Source: a virus
IMG/VR virus record: IMGVR_UViG_3300032397_000035
Span: 1 to 40,690 of that record
Strand: one strand, 5' to 3'
DNA: 40,690 nt
In this document: piece by piece, positions 1 through 40,690 of the stretch
Numbering within the stretch: the stretch's first letter is position 1
Layout of the letters: each line of letters opens with the position of its first letter
Made by a program: the position numbers and the translations under genes
Notes under the pieces: generated by a model
What the model was told of the DNA's origin: nothing
Database searches by the model: none
The model's input: only the letters and a program-made list of their open reading frames with translations

Positions 1-127
1 TTCATTTTGAACCTCCTAAATTTTCAATATTTTGTTTTATATGCGACAACTGAACATCCGCACCGTTTTGCATATATCTGAGATTTATTTTACCTTTATT
101 ATCAATTCCGGTGCTTTCAAATATTAA
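1..127. repeat. Terminal direct repeat, left copy
   Basis: The first 127 bases are identical to the last 127 (40564-40690). This suggests a circular or circularly permuted molecule cut at an assembly k-mer; 127 is a common assembler k value (inference). The same 127-mer is also present internally at 38594-38720, and the first mismatch falls at the next base (T at 128, C at 38721). The contig therefore ends exactly where two repeat copies diverge. Confidence 0.9.
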
Positions 128-154
128 TTTACTATCATCAATCTCCTTTATCAC
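2..154 (-). pseudogene. C-terminal remnant of an array gene
   Basis: This open frame encodes the same last 50 residues as the array gene at 38595-38873 (VIKEIDDSK ... NLGGSK). The N-terminal half and the shared EILKYYISKEDV block are missing. Upstream, the frame runs into sequence belonging to another gene's 5' end and meets a stop at 203-205. Only a GTG at 154 could start it and no ribosome binding site is evident. Probably a broken recombination product. Confidence 0.6.
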
Positions 155-206
155 ATCTTCCTTTATCCATTTTATATTTCTTTCCTTTTTCCATATAATT
201 TTTCAC
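138..206 (-). pseudogene. Truncated small ORF, hybrid of two array genes
   Basis: A GTG start behind a good GGAGGT site opens a 22-residue frame beginning like the leader ORF at 38125-38181 (MEKGKKYKMD). It then leaves that homology and stops out of frame inside the remnant of another array gene. The breakpoint lies near 148-150, at the end of the shared motif cacatcttccttt. Either a genuine recombination scar or a mis-assembly in repeats. Confidence 0.5.
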
Positions 207-221
207 TTTTCACCTCCATAA

Positions 222-449
222 TTACTCCTTAATTCTCGGCAATAATTGTAACTGAATTTTTCCATTTGCCCAGATATGTTCTAACCTAAAATTACTTCCT
301 TTAATTTCTATAATTTCTCCGATATTAAATATCTCGTTTTTTTCTACTGGTTTTGAAATTAAGGGATATAAAGATGGCTCTTTTCTGAATGCCTCATACA
401 GCATTTCTTTTGTCTTTGCCGTTATAAAAGTTCCATTTCCACTATCCAT
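222..449 (-). CDS. Small hypothetical protein of the repeat array
   Basis: 75 residues, function not recognised. It overlaps the preceding gene by one base (start 449, stop of the 449-667 gene) and ends in an IKE tail whose codons help form the next ribosome binding site, as at 39951-40133. The middle (NIGEIIEIKGSNFRLEHIWANGK) looks like a small beta-strand-rich domain. It lacks both recurring array modules, so it may be a cargo gene between cassettes. Confidence 0.7.
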   Translation of the reverse strand: MDSGNGTFITAKTKEMLYEAFRKEPSLYPLISKPVEKNEIFNIGEIIEIKGSNFRLEHIWANGKIQLQLLPRIKE

Positions 450-667
450 TATCTTCCACCTCCTAATTCTTCATCTAATCTCTTGCGGATATAATCAATA
501 CAGTCATTCCAATCAATATTTCCCTCAAATTTCTTTAAAGGCAACAATCCCTCTATCACTTTCCGTAGGTCGGATTTGACTGAACACTCCTTGCATTTCA
601 TATGAAACCGAGTGCACAAATTGCATACACTTTTAGACATAAACTCCTCAACCGTCATTCTAAACAT
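449..667 (-). CDS. Array family B protein (MTVEEF ... DYIRKRLDEELGG)
   Basis: 72 residues. The start MTVEEF and the end SDLRKVIEGLLPLKK ... DYIRKRLDEELGGG are shared with genes at 38178, 39531 and 40130. The centre is unique and cysteine-rich (CNLC, CKEC), possibly metal binding. The start is preceded by GGAGGTTCAA, which also encodes the GGS tail of the upstream gene. The 3' half is nearly identical in DNA to 38178-38390. Function unknown. Confidence 0.8.
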   Translation of the reverse strand: MFRMTVEEFMSKSVCNLCTRFHMKCKECSVKSDLRKVIEGLLPLKKFEGNIDWNDCIDYIRKRLDEELGGGR

Positions 668-932
668 TTGAACCTCCTAATTTTTCTATAACTTTCTTTA
701 AGTTTTCAAATATTATTTTATCGTGTAAGTGTAGAGCATTGTTTAATATTGACTTATCATATACTAATGTTTGGGAATATTCAGAAAATTCATCAATTAC
801 TTTCATCACATCTTTCTTTGAGATGTAATGCTTCTCGATTTCCTTTATAGCTTCTCTTAATGTGTATCCATCACTGCCTTGCGTAGCTTTATTTTCAAAA
901 CTTATTAAAATTTCTCCTAATTTATCATTCAT
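660..932 (-). CDS. Array family A protein (HYISKKDV module)
   Basis: 90 residues. The middle block IEKHYISKKDVMKVIDE matches the recurring family A module (EILKHYISKEDV) of genes at 37431, 38374, 38595 and 40347; N- and C-terminal parts are unrelated to them except for the final KLGGSN. It precedes a family B gene with coupled translation, as at 40347/40130 and 38374/38178. The start follows GAGGTGATAAA, formed by the end of the 929-1141 gene. Function unknown. Confidence 0.8.
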   Translation of the reverse strand: MNDKLGEILISFENKATQGSDGYTLREAIKEIEKHYISKKDVMKVIDEFSEYSQTLVYDKSILNNALHLHDKIIFENLKKVIEKLGGSNV

Positions 933-1141
933 TTTATCACCTCTTTAATTTTTCTGAATTCATCTGCCTTCGGACAAGTAGCAAAATGGCTTTCGTATCC
1001 TTGTTTTAATTCCCAAATAATATTGGTATATCCGGCATTACAACCAACATAAACCAATTTTGGCTTAATGTCTATTGGAATAATTTTCCCATTTAACTTT
1101 ATCCAGTTTATTTCCGCTCCACACCCTTTACATTTTGCCAT
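929..1141 (-). CDS. Small zinc-ribbon protein
   Basis: 70 residues. The opening CKGCGAEINWIKLNGKIIPID and a later C resemble a widespread phage zinc-ribbon family with a CxxCG knuckle and a GKxIPxD stretch (recalled resemblance). The second metal pair is not clear-cut. It overlaps the next gene by 4 bases. A role in nucleic-acid binding is only a guess. Confidence 0.75.
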   Translation of the reverse strand: MAKCKGCGAEINWIKLNGKIIPIDIKPKLVYVGCNAGYTNIIWELKQGYESHFATCPKADEFRKIKEVIK

Positions 1142-1149
1142 TTTTATTC

Positions 1150-1197
1150 TCTCCTAATCTTTTATTTTATACACGCTTTTTATATCCTGCGTCTTTT
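1150..1197. repeat. Imperfect direct repeat of gene 3' end plus ribosome binding site (copy 1)
   Basis: This stretch and 1420-1472 share ctcctaatcttttatttta, then a short variable part, then ttttatatcctgcgtc. Each copy holds the 3' end of a gene and the ribosome binding site of the next. The two copies are read in different frames (…RRRI versus …RTQDIKSLYGIK), so the similarity comes from DNA duplication, not protein selection. Confidence 0.7.
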
Positions 1198-1410
1198 TTC
1201 TTTCATTAGCAAATCAAGAAAACATATCGCAGAGTTATTCGCTATGCAATGTATATCCTTTTTATTCATTACTCTCTTTTTCCATTTTCTCGCATACCAT
1301 AAATAATTGTCGTAAAAAGCCATTGCAATATTGCTTTCCCAAGCAATATAATAATCCTTATCCTTTTTTAATTCCTCTACCAATAATCTAACCGGACTTT
1401 CTTTTTTCAT
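1180..1410 (-). CDS. Conserved phage hypothetical protein
   Basis: 76 residues with the stretch DYYIAWESNIAMAFYD and a later IHCIANNSAICFLDLL. These resemble a small uncharacterised family often met in early regions of phages (recalled, not checked). No catalytic motif is visible. The start follows a strong GGAGGTGATAAA site. The C-terminus KEKRRRI comes from the duplicated 3' segment. Confidence 0.75.
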   Translation of the reverse strand: MKKESPVRLLVEELKKDKDYYIAWESNIAMAFYDNYLWYARKWKKRVMNKKDIHCIANNSAICFLDLLMKEKRRRI

Positions 1411-1419
1411 TTTATCACC

Positions 1420-1472
1420 TCCTAATCTTTTATTTTATCCCGTATAAACTTTTTATATCCTGCGTCCTTTTT
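1420..1472. repeat. Imperfect direct repeat of gene 3' end plus ribosome binding site (copy 2)
   Basis: Second copy of the segment at 1150-1197, here giving the 3' end of the small membrane protein gene and the GGAGGTGATAAA site of the 1180-1410 gene. Confidence 0.7.
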
Positions 1473-1567
1473 TTTCCGAATACTTTGCTTCTTTCTATTA
1501 TTGTATAAATCATTAAAACTGTCCCACATACAAAACCAAAAATAAAACCTATTACAAAATTAGTCAT
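1430..1567 (-). CDS. Single-pass small membrane protein
   Basis: 45 residues: one hydrophobic helix (about residues 4-24, FVIGFIFGFVCGTVLMIYTII) followed by a basic tail. The start is preceded by GGGAG at good distance. The DNA of the tail belongs to the duplicated segment. Short, but codon flow, ribosome binding site and tight packing between neighbours support it. Function unknown; membrane insertion is inferred. Confidence 0.6.
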   Translation of the reverse strand: MTNFVIGFIFGFVCGTVLMIYTIIERSKVFGKKRTQDIKSLYGIK

Positions 1568-1569
1568 AT

Positions 1570-1641
1570 CTACTCCCTTTTATCTATATTATTCTCACGA
1601 TTGAATATCCAGTGCATTATCTTTATTTCACCTTCATTCAT
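1570..1641 (-). CDS. Very small ORF in the operon gap
   Basis: A 23-residue frame (MNEGEIKIMHWIFNR...) between the methyltransferase-like gene and the small membrane protein. The start follows GGGG about 10 bases upstream, and its stop overlaps the next ribosome binding site. It may be a real micropeptide or only a coupling ORF. Confidence 0.35.
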   Translation of the reverse strand: MNEGEIKIMHWIFNRENNIDKRE

Positions 1642-1645
1642 TTTT

Positions 1646-2242
1646 TTATCCCCATTGCTCCGCTATTGCTCTGGCTATCCCAGGAAATGTTTTACTTCTA
1701 ATTTTCGCTCTATCTTTCAGTGATAATAATTGATACCATTCCGAGCCGTTTGATTTCCCGTCTTTGCCAATATAATTTTTCCCTTTTTCTACTATTTTGG
1801 TGGCTTTCAATAAGGGCAGATTTATCAACCACAAGCAAGTTTTTTTTTGCACCGCATCGCCAAAATAGTATGGCTGAATTATTTGAGTATATTTCGGCAA
1901 TCCTGCGTATTTATGCGGGACTGGATTTTCAATGCATTTCTTTTCAATATCAGCATTTAATAACTTCATAAAAAATACTTTAGCGTCTTCCATTTTTTTC
2001 CAGCGAGTTATATCTTTATGCAAATATTGGACTCCGCTATTTGCCAGATAAGTGCAGGGCGGATGTGCTATCATCATATCCCAATGCTCCCTTTCAATAA
2101 TTTTCAAGCAATCCTCTTTTATGTGCCATTCAGAGTGACCACCAGAACAATCAATAATATCGCAAGAATATGCCTCGTGTCCTCGTTTCCGAAACTCAAT
2201 ACAAACTACTTGACTTTCCTCACAAGCAATCAATACTTTCAT
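1646..2242 (-). CDS. DNA cytosine methyltransferase-like protein
   Basis: 198 residues. The opening VLIACEESQ, the GHEAYSCDI and GGHSEWHI stretches, PPCTYL (61-66) and ENP (105-107) match a compact phage family usually annotated as cytosine-5 methyltransferase-like. PC and EN correspond to the catalytic and motif VI positions of that superfamily. It is much shorter than typical C5 methyltransferases and has no obvious target-recognition domain, so activity is uncertain. It could protect phage DNA against restriction. Preceded by a modest AGGT site. Confidence 0.75.
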   Translation of the reverse strand: MKVLIACEESQVVCIEFRKRGHEAYSCDIIDCSGGHSEWHIKEDCLKIIEREHWDMMIAHPPCTYLANSGVQYLHKDITRWKKMEDAKVFFMKLLNADIEKKCIENPVPHKYAGLPKYTQIIQPYYFGDAVQKKTCLWLINLPLLKATKIVEKGKNYIGKDGKSNGSEWYQLLSLKDRAKIRSKTFPGIARAIAEQWG

Positions 2243-2281
2243 TTTTTTTACCTATACATTGCACACCAGCATATTGACAAT

Positions 2282-2485
2282 TCACGGCTTTTTTGCATCC
2301 CCTACTTCCTTCGCCATTCCTATAAATAATTTTTTTCCATACCATTTTTCTCTCCTATTACTCGCCTTTTCAAACGCTTCCAGACAAGAAAACATATATT
2401 CCGCCAAAATAAAATCCGGCGTATTGCTTTCATTCTCACGACTTGCCCTGTTTAGCACCGCAGCAATTTCAATTCTTAAATCCAT
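2282..2485 (-). CDS. Conserved small phage protein (MDLRIEIAAVLNRA)
   Basis: 67 residues from the ATG at 2485, chosen because GGGAGGG lies just upstream; that site is also the codons for the GGY end of the preceding gene. The sequence (TPDFILAEYMFSCLEAFEKASNRREKWYG) resembles a family common in early regions of phages, with no known function. Acidic-aromatic and probably cytoplasmic. Confidence 0.7.
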   Translation of the reverse strand: MDLRIEIAAVLNRASRENESNTPDFILAEYMFSCLEAFEKASNRREKWYGKKLFIGMAKEVGDAKKP

Positions 2486-2486
2486 T

Positions 2487-2729
2487 TTAATACCCTCCCT
2501 TTTTTTCACCTATACATTTTTCAAAATCATAAATGCATTTGTTATTCTCATCTTTATATTGGCATTCTTTACAATCCTGAAAACAACCGGGTTCACACTC
2601 CATAAAATCATCATTACAACCACAAGGAATTAAATCTGACAAATTGCAAGAACATTCATTATCAGAATTGAACAATCCATCATACTTGTTTTCTTTTAAA
2701 TACTTTTCAATTATATCTCTTACAGTCAT
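2487..2729 (-). CDS. Cysteine-rich protein (MTVRDIIEKYLKEN)
   Basis: 80 residues. The start at 2729 (MTVRDIIEKYL) is preferred over one 36 bases upstream because GAGGAG lies directly before it. An N-terminal helix and GLFN element are followed by ten or so cysteines in CxC, CxxC and CxxxC pairs (CSCNLSDLIPCGC), suggesting a zinc- or cluster-binding fold. Similar proteins occur in phages and clostridia (recalled). Function unknown. Confidence 0.75.
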   Translation of the reverse strand: MTVRDIIEKYLKENKYDGLFNSDNECSCNLSDLIPCGCNDDFMECEPGCFQDCKECQYKDENNKCIYDFEKCIGEKKGGY

Positions 2730-2731
2730 AA

Positions 2732-2902
2732 TCACTCCTCTTTCTCTTCCCTTTTCCTTTTCCATTTTGCATAACTTTCTTTTTTGTCTTCTGCCTCGTA
2801 ATTATCATTGCACCCATTATTCAACCACCTGCCACACTTCAGACAGGTTTTCTTTCCCATTTCTAACTTGCCCATCCAACCGCAATTCGGACATTCCCAC
2901 AT
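2732..2902 (-). CDS. Zinc-ribbon micro-protein
   Basis: 56 residues: MWECPNCGW ... CLKCGRW gives a classic CPxCG / CxKCG zinc ribbon in the first 27 residues, followed by a charged tail (KWKRKREEKEE) that probably forms a helix. The tail codons GAG GAG provide the ribosome binding site of the next gene. Likely nucleic-acid or protein binding; no specific function recognised. Confidence 0.7.
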   Translation of the reverse strand: MWECPNCGWMGKLEMGKKTCLKCGRWLNNGCNDNYEAEDKKESYAKWKRKREEKEE

Positions 2903-2903
2903 T

Positions 2904-3173
2904 TTATTTATCCCCCAAATTTAATTCTAATTGTTTACTATATGGCAAAACATAATTATGATAATTGTTTTTGTCTTTCATAATCTCACCCCTTTCCAGC
3001 ATAAATCTGCAAAACCGGGAAGCACTGCCCGGATTTACATACTTATATTTCCCTGTTTTGCTATCATAAATACCGTATGCAGAAGCATACAATTCCACCT
3101 CTCTAACTGAAACTTTCCCTGCAATTTTTAATCTTGCTTTGACGAAGCATTCAACAAATTCGGTTTTTTTCAT
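2904..3173 (-). CDS. Hypothetical protein, possible winged-helix fold
   Basis: 89 residues, basic, with VREVELYASAYGIYD ... SRFCRFMLERGEIMKD, a pattern that would suit a small winged-helix or replication-associated domain. This is a guess from the helix pattern alone. The start lies inside the end of the preceding small gene (23-base overlap). Neighbours are recombination genes. Confidence 0.7.
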   Translation of the reverse strand: MKKTEFVECFVKARLKIAGKVSVREVELYASAYGIYDSKTGKYKYVNPGSASRFCRFMLERGEIMKDKNNYHNYVLPYSKQLELNLGDK

Positions 3174-3321
3174 CGGAATTCACCTTTTTATACTTTTTTA
3201 TTTTATTTTCCCTGCGTTTCCTTTCACGCCTTTTTTCCCAATAGGTCTGCTCAAATAATTCCTCATTATCAATTTTCTTTTGCAATTCAATTTCTTCTAT
3301 TATTTCATTATCGTTATCCAT
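3151..3321 (-). CDS. Small charged coiled-coil-like protein
   Basis: 56 residues, almost all charged (DNDNEIIEEIELQKKIDNEE, then WEKRRERKRRENKIKKYKK): an acidic half followed by a strongly basic half. It probably forms a helix and may contact nucleic acid (inference). The start follows GAGGAC from the end of the NinB-like gene. It overlaps the next gene by 23 bases in another frame. Confidence 0.55.
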   Translation of the reverse strand: MDNDNEIIEEIELQKKIDNEELFEQTYWEKRRERKRRENKIKKYKKVNSDEKNRIC

Positions 3322-3327
3322 TTTTTT

Positions 3328-3717
3328 TTAGTCCTCATCATAAATAATTTCATTAGGTAAGGGAATTATAATTGACAATTCTTCTTGAGCATCTAACCTT
3401 ACTTTTTGCATAAAATCCTCAAACTCTACAGTTTTCAATTTTGAAGTTCCTTTACTGATTATTATTTCTGTGCCAAATATTATAGTTTTTTCAGTGAGAA
3501 ATAATGCTACATAATAATCGTGTATTCTTTGTCTGTCCTCACCTGTTTCATTTGCGATTAATTCAAAACAATACCACATATACCGATTTTGATTATTTGA
3601 CCTATTTTTTTTTATTGTCTCAATTTTTAATTTCCAACCATTTACGGTATAAGGGAGACGGTTTAAATACAAAAATAATTTTTCCTTATCTTCAGGATTT
3701 CGGATTACAAAGTCCAT
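3328..3717 (-). CDS. NinB/Orf-like recombination protein
   Basis: 129 residues. The core RSNNQNRYMWYCFELIANETGED ... IHDYYVALFL ... KGTSKLKTVEFEDFMQKVRLDAQEELSIIIPLP matches the NinB (lambda Orf) layout: RSxxQN, then TSKLxxxEFxxF before a C-terminal helix. Orf binds single-stranded DNA and helps load annealing proteins. Here it sits directly after a RecB-type nuclease and a putative annealing protein, which supports the call. Assigned by recognition of motifs only. Confidence 0.7.
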   Translation of the reverse strand: MDFVIRNPEDKEKLFLYLNRLPYTVNGWKLKIETIKKNRSNNQNRYMWYCFELIANETGEDRQRIHDYYVALFLTEKTIIFGTEIIISKGTSKLKTVEFEDFMQKVRLDAQEELSIIIPLPNEIIYDED

Positions 3718-4476
3718 TTACTTCTCCTTTGATTTTAAATAATTATAAATTTGTAAACATGGTTTTATAATGTTTTCTAATGATTCAATTACCATTTCAT
3801 TTGTTACTGGCACGAGATTATAAGCGATTTTATCTTTTGCTAATATAACAACATAACCTCTTTTTAATCCCAATCCCAAAATGTAACTTGATAATTGCCA
3901 TATCATTTCAGGATACAATGGCGGTTTATCAAGTTCAACATGCCCTCTTTTTATGTTATCTGATATACATTTCCCTGTTTTCCAGTCAAGACAAATCTCC
4001 TCATCATTTTCCATAACTGGAGCGTCTGCCATTCCAGAAATATTATATTCGTCATTATTGATAATTACTTCGGATTTATTTATATATCTAAATTGCGGAT
4101 TTTCACGCATAAACAAAACCCACGACTGGACTGTCATCTGGACATCTGAAGGGTATTGACTTTCTATCCCGTCAATATTTTTCGGGTCTGTTATATAAAG
4201 TTCAATAAGTTTATGAAAATCCGTCCCAATATCTTTTGCTTTCTGGAATTTTTCTGTTTTCCACTCTGATACTAATTTATCAAAATCGTCTTTAGACATT
4301 ATTTCTATTGATTCTAATGCGTGGGCATCACCCCGAATACTTTCCATTACCGCATTATAAACTTTTTCTGCTAATTCTTCAATAAGATTTTTCAGCCACC
4401 CTATTATTGCAGGTTTATTCAGAACTCCCAGAAAGTTTGACGGACTCGGATATTTATATTTACTTGGATTTCTCAT
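3718..4476 (-). CDS. PD-(D/E)XK nuclease, RecB/Cas4-type exonuclease
   Basis: 252 residues. Motifs of the family appear in order: GTDFHKLIE with H88, GMAD with D151, CLDWKTGK with D164 and K166, and WQLSSYI (193-199) as the QxxxY helix. Such nucleases resect DNA ends in phage recombination. The gene follows the putative annealing protein and precedes the NinB-like gene, forming an exonuclease-annealase set. No Cys cluster is evident, so an iron-sulfur Cas4 is less likely. Four conserved residues present, so probably active. Confidence 0.85.
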   Translation of the reverse strand: MRNPSKYKYPSPSNFLGVLNKPAIIGWLKNLIEELAEKVYNAVMESIRGDAHALESIEIMSKDDFDKLVSEWKTEKFQKAKDIGTDFHKLIELYITDPKNIDGIESQYPSDVQMTVQSWVLFMRENPQFRYINKSEVIINNDEYNISGMADAPVMENDEEICLDWKTGKCISDNIKRGHVELDKPPLYPEMIWQLSSYILGLGLKRGYVVILAKDKIAYNLVPVTNEMVIESLENIIKPCLQIYNYLKSKEK

Positions 4477-4486
4477 ATTTTGCCTC

Positions 4487-5407
4487 CTATCCTATTAACT
4501 TGCCTTCGCATAATTTCAAAAAATGTGCCAGGTCTTTTTGCATAATCATACTCATTTTTAATTCTATTTCGGCCCCTAGATTATAGACAGTCCTGATTTC
4601 AGCATTTAACACTTTCGGTGGTATTTTATTTGTCTTCATTAAATCTTTTAATAATTCACCCTCTTTCCTTGTAATATATTCACTATCAGGTTCAATAGCA
4701 TCATTTTCATCTGGTTTAAGCCCTTTTTCCTTTGTTTTTTCTTTATCCTGTGCGTTTTCCTGCAACTTTTCCTGATTTTCCGTATCTTTATTCGGTTCGG
4801 CTGGATGACACCAACCCGTTCCTGCTGGTTTTAATGCCAAATCGGGAATTTTAACCGTAGAAGTCGCCTTTTGAGGTTCGGCAGTATTTTCCTTTTCAAA
4901 TGTCATTTCTTCCGCAGGGGTTGGTTGGTATCCGGCTAATACCATAACCCAACTTAATGCAATTCTAAACGCCTTACTGACCGCCCTGGTCTCTGACATT
5001 GACCGCAGGGCGTATTCTTCATTTCCCTTTTTGCTATATTCCCAAGAGGCACATTCACTCTGGGCCCGGCTAACTAAATCCCCTTTGATATTCCTGACCT
5101 CGCAGTCGGAAACATATTTGACGCCCCTATCTATCCGCTCCTCTTTGACTTCAATTATCTGAGGAAATAGTCCGAGTAAAGCCCCCATCGTAGTCCACCC
5201 CTCACACCATACATATTTTTTACCCTTTATAATAGTAAACAACTTCTGCTTTTCTATAATGTCGCTTACCGCCTTTGCCACATTAGACGCCTTTTCTACT
5301 ATCCGGGTATAGTCATCAGTTCCGAATAATGAAACCGGTCTAATCTCCGGCTGAATAACCGCCACTTCCTGCTTTTTCGGTCTCCCTTTTTTCTTTACTT
5401 CTTCCAT
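4487..5407 (-). CDS. Putative single-strand annealing / recombination protein
   Basis: 306 residues. The N-terminus is basic (KKKGRPKKQ). Residues about 60-170 carry the stretches YVWCEGWTTMGALLG, AQSECASWE, YALRSMSETRAVSKAFR and MVLAGYQPTPAEEM, typical of a widespread phage family placed next to exonucleases. I infer an annealing role from context; a Rad52-like fold is possible but not shown here. The C-terminal third is charged and low complexity. First gene behind an attenuated promoter; start preceded by GGAGGTAAATAAA. Confidence 0.7.
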   Translation of the reverse strand: MEEVKKKGRPKKQEVAVIQPEIRPVSLFGTDDYTRIVEKASNVAKAVSDIIEKQKLFTIIKGKKYVWCEGWTTMGALLGLFPQIIEVKEERIDRGVKYVSDCEVRNIKGDLVSRAQSECASWEYSKKGNEEYALRSMSETRAVSKAFRIALSWVMVLAGYQPTPAEEMTFEKENTAEPQKATSTVKIPDLALKPAGTGWCHPAEPNKDTENQEKLQENAQDKEKTKEKGLKPDENDAIEPDSEYITRKEGELLKDLMKTNKIPPKVLNAEIRTVYNLGAEIELKMSMIMQKDLAHFLKLCEGKLIG

Positions 5408-5412
5408 TTTAT

Positions 5413-5598
5413 TTACCTCCGTAAATTTAATTCAATAAAAAAAGGGGAGCCGGAAATTATGATTTTATTCATAATCGTTGCACAGGTTATTGGATTAACC
5501 TGCCGGACTCCCCAAAATAAAAATAGCCGACTTTCTCTTAAAGATAATCGGCTAACTGAACATTTTACTTTAACTTTCAAATTATTTTTCTGCAACAT
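5413..5598 (-). CDS. Leader ORF 1, crossing a terminator-like hairpin
   Basis: An open frame of 61 codons begins about 14 nt after the predicted transcription start. It runs through both leader hairpins and the U-tract (read as FF) and stops 5 nt before the ATG of the recombination gene; its last codons CGG AGG TAA form that gene's ribosome binding site. An earlier in-frame ATG lies at 5613. The ribosome binding site is weak (GAGAAAGAA). Possibly a regulatory leader peptide; the product itself resembles nothing. Confidence 0.4.
   Translation of the reverse strand: MLQKNNLKVKVKCSVSRLSLRESRLFLFWGVRQVNPITCATIMNKIIISGSPFFIELNLRR
5437..5554 (-). terminator. Leader RNA 1: branched terminator-like structure (putative attenuator)
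   Basis: On the minus strand the leader holds a hairpin (5548-5554 with 5524-5530, UAGCCGA/UCGGCUA). A larger structure follows: an outer stem of 5503-5513 with 5444-5453 (GGGGAGUCCGG/CCGGCUCCCC, one bulge) enclosing two hairpins (5496-5502 with 5483-5489; 5469-5475 with 5456-5462). Seven U residues follow at once (5437-5443). This lies after a strong promoter and before the first gene, so it should terminate unless overridden. Confidence 0.7.
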
Positions 5599-5618
5599 AT
5601 TTTTCTTTCTCATTAGTA

Positions 5619-5646
5619 ATTATAGCACGGATTTTCAAAATGTCAA
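5619..5646 (-). promoter_or_regulatory. Promoter P-rec (TTGACA / TGC TATAAT, 16-bp spacer)
   Basis: Consensus -35 TTGACA (5641-5646), 16-bp spacer ending in TGC, -10 TATAAT (5619-5624). Transcription should start near 5612. An inverted repeat, TTTCAAAAT (5633-5641) and ATTTTGAAA (5652-5660), brackets the -35 box and could be an operator. Drives the recombination operon. Confidence 0.85.
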
Positions 5647-5694
5647 GAACTATTTTGAAATATTTTTTTTCTCTCGTCGTGAAATTATTGCTTT

Positions 5695-6290
5695 TCATTT
5701 AAACATATCCCCTTTTAGAAAATTTAATCTTGCCTGAATAATTTTTACATACTCCGGGTCTTTTTCTATGCCAATAAAAGAAAATCCCAAATTCTGAGCT
5801 GCAAATAAAGTGCTACCACTCCCAGCAAACATATCCAGCACAATTCCTTTTGGCGGAGTAATTAGTTTTATAAGATATTCCATAAGGGACAAACTTTTTA
5901 CCGTGGGATGGTTATTCCTCTGCATTATTTTTATATAAGGGTCTTTTAAATTTCCGATGGAACGCCCCAAAGTATTTTTAATACCACCTTCTTTTTTCGG
6001 TAATTCCTCACATCCGGCATTACGCTCAAACTTTGACGGCTTGGCACAGTAGAAAAAGCGGGAGGCAGAGCCGGAGTATGGTGCAATATTATTGTTTCCC
6101 TCGCCTCTATCATTATTTCGGACAGCCATTTAATCCAGTTATCCCGACCGCCTTTGTCATCGTCCCATGCCTGACTCATAAATGAAATACCACAAGGGGG
6201 GTCGGCAACAATACTATCAACCGAATTCTCTGGAATTGTTTTTAGTATTTCCTTTGAGTCACCGCATATTATCCTGTTCAGGTTATCCAT
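5695..6290 (-). pseudogene. DNA methyltransferase remnant (internal deletion plus frameshift)
   Basis: The first frame (6290 leftward) has the start of a phage N6A/N4C-type methyltransferase: IICGDS, then DPPCGISFM in place of DPPYG. After about residue 55 it leaves the family. The end of the family continues in another frame, open from 6129 to 5695: GSASRFFYCAKPSK, NNHPTVKSLSLMEYLIKL, then the SAM-binding DMFAGSGSTLFAA and FSFIGIEKD. The middle, normally well over 100 residues, is absent. Probably inactive unless the two pieces assemble. Confidence 0.8.
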
Positions 6291-6582
6291 ATATCTTTTT
6301 CCTGTTTTTCATTTCATCCCGTATTTCTTTTCGCTTTGCATTTAACTTACGCATTTTTTCAAATAGTTTTGAATATGCTTTTTGAATAGTGATGTTTAAT
6401 GAATATTTTGCAAAAATTTTTTCTCTCTTGAGTATAGGACTCAAATAAGATATTTCCCTATCAAGTTTCCTTAATTTATACCACAATTTAGATAATGTCA
6501 GGGAAGTGGGACTCGAACCCACACCGGCAGGCCGTCGCCTCTTGTTCTGACCACTTAAACTATTCCCTGATAAATTATCCAT
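6283..6582 (-). CDS. Hypothetical basic protein whose frame crosses a tRNA-like element
   Basis: A 99-codon frame with AAGGAC before its ATG. Residues 1-30 are simply the translation of the tRNA-like sequence (VGSSPTSLT is typical of a read-through T-arm). The rest (LWYKLRKLDREISYL ... KLNAKRKEIRDEMKNRKK) is basic and helical and could be a real gene starting at a TTG at 6486. The stop overlaps the start region of the methyltransferase remnant. The true start is unresolved. Confidence 0.45.
   Translation of the reverse strand: MDNLSGNSLSGQNKRRRPAGVGSSPTSLTLSKLWYKLRKLDREISYLSPILKREKIFAKYSLNITIQKAYSKLFEKMRKLNAKRKEIRDEMKNRKKIYG
6498..6570 (-). tRNA. tRNA-like element with aberrant anticodon arm
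   Basis: On the minus strand, CAGGGAA pairs with TTCCCTG (acceptor). A D-arm follows, GTTT (6557-6560) with GAAC (6544-6547) enclosing a GG-containing loop. The T-arm is canonical: GTGGG, TTCGAGT, CCCAC (6522-6506). The anticodon region instead forms AGGC-GACG-GCCT (6540-6529), a 4-nt loop with no U33 or seven-base loop. No CCA is encoded. About 72 nt, slightly short. Likely a degenerate tRNA or a tRNA mimic. Confidence 0.65.
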
Positions 6583-6645
6583 ATTAAAGTCCTTTGTTAA
6601 GTTTGATTTTTAACTTTTTTATTTCCCGCCTGATTTCCCGTCTTT

Positions 6646-6903
6646 CTATTTTCTTTCTTCATAATTTTTACATTCTAATTCATCTTTTCCTGTCTCATAC
6701 AAACAAAATTTATAGGGTTTTGTGTTTGTCTTACAACAAGCATTAAACTTATCCCGATGACGACAAAATGAATAATACCACATATTAAATTCTACTGGTA
6801 TCGGTAAACATTGTTCGTTAATTGGTAATTTTGCCATATCTTCCAATATTCTTTTATTCCCTTCTCTTATATGTTTTGCTATTGTTTCTTCATTATATTT
6901 CAT
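6646..6903 (-). CDS. Hypothetical cysteine-containing protein
   Basis: 85 residues from the ATG at 6903, chosen because GAGGATAT precedes it (an upstream TTG at 6918 is also in frame). An N-terminal helix (NEETIAKHIREGNKRILEDMAK) is followed by WYYSFCRHRDKFNACC and two more cysteines, possibly a zinc site. Not recognised. Located just downstream of the helicase. Confidence 0.65.
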   Translation of the reverse strand: MKYNEETIAKHIREGNKRILEDMAKLPINEQCLPIPVEFNMWYYSFCRHRDKFNACCKTNTKPYKFCLYETGKDELECKNYEERK

Positions 6904-6914
6904 ATATCCTCGAT

Positions 6915-7013
6915 TCAAAATAATTTGTTAAGTTTCCTTATTGCTTTTCTTATTTCTTTTCTCTCAACTCTTTTACGATATTTCAATAATTTTTTTATTA
7001 CTTTGTCTTTCAT
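6915..7013 (-). CDS. Basic micro-protein
   Basis: 32 residues, about half Lys/Arg (KLLKYRKRVERKEIRKAIRKLNK), predicted as a single basic helix. Similar stretches recur nearby in other frames or genes (KRKEIRDEMK at 6283-6582 and an ORF remnant near 6600-6650), suggesting local duplication. Weak ribosome binding site. May bind RNA or DNA; uncertain as a gene. Confidence 0.45.
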   Translation of the reverse strand: MKDKVIKKLLKYRKRVERKEIRKAIRKLNKLF

Positions 7014-7021
7014 AAATTATT

Positions 7022-8440
7022 CTATCCATTCAGGTCTGCTCGGTTTTCTTCTATCTTATCAAATGCAGTTTTTATTTTATTATCTTCCTGCCGTTCTTCC
7101 TGTGACTGCCCGCCCGATATTTCCGATAATACTTTTTTTTCTTCTTCTTTGGTAGTTTCAATTTCCCGAAATGAAGTAATATTTGTCAAGAATTCCATTT
7201 TGACAAGCCCCTGGGCCCCATTCCTGTTTTTTTCAATTATTACTTCGGTTTCACTAATCCTATTACCCTGTTCAATTTCGTCTGCCATATTTGGTCTATA
7301 TAGCATTATGACTATATCGGCATCCTGTTCTATATTTCCGCTATCCCGCAGGTCAGCCAGAACCGGTCTCTTTTCTTTTCCTTTCCGCAATTCAGACCCC
7401 CGATTTAATTGAGACAACAAAATTACAGGGATATTCATATCTTTTGCAATTGCTTTCAATTCACCTGTAATTTCACCGATTTCATAATTTCTACTTTCGC
7501 CTCTAATCATCGGTTTAATTTTTTGCAAATAATCAATAATAATGACATCAGGTTTATATTGCATAGTCCTCGCCCGAATTTCCAATGTATTTATTGTGCT
7601 TGAATCATCAATGTAGAATTTTGTATCATATAAATTTTTTCCTATTTCAGTGAATTTATTCCATTCACTTTCTTTATTTATATATCCATTTTTTAATTTG
7701 TAAATTGTTATTTCGGAAAGTGTGCTTAATAATCTCGTTGCCAATTCTAACCTCATCATTTCAATAGAGAAAAATAAAACAATCTTTTTTTGTTTCAAAA
7801 TATTTATGGCAAGGTTCAGAGCAAAAGAAGTTTTACCAACTGTAGTCCGGGCCGCAATTATTGTCATTACTCCCGGTTCCAGACCACAAATTAAATAATC
7901 AAGTTTTTTATAGCCCGTTGATATCCCAGAGCAGGTTATTTTTTTCGTGTTTAAATCCTCAATGCGTTTCAATACATCGGGAATAATGTCTTTAATATGA
8001 AAAATATTAGATTTACTTTTTTCTTTTGATAATTCATATATTTCCTTTTCTATTTCGCCGATGAAGTTTTTTACTTCATCAGAAAAAATCCCTTCAGAAT
8101 TTTTTATTGCTTTTTGACAGATAGTTACTATTTTTCTTTTAAGGGAATTATTTTTTACAATCTCTATAAAGGATTTTATTCTATCAGGCACGACTGCCAC
8201 ATTTCGGCATTCCACCAAATAACTACCCTTAATATTTTCGGGTAATTCACTTATTATTAAAAATTCTTCTATTGGATTATTTGTCTTATATAATTTTACC
8301 ATTGCTGAATAAATTTTTTTATGAATATCATAATAAAAATCTGTTTCATCTAAATTTGAAATAACATCTGCCATTTTATCATTATTTATTAAGGCACATC
8401 CGATTATAATTTTTTCAGCATTCAGCACAATATCTTCCAT
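7022..8440 (-). CDS. Replicative DNA helicase, DnaB family
   Basis: 472 residues. The N-terminal helical domain (EKIIIGCALIN ...) matches the DnaB-N layout. The RecA-like core has GISTGYKKLD, Walker A ARTTVGKTS (197-205), FFSIEM, Walker B PDVIIIDYLQKI (D303), LLSQLNRG and DLRDSGNIEQDADIV. The last 40 residues are charged and variable. It unwinds DNA at the fork and is presumably loaded by the initiator encoded just upstream (14-nt gap). Walker A is slightly unusual (TTVGKT). Confidence 0.95.
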   Translation of the reverse strand: MEDIVLNAEKIIIGCALINNDKMADVISNLDETDFYYDIHKKIYSAMVKLYKTNNPIEEFLIISELPENIKGSYLVECRNVAVVPDRIKSFIEIVKNNSLKRKIVTICQKAIKNSEGIFSDEVKNFIGEIEKEIYELSKEKSKSNIFHIKDIIPDVLKRIEDLNTKKITCSGISTGYKKLDYLICGLEPGVMTIIAARTTVGKTSFALNLAINILKQKKIVLFFSIEMMRLELATRLLSTLSEITIYKLKNGYINKESEWNKFTEIGKNLYDTKFYIDDSSTINTLEIRARTMQYKPDVIIIDYLQKIKPMIRGESRNYEIGEITGELKAIAKDMNIPVILLSQLNRGSELRKGKEKRPVLADLRDSGNIEQDADIVIMLYRPNMADEIEQGNRISETEVIIEKNRNGAQGLVKMEFLTNITSFREIETTKEEEKKVLSEISGGQSQEERQEDNKIKTAFDKIEENRADLNG

Positions 8441-8453
8441 TTTATATTTCTCC

Positions 8454-9218
8454 TTACTTTATTTTATATTCCGCAGAATATTTTACAACCGTTTCAAGTG
8501 TCCAGTTCAGATTATCTTTTTCAAGTTTTTCTTTGACCCATTTCACACAGTCGGCGGATTTTTTGTAATCATCATCAAAATAATCTAATATGAGTTTTGC
8601 CGATTTAGAAAATCGCTTATAGTTAAGTTTATCCCACTTTCGCTGCTCAACAGGTTCCGGGCTGACATTTTTCAAAATTTTGTATATATACAGGACTTTG
8701 GATATATTGTCTTTAAGCAGGTATTCTTTATTATCATCAGCCGTTTTGGCTGATGTATGTATGTTGTCTTTTATATATGTCTTTTGTATATTGTCTTTTG
8801 TGTCTACCTGCTTGGGTAATAGTTGATTACCTGCTTGGGTAATAGTTGTTACCTGCTTGGGTAATAGTGCTATTACCTGCTTGGGTATTACCTGCTTGGG
8901 TAATAGTGACCATTCGGAATAATTCTTATTTATTCCTGTCATATAGGTTTTTCCTTTTTCCCCTGTATGAGTAATCATATTTTTATTTTTGAGTTTTTTT
9001 ATAGTTCTGGCAATATGTGATTGTTTAATATTTGTCATTTCCTTTATTTGTGATAATGAAATCCAATCCTCTTTTTTATTATATCCGTAAGTTTTTCTAA
9101 TTATGCAAAGAAATACAGCATTTTCGTAACTGGATAATATTCTTGATATTTTTAAATACTCTTCAAAAAGTTCATTAGATATTTTTACATATCCATTTTC
9201 AACCTGTGGATTTGCCAA
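8454..9218 (-). CDS. Replication initiator, lambda O-like, carrying the origin
   Basis: 254 residues. Residues 1-110 match the phage replication protein O N-terminal winged helix (NGYVKISNELFEEYL, RKTYGYNKKEDWISLSQI, ARTIKKLKNKNMI). The middle (about 115-150) is a translated run of iterons (LLPKQV repeats), and the C-terminus is helical and probably contacts the helicase. The start is TTG, 2 nt after leader ORF 2, with GAGG upstream. As in lambda, the initiator gene appears to contain its own binding sites. Confidence 0.85.
   Translation of the reverse strand: MANPQVENGYVKISNELFEEYLKISRILSSYENAVFLCIIRKTYGYNKKEDWISLSQIKEMTNIKQSHIARTIKKLKNKNMITHTGEKGKTYMTGINKNYSEWSLLPKQVIPKQVIALLPKQVTTITQAGNQLLPKQVDTKDNIQKTYIKDNIHTSAKTADDNKEYLLKDNISKVLYIYKILKNVSPEPVEQRKWDKLNYKRFSKSAKLILDYFDDDYKKSADCVKWVKEKLEKDNLNWTLETVVKYSAEYKIK
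8735..8755. repeat. Hairpin within the probable origin
   Basis: Perfect 8-bp inverted repeat CATCAGCC / GGCTGATG with a 5-base loop. It lies between the iterons and an AT-rich stretch with repeated TTGTCTTTT motifs (about 8760-8800). Such a palindrome beside iterons also occurs in lambda ori. Confidence 0.6.
8805..8906. repeat. Five iterons, probable replication origin
   Basis: Five direct copies of TACCTGCTTGGGTAATAG (one truncated to TACCTGCTTGGGTA) start at 8805, 8828, 8850, 8874 and 8889. Spacings of 23, 22, 24 and 15 bp break the reading frame. Four copies are read as LLPKQV or IPKQV, and one (8828) as ITQAGN. DNA identity despite different frames shows that DNA, not protein, is conserved, as expected for initiator binding sites. 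Confidence 0.85.
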
Positions 9219-9220
9219 AG

Positions 9221-9334
9221 TTAAACCTCAAAAAAAAAGCGCCCGGGAGTGAAAGGCAGGAATTTTTGCAAAGTCCTGTAATCCCCCGGGCACATAAACT
9301 TAAAGTGAATTGTAAAATAAAAAAGACCTTGCAT
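9221..9334 (-). CDS. Leader ORF 2, crossing a terminator hairpin
   Basis: 37 codons (MQGLFYF ... RFFFEV) start about 20 nt after the predicted transcript start, behind AGGTAGG. The frame passes through both arms of the terminator hairpin, reads the U-tract as FFF and stops 2 nt before the TTG start of the initiator gene. The spacing suggests translational coupling and control of the terminator by ribosomes. The peptide itself resembles nothing. Confidence 0.45.
   Translation of the reverse strand: MQGLFYFTIHFKFMCPGDYRTLQKFLPFTPGRFFFEV
9230..9291 (-). terminator. Leader RNA 2: terminator hairpin with nine U residues (putative attenuator)
   Basis: Outer stem GCCCGGG (9285-9291) with CCCGGGC (9241-9247). 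Inside it a hairpin CAGGA (9274-9278) with UCCUG (9257-9261). Two bases after the stem comes an unbroken run of nine U (9230-9238), and the initiator's ribosome binding site follows. By sequence this is a strong intrinsic terminator placed between a strong promoter and an essential gene, so read-through must be regulated. Confidence 0.8.
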
Positions 9335-9362
9335 AAAATCAAACCTACCTTTCTAATATGTA

Positions 9363-9390
9363 ATTATAGCACTGGATAGCAAAAAGTCAA
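9363..9390 (-). promoter_or_regulatory. Promoter P-rep (TTGACT / TGC TATAAT, 16-bp spacer)
   Basis: -35 TTGACT (9385-9390), 16-bp spacer ending in TGC, -10 TATAAT (9363-9368). It overlaps the stop codon of the upstream gene. Transcription should start near 9356 and read into leader RNA 2 and the replication genes. Confidence 0.85.
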
Positions 9391-9569
9391 GGTTTATTTT
9401 TTATTTCCAGCCCCATAGCGTCAATGAGTTCAGGCGGGGTCTCAAGATAATTCGGGCAGGTATTCTCAGTATTCAGGATACATTTATTTCCCCTGTCAAT
9501 TCTGCCACATTCCAAATTCGGATAATTCGGTAAGTCGTCAATAAACCATTTACAATTTTCCTTTTTCAT
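9387..9569 (-). CDS. Small cysteine-containing protein
   Basis: 60 residues from the ATG at 9569, which overlaps the stop of the preceding gene (ATGA) and follows GGAGAT. The pattern CKWF ... LECG ... NKCIL ... CPNYLE gives four spaced cysteines, probably a small metal-binding fold. Function not recognised. Last gene before promoter P-rep. Confidence 0.65.
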   Translation of the reverse strand: MKKENCKWFIDDLPNYPNLECGRIDRGNKCILNTENTCPNYLETPPELIDAMGLEIKNKP

Positions 9570-9778
9570 CTTATCATCTCCGGGATTTGTATTCTGCATA
9601 ACTTTTCAAAATCAATGTAATGCGGAATGATATTATCAATATCTTCATATTTTTTTTTCTCAAGTAGAAAAAAAAGATAGTGGACTATGCCTGACCAGAA
9701 TTCTTTTACTTCACCTTTTCCTTTTGCGATTTCCGAATCAAGATAATTCCAGATTTTTTTCTCATAATATTTTTCCAT
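9566..9778 (-). CDS. Hypothetical protein
   Basis: 70 residues, mixed charged and aromatic (KIWNYLDSEI, EFWSGIVHYLFFLLEKK), probably all-helical; the hydrophobic stretch is short and could be buried or amphipathic. No motif recognised. Coupled to the downstream gene by an ATGA overlap. Confidence 0.6.
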   Translation of the reverse strand: MEKYYEKKIWNYLDSEIAKGKGEVKEFWSGIVHYLFFLLEKKKYEDIDNIIPHYIDFEKLCRIQIPEMIR

Positions 9779-9811
9779 TATTTGGCCTCCGCTTTTTCAT
9801 ATCCTTTTTTT

Positions 9812-10024
9812 TTATACTGATAAATAATCTAATATATCTTTTATCCGTCCCGCCGCCTCCTGTAAATCTAATCCTGCCCTGTTCAGTAACTCCGCAGCCT
9901 CCAGATAGATCAATTTCTTTTTTTCGCTGTTTGTTTTTTCTGCTTTTGTCTCAAAATCATACGCCAGAGTGTAGATTTTACTTTGGATATTCTCAATGTT
10001 TCTTAATAAGTTTTTTATTTTCAT
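9812..10024 (-). CDS. Hypothetical helical protein
   Basis: 70 residues from the ATG at 10024, with GGAGGCAAAA upstream formed by the end of the preceding gene. Predicted as two or three amphipathic helices (NLLRNIENIQSKIYTLAYDF ... LEAAELLNRAGLDLQEAAGRI). No known family recognised. Confidence 0.65.
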   Translation of the reverse strand: MKIKNLLRNIENIQSKIYTLAYDFETKAEKTNSEKKKLIYLEAAELLNRAGLDLQEAAGRIKDILDYLSV

Positions 10025-10025
10025 A

Positions 10026-10307
10026 TCATTTTGCCTCCGCCTTTTCAATAGCATCTTTTAACTTCAAAATAGTTTCACATCTTCCGTTATCATTCCCAAT
10101 ATAATTTCCCAATAAAACTAATAATGGGATCGCCTCTTTACAGGCCTCCAGCAAGTCGGGAGCGGCGGCAATCAAATATCCGTGTCTGTCCCTTTCTTCA
10201 ACTGTTCCGCCTTTCGGCAGGGCTTTCAATGTCATACAGTTCCCCGAGTCCATTCCCTCCACTTCCGCAGTAATTTCGTTATAAGTCCATTCTTGTTTAC
10301 TATTCAT
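10026..10307 (-). CDS. Conserved phage hypothetical protein (IAAAPDLLEACKEA)
   Basis: 93 residues. The stretch HGYLIAAAPDLLEACKEAIPLL followed by ETILKLKDAIEKAE is a hallmark of a small phage family found in early gene clusters; its role is unknown. An N-terminal beta-rich part precedes this helical pair. Its C-terminal KAEAK codons create the next ribosome binding site. Confidence 0.75.
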   Translation of the reverse strand: MNSKQEWTYNEITAEVEGMDSGNCMTLKALPKGGTVEERDRHGYLIAAAPDLLEACKEAIPLLVLLGNYIGNDNGRCETILKLKDAIEKAEAK

Positions 10308-10308
10308 A

Positions 10309-10731
10309 TTATTTAACCTCCTTTACTTCTTTTAATGTTTTCGGCGTCCAGTATAAATCTAATTCAACATTATTCTCAATAAGTTCCTTTATTGATATAT
10401 ATCCCATTTCCGCCATCTCTTTGTCCCCGTTCAGAATTGTATAACCGAACGCCTGAACCTGACCTTCTTTATCCGTGTTAATGTCTTTTTCTGTTATAAA
10501 CCAATCCGACCCGCCCTTGAAATAATGCAGGTATGCAATTGCCTCATCCCCTTTGCCGTCCTGCTCATAAGTTTTTGGCATAGTTAAAATAAGTATATAC
10601 AACTCAAGTAATTTCTCCACGAAAAAACCGTCTTCTTTACCTTTTGTATAGTCAATAACAAGTTCTAACTCGTTTTTTGGTATAAATTCCCTTAAATATT
10701 CTATTGCTTCCCACTTTCCTACTTCTACCAT
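10309..10731 (-). CDS. DUF2958-like hypothetical protein
   Basis: 140 residues from the ATG at 10731, chosen for the AGGAGAA site upstream. The core AIAYLHYFKGGSDWFITEKD ... FGYTILNGDKEMAEMGYISIKELIE ... LDLYWTPKTL resembles DUF2958 proteins found on plasmids and phages (tentative). No catalytic residues are known for that family. Cytoplasmic by appearance. Confidence 0.65.
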   Translation of the reverse strand: MVEVGKWEAIEYLREFIPKNELELVIDYTKGKEDGFFVEKLLELYILILTMPKTYEQDGKGDEAIAYLHYFKGGSDWFITEKDINTDKEGQVQAFGYTILNGDKEMAEMGYISIKELIENNVELDLYWTPKTLKEVKEVK

Positions 10732-10789
10732 TTTATTTTCTCCTTCCCCGTCTCGCCGATAGGACAGCGATTTTATTACGGGATAAAAA

Positions 10790-11068
10790 TTAGAGCCAAG
10801 ATGCGAAACCATAATCATTACGTCCCAATATACCTCTATCGGCTAGTCTCTGGTCAATTATGATGGCCACATCCCGCTTAATGTCATCCCAGGACCCTGC
10901 CATAATATATGGGTGGGTAACGGTGACCTCAACATCATAATCATCATCTTTGCAAGTGGGTAGCAGGCCATAATCATCAAGATATAGATATACCTTACTC
11001 TGTCCGCTGTCATCATTGCCTACTGCAGTCCGTTGTGTCAGTTTTAAATTTTCTTTTAATCCTTTCAT
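10790..11068 (-). CDS. Hypothetical early protein, first gene after leader 3
   Basis: 92 residues from the ATG at 11068, which follows AGGAGTAAATAAA; an in-frame upstream extension overlaps the leader and is unlikely. The sequence (SKVYLYLDDYGLLPTCKDDDYDVEVTVTHPYIMAGSWDDIKRDVAII) looks like a small beta-rich domain. Not recognised. Its expression should depend on read-through of the terminator at 11112-11166. Confidence 0.65.
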   Translation of the reverse strand: MKGLKENLKLTQRTAVGNDDSGQSKVYLYLDDYGLLPTCKDDDYDVEVTVTHPYIMAGSWDDIKRDVAIIIDQRLADRGILGRNDYGFASWL

Positions 11069-11079
11069 TTTATTTACTC

Positions 11080-11253
11080 CTATTTCCGGTGCCCGGTATC
11101 CGGGACGGAATAAAAAAAGGCGGCCGCGCAGGAAGAATCGGGTAGACCCAAACCTACACAACCGCCAAGAGTTTTAAAATTAAAATAGCTCACCACCTGT
11201 GAGCCAATAAAATTGTTTCTTTTCACCTCCCGATTTTTTTTTACCCGATTCAT
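11080..11253 (-). CDS. Leader ORF 3, crossing a terminator hairpin
   Basis: 57 codons (MNRVKKNREVKRN ...) start 25 nt or so after the transcript start behind a strong GAGGAAGG site. The frame runs through the 14-bp terminator stem, reads its U-tract as FF, and stops 11 nt before the next ATG. Of the three leader ORFs this has the best ribosome binding site. The basic N-terminus (RVKKNREVKR) could itself bind RNA, but this is speculation. Confidence 0.5.
   Translation of the reverse strand: MNRVKKNREVKRNNFIGSQVVSYFNFKTLGGCVGLGLPDSSCAAAFFYSVPDTGHRK
11112..11166 (-). terminator. Leader RNA 3: 14-bp terminator hairpin with U-tract (putative attenuator)
   Basis: GGCGGUUGUGUAGG (downward from 11166) pairs with CCUGCGCGGCCGCC (to 11119), 14 continuous pairs including G-U. 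The loop contains a GGGU-CUA-CCC mini-hairpin. Seven U residues follow (11112-11118). An inner AGG...CCUG helix is also present in leaders 1 and 2. Confidence 0.8.
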
Positions 11254-11275
11254 TTTTCCTTCCTCTTTCAATACA

Positions 11276-11303
11276 ATCATAGCAAAGTATTTTGATTTGT
11301 CAA
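11276..11303 (-). promoter_or_regulatory. Promoter P-early (TTGACA / TGC TATGAT, 16-bp spacer)
   Basis: -35 TTGACA (11298-11303), 16-bp spacer ending in TGC, -10 TATGAT (11276-11281). A 12-bp AT palindrome TATTTTAAAATA (11308-11319) lies just upstream. About 130 bases between here and the late-operon end at 11433 hold no gene that I can support. Confidence 0.8.
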
Positions 11304-11432
11304 GCTTTATTTTAAAATAGTTTGGTTTTCCCGACGACAAGAGGTAAATTTTTAAGAAAAAGAGGGCAAAAATAAATGTCAAATTTGAAAAGTTGGCGAT
11401 TTCTAAAGTTAGGATAATAGTATATATATAAT

Positions 11433-13148
11433 CTATTGTATATTAAGTATCTGCTCAATTATGTCCAGCCGTTCTTTCAGGTTTGCTTTAGGGATGTTCT
11501 TATATTCCCTTTTCTGCTCGGCTTTTTTTTCCCTGTCTGCGGTAAGGCGGATTACTCTTTCCTCATAAGATATTTCTGGACTGGCGGATATTTGCGTGGT
11601 AAATAATGAGCCGGTATTATCTACCCAAATTAAAAACTTATATCCATTCAGGGCTGTCAAAATAAGACCTCGATTATCGCCGTTCACTTCAATATCCTGA
11701 ATGCTTTTTATTCTGCCATTTGATTTGAGGCCGGGCGTGTCAATTTCCAATTCTTTTATTTTTGTTTTGACCGCCATATTAACAATCATATTTGTAGAAA
11801 CAGATATAATCGGGTCAATCATTCCGCTGTGTCGGATTTCGTCACCAGAAATTTTGATAGAATTTCCTATAATAATTTCCGAACTGACATAAATTTTATA
11901 AGGTCGGTTTGCCTGATATTGACCTATCGTTGATTTATTATTTTCGTTAAATATTAAATTACCTGATGAAATAAGTATTTCTTTTTCTTTTATTTCCATT
12001 TGAGGGTCTGCAACATCACCGGAATAAAATTTAATCGTTCCGGTGGAAGTATTTATTGCTATTCCGTTTGTAAGTTCATCTGCCAATATTACTCCCATAT
12101 TTGGCGGTGGGTCAATACTGTTTGAACTTGTGACAATCATCATCATTCCTTTATCTGCATTATTAGTCAATCTTAAAACGGGCATTGCATTCTGCCCGGA
12201 ATTACTATTCATAATTGATATGCCTGAAAAATTATTAGTTGAATTTTCTACAACAATAAATTTTCCGTTCTCATTTGTAATGGAATGAATTAAATGTTCA
12301 TTCGGGAAAGTTATATTGTCCGTAAGAATATTTGCCTCAATTATTCCTCCGCTCAATTTATAAAAATTTCCTGTGCCGATATTGACATTATAAAAATATC
12401 CTGTTGCTACTCCAACTAAATCCTTATCGTGCATATTCAATCCTGCATAAGAATTGATATAACCATAAACATTCTGATGAGCAGTCCAAGTTTGAGTAGA
12501 AGCCAGATGTCCCGTCAACAACGTTCTGCTGGATATTTCTGCCGTTAAATCTGTTCTTATTGTCGTTGTGGTTATTTGAACATTATTATAAACTGCATAA
12601 TAATTTATATGCTGACCGTCAAGCATATCAGAATTTTGAGAATATACTGCTGTTCCTGAATTAATTGAATAATTCACAATACTTTGACTTGAAATATTTA
12701 TAGCAGAATAACAGGTCGCCCATTCCTGTAATGTATCAAATTTATTTTGTAAATATCCGGTACTATTTTGTATCAATATTAAATCAGTTCTCAATATTCC
12801 CGTAGATATTCCCAATGCGGTATCACCTGAAATTCTGTTATTGCTTTCCGTCGTTAAATCCGTTCTCAATCCGGCAGTGCTTAATCCGATATTATATAAC
12901 CTGTCAAGCAAACCAAATCCGATGTCCAGATTATTCGCTTTTATATTCCCGCTTTTTCCGTCAAGTATTATTCTCGGCGTATAAATCTGATAGGTCGTAT
13001 AAAGCATTAAATCATTAGTGTAAATCTGTGTCCCAGATATAACCTGAAATAAGGACTGGTCTGAAATATCTACTTTACTAAACTGTGAACGGTTTCCGGC
13101 ATATAATCCGGCGGTCAATAAAAAAGCGAAAAGTATTATTTTTTTCAT
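11433..13148 (-). CDS. Secreted fibre-like protein with signal peptide
   Basis: 571 residues from the ATG at 13148 (GAGGAATAAT upstream). The N-terminus MKKIILFAFLLTAGLYA is a textbook signal peptide with likely cleavage after LYA. The body is beta-rich and repetitive (Asn, Thr, Ser, Ile), with STQTWTAHQN, a motif also in the 30994-32295 protein. The end (EERVIRLTADREKKAEQKREY) looks like a coiled coil or chaperone-type tail. Last late gene, after the tail tip. Fibre by context; an exported location is inferred and unusual. Confidence 0.7.
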   Translation of the reverse strand: MKKIILFAFLLTAGLYAGNRSQFSKVDISDQSLFQVISGTQIYTNDLMLYTTYQIYTPRIILDGKSGNIKANNLDIGFGLLDRLYNIGLSTAGLRTDLTTESNNRISGDTALGISTGILRTDLILIQNSTGYLQNKFDTLQEWATCYSAINISSQSIVNYSINSGTAVYSQNSDMLDGQHINYYAVYNNVQITTTTIRTDLTAEISSRTLLTGHLASTQTWTAHQNVYGYINSYAGLNMHDKDLVGVATGYFYNVNIGTGNFYKLSGGIIEANILTDNITFPNEHLIHSITNENGKFIVVENSTNNFSGISIMNSNSGQNAMPVLRLTNNADKGMMMIVTSSNSIDPPPNMGVILADELTNGIAINTSTGTIKFYSGDVADPQMEIKEKEILISSGNLIFNENNKSTIGQYQANRPYKIYVSSEIIIGNSIKISGDEIRHSGMIDPIISVSTNMIVNMAVKTKIKELEIDTPGLKSNGRIKSIQDIEVNGDNRGLILTALNGYKFLIWVDNTGSLFTTQISASPEISYEERVIRLTADREKKAEQKREYKNIPKANLKERLDIIEQILNIQ

Positions 13149-13156
13149 ATTATTCC

Positions 13157-13429
13157 TCAAAGCGAAATCCAATTTATACCATCATAAAATTCCGGTCTAT
13201 GTGTCTCAAGATTATATATTTCGTCACCCTCAACCCAAGTTAAGATTGCGTCCCGCTGTAAAATAGTTAGTTTCTTTTTCTCGTGTGCGAGCGGGTATCC
13301 GCCTGCCTGCGTGCCATTATGCACTACTACCGTATTTTTTGTAGTGTCAATAGTTATCTCACCCATCGCACCCGTAAAAGTGGTATGCTCTGCACTTGAA
13401 CCCCGACGGCGTTGTATTTGTTTACTCAT
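13157..13429 (-). CDS. Tail-fibre adaptor with Mtd/hyaluronidase N-terminal-type domain
   Basis: 90 residues. IQRRRGSSAEHTTFTGAMGEITIDTTKNTVVVHNGTQAGGYPLA matches the N-terminal domain found at the start of many phage fibre and tropism-determinant proteins (RRGTxxEH..F.GA.GE...DT...T.VVHDG). Here it is almost free-standing, followed only by a short FYDGINWISL tail. It may dock a fibre encoded separately. No reverse transcriptase or variable repeat is nearby. Confidence 0.75.
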   Translation of the reverse strand: MSKQIQRRRGSSAEHTTFTGAMGEITIDTTKNTVVVHNGTQAGGYPLAHEKKKLTILQRDAILTWVEGDEIYNLETHRPEFYDGINWISL

Positions 13430-13466
13430 TTTTATACTCCAATATATTTATATTATTTTAATTCAT

Positions 13467-14009
13467 TTACGTAGCACAAGCCCAAATTTTACCATATAAT
13501 TTTATTTTTAAATTAACATCAGATTCGGGATTAACACACCAAAAACACATACTTGTAACACCAGTATAATCACTTAATTTAATAATATTTATAAAATTTG
13601 TTCTCATAAAAGCAGATGTAAATGAAGATGTTATAATTTCAAAAAGTTTTGAACCACCAGAATGATATAATTCAAAATATAATCGTTTTTGTCCACTCCC
13701 AACAGTATTATTCCAACCGAAGTCCATATCAGCTAAATAAATTGGCATTCCGGCTGATATACGAGATAATCCTATAAGGCAATATTTATAAGAATTATCT
13801 AAAGGTAAAGTTAATAATTGTTGTGAGCCTAAAGCAATCGGTGTGTTGTCAAATTCTTCTGTTTCTGCATAATTGAAATTTAAGTGTGTTGCATTTATTG
13901 AATTTTCAACTAGAACATTAGTTGCAATTCTTATTCCCTCATCCATTTTATTTAAGTTCGTATCTGATAACGGAATTGTCGGCGTCCAGTTTACTCTTGT
14001 ATAAGCCAT
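13467..14009 (-). CDS. Tail-tip or fibre-associated protein
   Basis: 180 residues. The opening YTRVNWTPTIPLSDTNLNKMDEGI is the common start of receptor-binding or tail-appendage proteins that sit on the baseplate (TPLSxxNLNKMDxGI). The remainder is beta-rich with no catalytic signature. Placed between the tail-tip protein and the adaptor, consistent with a structural role. The specific function is inferred from this N-terminus. Confidence 0.65.
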   Translation of the reverse strand: MAYTRVNWTPTIPLSDTNLNKMDEGIRIATNVLVENSINATHLNFNYAETEEFDNTPIALGSQQLLTLPLDNSYKYCLIGLSRISAGMPIYLADMDFGWNNTVGSGQKRLYFELYHSGGSKLFEIITSSFTSAFMRTNFINIIKLSDYTGVTSMCFWCVNPESDVNLKIKLYGKIWACAT

Positions 14010-14012
14010 AAT

Positions 14013-15659
14013 TTACCACCCCTTTATATCGGTTCTCTGAACCTGTAATATCATATATTTATTTTTCAGCAAAGAATAATATTTATAGTCAATCTGTGTG
14101 CCAGTGCCTATAGTCCCTGAAGCCAAATCTCCACCCCACCAGCCAAGATAATTTATAAATATGTTTGCTTCCGTGTCAAATAAAACCGTATTCGTAATGA
14201 TTTTACTTGCGGTTATCGTTTGTGCTGTCCGATATTTACGCCCTACCTCAATACCTGTCACGGTATGCCAAGATAAATATTTAACTTCATCACCGGAAGT
14301 GAACATCGGATATAAAGTTTCCGAAGGGAATAAATCATCTGCCGGATAAAGTTTTTTAAATATATTCGGGACATCGGTTTCCTGCCAGGTCTTCGTAAAC
14401 CGAATTAGTTTTGTCACTTTATCCGAGATAGTGCTTTCGGACAGGTCTGCTTTTTCACTTGTGATTTTCTTGAAGAACTCACGCCATCCCCCGACCGCCT
14501 CGCCCGTGACTGCCGAAACTGAAAACTTAAAATGATTTTGTTTTTCGTCCTCTACCATTGAAACAGAAGTTATCAGCATATCGGTATCTAAAAAGTGTTC
14601 GGGTAAATCAGTATTGATAATCTGCCCGGCTTCTAAACTATTCTCAAGCGTGGTAAAAGAAACTTCCCTGCCCATAACCCCGAATTGCCGTAAAAGTTCA
14701 AGCGACATTTCAGAGATAGCCGTAATCGTGCTTAAACCCTCTTTTACTGCAACATTTTCATATTTGCCGGAGTTATCCTCAATTATGGAACGGTTACCTA
14801 TTTCGAGTTCGTCATCAGCACGCATTACAATCCCGAACTCGCCGATGTAAATTATCTTGACAACTGCGCCGGGCCCCGGAGCCGTCTCCGCATAGACCTC
14901 GTTTTTTCCTTTAGTCCAGTAAAATTGTTTACCCTCATCAACCTGCTTTATTCCGATAGTTTGTAAAACATAACCCCCGCCACTATCAACATATACCGCC
15001 GGAACTCTCAAAACATTGTAACCCAAGACAAAAGTTTTATTCACTCCGTCGGCAATTACTCTTTCTGTCTGTAAATCAGTTTCAGCCCTGCCCTTTGTTA
15101 TATACTGAACATTCCTGTAATTTTCCCTGTGTGATTTTACCGATAAATCTTTATAAGGAAAATTGTCATCCAAATCCAGAGGTGCAACTTCTTCCGACCG
15201 CTCTTTGATATATAATTTTTTGTCAAAATCCACATACCACACTGCCCCGATTTTATCTGCAATCCTTTTAAATACTTCTGTCGCAGGGACATAATTAAAT
15301 ACAATAGCTGGAATAATCAAATCCGATAATGCTATACTTCCTATCGTAATTTTATCCTGCGTCGAGCCGAGATAATTGTCTATAATATAATTTACAATAT
15401 ATCCGATGGTTCGATTTTCAAACGCTTCTGCAATTATACGCCTGTCAAGTATCTCGTGATGGTCTGAACAGTCAATCCGGTATCCGAGCCAGCCGGATAG
15501 CATCCCGTCAAGCCTTCTTTCTTGAACGGTTTCAAGAGTTCCCTTGAACAATAAATTGATATTGCCTCCCCTGAAAAACCACGCTTCAACAGGAAGCCCG
15601 GACATTATCGGACTATCAATTCCAGATGGCATCATTAAACTTCCCCAATCTTCTGACAT
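14013..15659 (-). CDS. Tail-tip / baseplate hub protein
   Basis: 548 residues. The first 370 residues look like a hub built of beta domains (FKGTLETVQERRLDG, EVFKRIADKIGAVWYVDFDKKLYIKERS), a layout of siphophage tail proteins that follow the tape measure. The remainder (SEKADLSESTISDKVTKLIRFTKTWQ) has a helical linker and a C-terminal beta domain. No hydrolase motif visible. It overlaps the preceding gene by one base. Confidence 0.7.
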   Translation of the reverse strand: MSEDWGSLMMPSGIDSPIMSGLPVEAWFFRGGNINLLFKGTLETVQERRLDGMLSGWLGYRIDCSDHHEILDRRIIAEAFENRTIGYIVNYIIDNYLGSTQDKITIGSIALSDLIIPAIVFNYVPATEVFKRIADKIGAVWYVDFDKKLYIKERSEEVAPLDLDDNFPYKDLSVKSHRENYRNVQYITKGRAETDLQTERVIADGVNKTFVLGYNVLRVPAVYVDSGGGYVLQTIGIKQVDEGKQFYWTKGKNEVYAETAPGPGAVVKIIYIGEFGIVMRADDELEIGNRSIIEDNSGKYENVAVKEGLSTITAISEMSLELLRQFGVMGREVSFTTLENSLEAGQIINTDLPEHFLDTDMLITSVSMVEDEKQNHFKFSVSAVTGEAVGGWREFFKKITSEKADLSESTISDKVTKLIRFTKTWQETDVPNIFKKLYPADDLFPSETLYPMFTSGDEVKYLSWHTVTGIEVGRKYRTAQTITASKIITNTVLFDTEANIFINYLGWWGGDLASGTIGTGTQIDYKYYSLLKNKYMILQVQRTDIKGW

Positions 15660-16210
15660 TAGTTTAAATCTCCATAATCTTCGCTATCAGTCACGGCTTG
15701 AGTTATCAGCCCGTAATCAATTTCTTCCCAATCCGGCAAAAAAGTCCCAATCGGCACAAGTAATTCAAAACCGAAATTTGACCTTGCGCTTATGCTGTCC
15801 TCAAAATTCAGCGTATTAACTTTAAGATAATTTATTATCTCAATATTTTTTATTCGCAAACTGACAAGTGTATTATCTTCAATTTGTATTCCTTCACTCT
15901 GTGGACTTTCGTCTGTCGGGTCGGTATATATTCCCTTATATGCAGAAACAGTAAAAAAACCATCACTATTTACAGGATAATATTTATTTGAAGTTTCGGC
16001 ATAGAATACCCCATTTCTGTAAATAATAAATCCGTCAATAGCAACTGTCGGATATTCCCATTCAATATTTCCAACTTCAATAATTAAATTAGTCGGAGCG
16101 TCTAAACTTGTTATCCTCTGCTTGACGCTAAAACTATCTAAAATAAAAATTTTATCAGGTACTATTTCCTGCTTAACTGTAAAACTATCTAAAATATTTA
16201 CATTACTCAC
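15659..16210 (-). CDS. Tail protein with fibronectin-III-like domain
   Basis: 183 residues. Residues about 35-95 (LDAPTNLIIEVGNIEWEYP ... GFIIYRNGVFYAETSNKYYPV) resemble a fibronectin type III fold. The N-terminus contains an internal repeat (ILDSFTVKQ, ILDSFSVKQ). Its place between tape measure and hub suggests a distal tail component. Not assigned to a named family. Confidence 0.6.
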   Translation of the reverse strand: MSNVNILDSFTVKQEIVPDKIFILDSFSVKQRITSLDAPTNLIIEVGNIEWEYPTVAIDGFIIYRNGVFYAETSNKYYPVNSDGFFTVSAYKGIYTDPTDESPQSEGIQIEDNTLVSLRIKNIEIINYLKVNTLNFEDSISARSNFGFELLVPIGTFLPDWEEIDYGLITQAVTDSEDYGDLN

Positions 16211-17088
16211 GGAATAATCTGCTCTCCCTCAATGTTTATGTTATTATAATGGTTTCCAATAGCCGATGTAGTGCCATTTGTTTTGACATATAAATTCAAG
16301 AAATCTACTTCGTTTTTATGCAATATTCCTGCATAATTTATTGTCTTTCCGTAAGTTATATTATCCGCAGATATTGTCATAAGTTCATCGCTGGAATTAT
16401 CACCTGTATTTTCTTTTACACTTGCCACTACATTCTGTATATCATAATCAATACCGTCATTTTTAATTTTAAACAATTTCGGAGTTCCGATTAAACCTTG
16501 CTTTGTAATATTTCCAATCCCAACATTAAACTTTTCTGCACTTGTCAATGGAGACGGCTCAGGATAATTCAAATAAGTATTTCCTAATGCAACTGGATTT
16601 GCAATTAAATTTATTTCACTTGCACCATCATAAATCTTAAAGGGGGAAGTTATTAAAGAGGTATCTATATAAGCAGATAATTCATTACATCCAACAGCAA
16701 CATCCCCGGCACCGAGATAATAAAATATCCACCTTATTGTTTGCTCAATATTAAATATCTTATAAAAAATCTGTCCTTGAGATGTTGAAACATATATTTC
16801 TGGAATAATAGTTGAATTACTATTTGCAATTGCTGGGTCTGCCGTAATATAAGAACTGACACTACCTTGAATTCCCGGAGTTGAACTATTATAACGAGTA
16901 AAGATTGCTTGAATATTCTTAATTTTATATAATTTTCCTAAATCAATTGCCCAATATGTATTAGGATTGTTAACATTATGAGGGGTATCCGTTGATATAG
17001 CTCTATCAATAATATTTGGAGCATTTATCCAACCTGCTCCTGCATTGTTACACCATCCTGCTACTGCCGGAATATGTATTCTACCCAT
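16207..17088 (-). CDS. Distal tail protein with discoidin-like domain
   Basis: 293 residues. NPNTYWAIDLGKLYKIKNIQAIF near residues 40-65 has the signature strands of an F5/8 type C (discoidin) carbohydrate-binding domain. The second half (KFNVGIGNITKQGLIGTPKLFKI ...) is a separate beta domain. Directly follows the tape measure gene, where distal tail proteins usually lie. Sugar binding is a family-based inference. Confidence 0.65.
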   Translation of the reverse strand: MGRIHIPAVAGWCNNAGAGWINAPNIIDRAISTDTPHNVNNPNTYWAIDLGKLYKIKNIQAIFTRYNSSTPGIQGSVSSYITADPAIANSNSTIIPEIYVSTSQGQIFYKIFNIEQTIRWIFYYLGAGDVAVGCNELSAYIDTSLITSPFKIYDGASEINLIANPVALGNTYLNYPEPSPLTSAEKFNVGIGNITKQGLIGTPKLFKIKNDGIDYDIQNVVASVKENTGDNSSDELMTISADNITYGKTINYAGILHKNEVDFLNLYVKTNGTTSAIGNHYNNINIEGEQIIP

Positions 17089-19295
17089 TATATTGCCGCT
17101 CCATATAATTTTAATACTGACGGAAAATTCTGTGCCGTGCTTTTTGCTATCTGCCTACCGTCAAGATTTATTATTATTGTCTGCTCACCGCCCATCATTG
17201 ATGATAATTTTGATAAAGGACTTATTACTTCCGGGTCTGTCATTGCACCTGCATTGTCTCCCACCATAGCAAGAGACGGCCCAAAAGCAAGACCGCCCTC
17301 TGCTAGAGCCGGAAGCGGTTGAGCGGCAACAAGAGCCAACTGCGCCGCACCCATAGCACCTACAATAACCGCAAGCGGAATTCCAAAAAATCCTGCCACT
17401 CCGATTGTTTTTGCTATTGCCTGAGCCGTATTGATTATTATATTAAAAATAGCAAGTGCCTTTTCTGTGACTGCCTGTTCTCTTGCCATTTTCTTTTTTT
17501 GTTTTGTAGTTTCTTCGTCAATAGATTTAATTGCCGATGCCTTTTCTTCTTCTGTCATCAAACTATTAGTCACGGCATCCTTTTTCTTTTGAGCGTCGGC
17601 ATCAATTTCCATTCCCTGATTAGTATAATATTGAGAGAATATAGAACCGAGTTGACTTGTCATATTAGATACTGTCTGCAAATATTCCTGTACCAATGCG
17701 ACCCGGCGTTCCCTTTCAAGTCCATCATAATATTCATTTATTTCATCTTCATCCAAACCTATTTCTTCAGCATTCGCAATCGCCAGTTTTCGCTCCTCAT
17801 CAAATATTAGTTTTTTATCTTCAAGTCCTTTTTTAATTTGGTCTCTAACTTTTTCTAATCTGTCGGCTTCTAATTGTTCTTGGTTATCATAATTTTTTCC
17901 AAGTTCATCATAAGCTAATGCCTGGTTTTCCTGTTCTATCTTTTCTTTTTCTGCGGAATATTCTTCAAGACCATTTAATACTTCATTATTATTTTCTTCT
18001 TCTAACTTTTCTTTATTATTATAATATTCGCCCAATGAATTAAACGACTCTTCATAATCCTCGTTTTCTTTTGCAAACATTTCTTCACGATGTTGATTTC
18101 TTAATTCAATAAATTCGTTATCTAATTCTAAAATTTCATTATTTATAGCACTCAAAGAATTTTTTAATCTATCGCCGAATTTCGGTATCCATCCGAGCAT
18201 TAAATTCATACCCTCTAAAATACCTTTTATTCCGAGTAATATAATTGTTTTAATTCCCATCCAAATTGACTGTGCCAAAAATTTTGTTTCTTCCCAGTGT
18301 TTCCAAAGCAAAACCCCGACTGCTATTAATGCAATTATTGCCGTTGCAACCCATAAAGGCGGGCCGCCGATTAATTGCCACGCTGTTTGAACTGCCGGAG
18401 CGAGTGCAATCATTTTTCCCAGCACCACCAGAAAAGTTCCAATCCCCAAAGCTACCGCTCCTATAACTGCAATACTTTTTGATAATCCGTCAAATAAAAT
18501 TTGATGTTCTTTTATCCATTCTCTGATATTTATTCCTATATCTTGAATTTTTATTATCATTTCAGAAACCATCGGCAATAAAGATGTTCCAAGTGTTTGA
18601 GCCAATGCTGTCGCACCCATTTTTAGTTTATCTAATTCATCCCCGAAACTTTCAGCATTTTTAACTTCTTCGGGCGTCAAAACTTTTGTATATTTATGCG
18701 CTTCTTGTTTTAACTTATCAAATCCCGCCGCACCGTCTGCCAACATAGGCAGGAGCGTAGTTCCAGACCGCCCGAATATATCCTGAGCTATTGCAGCCCG
18801 GGTGATTTCGTCTTTTACCCCTGCTACCCGTTTAGCGATTAAATCAAATTGCTCTTCTGGTTTTAAGCCCTGTAAATCTGTGACTGATAATCCGATACTT
18901 TTTAAACTTGCCGATGCTGTGTCCATTCCACTAGAAGCATCATAAATCGTAGCCGACATTTTCTTCATTCCAATTTCTAACTCGCCAAGTGAACCTCCGC
19001 TTAACTCTACGGCATATTTTAGTTCTTGTAAAGCAGTAGTTCCGAGACCTGTCCGCTGTGAAAGATTAAGAATTTCATCACTGGTATTAGCCAAAGATTT
19101 AACTGCAAAACCCATTGCTCCGACGATAACTCCGCCGAATATGGCAAACCCTTTTCCAATATCAGAAATCTGTTTACCCATTTTTTCAGCCAGAGCAGTA
19201 GTTTTCTCAAATTTCTTTTCAGCAAGTTCCATCTCAGTTAAAAACTTACTGCTTTTAGCTTCCAAAATTACAGATAATTTTCCTAATTCAGACAT
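17088..19295 (-). CDS. Tape measure protein
   Basis: 735 residues. Helical N-terminus (LEAKSSKFLTEMELAEKKFEKTT), hydrophobic blocks near 50-70 and 270-340 (IGAVALGIGTFLVVLG, ATAIIALIAVGVLLW), a Glu/Asn/Lys coiled coil at about 395-470 with three near-repeats (FNSLGEYYNN, LNGLEEYSAE, YDELGKNYDN), and a Gly/Ala-rich C-terminal hydrophobic region. This layout, size and position after the frameshifted chaperones identify it. Its length sets tail length. Confidence 0.92.
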   Translation of the reverse strand: MSELGKLSVILEAKSSKFLTEMELAEKKFEKTTALAEKMGKQISDIGKGFAIFGGVIVGAMGFAVKSLANTSDEILNLSQRTGLGTTALQELKYAVELSGGSLGELEIGMKKMSATIYDASSGMDTASASLKSIGLSVTDLQGLKPEEQFDLIAKRVAGVKDEITRAAIAQDIFGRSGTTLLPMLADGAAGFDKLKQEAHKYTKVLTPEEVKNAESFGDELDKLKMGATALAQTLGTSLLPMVSEMIIKIQDIGINIREWIKEHQILFDGLSKSIAVIGAVALGIGTFLVVLGKMIALAPAVQTAWQLIGGPPLWVATAIIALIAVGVLLWKHWEETKFLAQSIWMGIKTIILLGIKGILEGMNLMLGWIPKFGDRLKNSLSAINNEILELDNEFIELRNQHREEMFAKENEDYEESFNSLGEYYNNKEKLEEENNNEVLNGLEEYSAEKEKIEQENQALAYDELGKNYDNQEQLEADRLEKVRDQIKKGLEDKKLIFDEERKLAIANAEEIGLDEDEINEYYDGLERERRVALVQEYLQTVSNMTSQLGSIFSQYYTNQGMEIDADAQKKKDAVTNSLMTEEEKASAIKSIDEETTKQKKKMAREQAVTEKALAIFNIIINTAQAIAKTIGVAGFFGIPLAVIVGAMGAAQLALVAAQPLPALAEGGLAFGPSLAMVGDNAGAMTDPEVISPLSKLSSMMGGEQTIIINLDGRQIAKSTAQNFPSVLKLYGAAI

Positions 19296-19296
19296 C

Positions 19297-19934
19297 TTAT
19301 TTATTCCTTATTTTCCCACCGTATGCCATCGTCATTTGTTTAGCAAATTCTTTCATCTGTTCCCAACTCGAAACTGTCCTTTTTTCTTTACCCATAAAAT
19401 CATCAGGTTTATAAGTTTTTCTTTTCCGTGACCGGTTTACATTCGCTATCACGCAAGATATAAGAGCCGCATTATATTCAGCCAGCCTGTCGTTTATCCG
19501 TTTCCGTTTACACAATTCATCAAATTCAATAAGAGATAAATTCCAGAAATCATCTTCTGAAAGTTCTAAGTCAAACCTGCCAATAGCCCAGAAATCAATT
19601 AACCGTATTTTGGTTAGGTGTTTTTTTTTTCCGTATCCGTGCTTACTGGCATATTATCCGACTGAGCTTTCAATAATGACTTCTGAACATTCTCCATATT
19701 CTCAGGATTTATCAACTCCCCGACAACGCCAATAGGCAAGAGAGGGTCATCCTGAACCAGGGCCGCCCAGAGAAAAGCCCGTAAATCCAAAGCACTCATT
19801 TTTGACATATTCCTGCTGAAATCAAAAAAGTTTTTTCCTGTCACTTCCTCGAATTTCAACATCGTATTCAAGTTGAATACCAGTTTACGGACTTTGTCAA
19901 GTGTAATCTCTACCGTTTTTATATTTGCACCCAT
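19297..19934 (-). CDS. Tail assembly chaperone fusion made by -1 frameshift (G-T type)
   Basis: The frame after the slippery site is open from 19626 to 19297. It encodes IRLIDFWAIGRFDL ... FWNLSLIEFDELCKR ... YNAALISCVIANVNR, the classic T domain (FWxLTxxEFxxL, NAALIAxVIANxNR). It has no good start of its own, and its frame fits a -1 shift from the 19614-19934 gene at A AAA AAC. In lambda the ratio of G to G-T controls tail assembly around the tape measure. Start at 19934, shift at 19620-19626, stop at 19297. Confidence 0.85.
19614..19934 (-). CDS. Tail assembly chaperone (G type)
   Basis: 106 residues. The N-terminal half (VEITLDKVRKLVFNLNTMLKFEEVTGKNFFDF) and ALDLRAFLWAALVQDDP are typical of siphophage tail chaperones. 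It ends TEKKNT just after a run of ten A residues, where a minority of ribosomes should shift into the T frame. Lies between tail tube and tape measure genes. Confidence 0.85.
   Translation of the reverse strand: MGANIKTVEITLDKVRKLVFNLNTMLKFEEVTGKNFFDFSRNMSKMSALDLRAFLWAALVQDDPLLPIGVVGELINPENMENVQKSLLKAQSDNMPVSTDTEKKNT
19620..19626 (-). promoter_or_regulatory. Slippery heptamer A AAA AAC
   Basis: In the G frame the codons are GAA AAA AAA AAC ACC TAA. The heptamer A AAA AAC has the X XXY YYZ arrangement for -1 slippage, within a run of ten A. Shifting moves ribosomes past the TAA at 19614 into the T frame. No compact downstream pseudoknot was obvious by eye. Confidence 0.85.
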
Positions 19935-20345
19935 TTATACTCCAGCAGTAAATACAGGTTTTCCACTTATCTTCATTGTAGCAGAAAATCCGATTTTATC
20001 ATCATACGGAGCGGAACATTCAACACCGGTGACAATAGCCGTAAAAGTCCAATCAGAACTATCAAGAAAAACAATATTAAACTCTGCGGCAACGCCTGAA
20101 TTAAACGAAGCCAATAACGCCACCTGGCCAACATCGGCTTTAATAAAATTCCCTTCCATAGAAATTTCACCACCGTCTTTTATGCCTTGGATAAACTCAC
20201 GATAACCATCTGCCGAACTGTGACTTGTCACATCAATCGTATCAGCCGACATTCCAGGCCCACCGATATTCGTCAATTCACCCACTACTACCGGCCCCGT
20301 TGCATATTGTAATTTTGTACCGAAGCCACTTTTTGCATCACTCAT
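19935..20345 (-). CDS. Major tail tube protein
   Basis: 136 residues. The arrangement FGTKLQYATG ... VGELTNIGGPGMSADTIDVTSHSS ... GYREFIQGIKDGGEISMEGNF is typical of lambda gpV-type tube subunits, especially the DTIDVTSH and FxxGxxDxGEIxxxxNF segments. The C-terminus FSATMKISGKPVFT completes the beta sandwich. Placed just before the chaperones. Forms the tail tube around the tape measure. Confidence 0.9.
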   Translation of the reverse strand: MSDAKSGFGTKLQYATGPVVVGELTNIGGPGMSADTIDVTSHSSADGYREFIQGIKDGGEISMEGNFIKADVGQVALLASFNSGVAAEFNIVFLDSSDWTFTAIVTGVECSAPYDDKIGFSATMKISGKPVFTAGV

Positions 20346-20548
20346 TTTACCATACCTCCATTTTTTATTTCATTTATTTTTATATAATCAATAGAAGTCA
20401 ACGGTATATTATACACTCCGTTTTTATCAGCCATTGATATAAAATAAATTCCGTCTCTTACTTTTTCAATATCCGCTATGCCACAAAACTTATTCCCGAA
20501 TGAAGTCCGTATCTCAATATTATCACCGTCAGTAAAAAACTTTTTCAT
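20342..20548 (-). CDS. Small hypothetical protein in the tail module
   Basis: 68 residues, beta-rich with an SH3-like look (DGDNIEIRTSFGNKFCGIADIEKV ... IYFISMADKNGVYNIPLTSIDYIKI). Overlaps both neighbours by 4 bases. Not recognised; possibly a head-tail joining accessory. Confidence 0.65.
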   Translation of the reverse strand: MKKFFTDGDNIEIRTSFGNKFCGIADIEKVRDGIYFISMADKNGVYNIPLTSIDYIKINEIKNGGMVK

Positions 20549-20922
20549 TGATTATGCCATATTATAAAATCTAGCGGCAAGTGAAATATTTTAGTATCAT
20601 CTTCGTAAATATCATTTTCCCCTGCTGGAAGAACTGCCTGAATAGTCGGTCTGTCAATCCAATTTTCCATACAAGCAATTACTTGACTTCTTATATTTTT
20701 TGCCGCTATATAAGTTTCTGAATATACCGAAATCTGAAACCGTGTCATTGACAAATTACTAAACCCGGAATGTGAAGTATTCCGAACATCAGAAATTTTA
20801 TAATAAACAATAAACGGCTTCAATGTGCTCGCAGGTGCTTTTACCGGATATATCCGTGTGCTTACCAATGCAATCAATCCGGCATAAGTGCTTAATCGGG
20901 TATATAATAAATTCTCTATCAT
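20545..20922 (-). CDS. Tail terminator / completion protein (DUF3168-like)
   Basis: 125 residues. Starts MIENLLYTRLSTYAGLIALVSTRIYPVKAP and continues PFIVYYKISDVRNTS, FQISVYSETYIAAKNIRSQV and a beta C-terminus. This order is characteristic of DUF3168 / gpU-like tail terminators. Position directly before the tube gene agrees. Caps the tail tube at the head-proximal end. Confidence 0.8.
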   Translation of the reverse strand: MIENLLYTRLSTYAGLIALVSTRIYPVKAPASTLKPFIVYYKISDVRNTSHSGFSNLSMTRFQISVYSETYIAAKNIRSQVIACMENWIDRPTIQAVLPAGENDIYEDDTKIFHLPLDFIIWHNQ

Positions 20923-21119
20923 TTCTTTTTCTCAACCAGTTCATATCTTTTTATTATTGTGAATATTCTGAATATTTGTTTTTTTGTTGGTAAAAATTCT
21001 GCTGTTACATTAACCACATCATCCTCAGGAAAATGAATTGAAAAATTTTTACAATTTTTTAATCCTAAAATATTACATATTTTATTTACTGGATTATTTT
21101 CATCTTTCATCATTATCAT
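20919..21119 (-). CDS. Small hypothetical connector-region protein
   Basis: 66 residues, two or three strands and a helix (FSIHFPEDDVVNVTAEFLPTKKQIFRIFTIIKRYE). No family recognised. Its start overlaps the end of the gp10-like gene, and it overlaps the terminator gene by 4 bases. Confidence 0.6.
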   Translation of the reverse strand: MIMMKDENNPVNKICNILGLKNCKNFSIHFPEDDVVNVTAEFLPTKKQIFRIFTIIKRYELVEKKK

Positions 21120-21439
21120 TTAATTGCTTCCTGATATTGTTCTCTAAATAGTTCTCTTATTTTATCGTGGTTGTTATCTACCGCAGGGCGTAAATATGGC
21201 TGTGGGTCTTGTTTCGATGTTCCATATTCCACAAAGGGCGCATACTCGACATTCGTTCCTATCTTTACCCAGTTTTCTTTTACTATATGAGAAATAGAAT
21301 TTATTAATCTATAAGTATCATAAGGACATCTTGCTATTGCCTCACCCTCAACAAATATACCCACGGCCTCCAGCGCCCGTTCCTGTGCTTTCAATGTCTT
21401 CTCAATTATCTTTAATCCGTTCCATTCTTTTTTTATCAT
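21116..21439 (-). CDS. HK97 gp10-like head-tail protein
   Basis: 107 residues. AVGIFVEGEAIARCPYDTYRLINSISHIV followed by VKIGTNVEYAPFVEYGTSKQDPQPYLRPAVD is the hallmark of the HK97 gp10 family (CPxDTGxLxxSI; YAxxVEYGT; PYLRPA). The canonical DTG is DTY here. These proteins join the tail to the completed head. Confidence 0.85.
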   Translation of the reverse strand: MIKKEWNGLKIIEKTLKAQERALEAVGIFVEGEAIARCPYDTYRLINSISHIVKENWVKIGTNVEYAPFVEYGTSKQDPQPYLRPAVDNNHDKIRELFREQYQEAIK

Positions 21440-21756
21440 TTTATATACTCGCAGTCAATTTCCAAATGGACATTCATTGACATTACATTCTTAACAAATT
21501 TAATCAGGTATATATTCCCGTCAATTTTTGCCCGGTCTTTATCAGCCTGAATATCCGCAGGTAAAACATATATCCTATGGTCAGCGAAATAGTTTTGCTT
21601 TTCTGCGCTCACCCGCTCATCACCGGAAAGTGGTCTCAAACTTCCCGAAACTGTCAGGTGCGTTGCCCAGGCCGGAATCACCGCTCCCGTTGTATCCCTG
21701 CTTTCAGTTTTCCGTTCAAGCAAAATTGTCTTATTAAACCATTTTGTAATTGCCAT
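21436..21756 (-). CDS. Head closure / head-tail adaptor (SPP1 gp16-like)
   Basis: 106 residues. The segments TGAVIPAWATHLTVSGSLRPLSGDE, the YFADHRIYVLPADI stretch and YLIKFVKNVMSMNVHLEIDCEYI match the SPP1 gp16 / phage head-tail joining family: a small beta barrel that closes the portal channel. Order adaptor, closure, gp10-like, terminator is conserved in many siphophages. Confidence 0.8.
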   Translation of the reverse strand: MAITKWFNKTILLERKTESRDTTGAVIPAWATHLTVSGSLRPLSGDERVSAEKQNYFADHRIYVLPADIQADKDRAKIDGNIYLIKFVKNVMSMNVHLEIDCEYIK

Positions 21757-21788
21757 TTTTAGTGTTCCTATACCCTTTTAAGAGCACA

Positions 21789-22340
21789 TTATACGAAGTT
21801 AGTATATTTCCTTATCCCCGCCGTAATACTTGCCGGATAGCCCCCCGCCCCGACTTCACCTTTTGCCGAATTTTCATATGTCACCGAATGGTCGCCCAAA
21901 CTCTCGCTTTTTATTTCTTTTCCCGTGACATCTGCCTGCAACCTGTATCCTATCATCTGGATTGCAGTCAATTCAGAACCTTCCGGGTAAATAAAATAAA
22001 CCGCCGTATAATCTGCCGTTATTTTCTCTCCAACTGCCGGGGCCGTGGTAAAGGTTATAATACCTGACACGATATTAGCCGTATAAGCCGTTGTCAATGT
22101 GCCATTTATGTAAACCGTCAAACTCCCCGAAATAATAGGATGGTATTTTAGAGTAAATTCGGTTTCAGTATCATCACCATAACCCATCAATTCGCCTGAG
22201 GCAACTGTATCAAATGGTTTATTCCTTATTGATAAATATTCGCTTTCTACTAACGGAATTAATGCCGTTATAAGAGCGTCCTTTGAACTATCCGTTATAC
22301 TGAGTATCAATTTAACCTGTGCAAGTGTAGTAATAGCCAT
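21789..22340 (-). CDS. Head-tail adaptor (gp6/gp15-like connector)
   Basis: 183 residues from the ATG at 22340 (MAITTLAQVKLILSITDSSKD), preferred because GAGGTTAAATAAA precedes it. The N-terminal helices (DALITALIPLVESEYLSIRNKPF) match connector proteins that bind below the portal. An inserted beta domain (about 60-120, GYGDDTETEFTLKYHPI ... ITADYTAVYF) is unusual compared with the smallest adaptors. Confidence 0.75.
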   Translation of the reverse strand: MAITTLAQVKLILSITDSSKDALITALIPLVESEYLSIRNKPFDTVASGELMGYGDDTETEFTLKYHPIISGSLTVYINGTLTTAYTANIVSGIITFTTAPAVGEKITADYTAVYFIYPEGSELTAIQMIGYRLQADVTGKEIKSESLGDHSVTYENSAKGEVGAGGYPASITAGIRKYTNFV

Positions 22341-22341
22341 T

Positions 22342-22530
22342 TTATTTAACCTCAATTATCGGCAATTTAGTTTCTCTTAATATTTTTATTATATCCTGCT
22401 TATCCGTCATATATTTCCCGTCAATAAATTTCACTTTCAAATTGTAGATAAATAATTCAGGATAAACTTCACACCGGAAAGTAATCAATTCAATATTATC
22501 TCTATTTTTCGGCGGCCTGCCTCGTTTCAT
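22342..22530 (-). CDS. Small hypothetical protein after the capsid gene
   Basis: 62 residues with a basic start (KRGRPPKNRDN) and two beta segments (LITFRCEVYPELFIYNLKVKF, KYMTDKQDIIKILRETK). Similar short genes between capsid and connector often encode capsid-associated proteins, but no family is recognised here. Its end supplies the next ribosome binding site. Confidence 0.65.
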   Translation of the reverse strand: MKRGRPPKNRDNIELITFRCEVYPELFIYNLKVKFIDGKYMTDKQDIIKILRETKLPIIEVK

Positions 22531-22545
22531 AATTTTAGGATAAAG

Positions 22546-22575
22546 GGGAGCATGAATTTTTCAACTCACGCTCCC
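22546..22575 (-). terminator. Stable hairpin after the major capsid gene
   Basis: GGGAGCGUGAGUU (22575-22563) pairs with AAUUCAUGCUCCC (22558-22546) using G-U pairs, with a GAAA tetraloop, followed by C and only three U. It lies 27 nt past the capsid stop. It could act as a partial terminator or as an RNA-stabilising 3' end that raises capsid expression relative to downstream genes. Confidence 0.65.
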
Positions 22576-22601
22576 AATATCTACCTCAACAAAAAGCAAA
22601 C

Positions 22602-23561
22602 TTATGCATCAACAAGTGTTAAGCCAGTGACTTTTCCGTGTGCTTTTTCGTTTCCATACTCTAATCCGATTTCGCCGTAAACCTGCGATTTCTCAGAAGC
22701 CCCGGTTTTCGCAAGAGGTTCTACAAACATAAAACCTTTTCCCGGAATTTCAAGCAATACCGGAATGAGTTGCTCAAGTGATGCAACCGCTATCTGGTCA
22801 GTCGGCATATAGCGATTAAGCATTATGTTCAACTTTCCGAAATCGGTTTCAATCGTCATCAGGTTAACTCCGCCGACATTCCTTGACTGCTCTTTGAAAT
22901 TCTTATTTGTGATGAAAATTTCAGTGAGTTTCCTTTTCTGCCACGAATTGCAAATTATTGTTGCCGTCTCGCTTTCTTGTATTCCACCATTATCCCATAC
23001 GGTCTGCAATAAATTCAATATCATTGCTTCAGTAAGAGCTGTTGCCGGGGCATTAGCAATAACATTCGTAGTTATTGCCTCTAATAGACCCCTTGTTTTT
23101 CTCTTAGTGGTATTATTCACGGGTTTATTATAAATCCCACGAATAAAAGAATACTCAACGATTTTTGACATTCTTTTAAGAACCAAAGCAAGCTGAAAAG
23201 TTGCCTCGTTCTGGACAGGATTCACACCCGCAATATTCAATCCTGAATGCATCCCTATAGCCGCAAGTTTCGTGTATGAAATATTCGTAGATAGCTGTTG
23301 TATCTGCAAAATATTTGATTTATTCGCTCTGGTTCTATTATCAGCATCGGGAGCATCTGCACCCTCAAAAGCTACATCCTGAGCAGCTGATATTTCATCA
23401 TACACTTGCCATTCCGTTTCTATCGTCCCTGTCGACCTTTTACCACCCGTCAATCCACCAATTGAATTTAATAGAGGTGTATCCGACGGAGAGAGGGAAA
23501 ATATCTCTCCCACAAAATTCGGTAAATCATAAGTCATTCCCATTCCTGTAATTCCTGGCAT
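22602..23561 (-). CDS. Major capsid protein, SU10/DUF5309 type
   Basis: 319 residues. The opening YDLPNFVGEIFSLSPSDTPLLNSIGG, then ETEWQVYDEIS, TRANKSNILQIQQLSTNISYTKLAA and the C-terminal TDFGKLNIMLNRYMPTDQIAV are characteristic of SU10-like HK97-fold capsid proteins. It directly follows a scaffold gene, whose presence suits the lack of a fused delta domain. Followed by a strong hairpin. Confidence 0.9.
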   Translation of the reverse strand: MPGITGMGMTYDLPNFVGEIFSLSPSDTPLLNSIGGLTGGKRSTGTIETEWQVYDEISAAQDVAFEGADAPDADNRTRANKSNILQIQQLSTNISYTKLAAIGMHSGLNIAGVNPVQNEATFQLALVLKRMSKIVEYSFIRGIYNKPVNNTTKRKTRGLLEAITTNVIANAPATALTEAMILNLLQTVWDNGGIQESETATIICNSWQKRKLTEIFITNKNFKEQSRNVGGVNLMTIETDFGKLNIMLNRYMPTDQIAVASLEQLIPVLLEIPGKGFMFVEPLAKTGASEKSQVYGEIGLEYGNEKAHGKVTGLTLVDA

Positions 23562-23576
23562 AATAATGCCCTCCTT

Positions 23577-24197
23577 TTATTTTACCGCCTTATTAGCTAA
23601 CTTCTGGAGTTTTAGACCAATCGCTCCCATTTTATCACCGGAAGCTTCAGCCGCTAATATCTGAGCGTCAAGGTCGGGCGGTTTTGTATCAGGATGTGGA
23701 TTTCTGCCACCATCCTTAAACCTTACCTCAACGGCTTTCTTTACTTCATCAGCCCATATCTTTTCTAACCGTGATAAATTCAAATCAGTTCCCGTCTCGT
23801 CATCAGCCACAAAATATTCTACCAAATCAATCGGCAAATTCTTTTGCGTTGCATAACTTAACGCTTTTGACTTCATACTCTCACGGACACGAGCTTTTTT
23901 CTCACTCTCTAATTCGGCTTCTAATTTTCTGAGCCGCTTCTGTTCTTCAGTTTCAGCAGGGAACCGTTTCAGGATTTCCTTTTCAATCTCGGTCGGTAGT
24001 GTTTTACTTTTCCAGGTCTCTAACCCTTTTGTAAAATACCCGTCCAACTTCGGCTGTAAAAGTTTCTTCCCATCTTCGGTTTCCAAATATGCATTTATCC
24101 CTTCCTGTGTCGGTTTCCTCAACCCTGCAAGGTATTCCTGCACTTCTGCCGTTCCTTTGTTCTCCTCAAAAAACTTCTGCACTTCACCTAATATCAT
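23577..24197 (-). CDS. Capsid scaffold protein (DUF4355-like)
   Basis: 206 residues, highly charged and helical, with a central coiled coil (RFPAETEEQKRLRKLEAELESEKKARVRESM) and a Pro/Asp-rich C-terminus (PHPDTKPPDLDAQILAAEA). Size, composition and position before the capsid gene fit phage scaffolds. It should guide procapsid assembly and then leave or be degraded. Confidence 0.8.
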   Translation of the reverse strand: MILGEVQKFFEENKGTAEVQEYLAGLRKPTQEGINAYLETEDGKKLLQPKLDGYFTKGLETWKSKTLPTEIEKEILKRFPAETEEQKRLRKLEAELESEKKARVRESMKSKALSYATQKNLPIDLVEYFVADDETGTDLNLSRLEKIWADEVKKAVEVRFKDGGRNPHPDTKPPDLDAQILAAEASGDKMGAIGLKLQKLANKAVK

Positions 24198-24242
24198 ATC
24201 AAACCTCCATCCTGCCGGTGCTTAACTACCCCGGTCAGTATT

Positions 24243-24443
24243 TTATTTGTTATTCGCTAAATAAATAAAAACTATATTCCCTTCCAATGCTTGTTTAATA
24301 TCCTTTTCAGTCCTAAAAAATATATTTCTTATATATTGAGGATTATCATTTCCTAAACAAAAGGCCAATTTCCAAACTCTGCCTAATCGTTTATTATTCC
24401 GTTCCATTGCCATCCAACAAAACTTATATTTTTCACTTCTCAT
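24243..24443 (-). CDS. Small hypothetical protein in the head module
   Basis: 66 residues, basic, with three tryptophans or phenylalanines near the start (YKFCWMAMERNNKRLGRVWKLAF) and a C-terminal FFRTEKDIKQALEGNIVFIYL. Not recognised. The 45 bases before the scaffold gene hold only a ribosome binding site and weak inverted repeats. Confidence 0.6.
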   Translation of the reverse strand: MRSEKYKFCWMAMERNNKRLGRVWKLAFCLGNDNPQYIRNIFFRTEKDIKQALEGNIVFIYLANNK

Positions 24444-24676
24444 TTATTTGTCGCTCCTTCAAAACTTATATACTTGACATTATGTTCTTTTAGCCACGCT
24501 CTCGCTTCGGCTGGTGTATATCTTTTAATATCAAACCGATATGCCTGTGTTTCCGAACCTCCGCCCTGCTTATATCCGATTATAATATCAATTCCAGGTG
24601 CTATATTTTTTCTTACAAAGCGTTCATACTTGCCATGGTCTTGACAACGGGCCGATGATTCATTCGGGTAAGGCAT
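24440..24676 (-). CDS. Conserved small head-region protein (PNESSAR ... TPAEARAWLKEH)
   Basis: 78 residues. PNESSARCQDHGKYERFVRK, then GIDIIIGYKQGGGSETQAYRFDIKRYTPAEARAWLKEHNVKYISFE is a pattern I have seen repeatedly in phage head modules, alone or fused to protease or portal-region proteins. Function is unknown. Position between the Mu-F-like protein and the scaffold supports a capsid-assembly role. Confidence 0.75.
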   Translation of the reverse strand: MPYPNESSARCQDHGKYERFVRKNIAPGIDIIIGYKQGGGSETQAYRFDIKRYTPAEARAWLKEHNVKYISFEGATNK

Positions 24677-24677
24677 A

Positions 24678-25580
24678 TTATATCCCCTTCGCTTCCTTAA
24701 ATTCGTTGTATGTTTCGTAAGGCACTACGCCTTCGCCACGGACACGCCTGACCTCTGGAGCATAGCCCTCAATTTCATATCGGAGACGGCAACGACATTG
24801 AATATCCTGCTCTGCCACTCCCGTCATTCCAGGCCCCGGGCCGGAACTCCCATCTGGCAAAGTAAAATCTTCATCGGTCTTGACTTTTTCACCGTCCATA
24901 TCCCTGTGGTCATCTCTTGTTTTGTCATCAATAGCGGCATCCCACACTTTTAGCATTTTAATGCCCATCTCGGCGGCATGTTCTCCGGCATTCAATATCC
25001 CCTGCTGTGTATTCCGGTGTCCTTCCGTCCTTACTATTCTCATTGACTTTTTAGCATCGCCCTCGTATAATTCTTTTATCCTGTCTGACATATTTTTATA
25101 ACTCTCGCCTTTTATTAATCCCTGTGTTATCTGCTCTTTTGTTTTAGCAATTATTTCAATCCTATTTTTAGATAATCTCTCGTTAAGTGTTAACCCGGAA
25201 ATAGGATTTAATACACTTGCCAAAATATCCTCTTTTCTTAATACTGAAAATCTTAATCTTGCCATCGCCGTTTTCTCTATTGCAAACGCTGTCTGATAGT
25301 ATCCCTCTTGATATACTTCCGACCCGAGTCGTTTTGTTATCTGATAATTCGTCCCCGTCATTTCTTTTATCTCACCGCTCAAAATATCAAACATACCAGA
25401 TAATCTATTATATTTTGACATTTCGGCATAAGTCAATACTCCCGCAGTTTCATACTTCGCATATATTCCAGCCAATTCATTCCGTATTGTTTTAAGTGAT
25501 TTAGCATACGCTTGTAATATTTTCTTTTCTGCTTCCTTTGTCATTACCAGAGTATTATTCAGGTTTATCTTGACTGACAT
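24678..25580 (-). CDS. Minor head protein, Mu F / SPP1 gp7-like
   Basis: 300 residues from the ATG at 25580, chosen for the GAGG 10 bases upstream; starts up to 25607 are in frame and would overlap the portal further. A long helical N-terminal part precedes the Mu-F domain: VRTEGHRNTQQGILNAGEHA, KVWDAAIDDKTRDDHRDMDGEKV, and CRCRLRYEI. The conserved W-A-D-T-R-H and CRC residues are present. A few copies bind the portal inside the procapsid. Confidence 0.85.
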   Translation of the reverse strand: MSVKINLNNTLVMTKEAEKKILQAYAKSLKTIRNELAGIYAKYETAGVLTYAEMSKYNRLSGMFDILSGEIKEMTGTNYQITKRLGSEVYQEGYYQTAFAIEKTAMARLRFSVLRKEDILASVLNPISGLTLNERLSKNRIEIIAKTKEQITQGLIKGESYKNMSDRIKELYEGDAKKSMRIVRTEGHRNTQQGILNAGEHAAEMGIKMLKVWDAAIDDKTRDDHRDMDGEKVKTDEDFTLPDGSSGPGPGMTGVAEQDIQCRCRLRYEIEGYAPEVRRVRGEGVVPYETYNEFKEAKGI

Positions 25581-26994
25581 CGGCATCCTCAATCTTAACT
25601 TCATCAAGATTTATATTATCTTCCTGCTCTAATTTTATCTGCTGGATTTCTGCGTCAACATCTTTAACCGGGCTGAATATACTCAGACGGGTCTTTTCGC
25701 TTATTAACCCCTTTAATTTCATTGTTATGTCCGCTTCCTGTGATAATTCAAGCGGGACATTCCGGTCAAACAAATAAACAATATTTTTCCAGTCAAGCGT
25801 TAATCCTTTTTTCTGCCAGCTCGTAGATAATACCTGAAACATATTATTGAGACCTTTTGCAAACTTTAATTCCTTTGTTGCCGCTTTTGTTTCAAGCGAT
25901 AACAGTTTCCATTTCCGGGCCTCACCTGACATTCCCGACCCACTGAATTTCTCGTCTGACATATCAACCGTTTTACTAAATCTATATATATTATCTTTAA
26001 GTGTCTTTTTATGATTTTCTAAAAATTGGTCATTTATTTCTTTTGTAATATATTCAATCTTGCCACCTGCGGGAATTGAAAATGCCCCGCTTTTTCTTGC
26101 TTTCTCTATCGTTTCCTTATCAATATCAACGCCTGTAAATGCCATATACGCCTGTCTGAACTCTTCAATTTCATTTTGTGCGTCCGAAAGTGTCCTATCA
26201 TAAGCGTCAATTATAGTTTCTACTTTAACAAAATCCGATTGCCTCGCTTCATTATTCTTAAACTCCGAAATCGGCACTCTGCTGAATAAATGAGGCTGAG
26301 GATTTATCGGCTCATTCGGGTCAAGTATAAAATTACCGCCATCAGAAATATAATATGTTATGTTTTCCATATCATACCACTCAACCCGGGTCCGGTTTTT
26401 GCTTCTACCGTTTAGCGGCACATCCAGGACAGTATAATACCTTAATGCGAATTGAACCTCGTCAATACTTTCATCATCTACTATTATGCATTCCCAGGGC
26501 GGTATATTCATAACCCTCTCAAGTCCCTGATTATCAATATAACATAACCGATAGCAAGTCCCTGCTATACTTGACTTCCGACCGGCTTCAACATCTAAAT
26601 CTGCCACATTTATCCGTTTCAGGAACTCTTTAAATTCTTTTAAGTCCCTCTCATATAATACTTCGTTGTAAGTAGCCATTCCCTGCGTTGTAATGCCTGT
26701 TTTATACGCTGTTTTATCTATTCCGTAGGTTATACGCCTGCCGAATAAATAACCGATTATCTGGTCTATTATCTCACCCCGATAATCATTAGACATTTTC
26801 GTATTAATTTTACTTGTGTCTGCAAATACCCTGGCTTGTATCGGTAAATCATAACCATTATATTTGTTAAACGATGCCGACTGCTCAGTGGCCAAACTCC
26901 GATTACTCAATATCAAATCATTCATTATCTTGCTGTTTATTGCGTTTCCCTGCTGTTTCAACATTACTAAAAAATCTTTTATATCTATTATCAT
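25555..26994 (-). CDS. Portal protein, SPP1 gp6-like
   Basis: 479 residues. YNGYDLPIQARVFADTSKINTKMSNDYRGEIIDQIIGYLFGRRI is a typical start for SPP1-type portals (NN...Y..IIDxxxGYLxGxPI), followed by LKEFLKRINVADLD, PPWECIIVDD and a helical crown (LENHKKTLKDNIYRFSKTVDMSDEKF). The C-terminal 50 residues are acidic. It forms the dodecameric DNA gate. A 12-codon ORF in the 66-base gap upstream is too weak to call. Confidence 0.9.
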   Translation of the reverse strand: MIIDIKDFLVMLKQQGNAINSKIMNDLILSNRSLATEQSASFNKYNGYDLPIQARVFADTSKINTKMSNDYRGEIIDQIIGYLFGRRITYGIDKTAYKTGITTQGMATYNEVLYERDLKEFKEFLKRINVADLDVEAGRKSSIAGTCYRLCYIDNQGLERVMNIPPWECIIVDDESIDEVQFALRYYTVLDVPLNGRSKNRTRVEWYDMENITYYISDGGNFILDPNEPINPQPHLFSRVPISEFKNNEARQSDFVKVETIIDAYDRTLSDAQNEIEEFRQAYMAFTGVDIDKETIEKARKSGAFSIPAGGKIEYITKEINDQFLENHKKTLKDNIYRFSKTVDMSDEKFSGSGMSGEARKWKLLSLETKAATKELKFAKGLNNMFQVLSTSWQKKGLTLDWKNIVYLFDRNVPLELSQEADITMKLKGLISEKTRLSIFSPVKDVDAEIQQIKLEQEDNINLDEVKIEDADVSQDKPE

Positions 26995-27060
26995 AATCCC
27001 TGCACTGCTATTGCTTTTTTATGTATCTTTTGATGACATTTCTATTCTAATTGGCATAAA

Positions 27061-28491
27061 TTAAAATCCCTGTGTAGCCACCGCCTTACCAAAATATTTG
27101 CCACCTTCATCGTCTATACAAAGCAAAACGGCGTCCCTTATATCATCGTGATTCGGCTCATTCGTTATTAACTGCTCTACTAATACCTTCTTCATAACCG
27201 GATTTATATTCGTATTTATAAATACTTTTCCATTCTCAAACCAGCGTGACTTCCTTTCAAGATTAGTTTTCTTATCCGGGACTTTGGTTATTATTTCTGT
27301 ATTCAAATCGCTTTGCCGTCTTAATTCTGAAGCAAAATCAATAAACCCGGCAATACCCTCAATTCTGCACTTCGTAAAACCGTATCTTGAATGTAAGTTT
27401 TTAAAGTATTGTATCCGCATTTCAAAACTTAAATGTTGTTGGTCTACATTCTCAATATAATATCTTGTAGAGCCGTCAATTTTGTTTATACATTTTGCTA
27501 TTATTGCAGACCCTGTATAATCAGATATTTCTTTTGCACCAATTGACGGGTCTCCGCCACACCTCAACTCTACTACCTGAAACTCATCCGGTATCATTCC
27601 ATCGTAATATCTTAACCAACTTTCTTTTATTATTGCCGTTTCGTCATCGTATATCTCGTTTTGATATTCTCTCGCAAATATAACCGACGGCATTATTTTT
27701 ATTTCTTCTTGCCATTTTTCATAACTCTTGAACTCTGGCCATAAAACAGTTTTATTCTTAAAGTCAATTGCTTTAAAACTTTTACTTATAACCCCATCAA
27801 CTTTCTCCAATAAATTAAGTATATCCTCTTTATTTATTGCCGTTCCCTGAATATGAATACAGTTCGCTTTTGTCTGGGCCCGGGCTGGAAATAGTGTTGA
27901 CCAAAACCATGCGTTTTTTTTCCTTATACTTTCTGGATTATTTATATCTTCCTCATCGTATAAGTCGTCTACTATGATATAATCAGGTCTTATATTATTA
28001 TGCGATATCCCTCTTATACTTTCACCAGTTCCTATTGCCGTAAATACTACCCCGTTTTTTAATTCAAATTGCTTTTCAGTCCATTTTATATCTGTCTGCA
28101 TATTCCCGTAAACCTTTTTTAATATCTCATTATTTTCAATCTCGTTGCGGATACTTAAATTTACGCTAATTCCTTTACTTGATGTTGATTGCACATTCAA
28201 ATAATGTTTATATTCGTTTTCGTTTAATGCCTGAAATATCGGGATTAAAAAACACTTGATAATTGTTTTAGCATGATTTCTCGGCGCCTTTATTGCCGTG
28301 AATTTTTCATTTCGTATATCTATAAAATAATTATGTAACTCGCTACAAAAGTCACGATAGAATTTTTTTGGAAATAATATTTTTCCCCATTTAAGTATAT
28401 TCTTTTCTTTTGCATATCGTTTTACTAATTCTGCCGTGGCCTGTTTTCCTATCTCATTCTTTTGTTCAGCCGTTAGTTTCGTTATGTCCAT
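27061..28491 (-). CDS. terL: Terminase large subunit
   Basis: 476 residues from the ATG at 28491 (a TTG two codons earlier is possible). The ATPase has Walker A as APRNHAKT (about 69-76), an adenine-motif-like FQ region and Walker B DYIIVDDLYDEED. The nuclease half starts LRCGGDPSIGAKEISDYTGSAII and ends with a conserved Asp (HDDIRDAVLLC). It packages DNA with the small subunit encoded upstream. Given the circular map, headful packaging is likely but unproven. Confidence 0.93.
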   Translation of the reverse strand: MDITKLTAEQKNEIGKQATAELVKRYAKEKNILKWGKILFPKKFYRDFCSELHNYFIDIRNEKFTAIKAPRNHAKTIIKCFLIPIFQALNENEYKHYLNVQSTSSKGISVNLSIRNEIENNEILKKVYGNMQTDIKWTEKQFELKNGVVFTAIGTGESIRGISHNNIRPDYIIVDDLYDEEDINNPESIRKKNAWFWSTLFPARAQTKANCIHIQGTAINKEDILNLLEKVDGVISKSFKAIDFKNKTVLWPEFKSYEKWQEEIKIMPSVIFAREYQNEIYDDETAIIKESWLRYYDGMIPDEFQVVELRCGGDPSIGAKEISDYTGSAIIAKCINKIDGSTRYYIENVDQQHLSFEMRIQYFKNLHSRYGFTKCRIEGIAGFIDFASELRRQSDLNTEIITKVPDKKTNLERKSRWFENGKVFINTNINPVMKKVLVEQLITNEPNHDDIRDAVLLCIDDEGGKYFGKAVATQGF

Positions 28492-28870
28492 TATCAATAC
28501 TTAAATTAGCAAGTTTTAATAAATCCTCAATCTTTAATCCACTTAAATCTATATTAGCAACAGCCCCGGAATGTTCTATTTTCTGCTTAATAGCATATTC
28601 CGATGAATATTTTCTCTCAAGCCACCATGCACCCGCTGTCCACTGCCCATTCAACATCGCTTTGAATATACTTTGTATAGCAATTTCTTTTCCTGTTTGA
28701 TTAGCCCTTTCTTCGGCTCTTTTTATAATATCGGAAAACTCGGCTTTCTTTTTCATCCAATCGCAGAATGTATCAAAATTAATTCCCGCCTCTTTAGAAG
28801 CTCCGACCCTCCCTTTCAATCCCTCAATTGCTTTTACTATTTTATTTATTGTATCTTTATTATATTTCAT
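28466..28870 (-). CDS. terS: Terminase small subunit
   Basis: 134 residues. The N-terminus is a helix-turn-helix (TINKIVKAIEGLKGRVGASKEAGINFDTFCDWMKKKAEFSDIIKRAEE), typical of small terminases that recognise the packaging site. The middle helix pair and WWLERKYSSEYAIKQKIEHSG are also common in the family. The gene overlaps the large subunit gene by 26 bases. Confidence 0.88.
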   Translation of the reverse strand: MKYNKDTINKIVKAIEGLKGRVGASKEAGINFDTFCDWMKKKAEFSDIIKRAEERANQTGKEIAIQSIFKAMLNGQWTAGAWWLERKYSSEYAIKQKIEHSGAVANIDLSGLKIEDLLKLANLSIDNGHNETNG

Positions 28871-28902
28871 AATTATATATTTTATGCTAATACATTATTC
28901 TT

Positions 28903-29418
28903 TTAATATTTATCAAGTTCTTGCCATACACGAGGAAGTCCGCCTAAATCGTATAAAATTCGCATTTCCCCCAATGTTACACTTGTTATATAGTTACAAT
29001 GTGGTTTGTCGTTATCATTATAATCTACTTTGCCGTTATTATTCCAGTCATAACCCCATATTAGACCATTTGATTTTATTATATCACCATACTCTTGCCA
29101 TATCTCGTTTTTCAAGTTCCAAGTCCATTTACCGTTTATTTTCCCTACCTCATCCATTCCAAGTGCAAAGTTATGATAACTATATCCACCTTTTGCATTT
29201 GTAATTATCAAACCTAATGGATGTTTCAAACAGGTTCCTATCTTATTTAATTTATTATTGCACCAACAGGGTTCACCTGCTATTTCTCTACCTATTTTAA
29301 ATAAATTATCAGATTCAATATAACTCCGATAATCACAATAAGGATATAAAGGCAATCCTGCCTCTGCAATTTCTTTTTGAACATTTAATATGATTTTTTC
29401 AAAAGGTGGATATAACAT
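28903..29418 (-). CDS. Endolysin, M15 metallopeptidase (L-Ala-D-Glu / D-Ala-D-Ala type)
   Basis: 171 residues. Zinc-site motifs: SYHNFALGMD (H82, D89) and KPHC (H140), with GLIWGYDW before it, as in T5-type L-alanyl-D-glutamate peptidases. A Ca-binding-like loop, DWNNNGKVDYNDND (124-137), is inserted between the WG and PH motifs and resembles an EF-hand/dockerin loop. It should cut peptidoglycan peptides. No signal peptide, so export needs a holin. Sits beside small membrane proteins. Confidence 0.85.
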   Translation of the reverse strand: MLYPPFEKIILNVQKEIAEAGLPLYPYCDYRSYIESDNLFKIGREIAGEPCWCNNKLNKIGTCLKHPLGLIITNAKGGYSYHNFALGMDEVGKINGKWTWNLKNEIWQEYGDIIKSNGLIWGYDWNNNGKVDYNDNDKPHCNYITSVTLGEMRILYDLGGLPRVWQELDKY

Positions 29419-29426
29419 TTTTATAC

Positions 29427-29633
29427 CTATTTTCTATCCTCTCTATCTTCTCTATCTTTTATTACTGCAATGCATTTTTCTATTTGTAATAATCTGTCAT
29501 CATATTCCTTGAATTTTTCGTCTATCTTTTTTTCAAGATGTTTCATGTCATTGAAATATATTTTTAATGTCCCTATCAATGTGCCTGCACTAAAAACTGT
29601 TACAATAATAAATTCCCAACTGATAAAAATCAC
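29427..29633 (-). CDS. Membrane-anchored coiled-coil protein, possible holin or spanin-like
   Basis: 68 residues: an N-terminal membrane helix (about 2-26, FISWEFIIVTVFSAGTLIGTLKIYF) then a charged coiled coil (KHLEKKIDEKFKEYDDRLLQIEKCI) ending in a DRED repeat. This architecture suits either a holin-like protein or an inner-membrane spanin. Adjacent to the endolysin gene. Exact role cannot be fixed from sequence. Confidence 0.65.
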   Translation of the reverse strand: MIFISWEFIIVTVFSAGTLIGTLKIYFNDMKHLEKKIDEKFKEYDDRLLQIEKCIAVIKDREDREDRK

Positions 29634-29645
29634 CTATCCTTTTAT

Positions 29646-29861
29646 TTAAAATGTCCAAACAAAAGAGAAACCTAATCCTCCAGCCGTAAGTATTTTCCCC
29701 GAATTTGTATTCCAGTCTTGACTACCTATTGCAGCTAATATTAAACCACCTACAATAAAATATGGCCTTGCCATTTCTGGGTCAAAAATCATATTGTCAT
29801 TCTTTATGATATTACAAAATAAAACATAAGTTAAGATAATTGAAAATAATGTTTTTTTCAT
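29646..29861 (-). CDS. Small membrane protein, candidate holin
   Basis: 71 residues with two hydrophobic segments: 1-18 (signal-anchor-like, KKTLFSIILTYVLFCNII) and about 34-46 plus a glycine-rich end (YFIVGGLILAAIG). Located in the lysis cluster. Candidate holin or antiholin on position and topology only. Confidence 0.55.
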   Translation of the reverse strand: MKKTLFSIILTYVLFCNIIKNDNMIFDPEMARPYFIVGGLILAAIGSQDWNTNSGKILTAGGLGFSFVWTF

Positions 29862-29950
29862 TTATTTAATCTCCAAAAATCCCACTTACCAGCAACATAA
29901 AATATTAAAATTAAACTCAATATAAAAATCAGATATTCTAATATTTTCAA
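29858..29950 (-). CDS. Small single-pass membrane protein (copy 2)
   Basis: 30 residues from a TTG start: KILEYLIFILSLILIFYVAGKWDFWRLNK. It is clearly related to the 30237-30338 peptide (LEYLILILGLISILYLAGGFDYEEF), so the two are duplicates. One membrane helix with the short charged tail inside or outside. Stop overlaps the next start (ATGA). The ribosome binding site is weak. Confidence 0.5.
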   Translation of the reverse strand: MKILEYLIFILSLILIFYVAGKWDFWRLNK

Positions 29951-29980
29951 AATTTTTATTATTTCTTTCTCGTCTATAAA

Positions 29981-30271
29981 CTAAATACTTCCTTTCAAAT
30001 ACGCCGGTCTATTTGCTTCTCCACAATGAGATAATATTGCTAAAGCAAAATCTAATGGATTGTTTATATAATCAGGATTCCTGTCTGATATTTCACAAAA
30101 CCTTTTTTCTCCAATCAAAAAACTTCCCAATCTATAGAACGCTATATGATATTTTGCTTGTTTCCCTATATTATCCATAATATAATTTTCTAATTTTTTT
30201 GAAACCTGAACTCCTGCAAGTTTACAAATCCAACATTTACATTTTTTTATATGTTTTTTTGAATTCTTCAT
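29981..30271 (-). CDS. Hypothetical cysteine-containing protein in the lysis cluster
   Basis: 96 residues from the ATG at 30271 (GGTGG upstream). A basic N-terminus with HIKKCKCWICKLAG gives three close cysteines (possible metal site), followed by a helical part (YIMDNIGKQAKYHIAFYRLGSFLIGEKRF). It overlaps the small membrane peptide in another frame. Not recognised. Confidence 0.6.
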   Translation of the reverse strand: MKNSKKHIKKCKCWICKLAGVQVSKKLENYIMDNIGKQAKYHIAFYRLGSFLIGEKRFCEISDRNPDYINNPLDFALAILSHCGEANRPAYLKGSI

Positions 30272-30338
30272 AATCAAATCCACCTGCAAGATATAAAATT
30301 GAAATTAAACCCAATATCAAAATTAAATATTCTAACAT
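30237..30338 (-). CDS. Small single-pass membrane protein (copy 1)
   Basis: 33 residues: MLEYLILILGLISILYLAGGFDYEEFKKTYKKM. One strongly hydrophobic helix then a mixed charged tail. Paralogue of the 29858-29950 peptide, each followed by a different soluble or membrane gene. Lysis-cluster position suggests a holin-related or accessory role; unproven. Confidence 0.55.
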   Translation of the reverse strand: MLEYLILILGLISILYLAGGFDYEEFKKTYKKM

Positions 30339-30339
30339 A

Positions 30340-30546
30340 TCATTTTGGCTGTTCTACCGGCGGATTTTGATTTATCGTCCCGCCAGAAACATTAAAGTCC
30401 TTTGCGATAAGCCCGACAAGAGCAATACCTACCGCAGTTACAAGATTATCTACGGTTAAATTTCCTGTTTTGTATAATTCATAACCGATTTTAGCTGCAC
30501 CTATTCCTATCCCTGTAGCCGAAGTTTTCCAGTTCTTTAAGTTCAT
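30340..30546 (-). CDS. Small membrane protein (holin-like)
   Basis: 68 residues: NLKNWKTSATGIGIGAAKIGYELYKTGNLTVDNLVTAVGIALVGLIAKDFNVSGG. The Gly/Ala-rich amphipathic and hydrophobic segments plus AKDFNVSGG resemble a widespread short phage protein found in lysis modules. Probably membrane-associated. Called holin-like on context. Confidence 0.65.
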   Translation of the reverse strand: MNLKNWKTSATGIGIGAAKIGYELYKTGNLTVDNLVTAVGIALVGLIAKDFNVSGGTINQNPPVEQPK

Positions 30547-30555
30547 AAATCCTCC

Positions 30556-30984
30556 TTAATCATAAATACAGTTTGGAGCTGTTAATATTTCTTTGTCATT
30601 CTGCGGTAGCGCAGCCCCACCGGCAAATGATCCTACCATAGTCCGCCATATAGTAGCCCTGAATGTGCTCATCCCATCTTCTTTGCATAATTGAAATAGA
30701 ATATCATCTGCTACCTGCCTGTAATTCAACGGTAATCGTTTTTCTCTCAATAATTGATATAAAGCATCGTGCACTAAACTGCCCCGCATATTACTTTTAT
30801 CATCCCAAGTCGGGCCCGAAGCACCATCCCAGGCATAGCCCTCTTTTATTGTAAGTATTCCACTTGTGGTAAGATTGATATATTCAGTATCAATCGGGAC
30901 ATCTATCTTGATATTTAAGTCAATGACATAATTTTCTGCTAATTGATACTTATATCCTGCCCTGTATTTGATTTGCTTATCCAT
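30556..30984 (-). CDS. DUF1353 family protein
   Basis: 142 residues. EGYAWDGASGPTWDDKSNMRGSLVHDALYQLLRE, then RQVADDILFQLCKEDGMSTFRATIWRTMVGSFAGGAAL is the DUF1353 signature, including the HDALYQL segment. The family is common near phage lysis and fibre genes; its biochemical role is unknown, though the conserved H and D suggest an enzyme. Full length. Confidence 0.85.
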   Translation of the reverse strand: MDKQIKYRAGYKYQLAENYVIDLNIKIDVPIDTEYINLTTSGILTIKEGYAWDGASGPTWDDKSNMRGSLVHDALYQLLREKRLPLNYRQVADDILFQLCKEDGMSTFRATIWRTMVGSFAGGAALPQNDKEILTAPNCIYD

Positions 30985-30993
30985 ATTATTTTA

Positions 30994-32295
30994 TTAATTT
31001 GCCTTTTCTGCTATCACATTACCATTATCTACCTTTATTCTCCAAGTTTGCGTGGAATAACTTATATCAGGATATATCACACCTTTATTTACATCATTTA
31101 TTTCTATGTCATTATTTATTGTCTGCTTTGCAGTCCAAGTGCTACTTGAATTCAAAATATTTGCTGGAATAGTATCAAGTTTTGTTCCGTCAACGGAAAT
31201 ATCTCTGCCGTCAATTAAAATAGAATTTGATACTACAAAATCTTCTGTTAATATCGCCCTTATAGAAATTTCATTCCCTGCACCAAATTCACCTATTTCT
31301 ATGCTACCAGACGGAGTTCTTATTCTGTTCAGGGTAACTTTAATACCATCAGAACCATCGTCCTTTTCAATAATTGTTACCTCATTTCCTTCCGCATCGT
31401 GCATTTTTATTCTTGGAATTGCATAATTCAAAAGCAAATCATTAGTCATTGTTATATTCTGTGCATTAAGCGGACTCAAAACATTTATTGGAGATTTACC
31501 ATATAAACTTGATACATATACTTCATTAAAGTTTCCTACATCTGCTGTTATCGTTCCTACCGTCAGATTATATGTTTGTAAATGCGTAAAGGTTGAGTTT
31601 GAAACATCGTCAAGAGATATTCCACCACTACCACCCCCCAAAGTAGATGTTGAGGTTATAATTGTGCCATCGGGAAACACTAATTGTTTCACATTCTGGT
31701 CGGCTGTCCAAGTATTTGTTGAACTTAATAAAGTTGAAGGGTCTGCTCCGCCCCCGCCAAGTCCCGATGTTGAAACAAGAATAGTGCCATCGGAAAAGGT
31801 TATCGTGGAAACAAAAGTTCCCCCTATAATTGTTATACTGCTCCTCACTATCGCCCCGCCATCAACCGATAATTTATGTGTAGGTATTGTCACGGTTGTT
31901 GTGCTTATACTTATATTTCTATTTGTTGCAAAATTCATCCAATTTATAGAATTACCATCACAAATATATATTGTATTACTTGGCCCCATTATAAAAGGTG
32001 CTCTTATTGAATTAGCAGTTGATATATAATTACTGGAATGTATTGCACCATTCACATCTAAAGCATAAGTAGTATTTACCATCCCTATTCCAACTCTGCC
32101 ATTTGCAATTACAAAAGTAGAACCTCCGACGGAAAATTCACTACCCCGAACCGTTATTGAACTGGTCGTGGTTAGATTGCCAGTCATCGTGTCGCCTGAC
32201 TTTTTAACGAGCGTATCTGTATTTATACCACCAGAATTAAATCCCGCATAAAGTAAACTCGGAAATAAAATAATTAAAAATAATATATTTTTCAT
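30994..32295 (-). CDS. Secreted fibre-like protein with signal peptide
   Basis: 433 residues. The signal peptide MKNILFLIILFPSLLYA is followed by GFNSGG. The body holds LVKKSGDTMTGNLTT, a motif typical of tail fibres (GDTMTGxL), NGRVGIG...TYALDVNG, and two SS(T/N)TWTAxQ repeats. The mix of fibre motifs with a classical leader suggests an exported adhesin-like protein. Not like a standard tail-fibre gene, which lacks a leader. Second gene of the late operon. Confidence 0.7.
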   Translation of the reverse strand: MKNILFLIILFPSLLYAGFNSGGINTDTLVKKSGDTMTGNLTTTSSITVRGSEFSVGGSTFVIANGRVGIGMVNTTYALDVNGAIHSSNYISTANSIRAPFIMGPSNTIYICDGNSINWMNFATNRNISISTTTVTIPTHKLSVDGGAIVRSSITIIGGTFVSTITFSDGTILVSTSGLGGGGADPSTLLSSTNTWTADQNVKQLVFPDGTIITSTSTLGGGSGGISLDDVSNSTFTHLQTYNLTVGTITADVGNFNEVYVSSLYGKSPINVLSPLNAQNITMTNDLLLNYAIPRIKMHDAEGNEVTIIEKDDGSDGIKVTLNRIRTPSGSIEIGEFGAGNEISIRAILTEDFVVSNSILIDGRDISVDGTKLDTIPANILNSSSTWTAKQTINNDIEINDVNKGVIYPDISYSTQTWRIKVDNGNVIAEKAN

Positions 32296-32299
32296 AAAA

Positions 32300-33997
32300 T
32301 CACCTCTTGCCAGAAATCAAATAGTAAATTGTTGAACCGCTCGGAATTGTAAGTGAAATAGTAAATGTTCCTGTCGTAGGTCGGCATAATGTCTCTGTTA
32401 GTGTATGTCCAGCCCGTAAATATCCTGTCCCAGAGCCATAATTATCGGTAAATGAAAGTTCGTTTGTTGTAGTGTCAGAAGTAAAATCAAGAGACCAAGA
32501 CAAAGCATTAGAAAGTGATATATCACCGCTTACCGATGTTTTGCCTTTAATATTATTATAAGTGCTTCCGTCTAAATCGGAATTGATTACTTTTTTCAAG
32601 TCCGCAACCTGTGAAGCAGTTAAGGTAAAAGTTCCTGCCGGGACATTGAATTGAGTGTTTGAAATTGAACCGCTGATATTAGCATTTATAGACCCGGAAG
32701 TTATGAACACATTTTCATAACCGCCAGAAGGAAAATTACTCGTGTCAATTATTTTCTGAACCACTACGGTAGAACCTTCAATTGAAATATCCGAAATCTG
32801 ATTCAGCACATAAATTGAACTCCCAGTGACATCAAAAGCGGGATTTGTTATTGTAATAGTTCCAGAGGTTATTACAGTATCTTTTGTATTTACATTTATC
32901 GTTGTTGAACCTATTGATAAAGTCGGGAAATTGCTTGTATCTAAAATCTTATTTATAATAATAGAACTTCCTGTCACATTATATATTGAAGGATTATTGT
33001 TAATGGAAATAGAACCGCTTGTTATAACTACATCCTTATTATTCGTTTTTGCGTTTATTTCCGATATTGCTTTGTCTTTTATATCGGTAAATGTCCAGAC
33101 CGAACATAAAGCAGGGACAAAACTTGTTTGATAATTTGGCACATACGAACCTTTTGTCAATCTGTCATCACCTATTTCAATAATCAAATCCGCTCCCACT
33201 ATTGAAAAGGTCGGGGCCCAAGTTCTTAATAATCTTCCGTGAATATCTACTTCAAATACCAAAAATGATTTATAATTTATCGTCTGAATAGTTATTAACG
33301 GAATACTCCAACGGGCGTAATATGTCCCTGAACTTAAAAAGACAAACGGGTCTATTGATAGCATTTTACCTGAATAACCTATCCCGTTTAGTTGTGTCTG
33401 TATTATTTCCTGATTTGCTTTAATTGAATAGTCAGAGGGAAAATTAGAAATTGCGAACTGCGGATTAGCAATCGTAATTGTAGACCCCGTAGTATTATAA
33501 ATTCCAGATGGTAAAGCATAAAAAGAAGTATTACCTATCACTTCGCCTTTTTTGAAATAATCAAATGGTATATTATTTACCGTAATAGTAGAACCTGTTA
33601 TATCAACAGCGGAAGGAAAATTGTCTATACTTATTGTTCCTGATGCAACTATAATAGTGTCTGGGAAATTACCTACATTTACAGTCCCGCTTGTTATTAC
33701 AATATCCTTTGTATTGCAGAGATACATTTTCCCAGCAAGGTCACTATTCGGATAATCGGAAGGAAAGTTTACTACCGACATCGTAGAATTGATAACATAA
33801 ACCCACGGCGTATTATTTATACTTGCATTGACAGTCGCAGTCCCCAGAGTTATCGGCACTGCCGGGCCGACTACTTTTACCGCCCTCGCATTCAGAGCCG
33901 GGTCAAATGTCCGGTTATCAATCTGGGCAGGCGTATAATCAGCATATAATTTTGAGATTAGTAAACTTCCGACGATAAAAGATAGGATTTTTTTCAT
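32300..33997 (-). CDS. Secreted beta-repeat protein with signal peptide
   Basis: 565 residues from the ATG at 33997 (GAGGTG upstream; an ATG at 34015 is also in frame). Leader MKKILSFIVGSLLISKLYA, then about 150-450 made of short repeats (VITSGTISI, NFPS, DITGSTITVNNI) likely forming a beta-solenoid or fibre shaft, and a compact C-terminal domain (DFTSDTTTNELSFTDNYGSGTG). First gene after the late promoter. Could be a fibre subunit or a phage-coded host surface protein. Confidence 0.7.
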   Translation of the reverse strand: MKKILSFIVGSLLISKLYADYTPAQIDNRTFDPALNARAVKVVGPAVPITLGTATVNASINNTPWVYVINSTMSVVNFPSDYPNSDLAGKMYLCNTKDIVITSGTVNVGNFPDTIIVASGTISIDNFPSAVDITGSTITVNNIPFDYFKKGEVIGNTSFYALPSGIYNTTGSTITIANPQFAISNFPSDYSIKANQEIIQTQLNGIGYSGKMLSIDPFVFLSSGTYYARWSIPLITIQTINYKSFLVFEVDIHGRLLRTWAPTFSIVGADLIIEIGDDRLTKGSYVPNYQTSFVPALCSVWTFTDIKDKAISEINAKTNNKDVVITSGSISINNNPSIYNVTGSSIIINKILDTSNFPTLSIGSTTINVNTKDTVITSGTITITNPAFDVTGSSIYVLNQISDISIEGSTVVVQKIIDTSNFPSGGYENVFITSGSINANISGSISNTQFNVPAGTFTLTASQVADLKKVINSDLDGSTYNNIKGKTSVSGDISLSNALSWSLDFTSDTTTNELSFTDNYGSGTGYLRAGHTLTETLCRPTTGTFTISLTIPSGSTIYYLISGKR

Positions 33998-34024
33998 AGA
34001 TATTTCACCTCGCATAATATAAAC

Positions 34025-34044
34025 GCCACCTTTGTTTTAGTGGC
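34025..34044 (-). promoter_or_regulatory. Hairpin in the late leader
   Basis: GCCAC (34040-34044 side) pairs with GTGGC (34025-34029) around a 10-base A-rich loop, within the first 40 nt of the late transcript. No U-tract follows. It may stabilise the 5' end of the mRNA. Confidence 0.5.
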
Positions 34045-34063
34045 TTAATTATTCTTTTATATT

Positions 34064-34091
34064 ATTATAGCAGGGATTAAAAATATTTCAA
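34064..34091 (-). promoter_or_regulatory. Late promoter (TTGAAA / TGC TATAAT, 16-bp spacer)
   Basis: -35 TTGAAA (34086-34091), 16-bp spacer ending in TGC, -10 TATAAT (34064-34069). Weaker -35 than the early promoters, consistent with need for activation. It precedes the 22-kb run of fibre, lysis, packaging, head and tail genes. Confidence 0.8.
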
Positions 34092-34094
34092 GAA

Positions 34095-34127
34095 GTTTTC
34101 ACTGACAATTTGAGGTTTCTACTGACA
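34095..34127 (-). promoter_or_regulatory. Two direct repeats upstream of the late promoter
   Basis: On the minus strand TGTCAGTAGAAAC (34127-34115) and TGTCAGTGAAAAC (34107-34095) are 13-bp repeats differing at two positions and spaced by 20 bp, close to two helical turns, ending 4 bp from the -35 box. This is the classic layout for a dimeric transcription activator. No other copy was noticed. The small HTH protein at 36695-36835 is one candidate regulator. Confidence 0.7.
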
Positions 34128-34131
34128 GAAT

Positions 34132-34410
34132 TTAAAATAATTCTTTTTGATTTTCTTTTTTAATATTTTCTATTCTCAATATTTTACCTAAATATAATTC
34201 ATAATATTGATTTGTTTTTTCTACTTTCTCTAATTCAATAATAAATCTGGGTCTATTATTACCATATCCGTTTATAAATAATATGGTTTCATATTTTTTT
34301 TTATAAAATTTCTTCTCATAATATTTTGATAATTTTCTATATTCAATTAATTTTTGTTTATTTAATATCTCATAAAAATATTTTTTATAAAGTGTTAATC
34401 TTAATTGCAT
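34132..34410 (-). CDS. ASCH (PUA-like) domain protein
   Basis: 92 residues from the ATG at 34410 (an in-frame GTG at 34422 also exists). MQLRLTLYKKYFYEILNKQKLIEYRKLSKYYEKKF, then ILFINGYGNNRPRFIIELEKVE and YYELYLGKILRIEN follow the ASCH layout (K..EYR; .F.NGY...P...; Y.I.LG.I). ASCH/PUA folds bind RNA or modified nucleotides. It follows an ABC-GNAT gene and a ParB-like gene, hinting at recognition of modified DNA or RNA; inference. Confidence 0.75.
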   Translation of the reverse strand: MQLRLTLYKKYFYEILNKQKLIEYRKLSKYYEKKFYKKKYETILFINGYGNNRPRFIIELEKVEKTNQYYELYLGKILRIENIKKENQKELF

Positions 34411-35465
34411 ATATATTCCCACGAAGTAGTATATCTTTCAGTCGCAACTGTTTTACTCGTAGGAAAACTTTTAGATGTTCTCTTATTCCTTCCTTGTCTT
34501 TTCAATATCCATTTTTTACTTTTATTGAAATAATTTATAAGTGAAGGTGTTGAAGTCGTAATACTAAATCTATTACCTTTTTTTATAAATAAATTCGCCA
34601 CAAATTCTAATAATCTGCAACCTATTCCTATACCTTGATAATCAGGTAATACAATCAATCTGGTGCATCTTTGCATATTTTTAATTATCGGATGAGGAAA
34701 ATATAAAACTCCACAAAAAGCAACAGGAATATTATTTATATATCCTATAAATTGTTTTGCCCCTCTATGTATTTCAGAATTCAAATAATGATACTTTTTA
34801 AATATATTCCACATTCCTTTTCTTTGATATATTTTGATTTTAATTTTAGGACGCTGAAGTTCCCCCCGGACATATTTATATGTCATTTCATTAGTATCAA
34901 ATATCCAATCAGGTTCTAACCAGTTCAATATATCATAATGACAAGAAACTGCAACAAATTTCTTATTCATTCTTTTTATTACTTTTGATACTGCATAACT
35001 TCCTATTTTTGCCACATTTCTATCTATCACAGAAGTAAATTCATCAAAAACAATTATCTTTTTATTTTCAAGTAATGCCCTTGCAAGATTTACTCTCATC
35101 TTTTCACCTTCGCTTAAAACCGAATAACTTTTAAGCCAAGATGGAACAGAAGAAAATCCCACAGAATTTAATATTTTACATATATCTTTTATAGAAATTT
35201 CAGAGGGAAAATTATCTAAAATTGATTTTTCATTATAGTAATAATTTCCGATATAATAATCTTTAAATAATTCTTTTGCTATTGTTGTTTTTCCAGTTCC
35301 GCTTGCCCCAACAATACAACCGATATTCCAGTCCTTATCCAAATCAATACTTCCTATAAAATTTTCTCTAATATGTTCTGTTTGTAAATTATATTTTCCC
35401 ATTATTGATTCAACTCTAAAAGTTTTTTCCGCTATACTCTCTTTTATGATATTAAAATTCTGCAT
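34401..35465 (-). CDS. ABC-type ATPase fused to a GNAT acetyltransferase-like domain
   Basis: 354 residues. N-terminal half: Walker A GASGTGKTT (53-61), signature LSEGEK (117-122), Walker B IIVFDEF (137-143), switch H176 (SCHYD). C-terminal half from about 205: WNIFKKYHYLNSEIHRGAKQFIGYIN, then LPDYQGIGIGCRLLEF (273-288), the acetyl-CoA-binding motif of GNAT enzymes. No membrane segment, so not a transporter. The GNAT part may be related to Mom-type DNA-modifying enzymes (phage Mu Mom has a GNAT-like fold); this is a hypothesis. Coupled to ASCH and ParB-like genes. Confidence 0.85.
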   Translation of the reverse strand: MQNFNIIKESIAEKTFRVESIMGKYNLQTEHIRENFIGSIDLDKDWNIGCIVGASGTGKTTIAKELFKDYYIGNYYYNEKSILDNFPSEISIKDICKILNSVGFSSVPSWLKSYSVLSEGEKMRVNLARALLENKKIIVFDEFTSVIDRNVAKIGSYAVSKVIKRMNKKFVAVSCHYDILNWLEPDWIFDTNEMTYKYVRGELQRPKIKIKIYQRKGMWNIFKKYHYLNSEIHRGAKQFIGYINNIPVAFCGVLYFPHPIIKNMQRCTRLIVLPDYQGIGIGCRLLEFVANLFIKKGNRFSITTSTPSLINYFNKSKKWILKRQGRNKRTSKSFPTSKTVATERYTTSWEYICN

Positions 35466-35959
35466 TTATAACCCATTCCTTTTATTTTATTATATGTTTT
35501 TTCCTGTTCAATTTCGTCTTTACATTCTATTACAACTTCATATATTTCTTTCAGACATAATTCTTTATCTAATTTATCAAATAAAGAATTTTCGAATCCA
35601 ATATCTTTCAGCAAGTCCTCAGAAAAGTTTAATTTTAATAAGTCATAGTCCCATTCACCTGTATTGCGGTTTAATCTGCCGTTGAGTTCCTTTTCCTTTT
35701 CAATATCCGCTATATCCACGAAAACGCAGGGCACTTCCAAAATACCGAGTTCCTTACAAATTGATTTACGGAAATTCCCGCCGATTATTATTCCTTTCCG
35801 GGCTGGATTTTTATTTATTAGGAGCGGGTCAACGAAACCGAAACGCTTTATACTCTCGGTTAATTGAGCCGTTGCCTCAGGCGTCCATCGGCGTGGGTTA
35901 TATTTCGGGCTTTTCAATTCCGATACTTTGACATATTCAATCTTTATTTTATTTTTCAC
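35444..35959 (-). CDS. ParB-like nuclease/NTPase-domain protein
   Basis: 171 residues. KVSELKSPKYNPRRWTPEATAQLTESIKRFGFVDPLLIN and GGNFRKSICKELGILEVPCVFV are the ParB/Srx N-terminal domain (NPR; the GGHRR-like GGNFRK). The C-terminus (YEVVIECKDEIEQEKTYNKIKGMGYKCRIL) matches a small domain often attached to phage ParB-like proteins linked to DNA methyltransferases (recalled). No partner ParA is present. The gene overlaps the ABC-GNAT gene by 22 bases. Confidence 0.85.
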   Translation of the reverse strand: MKNKIKIEYVKVSELKSPKYNPRRWTPEATAQLTESIKRFGFVDPLLINKNPARKGIIIGGNFRKSICKELGILEVPCVFVDIADIEKEKELNGRLNRNTGEWDYDLLKLNFSEDLLKDIGFENSLFDKLDKELCLKEIYEVVIECKDEIEQEKTYNKIKGMGYKCRILIS

Positions 35960-36372
35960 GGCTTAAATATTTCTCCTGTCTCAAGATGACATTCAAAATC
36001 TTTTTTATTATTATTATAATTTTTCCATTCCATTTTAATATTCCCGTGAACTTCTAATACGGCTTCAGCCCAAATTATCTCGGCTTCGGCTTGGAGTCTT
36101 AATCCATCTACACACACCCTTTGGTCTTCGGCACATAATCTATTGTTCTCTATACAAAATACATTAGCTTTAGCACGGCGTTTGTTTTCATTCGCTGTGA
36201 ATTTGTTGTTAGCCACCCAACAACTTTCATCTTCCGACCAGATTTTATTACCCTTCATTCGGATTTCTTCACCCATTATGCGATATTTCCTTCCTGTTAG
36301 CAGAAGTTTCTCTCCTTCAGTCCAAAGTCTTGTTCTGATTTTCCAGATGAAATCGAGCCCTAAAGTCTTCAT
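35956..36372 (-). CDS. Heptad-repeat protein
   Basis: 138 residues. From about residue 13 to 106 there are thirteen tandem 7-residue units. A G/N/D recurs every seven residues (G20, G27, G34, G41, D48, N55, then N76, D83, G90), a K/R two positions later, and W/C/L just before each unit (W17, W45, W52, C73, C80, C87, W101). Similar repeats (xAEGxKL) occur in phage proteins of unknown role. It overlaps neighbours by 4 bases on both sides and belongs to the ParB operon. Confidence 0.8.
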   Translation of the reverse strand: MKTLGLDFIWKIRTRLWTEGEKLLLTGRKYRIMGEEIRMKGNKIWSEDESCWVANNKFTANENKRRAKANVFCIENNRLCAEDQRVCVDGLRLQAEAEIIWAEAVLEVHGNIKMEWKNYNNNKKDFECHLETGEIFKP

Positions 36373-36698
36373 TTTTCACTCCTTTTTCTTATCGCTATTG
36401 GATTACCAATAATAATAAATTCTATGGCATCACGATATACTCTTTCTATCAGGGCATTAAATACCCATTTTGTATTATCGTCAAATAATATATTATATTC
36501 TTTTATCTTCCCAGATTCCCATATTTTTTTTAATATTTGCCATTGTTTTTTGTCTTTATCTTCGCAGGTTATTATATATCTCAGATTTTTCAAAGATGCA
36601 CAGAATTCGCTTCTGGTCACTTGCCCAGTCGGAGGCACAAAAATTTCATCTATTTCACATATTACTTTTCCATCTTCAAAAGTTAAATAAGGGCTCAT
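36369..36698 (-). CDS. Hypothetical protein
   Basis: 109 residues from the ATG at 36698, preferred over one 18 bases upstream because GGAGGT lies 10 bases before it and it overlaps the preceding stop (ATGA). Mixed alpha/beta (EIDEIFVPPTGQVTRSEFCASLKNLRYIITCEDK ... WVFNALIERVYRDAIEFIIIG). Not recognised. Part of the module with the heptad-repeat and ParB-like genes. Confidence 0.65.
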   Translation of the reverse strand: MSPYLTFEDGKVICEIDEIFVPPTGQVTRSEFCASLKNLRYIITCEDKDKKQWQILKKIWESGKIKEYNILFDDNTKWVFNALIERVYRDAIEFIIIGNPIAIRKRSEK

Positions 36699-36835
36699 TT
36701 TTTTATATACCTCCATATAGTCCTCTCACTCAATTTATATTTTTTAGCCAAATAATAAACCGCCGTAGAACATTTATACTTGCCTTTTACCATTATAGCA
36801 TATTCCTTTTTTATTTCAAGTTTCCGTTTAATCAT
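36695..36835 (-). CDS. Small helix-turn-helix protein
   Basis: 46 residues: KRKLEIKKEYAIMVKGKYKCSTAVYYLAKKYKLSERTIWRYIKK. The second half has the spacing of a helix-turn-helix (STAVYYLAKKYKLSERTIWRYI). Similar small proteins occur in Mu-like phages and may act as transcription regulators. A promoter-like sequence (36792-36819) lies within the gene. Candidate activator of the late promoter, unproven. Confidence 0.65.
   Translation of the reverse strand: MIKRKLEIKKEYAIMVKGKYKCSTAVYYLAKKYKLSERTIWRYIKK
36792..36819 (-). promoter_or_regulatory. Possible internal promoter (TTGAAA / TGC TATAAT, 16-bp spacer)
   Basis: TTGAAA (36814-36819), 16-bp spacer ending in TGC, TATAAT (36792-36797), the same design as the other four promoters. 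It sits inside the HTH gene and would transcribe the downstream 36698-34132 module. As it is within coding DNA, chance cannot be excluded. Confidence 0.5.
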
Positions 36836-36876
36836 CTACTTTTCTTTACTGGTTTTTTGAATTTCATTTTACCCAT
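36832..36876 (-). CDS. Basic micropeptide ORF
   Basis: 14 codons (MGKMKFKKPVKKSR) behind a strong GAGGGGGG site, overlapping the HTH start by 4 bases (ATGA). It may only couple translation from the nuclease gene to the HTH gene. Confidence 0.35.
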   Translation of the reverse strand: MGKMKFKKPVKKSR

Positions 36877-36892
36877 CCCCCCTCAATTCCGA

Positions 36893-37207
36893 TTATGAAG
36901 TCCATAACTGCTTTATGTCCTTTGCTTCCTTTACCACAATATAGGTTATACCCAATTTATAAGCGATTTCAGAGCATTTAACCTGCGCCGGTGATAGTTT
37001 ACCCTCGCTTGACTTACATTCAAGGAATATGGTTTTATTTGGCAGAAAGACAATGAAGTCAGGGCTCCCGGATTTCCCGAAGTGCATAAAACCGCCGCTG
37101 GCAGTCCTGACTGCACCAGAAGAATTATGGATAAAATATAACTTGCCTTGATTTTCATATAATTGCAGATATTCCCTTACTGCCCTGATTACATACTTTT
37201 CTTTCAT
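36893..37207 (-). CDS. VRR-NUC domain nuclease
   Basis: 104 residues. SGAVRTASGGFMHFGKSGSPDFIVFLPNKTIFLECKSSEGKLSPAQ contains the VRR-NUC PD-(D/E)XK core with D50, E63 and K65. The family includes phage Holliday-junction or structure-specific nucleases. The domain is stand-alone, as in many phages. Lies downstream of the small-gene array and before the HTH gene. Confidence 0.88.
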   Translation of the reverse strand: MKEKYVIRAVREYLQLYENQGKLYFIHNSSGAVRTASGGFMHFGKSGSPDFIVFLPNKTIFLECKSSEGKLSPAQVKCSEIAYKLGITYIVVKEAKDIKQLWTS

Positions 37208-37210
37208 TTT

Positions 37211-37438
37211 TTATGTCTTTTCCTGTTTAATTTTTTCTAATAGTAACTTCTCAAAATCAGCATTGCAATCCGTATCAATACTTTTTATTATACTTTCAAA
37301 ATAACTCCACATATCTTCCTTTGAGATATAATACTTTTTATAATACAAACAAGATTGCAAATATTTACATCTATCTTGCACACAATCATATCCATATACT
37401 GGACAATCATTTTTTAAACTTTTTTTTATTTTATCCAT
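37211..37438 (-). CDS. Array family A-related protein (YYISKEDM)
   Basis: 75 residues. The block KKYYISKEDMWSYFE matches the family A module. The N-terminus is cysteine-rich (CPVYGYDCVQDRCKYLQSC) and unrelated to other members. It ends EKIKQEKT without the LGGS tail, and the array stops here. The start follows GGGAGGTTCAA, the tail codons of the preceding gene. Function unknown. Confidence 0.75.
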   Translation of the reverse strand: MDKIKKSLKNDCPVYGYDCVQDRCKYLQSCLYYKKYYISKEDMWSYFESIIKSIDTDCNADFEKLLLEKIKQEKT

Positions 37439-37652
37439 TTGAACCTCCCAATTTTCCTATGGTTTGTTTTAATCTATCTTTAATCTGACAAAAACAATTA
37501 TTATCCAAAATTCTATGCACATCTTCCTTCGCAATGTAGTGTTTCAGGATTTCTTCTTCTCCTTCAACCATTGCTTCCAAATGTGCCCTTACCCCATTGC
37601 CATCACTATAATTTTGTATTATGATATGCAATATTTCTCTTAACTTGCTCAT
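37431..37652 (-). CDS. Array family A protein (HYIAKEDV)
   Basis: 73 residues: MSKLREILHIIIQN ... EGEEEILKHYIAKEDVHRILDN ... RLKQTIGKLGGSNG. It carries the recurring block with one change (A for S), and the LGGSN tail that doubles as the next gene's ribosome binding site. Start MSKLxxIL is shared with the 38595 gene; the rest of the N- and C-termini is distinct. Confidence 0.78.
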   Translation of the reverse strand: MSKLREILHIIIQNYSDGNGVRAHLEAMVEGEEEILKHYIAKEDVHRILDNNCFCQIKDRLKQTIGKLGGSNG

Positions 37653-37921
37653 TTCTTTGCCTCCAGTTTATTCCCGAACACATAATTCTGCATCGCCAAA
37701 CAAACATAATTTATCCTATCCTGCAATACCCTACCACTTTCTAATTTATCAATCCAAATTACAACATCACTCTCTTGCTCTTGATATTCTGTATCATAAG
37801 TATTAAACACAGAATTAATTTCTCGGGGTTCTCCAATATCCCTCAATAATATTCCCTGTCTATTACCCTGTGTTACGCTGGCAATCAAAATTCTACCTTC
37901 AGATAAAATAACTTCTTTCAT
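37649..37921 (-). CDS. Hypothetical protein of the array
   Basis: 90 residues from the ATG at 37921, coupled by ATGA and preceded by GAGGAGGCAAAG. Beta-rich start (EVILSEGRILIASVTQGNRQGILLRDIGEP) and a helical end (DRINYVCLAMQNYVF). Not related to the A or B modules. No recognised family. Confidence 0.65.
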   Translation of the reverse strand: MKEVILSEGRILIASVTQGNRQGILLRDIGEPREINSVFNTYDTEYQEQESDVVIWIDKLESGRVLQDRINYVCLAMQNYVFGNKLEAKK

Positions 37922-38124
37922 TTCTTTGCCTCCTCTCTTGCCTTCATACATTCGGGGCAAGGTTTTGTATTATTTTTATTTACCCTTATAACTTTTCCAA
38001 ATATTTTACAAAATGCCACCGGATGAAATACAAATACACTTGGACTGAGAAAAGAACATAGCACTGTCCCATTTTTTTCGCAATACTTTTTTTCAGGGAT
38101 TTCAACTTCAATTTTTATTTTCAT
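37918..38124 (-). CDS. Cysteine-containing hypothetical protein of the array
   Basis: 68 residues from the ATG at 38124, behind GGAGGTGATAAA. KIKIEVEIPEKKYCEKNG, a central hydrophobic stretch and CPECMKAREEAKK give a possible C...C...CxxC metal site. An in-frame upstream ORF from GTG 38181 (MEKGKKYKMD) is duplicated at 138-206. Confidence 0.65.
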   Translation of the reverse strand: MKIKIEVEIPEKKYCEKNGTVLCSFLSPSVFVFHPVAFCKIFGKVIRVNKNNTKPCPECMKAREEAKK

Positions 38125-38177
38125 TTTATCACCTCCATTATCCATTTTATATTTCTTTCCTTTTTCCATATAATTTT

Positions 38178-38390
38178 TCACTTTCCACCTCCCAATTCTT
38201 CATCTAACCTCTTGCGGATATAATCAATACAGTCATTCCAATCAATATTTCCCTCAAATTTCTTTAAAGGCAACAATCCCTCTATCACTTTCCGCAGGTC
38301 GGATTTTAAGAGGGGGTCTACTTTTACCGTCTCATCACCACTCATTTCTCCAGACCATTTATATAAAAACTCCTCAACCGACATCTTCAT
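38178..38390 (-). CDS. Array family B protein (MSVEEF)
   Basis: 70 residues from the ATG at 38390, preceded by GGGAGGTTCAA. Conserved start MSVEEF and conserved end SDLRKVIEGLLPLKK ... DYIRKRLDEELGG, DNA-level near-identity with 449-667 in the 3' half. The variable middle here (LYKWSGEMSGDETVKVDPLL) has no cysteines, unlike its paralogues. Follows a family A gene. Confidence 0.8.
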   Translation of the reverse strand: MKMSVEEFLYKWSGEMSGDETVKVDPLLKSDLRKVIEGLLPLKKFEGNIDWNDCIDYIRKRLDEELGGGK

Positions 38391-38598
38391 TTGAACCTCC
38401 CACCTTTTCAAGATTTTCTTTTAGTTTCAATAATACCATAGGTTCTATACCCTGCACGGATTCTAATAATATTTTTACATCTTCCTTTGAGATGTAATGT
38501 TTCAGGATTTCGTTTTCCGCTTTTAATAATCTATCTATTGTTCTTGGGCTTATAATAAGATTAAATTCACATTCCAATATTTCTTTTATTCTGTTCAT
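38374..38598 (-). CDS. Array family A protein (MNRIKEIL ... HYISKEDV)
   Basis: 74 residues. The first 42 residues are nearly the same as in the gene at 40347 (MNRIKEIL, NLIISPRTIDRLLKAE, EILKHYISKEDV); the C-terminal 30 are unrelated. That sharp change just after the ISKEDV block shows module exchange at this point. The tail VGGSNEDVG extends past the usual stop into the next gene. Confidence 0.8.
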   Translation of the reverse strand: MNRIKEILECEFNLIISPRTIDRLLKAENEILKHYISKEDVKILLESVQGIEPMVLLKLKENLEKVGGSNEDVG

Positions 38599-38720
38599 TT
38601 TGAACCTCCTAAATTTTCAATATTTTGTTTTATATGCGACAACTGAACATCCGCACCGTTTTGCATATATCTGAGATTTATTTTACCTTTATTATCAATT
38701 CCGGTGCTTTCAAATATTAA
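38576..38720. repeat. Internal copy of the terminal repeat
   Basis: 145 bp identical to 40546-40690, of which the last 127 bp are also identical to 1-127. The copy spans the junction between two array genes (38595-38873 and 38374-38598). It makes the array a place where homologous recombination, or an assembly error, can add or remove about 1.97 kb. Confidence 0.9.
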
Positions 38721-38873
38721 CTTACTATCATCAATCTCCTTTATCACATCTTCCTTTGAGATGTAGTATTTCAGGATTTCCAATTCTGTTCCTGCCCATA
38801 ACCCTAAATTATAACCATTCGTTTTCTCTAAACCATCTTTTAATTTTTGCAATATGTTTTGTAACTTACTCAT
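38595..38873 (-). CDS. Array family A protein (YYISKEDV)
   Basis: 92 residues from the ATG at 38873, with GGAGGTG upstream. MSKLQNILQKLKDGLEK ... EILKYYISKEDVIKEIDDSK ... HIKQNIENLGGSK. Its last 50 residues recur as the remnant at 2-154. Stop overlaps the next start (ATGA). Function unknown. Confidence 0.8.
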   Translation of the reverse strand: MSKLQNILQKLKDGLEKTNGYNLGLWAGTELEILKYYISKEDVIKEIDDSKLIFESTGIDNKGKINLRYMQNGADVQLSHIKQNIENLGGSK

Positions 38874-38884
38874 TTTTTCACCTC

Positions 38885-39142
38885 CTATTTCAGCCACTTG
38901 TCTTTGCTTTCTTTAAATGATTTTTCTAAATCGATTGCCTTATAAACTGTAATATTGTTAAGATATAATATTTTATTAAATTGTTTCCAGTCAATCTCCA
39001 CTTTCCTGTATCCGGCGGAATAGATAATTTCAGACAATTCATTTACATATCTACATTTAGCATATTTCCTATTACAATTATTAACTACTGCATTTATTGA
39101 AGAACATTTATCACAAATTATCTTTTTCATTTCTTCTTGCAT
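38885..39142 (-). CDS. Cysteine-rich hypothetical protein of the array
   Basis: 85 residues. CDKCSSINAVVNNCNRKYAKC gives four cysteines that could bind zinc; then a helix pair (ELSEIIYSAGYRKVEIDWKQFNKIL). AAGGAGATAAT precedes the start. It lacks the A or B modules but lies between such genes. Confidence 0.65.
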   Translation of the reverse strand: MQEEMKKIICDKCSSINAVVNNCNRKYAKCRYVNELSEIIYSAGYRKVEIDWKQFNKILYLNNITVYKAIDLEKSFKESKDKWLK

Positions 39143-39378
39143 ATTATCTCCTTACATGCAATACTTATATTTTTATACCAACATTTCACATCACAACTAT
39201 CTTTCTTTTTATGTGGAACTGAATGAGGACAAGAACATAATTCCGTTTTTTCTTCACAAATATATAATATCTGTTTTTTCTTCACTTTCCGCAGGCTGGA
39301 TTTTAATTCTTCTCGGACAGAATGATTCGCCCCGTTGCCCCATTCATTAAAAAACTCCTCAACCGTCATTTTATCCAT
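39127..39378 (-). CDS. Divergent array family B protein, C-terminus replaced
   Basis: 83 residues. Starts MDKMTVEEFFNEW and reaches a decayed SSLRKV, but then a cysteine-rich tail (CSCPHSVPHKKKDSCDVKCWYKN) replaces the usual DYIRKRLDEELGG. Either a cassette whose 3' module was swapped or a truncated fusion. Overlaps the next gene by 16 bases. Confidence 0.7.
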   Translation of the reverse strand: MDKMTVEEFFNEWGNGANHSVREELKSSLRKVKKKQILYICEEKTELCSCPHSVPHKKKDSCDVKCWYKNISIACKEIICKKK

Positions 39379-39538
39379 TTGAACCTCCTAATTCGTCTTC
39401 AAGTTCCTCTAATTTCTCTTGTTCTTGTATAAAAATACTAAATGGTTTTATATCATCAAGGCGTTCTTTTATTGTTTCTATTTCTAATTGTAAAATATTT
39501 ATTTTGTTTATTAACTCCTCAACTGTCATCTTATCCAT
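39371..39538 (-). CDS. Short array family B-start protein, coiled coil
   Basis: 55 residues: MDKMTVEELINKINILQLEIETIKERLDDIKPF ... LEELEDELGGSNG. The MTVEEL start and ELGGSNG end match the array's standard ends, but the middle is a simple coiled coil with Ile/Leu heptads. This shows that unrelated sequence can lie between the same ends. The start follows GGAGGTTCAA. Confidence 0.7.
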   Translation of the reverse strand: MDKMTVEELINKINILQLEIETIKERLDDIKPFSIFIQEQEKLEELEDELGGSNG

Positions 39539-39755
39539 TTGAACCTCCTAATTCTTCATCTAATCTCTTGCGGATATAATCAATAACATCCTTTGCAGAA
39601 TATACACCCTTGTCAGGCAATAATCCCTCTATCACTTTCCGCAGGTCGGATTTTAACAATGGAATACAAGATGAACATTCTGCAACATTACAGTCTATGG
39701 TTTTATTCCCACAATGATAATTTTCAGCAAACTCCTCAACTGTCATCTCATCCAT
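39531..39755 (-). CDS. Array family B protein (DKGVYSAKD variant)
   Basis: 74 residues: MDEMTVEEF, variable CGNKTIDCNVAECSSC, then KSDLRKVIEGLLPDKGVYSAKDVIDYIRKRLDEELGGSNG. Shares the DKGVYSAKD ending with 40130-40354, while 449 and 38178 carry LKKFEGNIDWNDC. The cysteine pattern differs from its paralogues. Function unknown. Confidence 0.8.
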   Translation of the reverse strand: MDEMTVEEFAENYHCGNKTIDCNVAECSSCIPLLKSDLRKVIEGLLPDKGVYSAKDVIDYIRKRLDEELGGSNG

Positions 39756-39764
39756 TTGAACCTC

Positions 39765-39935
39765 CTAATTTTTCTTTAATTCTTCAATCGTAATTTTGAC
39801 ATTTTTTTTAATAAAAGGTCTTAAAAAGTCATCAATAAAAATACCATCATCGGAAGGTTTTGGAATTATATAAATAGGTGACTTCTTATATTCCCCAATA
39901 AAACCACTCCAAACTTTTCCTTTAATTATTTTCAC
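39765..39935 (-). CDS. Small hypothetical cargo protein of the array
   Basis: 56 residues from a GTG start (GGAGGTGGAAA upstream): KIIKGKVWSGFIGEYKKSPIYIIPKPSDDGIFIDDFLRPFIKK. No A or B module, mainly beta strands. Follows the same junction (GGAGTAATTATGGAGGTG) found before 138-206. Confidence 0.6.
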   Translation of the reverse strand: MKIIKGKVWSGFIGEYKKSPIYIIPKPSDDGIFIDDFLRPFIKKNVKITIEELKKN

Positions 39936-39950
39936 TTTCCACCTCCATAA

Positions 39951-40133
39951 TTACTCCTTATTTTTTCTTATCTTATCTTTTTCTTTTGAAAGATTAAATA
40001 ATAACGAATGAAATTCTTCTCCATCCACTATATCATCCTCATTATTATCTTTGATTTCGTCTTCGTTCATACTTTCTTTTGCCATATCTCCGGCATTATC
40101 TATCATCCAATCTCTAAAAGCATATCTATTCAC
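39951..40133 (-). CDS. Acidic hypothetical cargo protein of the array
   Basis: 60 residues from a GTG start. Basic start (NRYAFRDWMIDNAGDMAKES) and an acidic centre (NEDEIKDNNEDDIVDGEE). Its end NKE and following stop form the repeated junction with the next gene. Strongly acidic small phage proteins sometimes mimic DNA, but nothing more specific supports that here. Confidence 0.6.
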   Translation of the reverse strand: MNRYAFRDWMIDNAGDMAKESMNEDEIKDNNEDDIVDGEEFHSLLFNLSKEKDKIRKNKE

Positions 40134-40354
40134 TTTCCACCTCCCAATTCTTCATCTAATCTCTTGCGGATATAATCAATTACATCTTTTGCAGAATATA
40201 CACCCTTGTCAGGCAATAATCCTTCTATCACTTTCCGCAGGTCGGATTTCATATTAACATAACAAGATTTTTTATATACGCCTTTACAAGAATTTACACC
40301 ACATTTTGGACAGATATAAGTTCCTATAAACTCCTCAACCGTAATCTTATCCAT
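40130..40354 (-). CDS. Array family B protein (zinc-finger-like centre)
   Basis: 74 residues. MDKITVEEF, then a centre CPKCGVNSCKGVYKKSC with a CPxCG knuckle, then KSDLRKVIEGLLPDKGVYSAKDVIDYIRKRLDEELGGGK. Nearly identical 3' half to 39531-39755, unrelated centre. Preceded by a family A gene, as usual. Confidence 0.8.
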   Translation of the reverse strand: MDKITVEEFIGTYICPKCGVNSCKGVYKKSCYVNMKSDLRKVIEGLLPDKGVYSAKDVIDYIRKRLDEELGGGK

Positions 40355-40568
40355 TTGAACCTCCTAATTTGTATATGAAATCCAATAATTCTCTAACAAC
40401 CATTTCGTGTGTATATCCAAACCTTTTTTTATCAATTATTTTCATCACATCTTCCTTTGAGATGTAATATTTCAGGATTTCTTTTTCCGCTTTTAATAAT
40501 CTATCTATTGTTCTTGGGCTTATAATAAGATTAAATTCATATTTTAATATTTCTTTTATTCTGTTCAT
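40347..40568 (-). CDS. Array family A protein (MNRIKEIL ... YYISKEDV)
   Basis: 73 residues. N-terminal 42 residues nearly match 38374-38598; after KYYISKEDV the sequence (MKIIDKKRFGYTHEMVVRELLDFIYKLGGSNG) is different. The start overlaps the stop of the gene that wraps around the window end (2-154 remnant if circular). The ribosome binding site lies in the repeated 127-mer. Confidence 0.8.
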   Translation of the reverse strand: MNRIKEILKYEFNLIISPRTIDRLLKAEKEILKYYISKEDVMKIIDKKRFGYTHEMVVRELLDFIYKLGGSNG

Positions 40569-40690
40569 TTTGAACCTCCTAAATTTTCAATATTTTGTTT
40601 TATATGCGACAACTGAACATCCGCACCGTTTTGCATATATCTGAGATTTATTTTACCTTTATTATCAATTCCGGTGCTTTCAAATATTAA
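40564..40690. repeat. Terminal direct repeat, right copy
   Basis: Exact copy of bases 1-127. Identity with the internal copy at 38594-38720 extends further left, so 40546-40690 matches 38576-38720 over 145 bp. The unit carries the 3' end of one small gene (LGGSK tail), the ribosome binding site and the start of the next gene (MNRIKEIL). Confidence 0.9.

What the first reader, a model, noticed from the sequence alone, without database searches (positions are those of the whole stretch)
5413..5646. Leader 1: strong promoter, branched terminator-like RNA and an ORF running through it
A consensus promoter is followed by about 205 nt of leader with a three-way-junction terminator and U7, then the recombination operon. 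A 61-codon frame crosses the structure and ends 5 nt before the first gene. Ribosomes translating the ORF would melt the hairpin, so operon expression may sense translation or need an antitermination factor.
Basis: partly seen in the sequence, partly recalled or inferred. Interest (0 to 1): 0.7.

Follow-up and report, generated by a model that had tools for sequence, protein, structure and literature searches.

The report
Phage leader ORFs spanning early-operon terminators
In this phage each of three early operons sits behind a strong promoter and a transcription-stop hairpin that a tiny reading frame runs straight through; the same layout recurs in many unrelated phages, usually with the start of the frame complementary to the inside of the hairpin, which suggests the genes are switched on only when ribosomes start translating in time.

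Summary
It is not unique. Two more leaders in the window (before repO and before an early gene of unknown function) have the same anatomy, and ATG frames crossing the terminators are unlikely by chance (0.9%, 6% and 3.5% in shuffles). A survey of RepO relatives found such terminators in 34 of 191 independent loci, against 3.6% of other genes. There the 5' leader (A) is complementary to the terminator interior (A'): own pairs beat swapped pairs, 0 of 20,000 permutations in each of two sets. In the replication set the leader frame was open through the terminator in 12/16 (other frames 4/32), and A overlapped its ribosome-binding site in 9/16 (3.7 expected); the first set did not show these two features significantly. 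Leader 1 itself has only a weak A:A' (6 bp). Best reading: a translation-gated intrinsic terminator, like E. coli pyrBI, whose leader-ORF start can be masked by the terminator loop. No Rfam family matches. Direction and trigger of the switch are inferred.

The parts
5619..5646 (-). Leader 1 promoter TTGACA-16-TGCTATAAT
   Evidence: 12/12 match; 0.03 expected per shuffled window
5413..5598 (-). Leader 1 ORF, 61 codons + stop (66 codons if it starts at the possibly leaderless ATG at 5613), through both hairpins
   Evidence: 0.9% of shuffles have such an ATG frame
5590..5596 (-). A of leader 1: GTTGCA directly behind the AT of the ATG, 6 bp complementary to the junction strand
   Evidence: weak, not significant alone
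5514..5553 (-). H1: hairpin AGCCGATTATCTTTAAGAGAAAGTCGGCT followed by ATTTTTATTTT (pause or first terminator)
5437..5513 (-). Three-way-junction terminator with U7
5476..5482 (-). A' of leader 1: junction strand TGCAACG
   Evidence: 83% unpaired in the terminator fold
4487..5407 (-). First gene of the operon, phrog_19042 (unknown function), followed by exonuclease (phrog_298) and NinB-like (phrog_72) genes
9363..9390 (-). Leader 2 promoter TTGACT-16-TGCTATAAT
9221..9334 (-). Leader 2 ORF, 37 codons, through the terminator, ends 2 nt before repO (TTG 9218)
9344..9353 (-). A of leader 2: GAAAGGTAGG (ribosome-binding site), 10-bp helix with A' incl. one G-U; further pairing downstream
9230..9293 (-). 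Leader 2 terminator (GTGCCCGGGGG...CTCCCGGGCGC + U9); A' CCTGCCTTTC at 9251-9260
11276..11303 (-). Leader 3 promoter TTGACA-16-TGCTATGAT
11080..11253 (-). Leader 3 ORF, 57 codons, SD GAGGAAGG, through the terminator, ends 11 nt before ATG 11068
11242..11251 (-). A of leader 3: GAATCGGGTA, 10 bp complementary to A' TACCCGATTC (11135-11144); the SD can add AGGAA:TTCCT
11188..11205 (-). Leader 3 first hairpin (H1-like), followed by TATTTTAATTTT
11113..11166 (-). Leader 3 terminator (GGCGGTTGTGTAGG...CCTGCGCGGCCGCC + U7)

Best explanation
The leader is a translation-gated transcription attenuator. RNA polymerase starts at a consensus promoter and meets an intrinsic terminator (B:B' plus a U run) 100-170 nt downstream, before the first gene. 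The leader ORF runs through the terminator and stops at the gene. If a ribosome loads early and follows RNA polymerase, it keeps B and B' apart, transcription continues, and the ribosome arrives at the start of the gene. If it does not, the terminator folds and only a short RNA is made. In the class as a whole the ORF start (A) is complementary to a stretch inside the terminator (A'). Once A' is transcribed it can mask the start site, so a late ribosome cannot load; the released short RNA could do the same in trans to new transcripts. Shown by sequence: promoter, terminator, open frame, A:A' complementarity, recurrence. Inferred: that ribosomes raise read-through, that A:A' forms in the cell and lowers translation, and what signal the phage reads by it.
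For: Leader 1 parts. Three leaders with the same anatomy in one phage. Chance of an ATG frame through the terminator 0.9%, 6% and 3.5%. RepO survey: wide terminator before repO in 18/136 and 16/55 independent loci against 72/2027 other gene starts. A:A' own versus swapped: 7.47 vs 5.57 and 7.81 vs 5.57 nt, 0/20,000 permutations each. Replication set with rules fixed beforehand: frame open through the terminator 12/16 against 4/32 in the other frames, Fisher 3e-5; A overlaps the SD/start in 9/16, expected 3.7. A' is less paired in the terminator fold than the rest of the interior, 57% vs 38% unpaired. Ribosomes are known to suppress intrinsic terminators in or just behind ORFs, and the pyrBI terminator lies inside a leader ORF (PMC4824070; PMC10135430).
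Against: In the first survey set the ORF effect was weak (5/17 vs 3/34, P 0.07) and A did not favour the start site (4/17 vs 3.5 expected). Some leaders (L058, L091, L025) have A:A' but no evident leader ORF start in A; in L019, L022, L051 and L084 the frame stops inside or before the terminator. Leader 1 has only 6 bp of A:A' and a weak SD. Terminators less than about 100 nt from a start codon are usually not suppressed by ribosomes unless RNAP pauses (PMC4824070). No close relatives of these leaders were found, so no codon-level or compensatory-change test was possible. No expression data.
Confidence: 0.55

Rival explanations
1. Antiterminator switch. A:A' forms before B' is made and holds the RNA in a read-through form; a ribosome (or protein or RNA) on A frees the terminator. 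Translation initiation would then switch the operon off.
For: When each leader is folded without the last terminator arm, A:A' closes the structure in leaders 2 and 3, L019, L022, L025, L039, L047, L051, L011, L058 and L102; it needs no leader ORF, which fits L058.
Against: A' does not overlap the terminator arms and tends to be unpaired in the terminator fold, so both can coexist. In the replication set most leader frames run through the terminator and stop at the gene, which this model does not need.
Confidence: 0.2
2. RNA-based autoregulation or immunity: the terminated leader RNA, with A' exposed in its loop, acts in trans as an antisense to the start region A of new transcripts and makes them terminate, as P4 CI RNA and P1 C4 RNA do.
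For: A' is exposed in the terminator fold; A/A' sequences differ between leaders and phages, as specificity groups would; precedents IsrK and P4 CI RNA (PMC4825925).
Against: No sign of a separate processed antisense RNA; A and A' lie on the same molecule, so pairing in cis is always nearer. Not testable here.
Confidence: 0.15
3. Conventional phage antitermination: a phage protein or put/nut-like RNA modifies RNAP so that it ignores the terminators; the ORFs are incidental.
For: A terminator behind each early promoter is what an antitermination system needs.
Against: No known antitermination protein seen among the proteins scanned; no common RNA motif among the three leaders was seen apart from the promoter and TSS region; it does not explain A:A' or the open frames.
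Confidence: 0.15
4. Ordinary terminators of the upstream operons; open frames and complementarity are chance.
For: AT-rich phage DNA; one of the two other frames of leader 2 is also open.
Against: Promoters lie upstream of the terminators and there is little room behind them (20-51 nt). ORF, A:A' and enrichment statistics.
Confidence: 0.07

Closest known systems
E. coli pyrBI attenuator (pyrL leader)
   Same: Promoter, U-rich leader, intrinsic terminator inside a leader ORF of about 135 bp; ribosome coupling to RNAP permits read-through (PMC4824070, PMC10135430).
   Different: pyrBI responds to UTP through pausing; the complementarity between the leader-ORF start and the terminator interior is, to my knowledge, not part of it. 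Here the element serves phage replication and recombination operons.
P4 CI RNA and P1/P7 C4 RNA phage immunity
   Same: A phage replication or antirepressor operon is controlled by premature termination that depends on pairing between segments of the same transcript (P4: PMC4825925; P1/P7 C4-icd from my own knowledge).
   Different: Those use a processed antisense RNA, and C4 acts through Rho (own knowledge); here A' lies inside the intrinsic terminator itself, and no processing signal or Rfam match was found.
Gifsy-1 IsrK-orf45-anrP
   Same: A terminated short RNA and its read-through mRNA, with a short ORF translationally coupled to the next gene (PMC4825925).
   Different: IsrK in trans activates; its terminator lies before the short ORF, not inside it.
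Plasmid rep-gene attenuation and leader-peptide control (pT181/pIP501; R1 CopA-tap-repA)
   Same: Replication initiator controlled by alternative leader RNA structures, or by masking of a leader peptide start coupled to rep (own knowledge).
   Different: There the antisense RNA is transcribed from the opposite strand; no strong opposing promoter lies in leader 1.

Membership tests
pyrBI-type translation-coupled attenuator | Intrinsic terminator between promoter and first gene | tested here: met
pyrBI-type translation-coupled attenuator | Leader ORF open through the terminator and ending near the first gene | tested here: met
   three window leaders; 12/16
pyrBI-type translation-coupled attenuator | RNAP pause site that lets the ribosome catch up | tested here: inconclusive
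   Hairpin plus U-rich tract upstream of the terminator in leaders 1 and 3; U-rich tract only in leader 2
pyrBI-type translation-coupled attenuator | Read-through depends on translation of the leader | not testable with these tools
   needs reporter assays
P4 CI / P1 C4 antisense immunity | Match to the known RNA families | tested here: not met
   No Rfam match in the window or in 14 loci with such leaders
P4 CI / P1 C4 antisense immunity | Complementary segments within one transcript, one of them at an ORF start | tested here: met
   for the class; weak for leader 1
P4 CI / P1 C4 antisense immunity | Trans-acting processed small RNA | not testable with these tools
   needs RNA data
Known riboswitch or RNA leader in Rfam | Covariance-model match above gathering score | tested here: not met

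The most novel reading that the evidence does not exclude
A widespread, sequence-divergent class of phage RNA switch in which the terminator hairpin of an early operon carries in its loop an antisense to its own leader-ORF start, so that every terminated transcript is a small RNA able to shut the same operon of a sister or superinfecting genome: dose-dependent copy control or superinfection immunity built from one hairpin and without a protein repressor.
Probability: 0.2. Interest if true: 0.85.

Novelty: new variant of a known kind. Interest (0 to 1): 0.62.

Why it matters
It points to a recurrent, so far uncatalogued regulatory design in front of phage replication and recombination genes, found in viral contigs and in contigs of MAGs assigned to Omnitrophota and Ignavibacteria among others. 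Sequence or covariance models would miss it, because A and A' change freely while staying complementary. It would couple early phage gene expression to ribosome supply, and it makes transcription-translation coupling testable in a natural setting with simple two-part compensatory mutations.

Tried and rejected
Close relatives of the first gene or of DNA 4487-9400: none in viral contigs or phages. Rfam at gathering and relaxed thresholds: nothing credible. MCP-related records lack the first gene. Covariation between close leader pairs: L047 against L173/L254 (attenuator not retained), L294/L297/L305, L023/L096 and L066/L090 gave no usable A/A' changes. My first hand-picked start sites gave 11/15 open frames against 4/30; because starts were chosen by eye I replaced this by a rule, which was not significant in set 1 but was in the untouched set 2. 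In the window the rule picks a different, wrong-frame ATG for leader 1, so the window leaders were judged by the shuffle test instead. A phage antitermination protein was not seen. No covariance model was built, since the leaders are not homologous.

Full report
Observation. The promoter at 5646-5619 is a 12/12 match with an extended -10, the only such site in the window and expected 0.03 times in a shuffle. The leader from about 5612 to 5408 folds far better than shuffles (z -4.4) into a hairpin with a U-rich tail (H1) and a three-way-junction terminator followed by U7. The 61-codon frame from ATG 5598 crosses both and stops 5 nt before the first gene. A frame from an ATG crosses the terminator in 0.9% of shuffles of the upstream part. 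ATG 5613 lies at the predicted TSS and would give a leaderless 66-codon version.

Surroundings. The same kind of promoter (TTGACW-16-TGCTATRAT) starts two more leaders: 9390, before repO (8454-9218) and dnaB, and 11303, before a 92-aa early gene of unknown function. Both have a strong terminator with U9 or U7 between promoter and gene, and both have a reading frame that starts near the TSS, runs through the terminator and stops 2 or 11 nt before the gene. ATG frames of this kind appear in 6% and 3.5% of shuffles. Leaders 1 and 3 also share a first hairpin with a UAUUUUWAUUUU tail.

Relatives. The DNA and the first gene have no close relatives in the collections, but RepO does. A first search gave L011, a GC-rich phage with the same anatomy before repO. 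Alignment searches gave 136 upstream regions and later 55 further independent ones. In the first set, strong U-tailed hairpins with long closing stems and large interiors lay close in front of repO in many loci. Reading these showed that the leader just behind the promoter is complementary to the inside of the terminator, giving the order A-B-A'-B'-U.

Tests. Longest complement between the 5' leader and the interior, own against swapped leaders: 7.36 vs 5.46 nt in a first mixed set. With fixed rules: set 1 7.47 vs 5.57, own matches of at least 8 nt in 8/17 against 14/272 swaps; untouched set 2 7.81 vs 5.57, 8/16 against 10/240. In all cases 0 of 20,000 permutations reached the observed mean. 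Wide terminators precede repO in 34/191 loci but only 72/2027 other genes with free upstream space, and there the complement is much weaker, 5.96 vs 5.48. The frequency in set 2 may be inflated, because its search was seeded with attenuator-bearing loci. Rule-picked leader starts: frame open through the terminator in 5/17 (other frames 3/34, P 0.07) in set 1 and 12/16 (4/32, P 3e-5) in set 2. A overlaps the start region in 4/17 (3.5 expected) and 9/16 (3.7 expected). A' is less paired than the rest of the interior in the terminator fold (0.57 vs 0.38 unpaired). The window leaders: leader 2 pairs its SD GAAAGGUAGG with CCUGCCUUUC, leader 3 pairs GAAUCGGGUA with UACCCGAUUC, and leader 1 has only GUUGCA with the junction strand UGCAAC, which alone is not significant.

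Mechanism. Published work shows that ribosomes suppress intrinsic terminators in or just behind translated frames, that this weakens within the first 100 bp because coupling is not yet made, and that in pyrBI a terminator inside a 135-bp leader ORF is read through when RNAP pauses (PMC4824070; PMC10135430). The leaders here have start-to-U distances of 73-155 nt, where small changes in coupling matter most. I therefore favour translation-gated read-through, with A:A' as a mask of the leader start that acts in cis and possibly in trans. An antiterminator role for A:A' is the main rival, and a trans-acting antisense RNA as in P4 is the most novel one (PMC4825925). Nothing here shows the direction of the effect.

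Known kinds. No Rfam family matches the window leaders or 14 loci with such leaders. Literature searches found the general mechanisms but, in the held library, no description of this layout; absence from that library is not proof of novelty. I rate it a new variant of attenuation.

Noticed in passing
window 5695-6290 (-): A DNA N6/N4-methyltransferase is split over two overlapping frames (5946-6290 and 5695-6129) that match successive parts of phrog_67; frameshifted gene, programmed frameshift or assembly error.
   Followed up: no
window 8805-8909: Five copies of a 21-bp repeat (TACCTGCTTGGGTAATAGTTG) inside repO, placed like the iterons of a lambda-type replication origin.
   Followed up: no
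window 1-1000 and 37400-40690: Arrays of related small genes with long direct repeats shared between the two ends (164 nt at 99%, 124 nt at 98%) and within the right end (259 nt at 95%).
   Followed up: no
window 6497-6569 (-): tRNA-Arg (anticodon acg) inside the replication operon.
   Followed up: no
window 34091-34025 and 36819-36792 (-): Two further TTGAAA-16-TGCTATAAT promoters; the first has a small hairpin GCCACTAAAACAAAGGTGGC at the transcript start before a 571-aa gene.
   Followed up: partly
L129:5170-5250, L135:350-450, L071:8870-8960, L152:2690-2750: Leaders with the same A-B-A'-B'-U layout in front of genes other than repO, of unknown function where searched.
   Followed up: partly
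L054 leader, 42 nt before repO: The terminator interior is complementary over 15 nt to the sequence just behind the U run, a variant in which the partner lies downstream; L235 looks similar.
   Followed up: no

What the first reader, a model, noticed from the sequence alone, without database searches (positions are those of the whole stretch)
37211..40690. Array of modular small genes with two recurring families, continuing across the junction to base 932
About 20 genes of 50-100 codons lie in tandem. Family A shares only a central block EILK(H/Y)YISKEDV (37211, 37431, 38374, 38595, 40347, 660). Family B shares a start M(T/S)VEEF and an end SDLRKVIEGLLP ... DYIRKRLDEELGG (449, 38178, 39531, 40130; partial at 39127, 39371). 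A is followed by B three times (932/667, 38598/38390, 40568/40354). Parts outside the blocks differ completely between copies, so cassettes appear to be shuffled. This could be a diversification system for small early proteins, for example inhibitors of host defences. I recognise no described family; novelty is inference.
Basis: partly seen in the sequence, partly recalled or inferred. Interest (0 to 1): 0.8.

Follow-up and report, generated by a model that had tools for sequence, protein, structure and literature searches.

The report
Mosaic array of small phage genes
A phage carries about twenty tiny early genes in a row that look like pieces of a few protein types cut and rejoined at short, reading-frame-preserving DNA joints, which is an unusually dense case of phage gene shuffling with no relatives found in the databases searched.

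Summary
On the minus strand, about 19 coupled genes (37211 to the end, then 1-1141 if circular) include six A-type and six B-type copies where stated. 33 of 35 internal DNA repeats lie in the array; nine comparison phages have 0-6 in any 5 kb. Shared DNA forms four block types: a gene junction (10 copies, 0.1 expected), the A core and two B blocks. Blocks keep identical codons beyond chance; sequence between them is mostly at chance level. Three A-B units pair differently in different segments, so recombination is needed, not duplication alone. 40 of 43 repeats keep frame. The shared 'LGGSN' ends are the next gene's Shine-Dalgarno. No reverse transcriptase, integrase or resolvase was found, and no relatives of A or B in the phage, plasmid, viral-contig and sampled Bacillota data searched. 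Best reading: an early accessory operon remodelled by recombination at short diverged repeats. Protein function is unknown; a host-takeover or counter-defence role is inference. New variant of a known kind.

The parts
660..932 (-). A1, A-type gene (90 aa); core codons at 807-842
449..667 (-). B1, B-type gene (72 aa) with Cys-rich variable N-part CNLCTRFHMKCKEC; B blocks 454-577
222..449 (-). C1, unrelated small gene (75 aa) coupled to B1
2..217 (-). Chimeric remnant next to the contig end: start of a G-type gene (MKNYMEKGKKYKMD) joined out of frame to the tail of an A-type gene at AAGGAAGATGTGATAAAG
40347..40568 (-). A2, A-type gene (73 aa); core 40446-40481; N-part 95% identical to A4
40130..40354 (-). 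B2, B-type gene (74 aa), Cys-rich variable N-part
39951..40133 (-). D2, unrelated small gene (GTG start) coupled to B2
39765..39935 (-). E2, unrelated small gene; its end reads the junction block in another frame (AAT TAG)
39531..39755 (-). B3, B-type gene (74 aa), Cys-rich variable N-part; blocks 39543-39656
39371..39538 (-). B4, chimeric B gene: B start and junction end around an unrelated middle
39127..39378 (-). B5, chimeric B gene: B start and SSLRKV block, then unrelated Cys-rich C-part
38885..39142 (-). F, unrelated Cys-containing small gene
38595..38873 (-). A3, A-type gene (ATG at 38871-38873); core 38745-38780; its tail lies in the 145-bp exact repeat
38374..38598 (-). A4, A-type gene (74 aa); core 38476-38511
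38178..38387 (-). B6, B-type gene without Cys cluster; blocks 38183-38309, 97.6% identical to B1 over 124 nt
37918..38181 (-). G, unrelated small gene whose start recurs in the chimera at 147-217
37649..37921 (-). H, unrelated small gene
37431..37652 (-). A5, A-type gene (73 aa); core 37518-37553
37211..37438 (-). A6, chimeric A gene: Cys-rich N-part joined to the A core (37310-37336), no LGGSN end
38576..38720 (.). 145-bp exact repeat, also at 40546-40690; contains the 127-bp contig-end repeat (1-127)
3328..5407 (-). Candidate recombination module upstream on the same strand: 4487-5407 unknown (phrog_19042), 3718-4476 exonuclease, 3328-3717 NinB/Orf mediator
   Evidence: annealing role of 4487-5407 is inference from position

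Best explanation
An early accessory operon of small genes has grown by duplication and been remodelled by recombination between short, partly diverged repeats. Joints fall in four block types: the gene junction (end of one gene, Shine-Dalgarno, start of the next), the A core, and two B blocks. Because a block usually sits in the same frame in both partners, most products stay in frame and keep a strong ribosome site. Shown: the blocks, the frame, codon-level identity, conflicting segment histories. Inferred: that the phage's own exonuclease/Orf-type recombination genes, perhaps with the 4487-5407 product as annealing protein, do the joining during replication; and that the proteins are small host-interaction factors (takeover or counter-defence) for which variety is useful.
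For: Repeats concentrated in the array. Block boundaries sharp and recurrent. Same-codon use among same-residue pairs above all 2000 redraws for every block: A core 111/137 (mean 74, max 102), B SDLRKV 91/102 (40, 66), B YIRKRL 77/84 (38, 54), B start 59/65 (34, 54). Three A-B units: A N-part groups units 2 and 4 (95% v 66-67%), B middle groups 1 and 4 (100% v 54%, chance 51%), the short A post-core groups 1 and 2 (89%; only 18 nt, so weak). 40 of 43 matches in frame. Strong SD in 18 of 19 array genes against 9 of 37 uncurated others. NinB/Orf and exonuclease present; Rad52-like recombinases and orf were shown to drive phage mosaicism on short diverged sequences (PMC3945230).
Against: One genome only; no relative shows the shuffling happening. 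The annealing protein is not identified: 4487-5407 matched no recombinase family. Gene conversion or selection on the blocks could add to their identity. The chimera at 2-217 has almost no homology at its joint, so not all joints are homologous. No function evidence for A or B; models were poor (mean pLDDT 60-62).
Confidence: 0.62

Rival explanations
1. Ordinary paralogue family: A and B duplicated long ago, and only functionally essential helices stayed similar while the rest drifted beyond recognition.
For: Blocks are conserved as protein and in frame; synonymous difference in the A core is not negligible (pS 0.32-0.46).
Against: Block codons are shared far above codon-usage expectation, including rare codons, beside chance-level flanks. 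The junction block links unrelated genes and is read in two frames. Segment groupings conflict.
Confidence: 0.17
2. A dedicated diversification locus: conserved blocks are maintained as recombination sites and a phage-encoded activity shuffles modules within each phage population to vary inhibitors of host defences.
For: Blocks are in frame and conserved as DNA; the A core and first B block have GC3 of 0.33-0.71 against 0.30 in the genome's large genes; boundaries recur.
Against: No RT, tyrosine or serine recombinase found; only short imperfect inverted repeats; no population data; general phage recombination suffices.
Confidence: 0.13
3. Assembly artefact: a short-read assembler joined variants at repeats.
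For: The contig ends in a 127-bp repeat that also occurs internally; 127 looks like an assembler k-mer.
Against: All other exact repeats are 86 bp or shorter, below that presumed k-mer; only the adjacency at the 145-bp repeat is ambiguous, and either resolution keeps the same gene pieces.
Confidence: 0.08

Closest known systems
Start-Associated Sequences (SAS/ESAS) of cluster K mycobacteriophages (PMC3203893)
   Same: A repeated short sequence immediately upstream of the start codons of many different genes, tied to translation initiation.
   Different: Sequence unrelated (13-bp SAS consensus not above chance here). Here the repeat also covers the end of the upstream gene and first codons of the next, and there are additional intragenic blocks.
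Rad52-like/Red recombinase-driven phage mosaicism (PMC3945230)
   Same: Exchange at short, diverged homology; Orf (NinB) contributes; exchanges inside genes described.
   Different: There exchange is between phage and prophage genomes; here the repeats are within one genome, which that paper says phages usually lack.
Domain mosaicism of phage proteins (PMC10684548)
   Same: Otherwise unrelated proteins share a fragment.
   Different: Described mainly for receptor-binding proteins, endolysins and polymerases across phages; here 55-91 aa proteins within one operon.
SPO1 host-takeover module (PMC6873191)
   Same: Cluster of 26 genes in a phage that remodels its host.
   Different: Only the abstract start was seen; recurring modular blocks are not mentioned there, and sequence relation was not tested.

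Membership tests
Diversity-generating retroelement | Reverse transcriptase in or near the locus | tested here: not met
   PF00078 search of the window gave no match
Shufflon / site-specific cassette system | Tyrosine or serine site-specific recombinase | tested here: not met
   PF00589 and PF00239 gave no match
Shufflon / site-specific cassette system | Inverted repeats flanking cassettes | tested here: not met
   Only short imperfect inverted pairs
Start-Associated Sequence (SAS) | Repeated asymmetric sequence just upstream of many start codons | tested here: met
   TTRGGAGGTTCAAATG, 10 copies, one orientation, 0.1 expected
Start-Associated Sequence (SAS) | Consensus GGGATAGGAGCCC | tested here: not met
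   3 matches with 3 mismatches, 4 expected
Rad52-like recombinase mosaicism | Phage-encoded Rad52-like annealing protein | tested here: inconclusive
   4487-5407 lies beside exonuclease and NinB/Orf but matched no such family
Rad52-like recombinase mosaicism | Orf/NinB recombination mediator | tested here: met
   3328-3717, phrog_72, E 7.4e-17
Known A or B protein family | Match above curated cut-off in Pfam or NCBIfam, a convincing PHROGs match, or a PDB relative | tested here: not met
   Only weak matches: Pfam and NCBIfam all below their cut-offs, PHROGs E 0.08 or worse for A/B copies, PDB E 0.017 or worse
Host-takeover / counter-defence proteins | Early expression and an effect on host targets | not testable with these tools
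   Array lies on the strand of the replication genes with no terminator-like site in 36800-40690; expression unknown

The most novel reading that the evidence does not exclude
A protein-based combinatorial system without reverse transcriptase: the phage keeps in-frame DNA blocks as recombination joints so that its own recombination machinery continually rebuilds small early proteins from constant helices and swappable, often Cys-rich, ends.
Probability: 0.15. Interest if true: 0.85.

Novelty: new variant of a known kind. Interest (0 to 1): 0.5.

Why it matters
Phage mosaicism is usually read from comparisons between genomes. Here one genome carries enough short, diverged, in-frame repeats to show intragenic module exchange by itself, in the class of small early genes whose origin is poorly understood. 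If the array is active, long reads of one phage stock would show new gene combinations directly.

Tried and rejected
Homologues of A/B by single-sequence and profile scans of viral contigs and genome contigs: none confirmed. The confirmation step is weak for short mosaic proteins, so the A core was also searched as a degenerate DNA pattern in viral contigs: 0. tblastn in phages and distant blastn in plasmids: none, except matches to wastewater contigs labelled Listeria phage, which hold no A/B gene and were dropped. 398 genomes of one phylum (that of a Bacillota record) by A profile: 8 weak matches at about the expected chance level, inside long unrelated proteins. Ten records related by other genes: nothing significant. 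The 43-kb record with a 61% identical capsid protein (L012) lacks such repeats. Structure models too poor to search. Rfam: only a tRNA elsewhere. Annealing-protein identity of 4487-5407 could not be established. A DGR, a shufflon and an integron-like array were considered and rejected for lack of the enzyme.

Full report
What is there. The window is a 40,690-base virus record, a tailed phage with portal, capsid, tape-measure and terminase genes, and DnaB, O-like initiator, exonuclease and NinB/Orf genes. Its ends share a 127-bp repeat, so it is probably a circle of 40,563 bp. On the minus strand, between a DNA methyltransferase-like gene (1646-2242) and a nuclease gene (36893-37207), lie about 19 small array genes.

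More than chance. All exact direct repeats of 30 nt or more are in the array or at the contig end. In a self-comparison, 33 of 35 matches fall in one 5-kb stretch; nine comparison phages have 0-6. The comparison set is small and was not chosen at random.

Anatomy. Coverage of each gene by these matches shows four recurrent blocks. (1) The junction: last ~25 nt of one gene, Shine-Dalgarno, start, first ~27 nt of the next. TTRGGAGGTTCAAATG occurs 10 times with up to two mismatches, all on the minus strand and all in the array; 0.1 is expected. The shared protein ends LGGSN(G) and LGGGK are translations of this ribosome site; E2 reads it in another frame. (2) The A core, EILK(H/Y)YISKEDV. (3) B block KSDLRKVIEGLLP. 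(4) B block DYIRKRLDEELGG. Genes B4, B5 and A6 are chimeras in which a block is joined to unrelated sequence.

Recombination rather than drift. In all four coding blocks tested, identical codons at identical residues exceed every one of 2000 redraws from this genome's codon use; several of the codons (ATC, CTG, TAC, CGC) are rare here. The stretches between blocks are mostly at the identity of shuffled sequence. Exceptions are longer shared runs: A2/A4 N-parts (95%) and B1/B6 C-parts (97.6% over 124 nt). The three A-B units group differently by segment: units 2 and 4 in the A N-part, 1 and 4 in the B middle, 1 and 2 in a short A segment. The first two are strong, the third rests on 18 nt. One duplication history does not give this. 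At 2-217 the start of a G-type gene is joined out of frame to an A tail, a joint that looks like an unselected by-product.

Frame and translation. 40 of 43 matches that can be scored keep the frame. 18 of 19 array genes have AGGAG or GGAGG upstream, against 9 of 37 other genes whose starts I did not curate. No terminator-like site was found in 36800-40690, and promoter-like sites there do not exceed chance.

Mechanism. No reverse transcriptase, integrase or resolvase was found, which argues against a retroelement, shufflon or integron-like system. Phage Rad52-like recombinases exchange short diverged sequences, orf contributes, and phages usually lack internal repeats (PMC3945230). This phage has exonuclease and Orf genes; whether 4487-5407 is the annealing protein is inference from position only.

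Function. Neither A nor B matched a known family. The models are mostly helical but of low confidence. Many variable ends are Cys-rich (B1, B2, B3, B5, A6, also F), which may bind metal; this is read from sequence only. A role against the host is the usual guess for small early accessory genes, and is inference.

Novelty. The junction resembles SAS of cluster K mycobacteriophages in position and use but not in sequence (PMC3203893). Protein-fragment shuffling is known in phages (PMC10684548). What is unusual is the concentration: junction and intragenic in-frame blocks together in one array of 55-91 aa genes. I call it a new variant of a known kind.

Limits. Absence of A/B elsewhere holds only for the collections and sensitivities used. 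The link across the contig ends depends on one repeated 127-mer. The block definitions were chosen after seeing the alignments, so the codon test measures how alike the blocks are, not how likely such blocks are to be found.

Noticed in passing
34401-35959: ABC-type ATPase fused to a GNAT-like acetyltransferase domain, next to a ParB-like gene; Streptococcus, Lactococcus and Oenococcus phages carry similar genes near the terminase, often as separate ORFs. Possibly DNA modification.
   Followed up: partly
5605-5656 and 9349-9400: Two strong minus-strand promoter-like sites (12 of 12 and 11 of 12) lie in a 52-bp repeat, perhaps paired early promoters.
   Followed up: no
30994-34015: Two large genes without family matches; 32300-34015 has a signal-peptide-like start and repeated short motifs around NFP and TSG, and GC skew is near zero at 32001-34000.
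   Followed up: no
5695-6290: Overlapping ORFs; 5946-6290 matches only the N-terminal part of adenine DNA methyltransferases, so the gene may be split or frameshifted.
   Followed up: no
6498-6569: Rfam tRNA match on the minus strand, overlapping the 6283-6582 ORF.
   Followed up: no
1-127, 38594-38720, 40564-40690: The contig-end repeat is present a third time inside the array, so circular closure is likely but not proven.
   Followed up: yes
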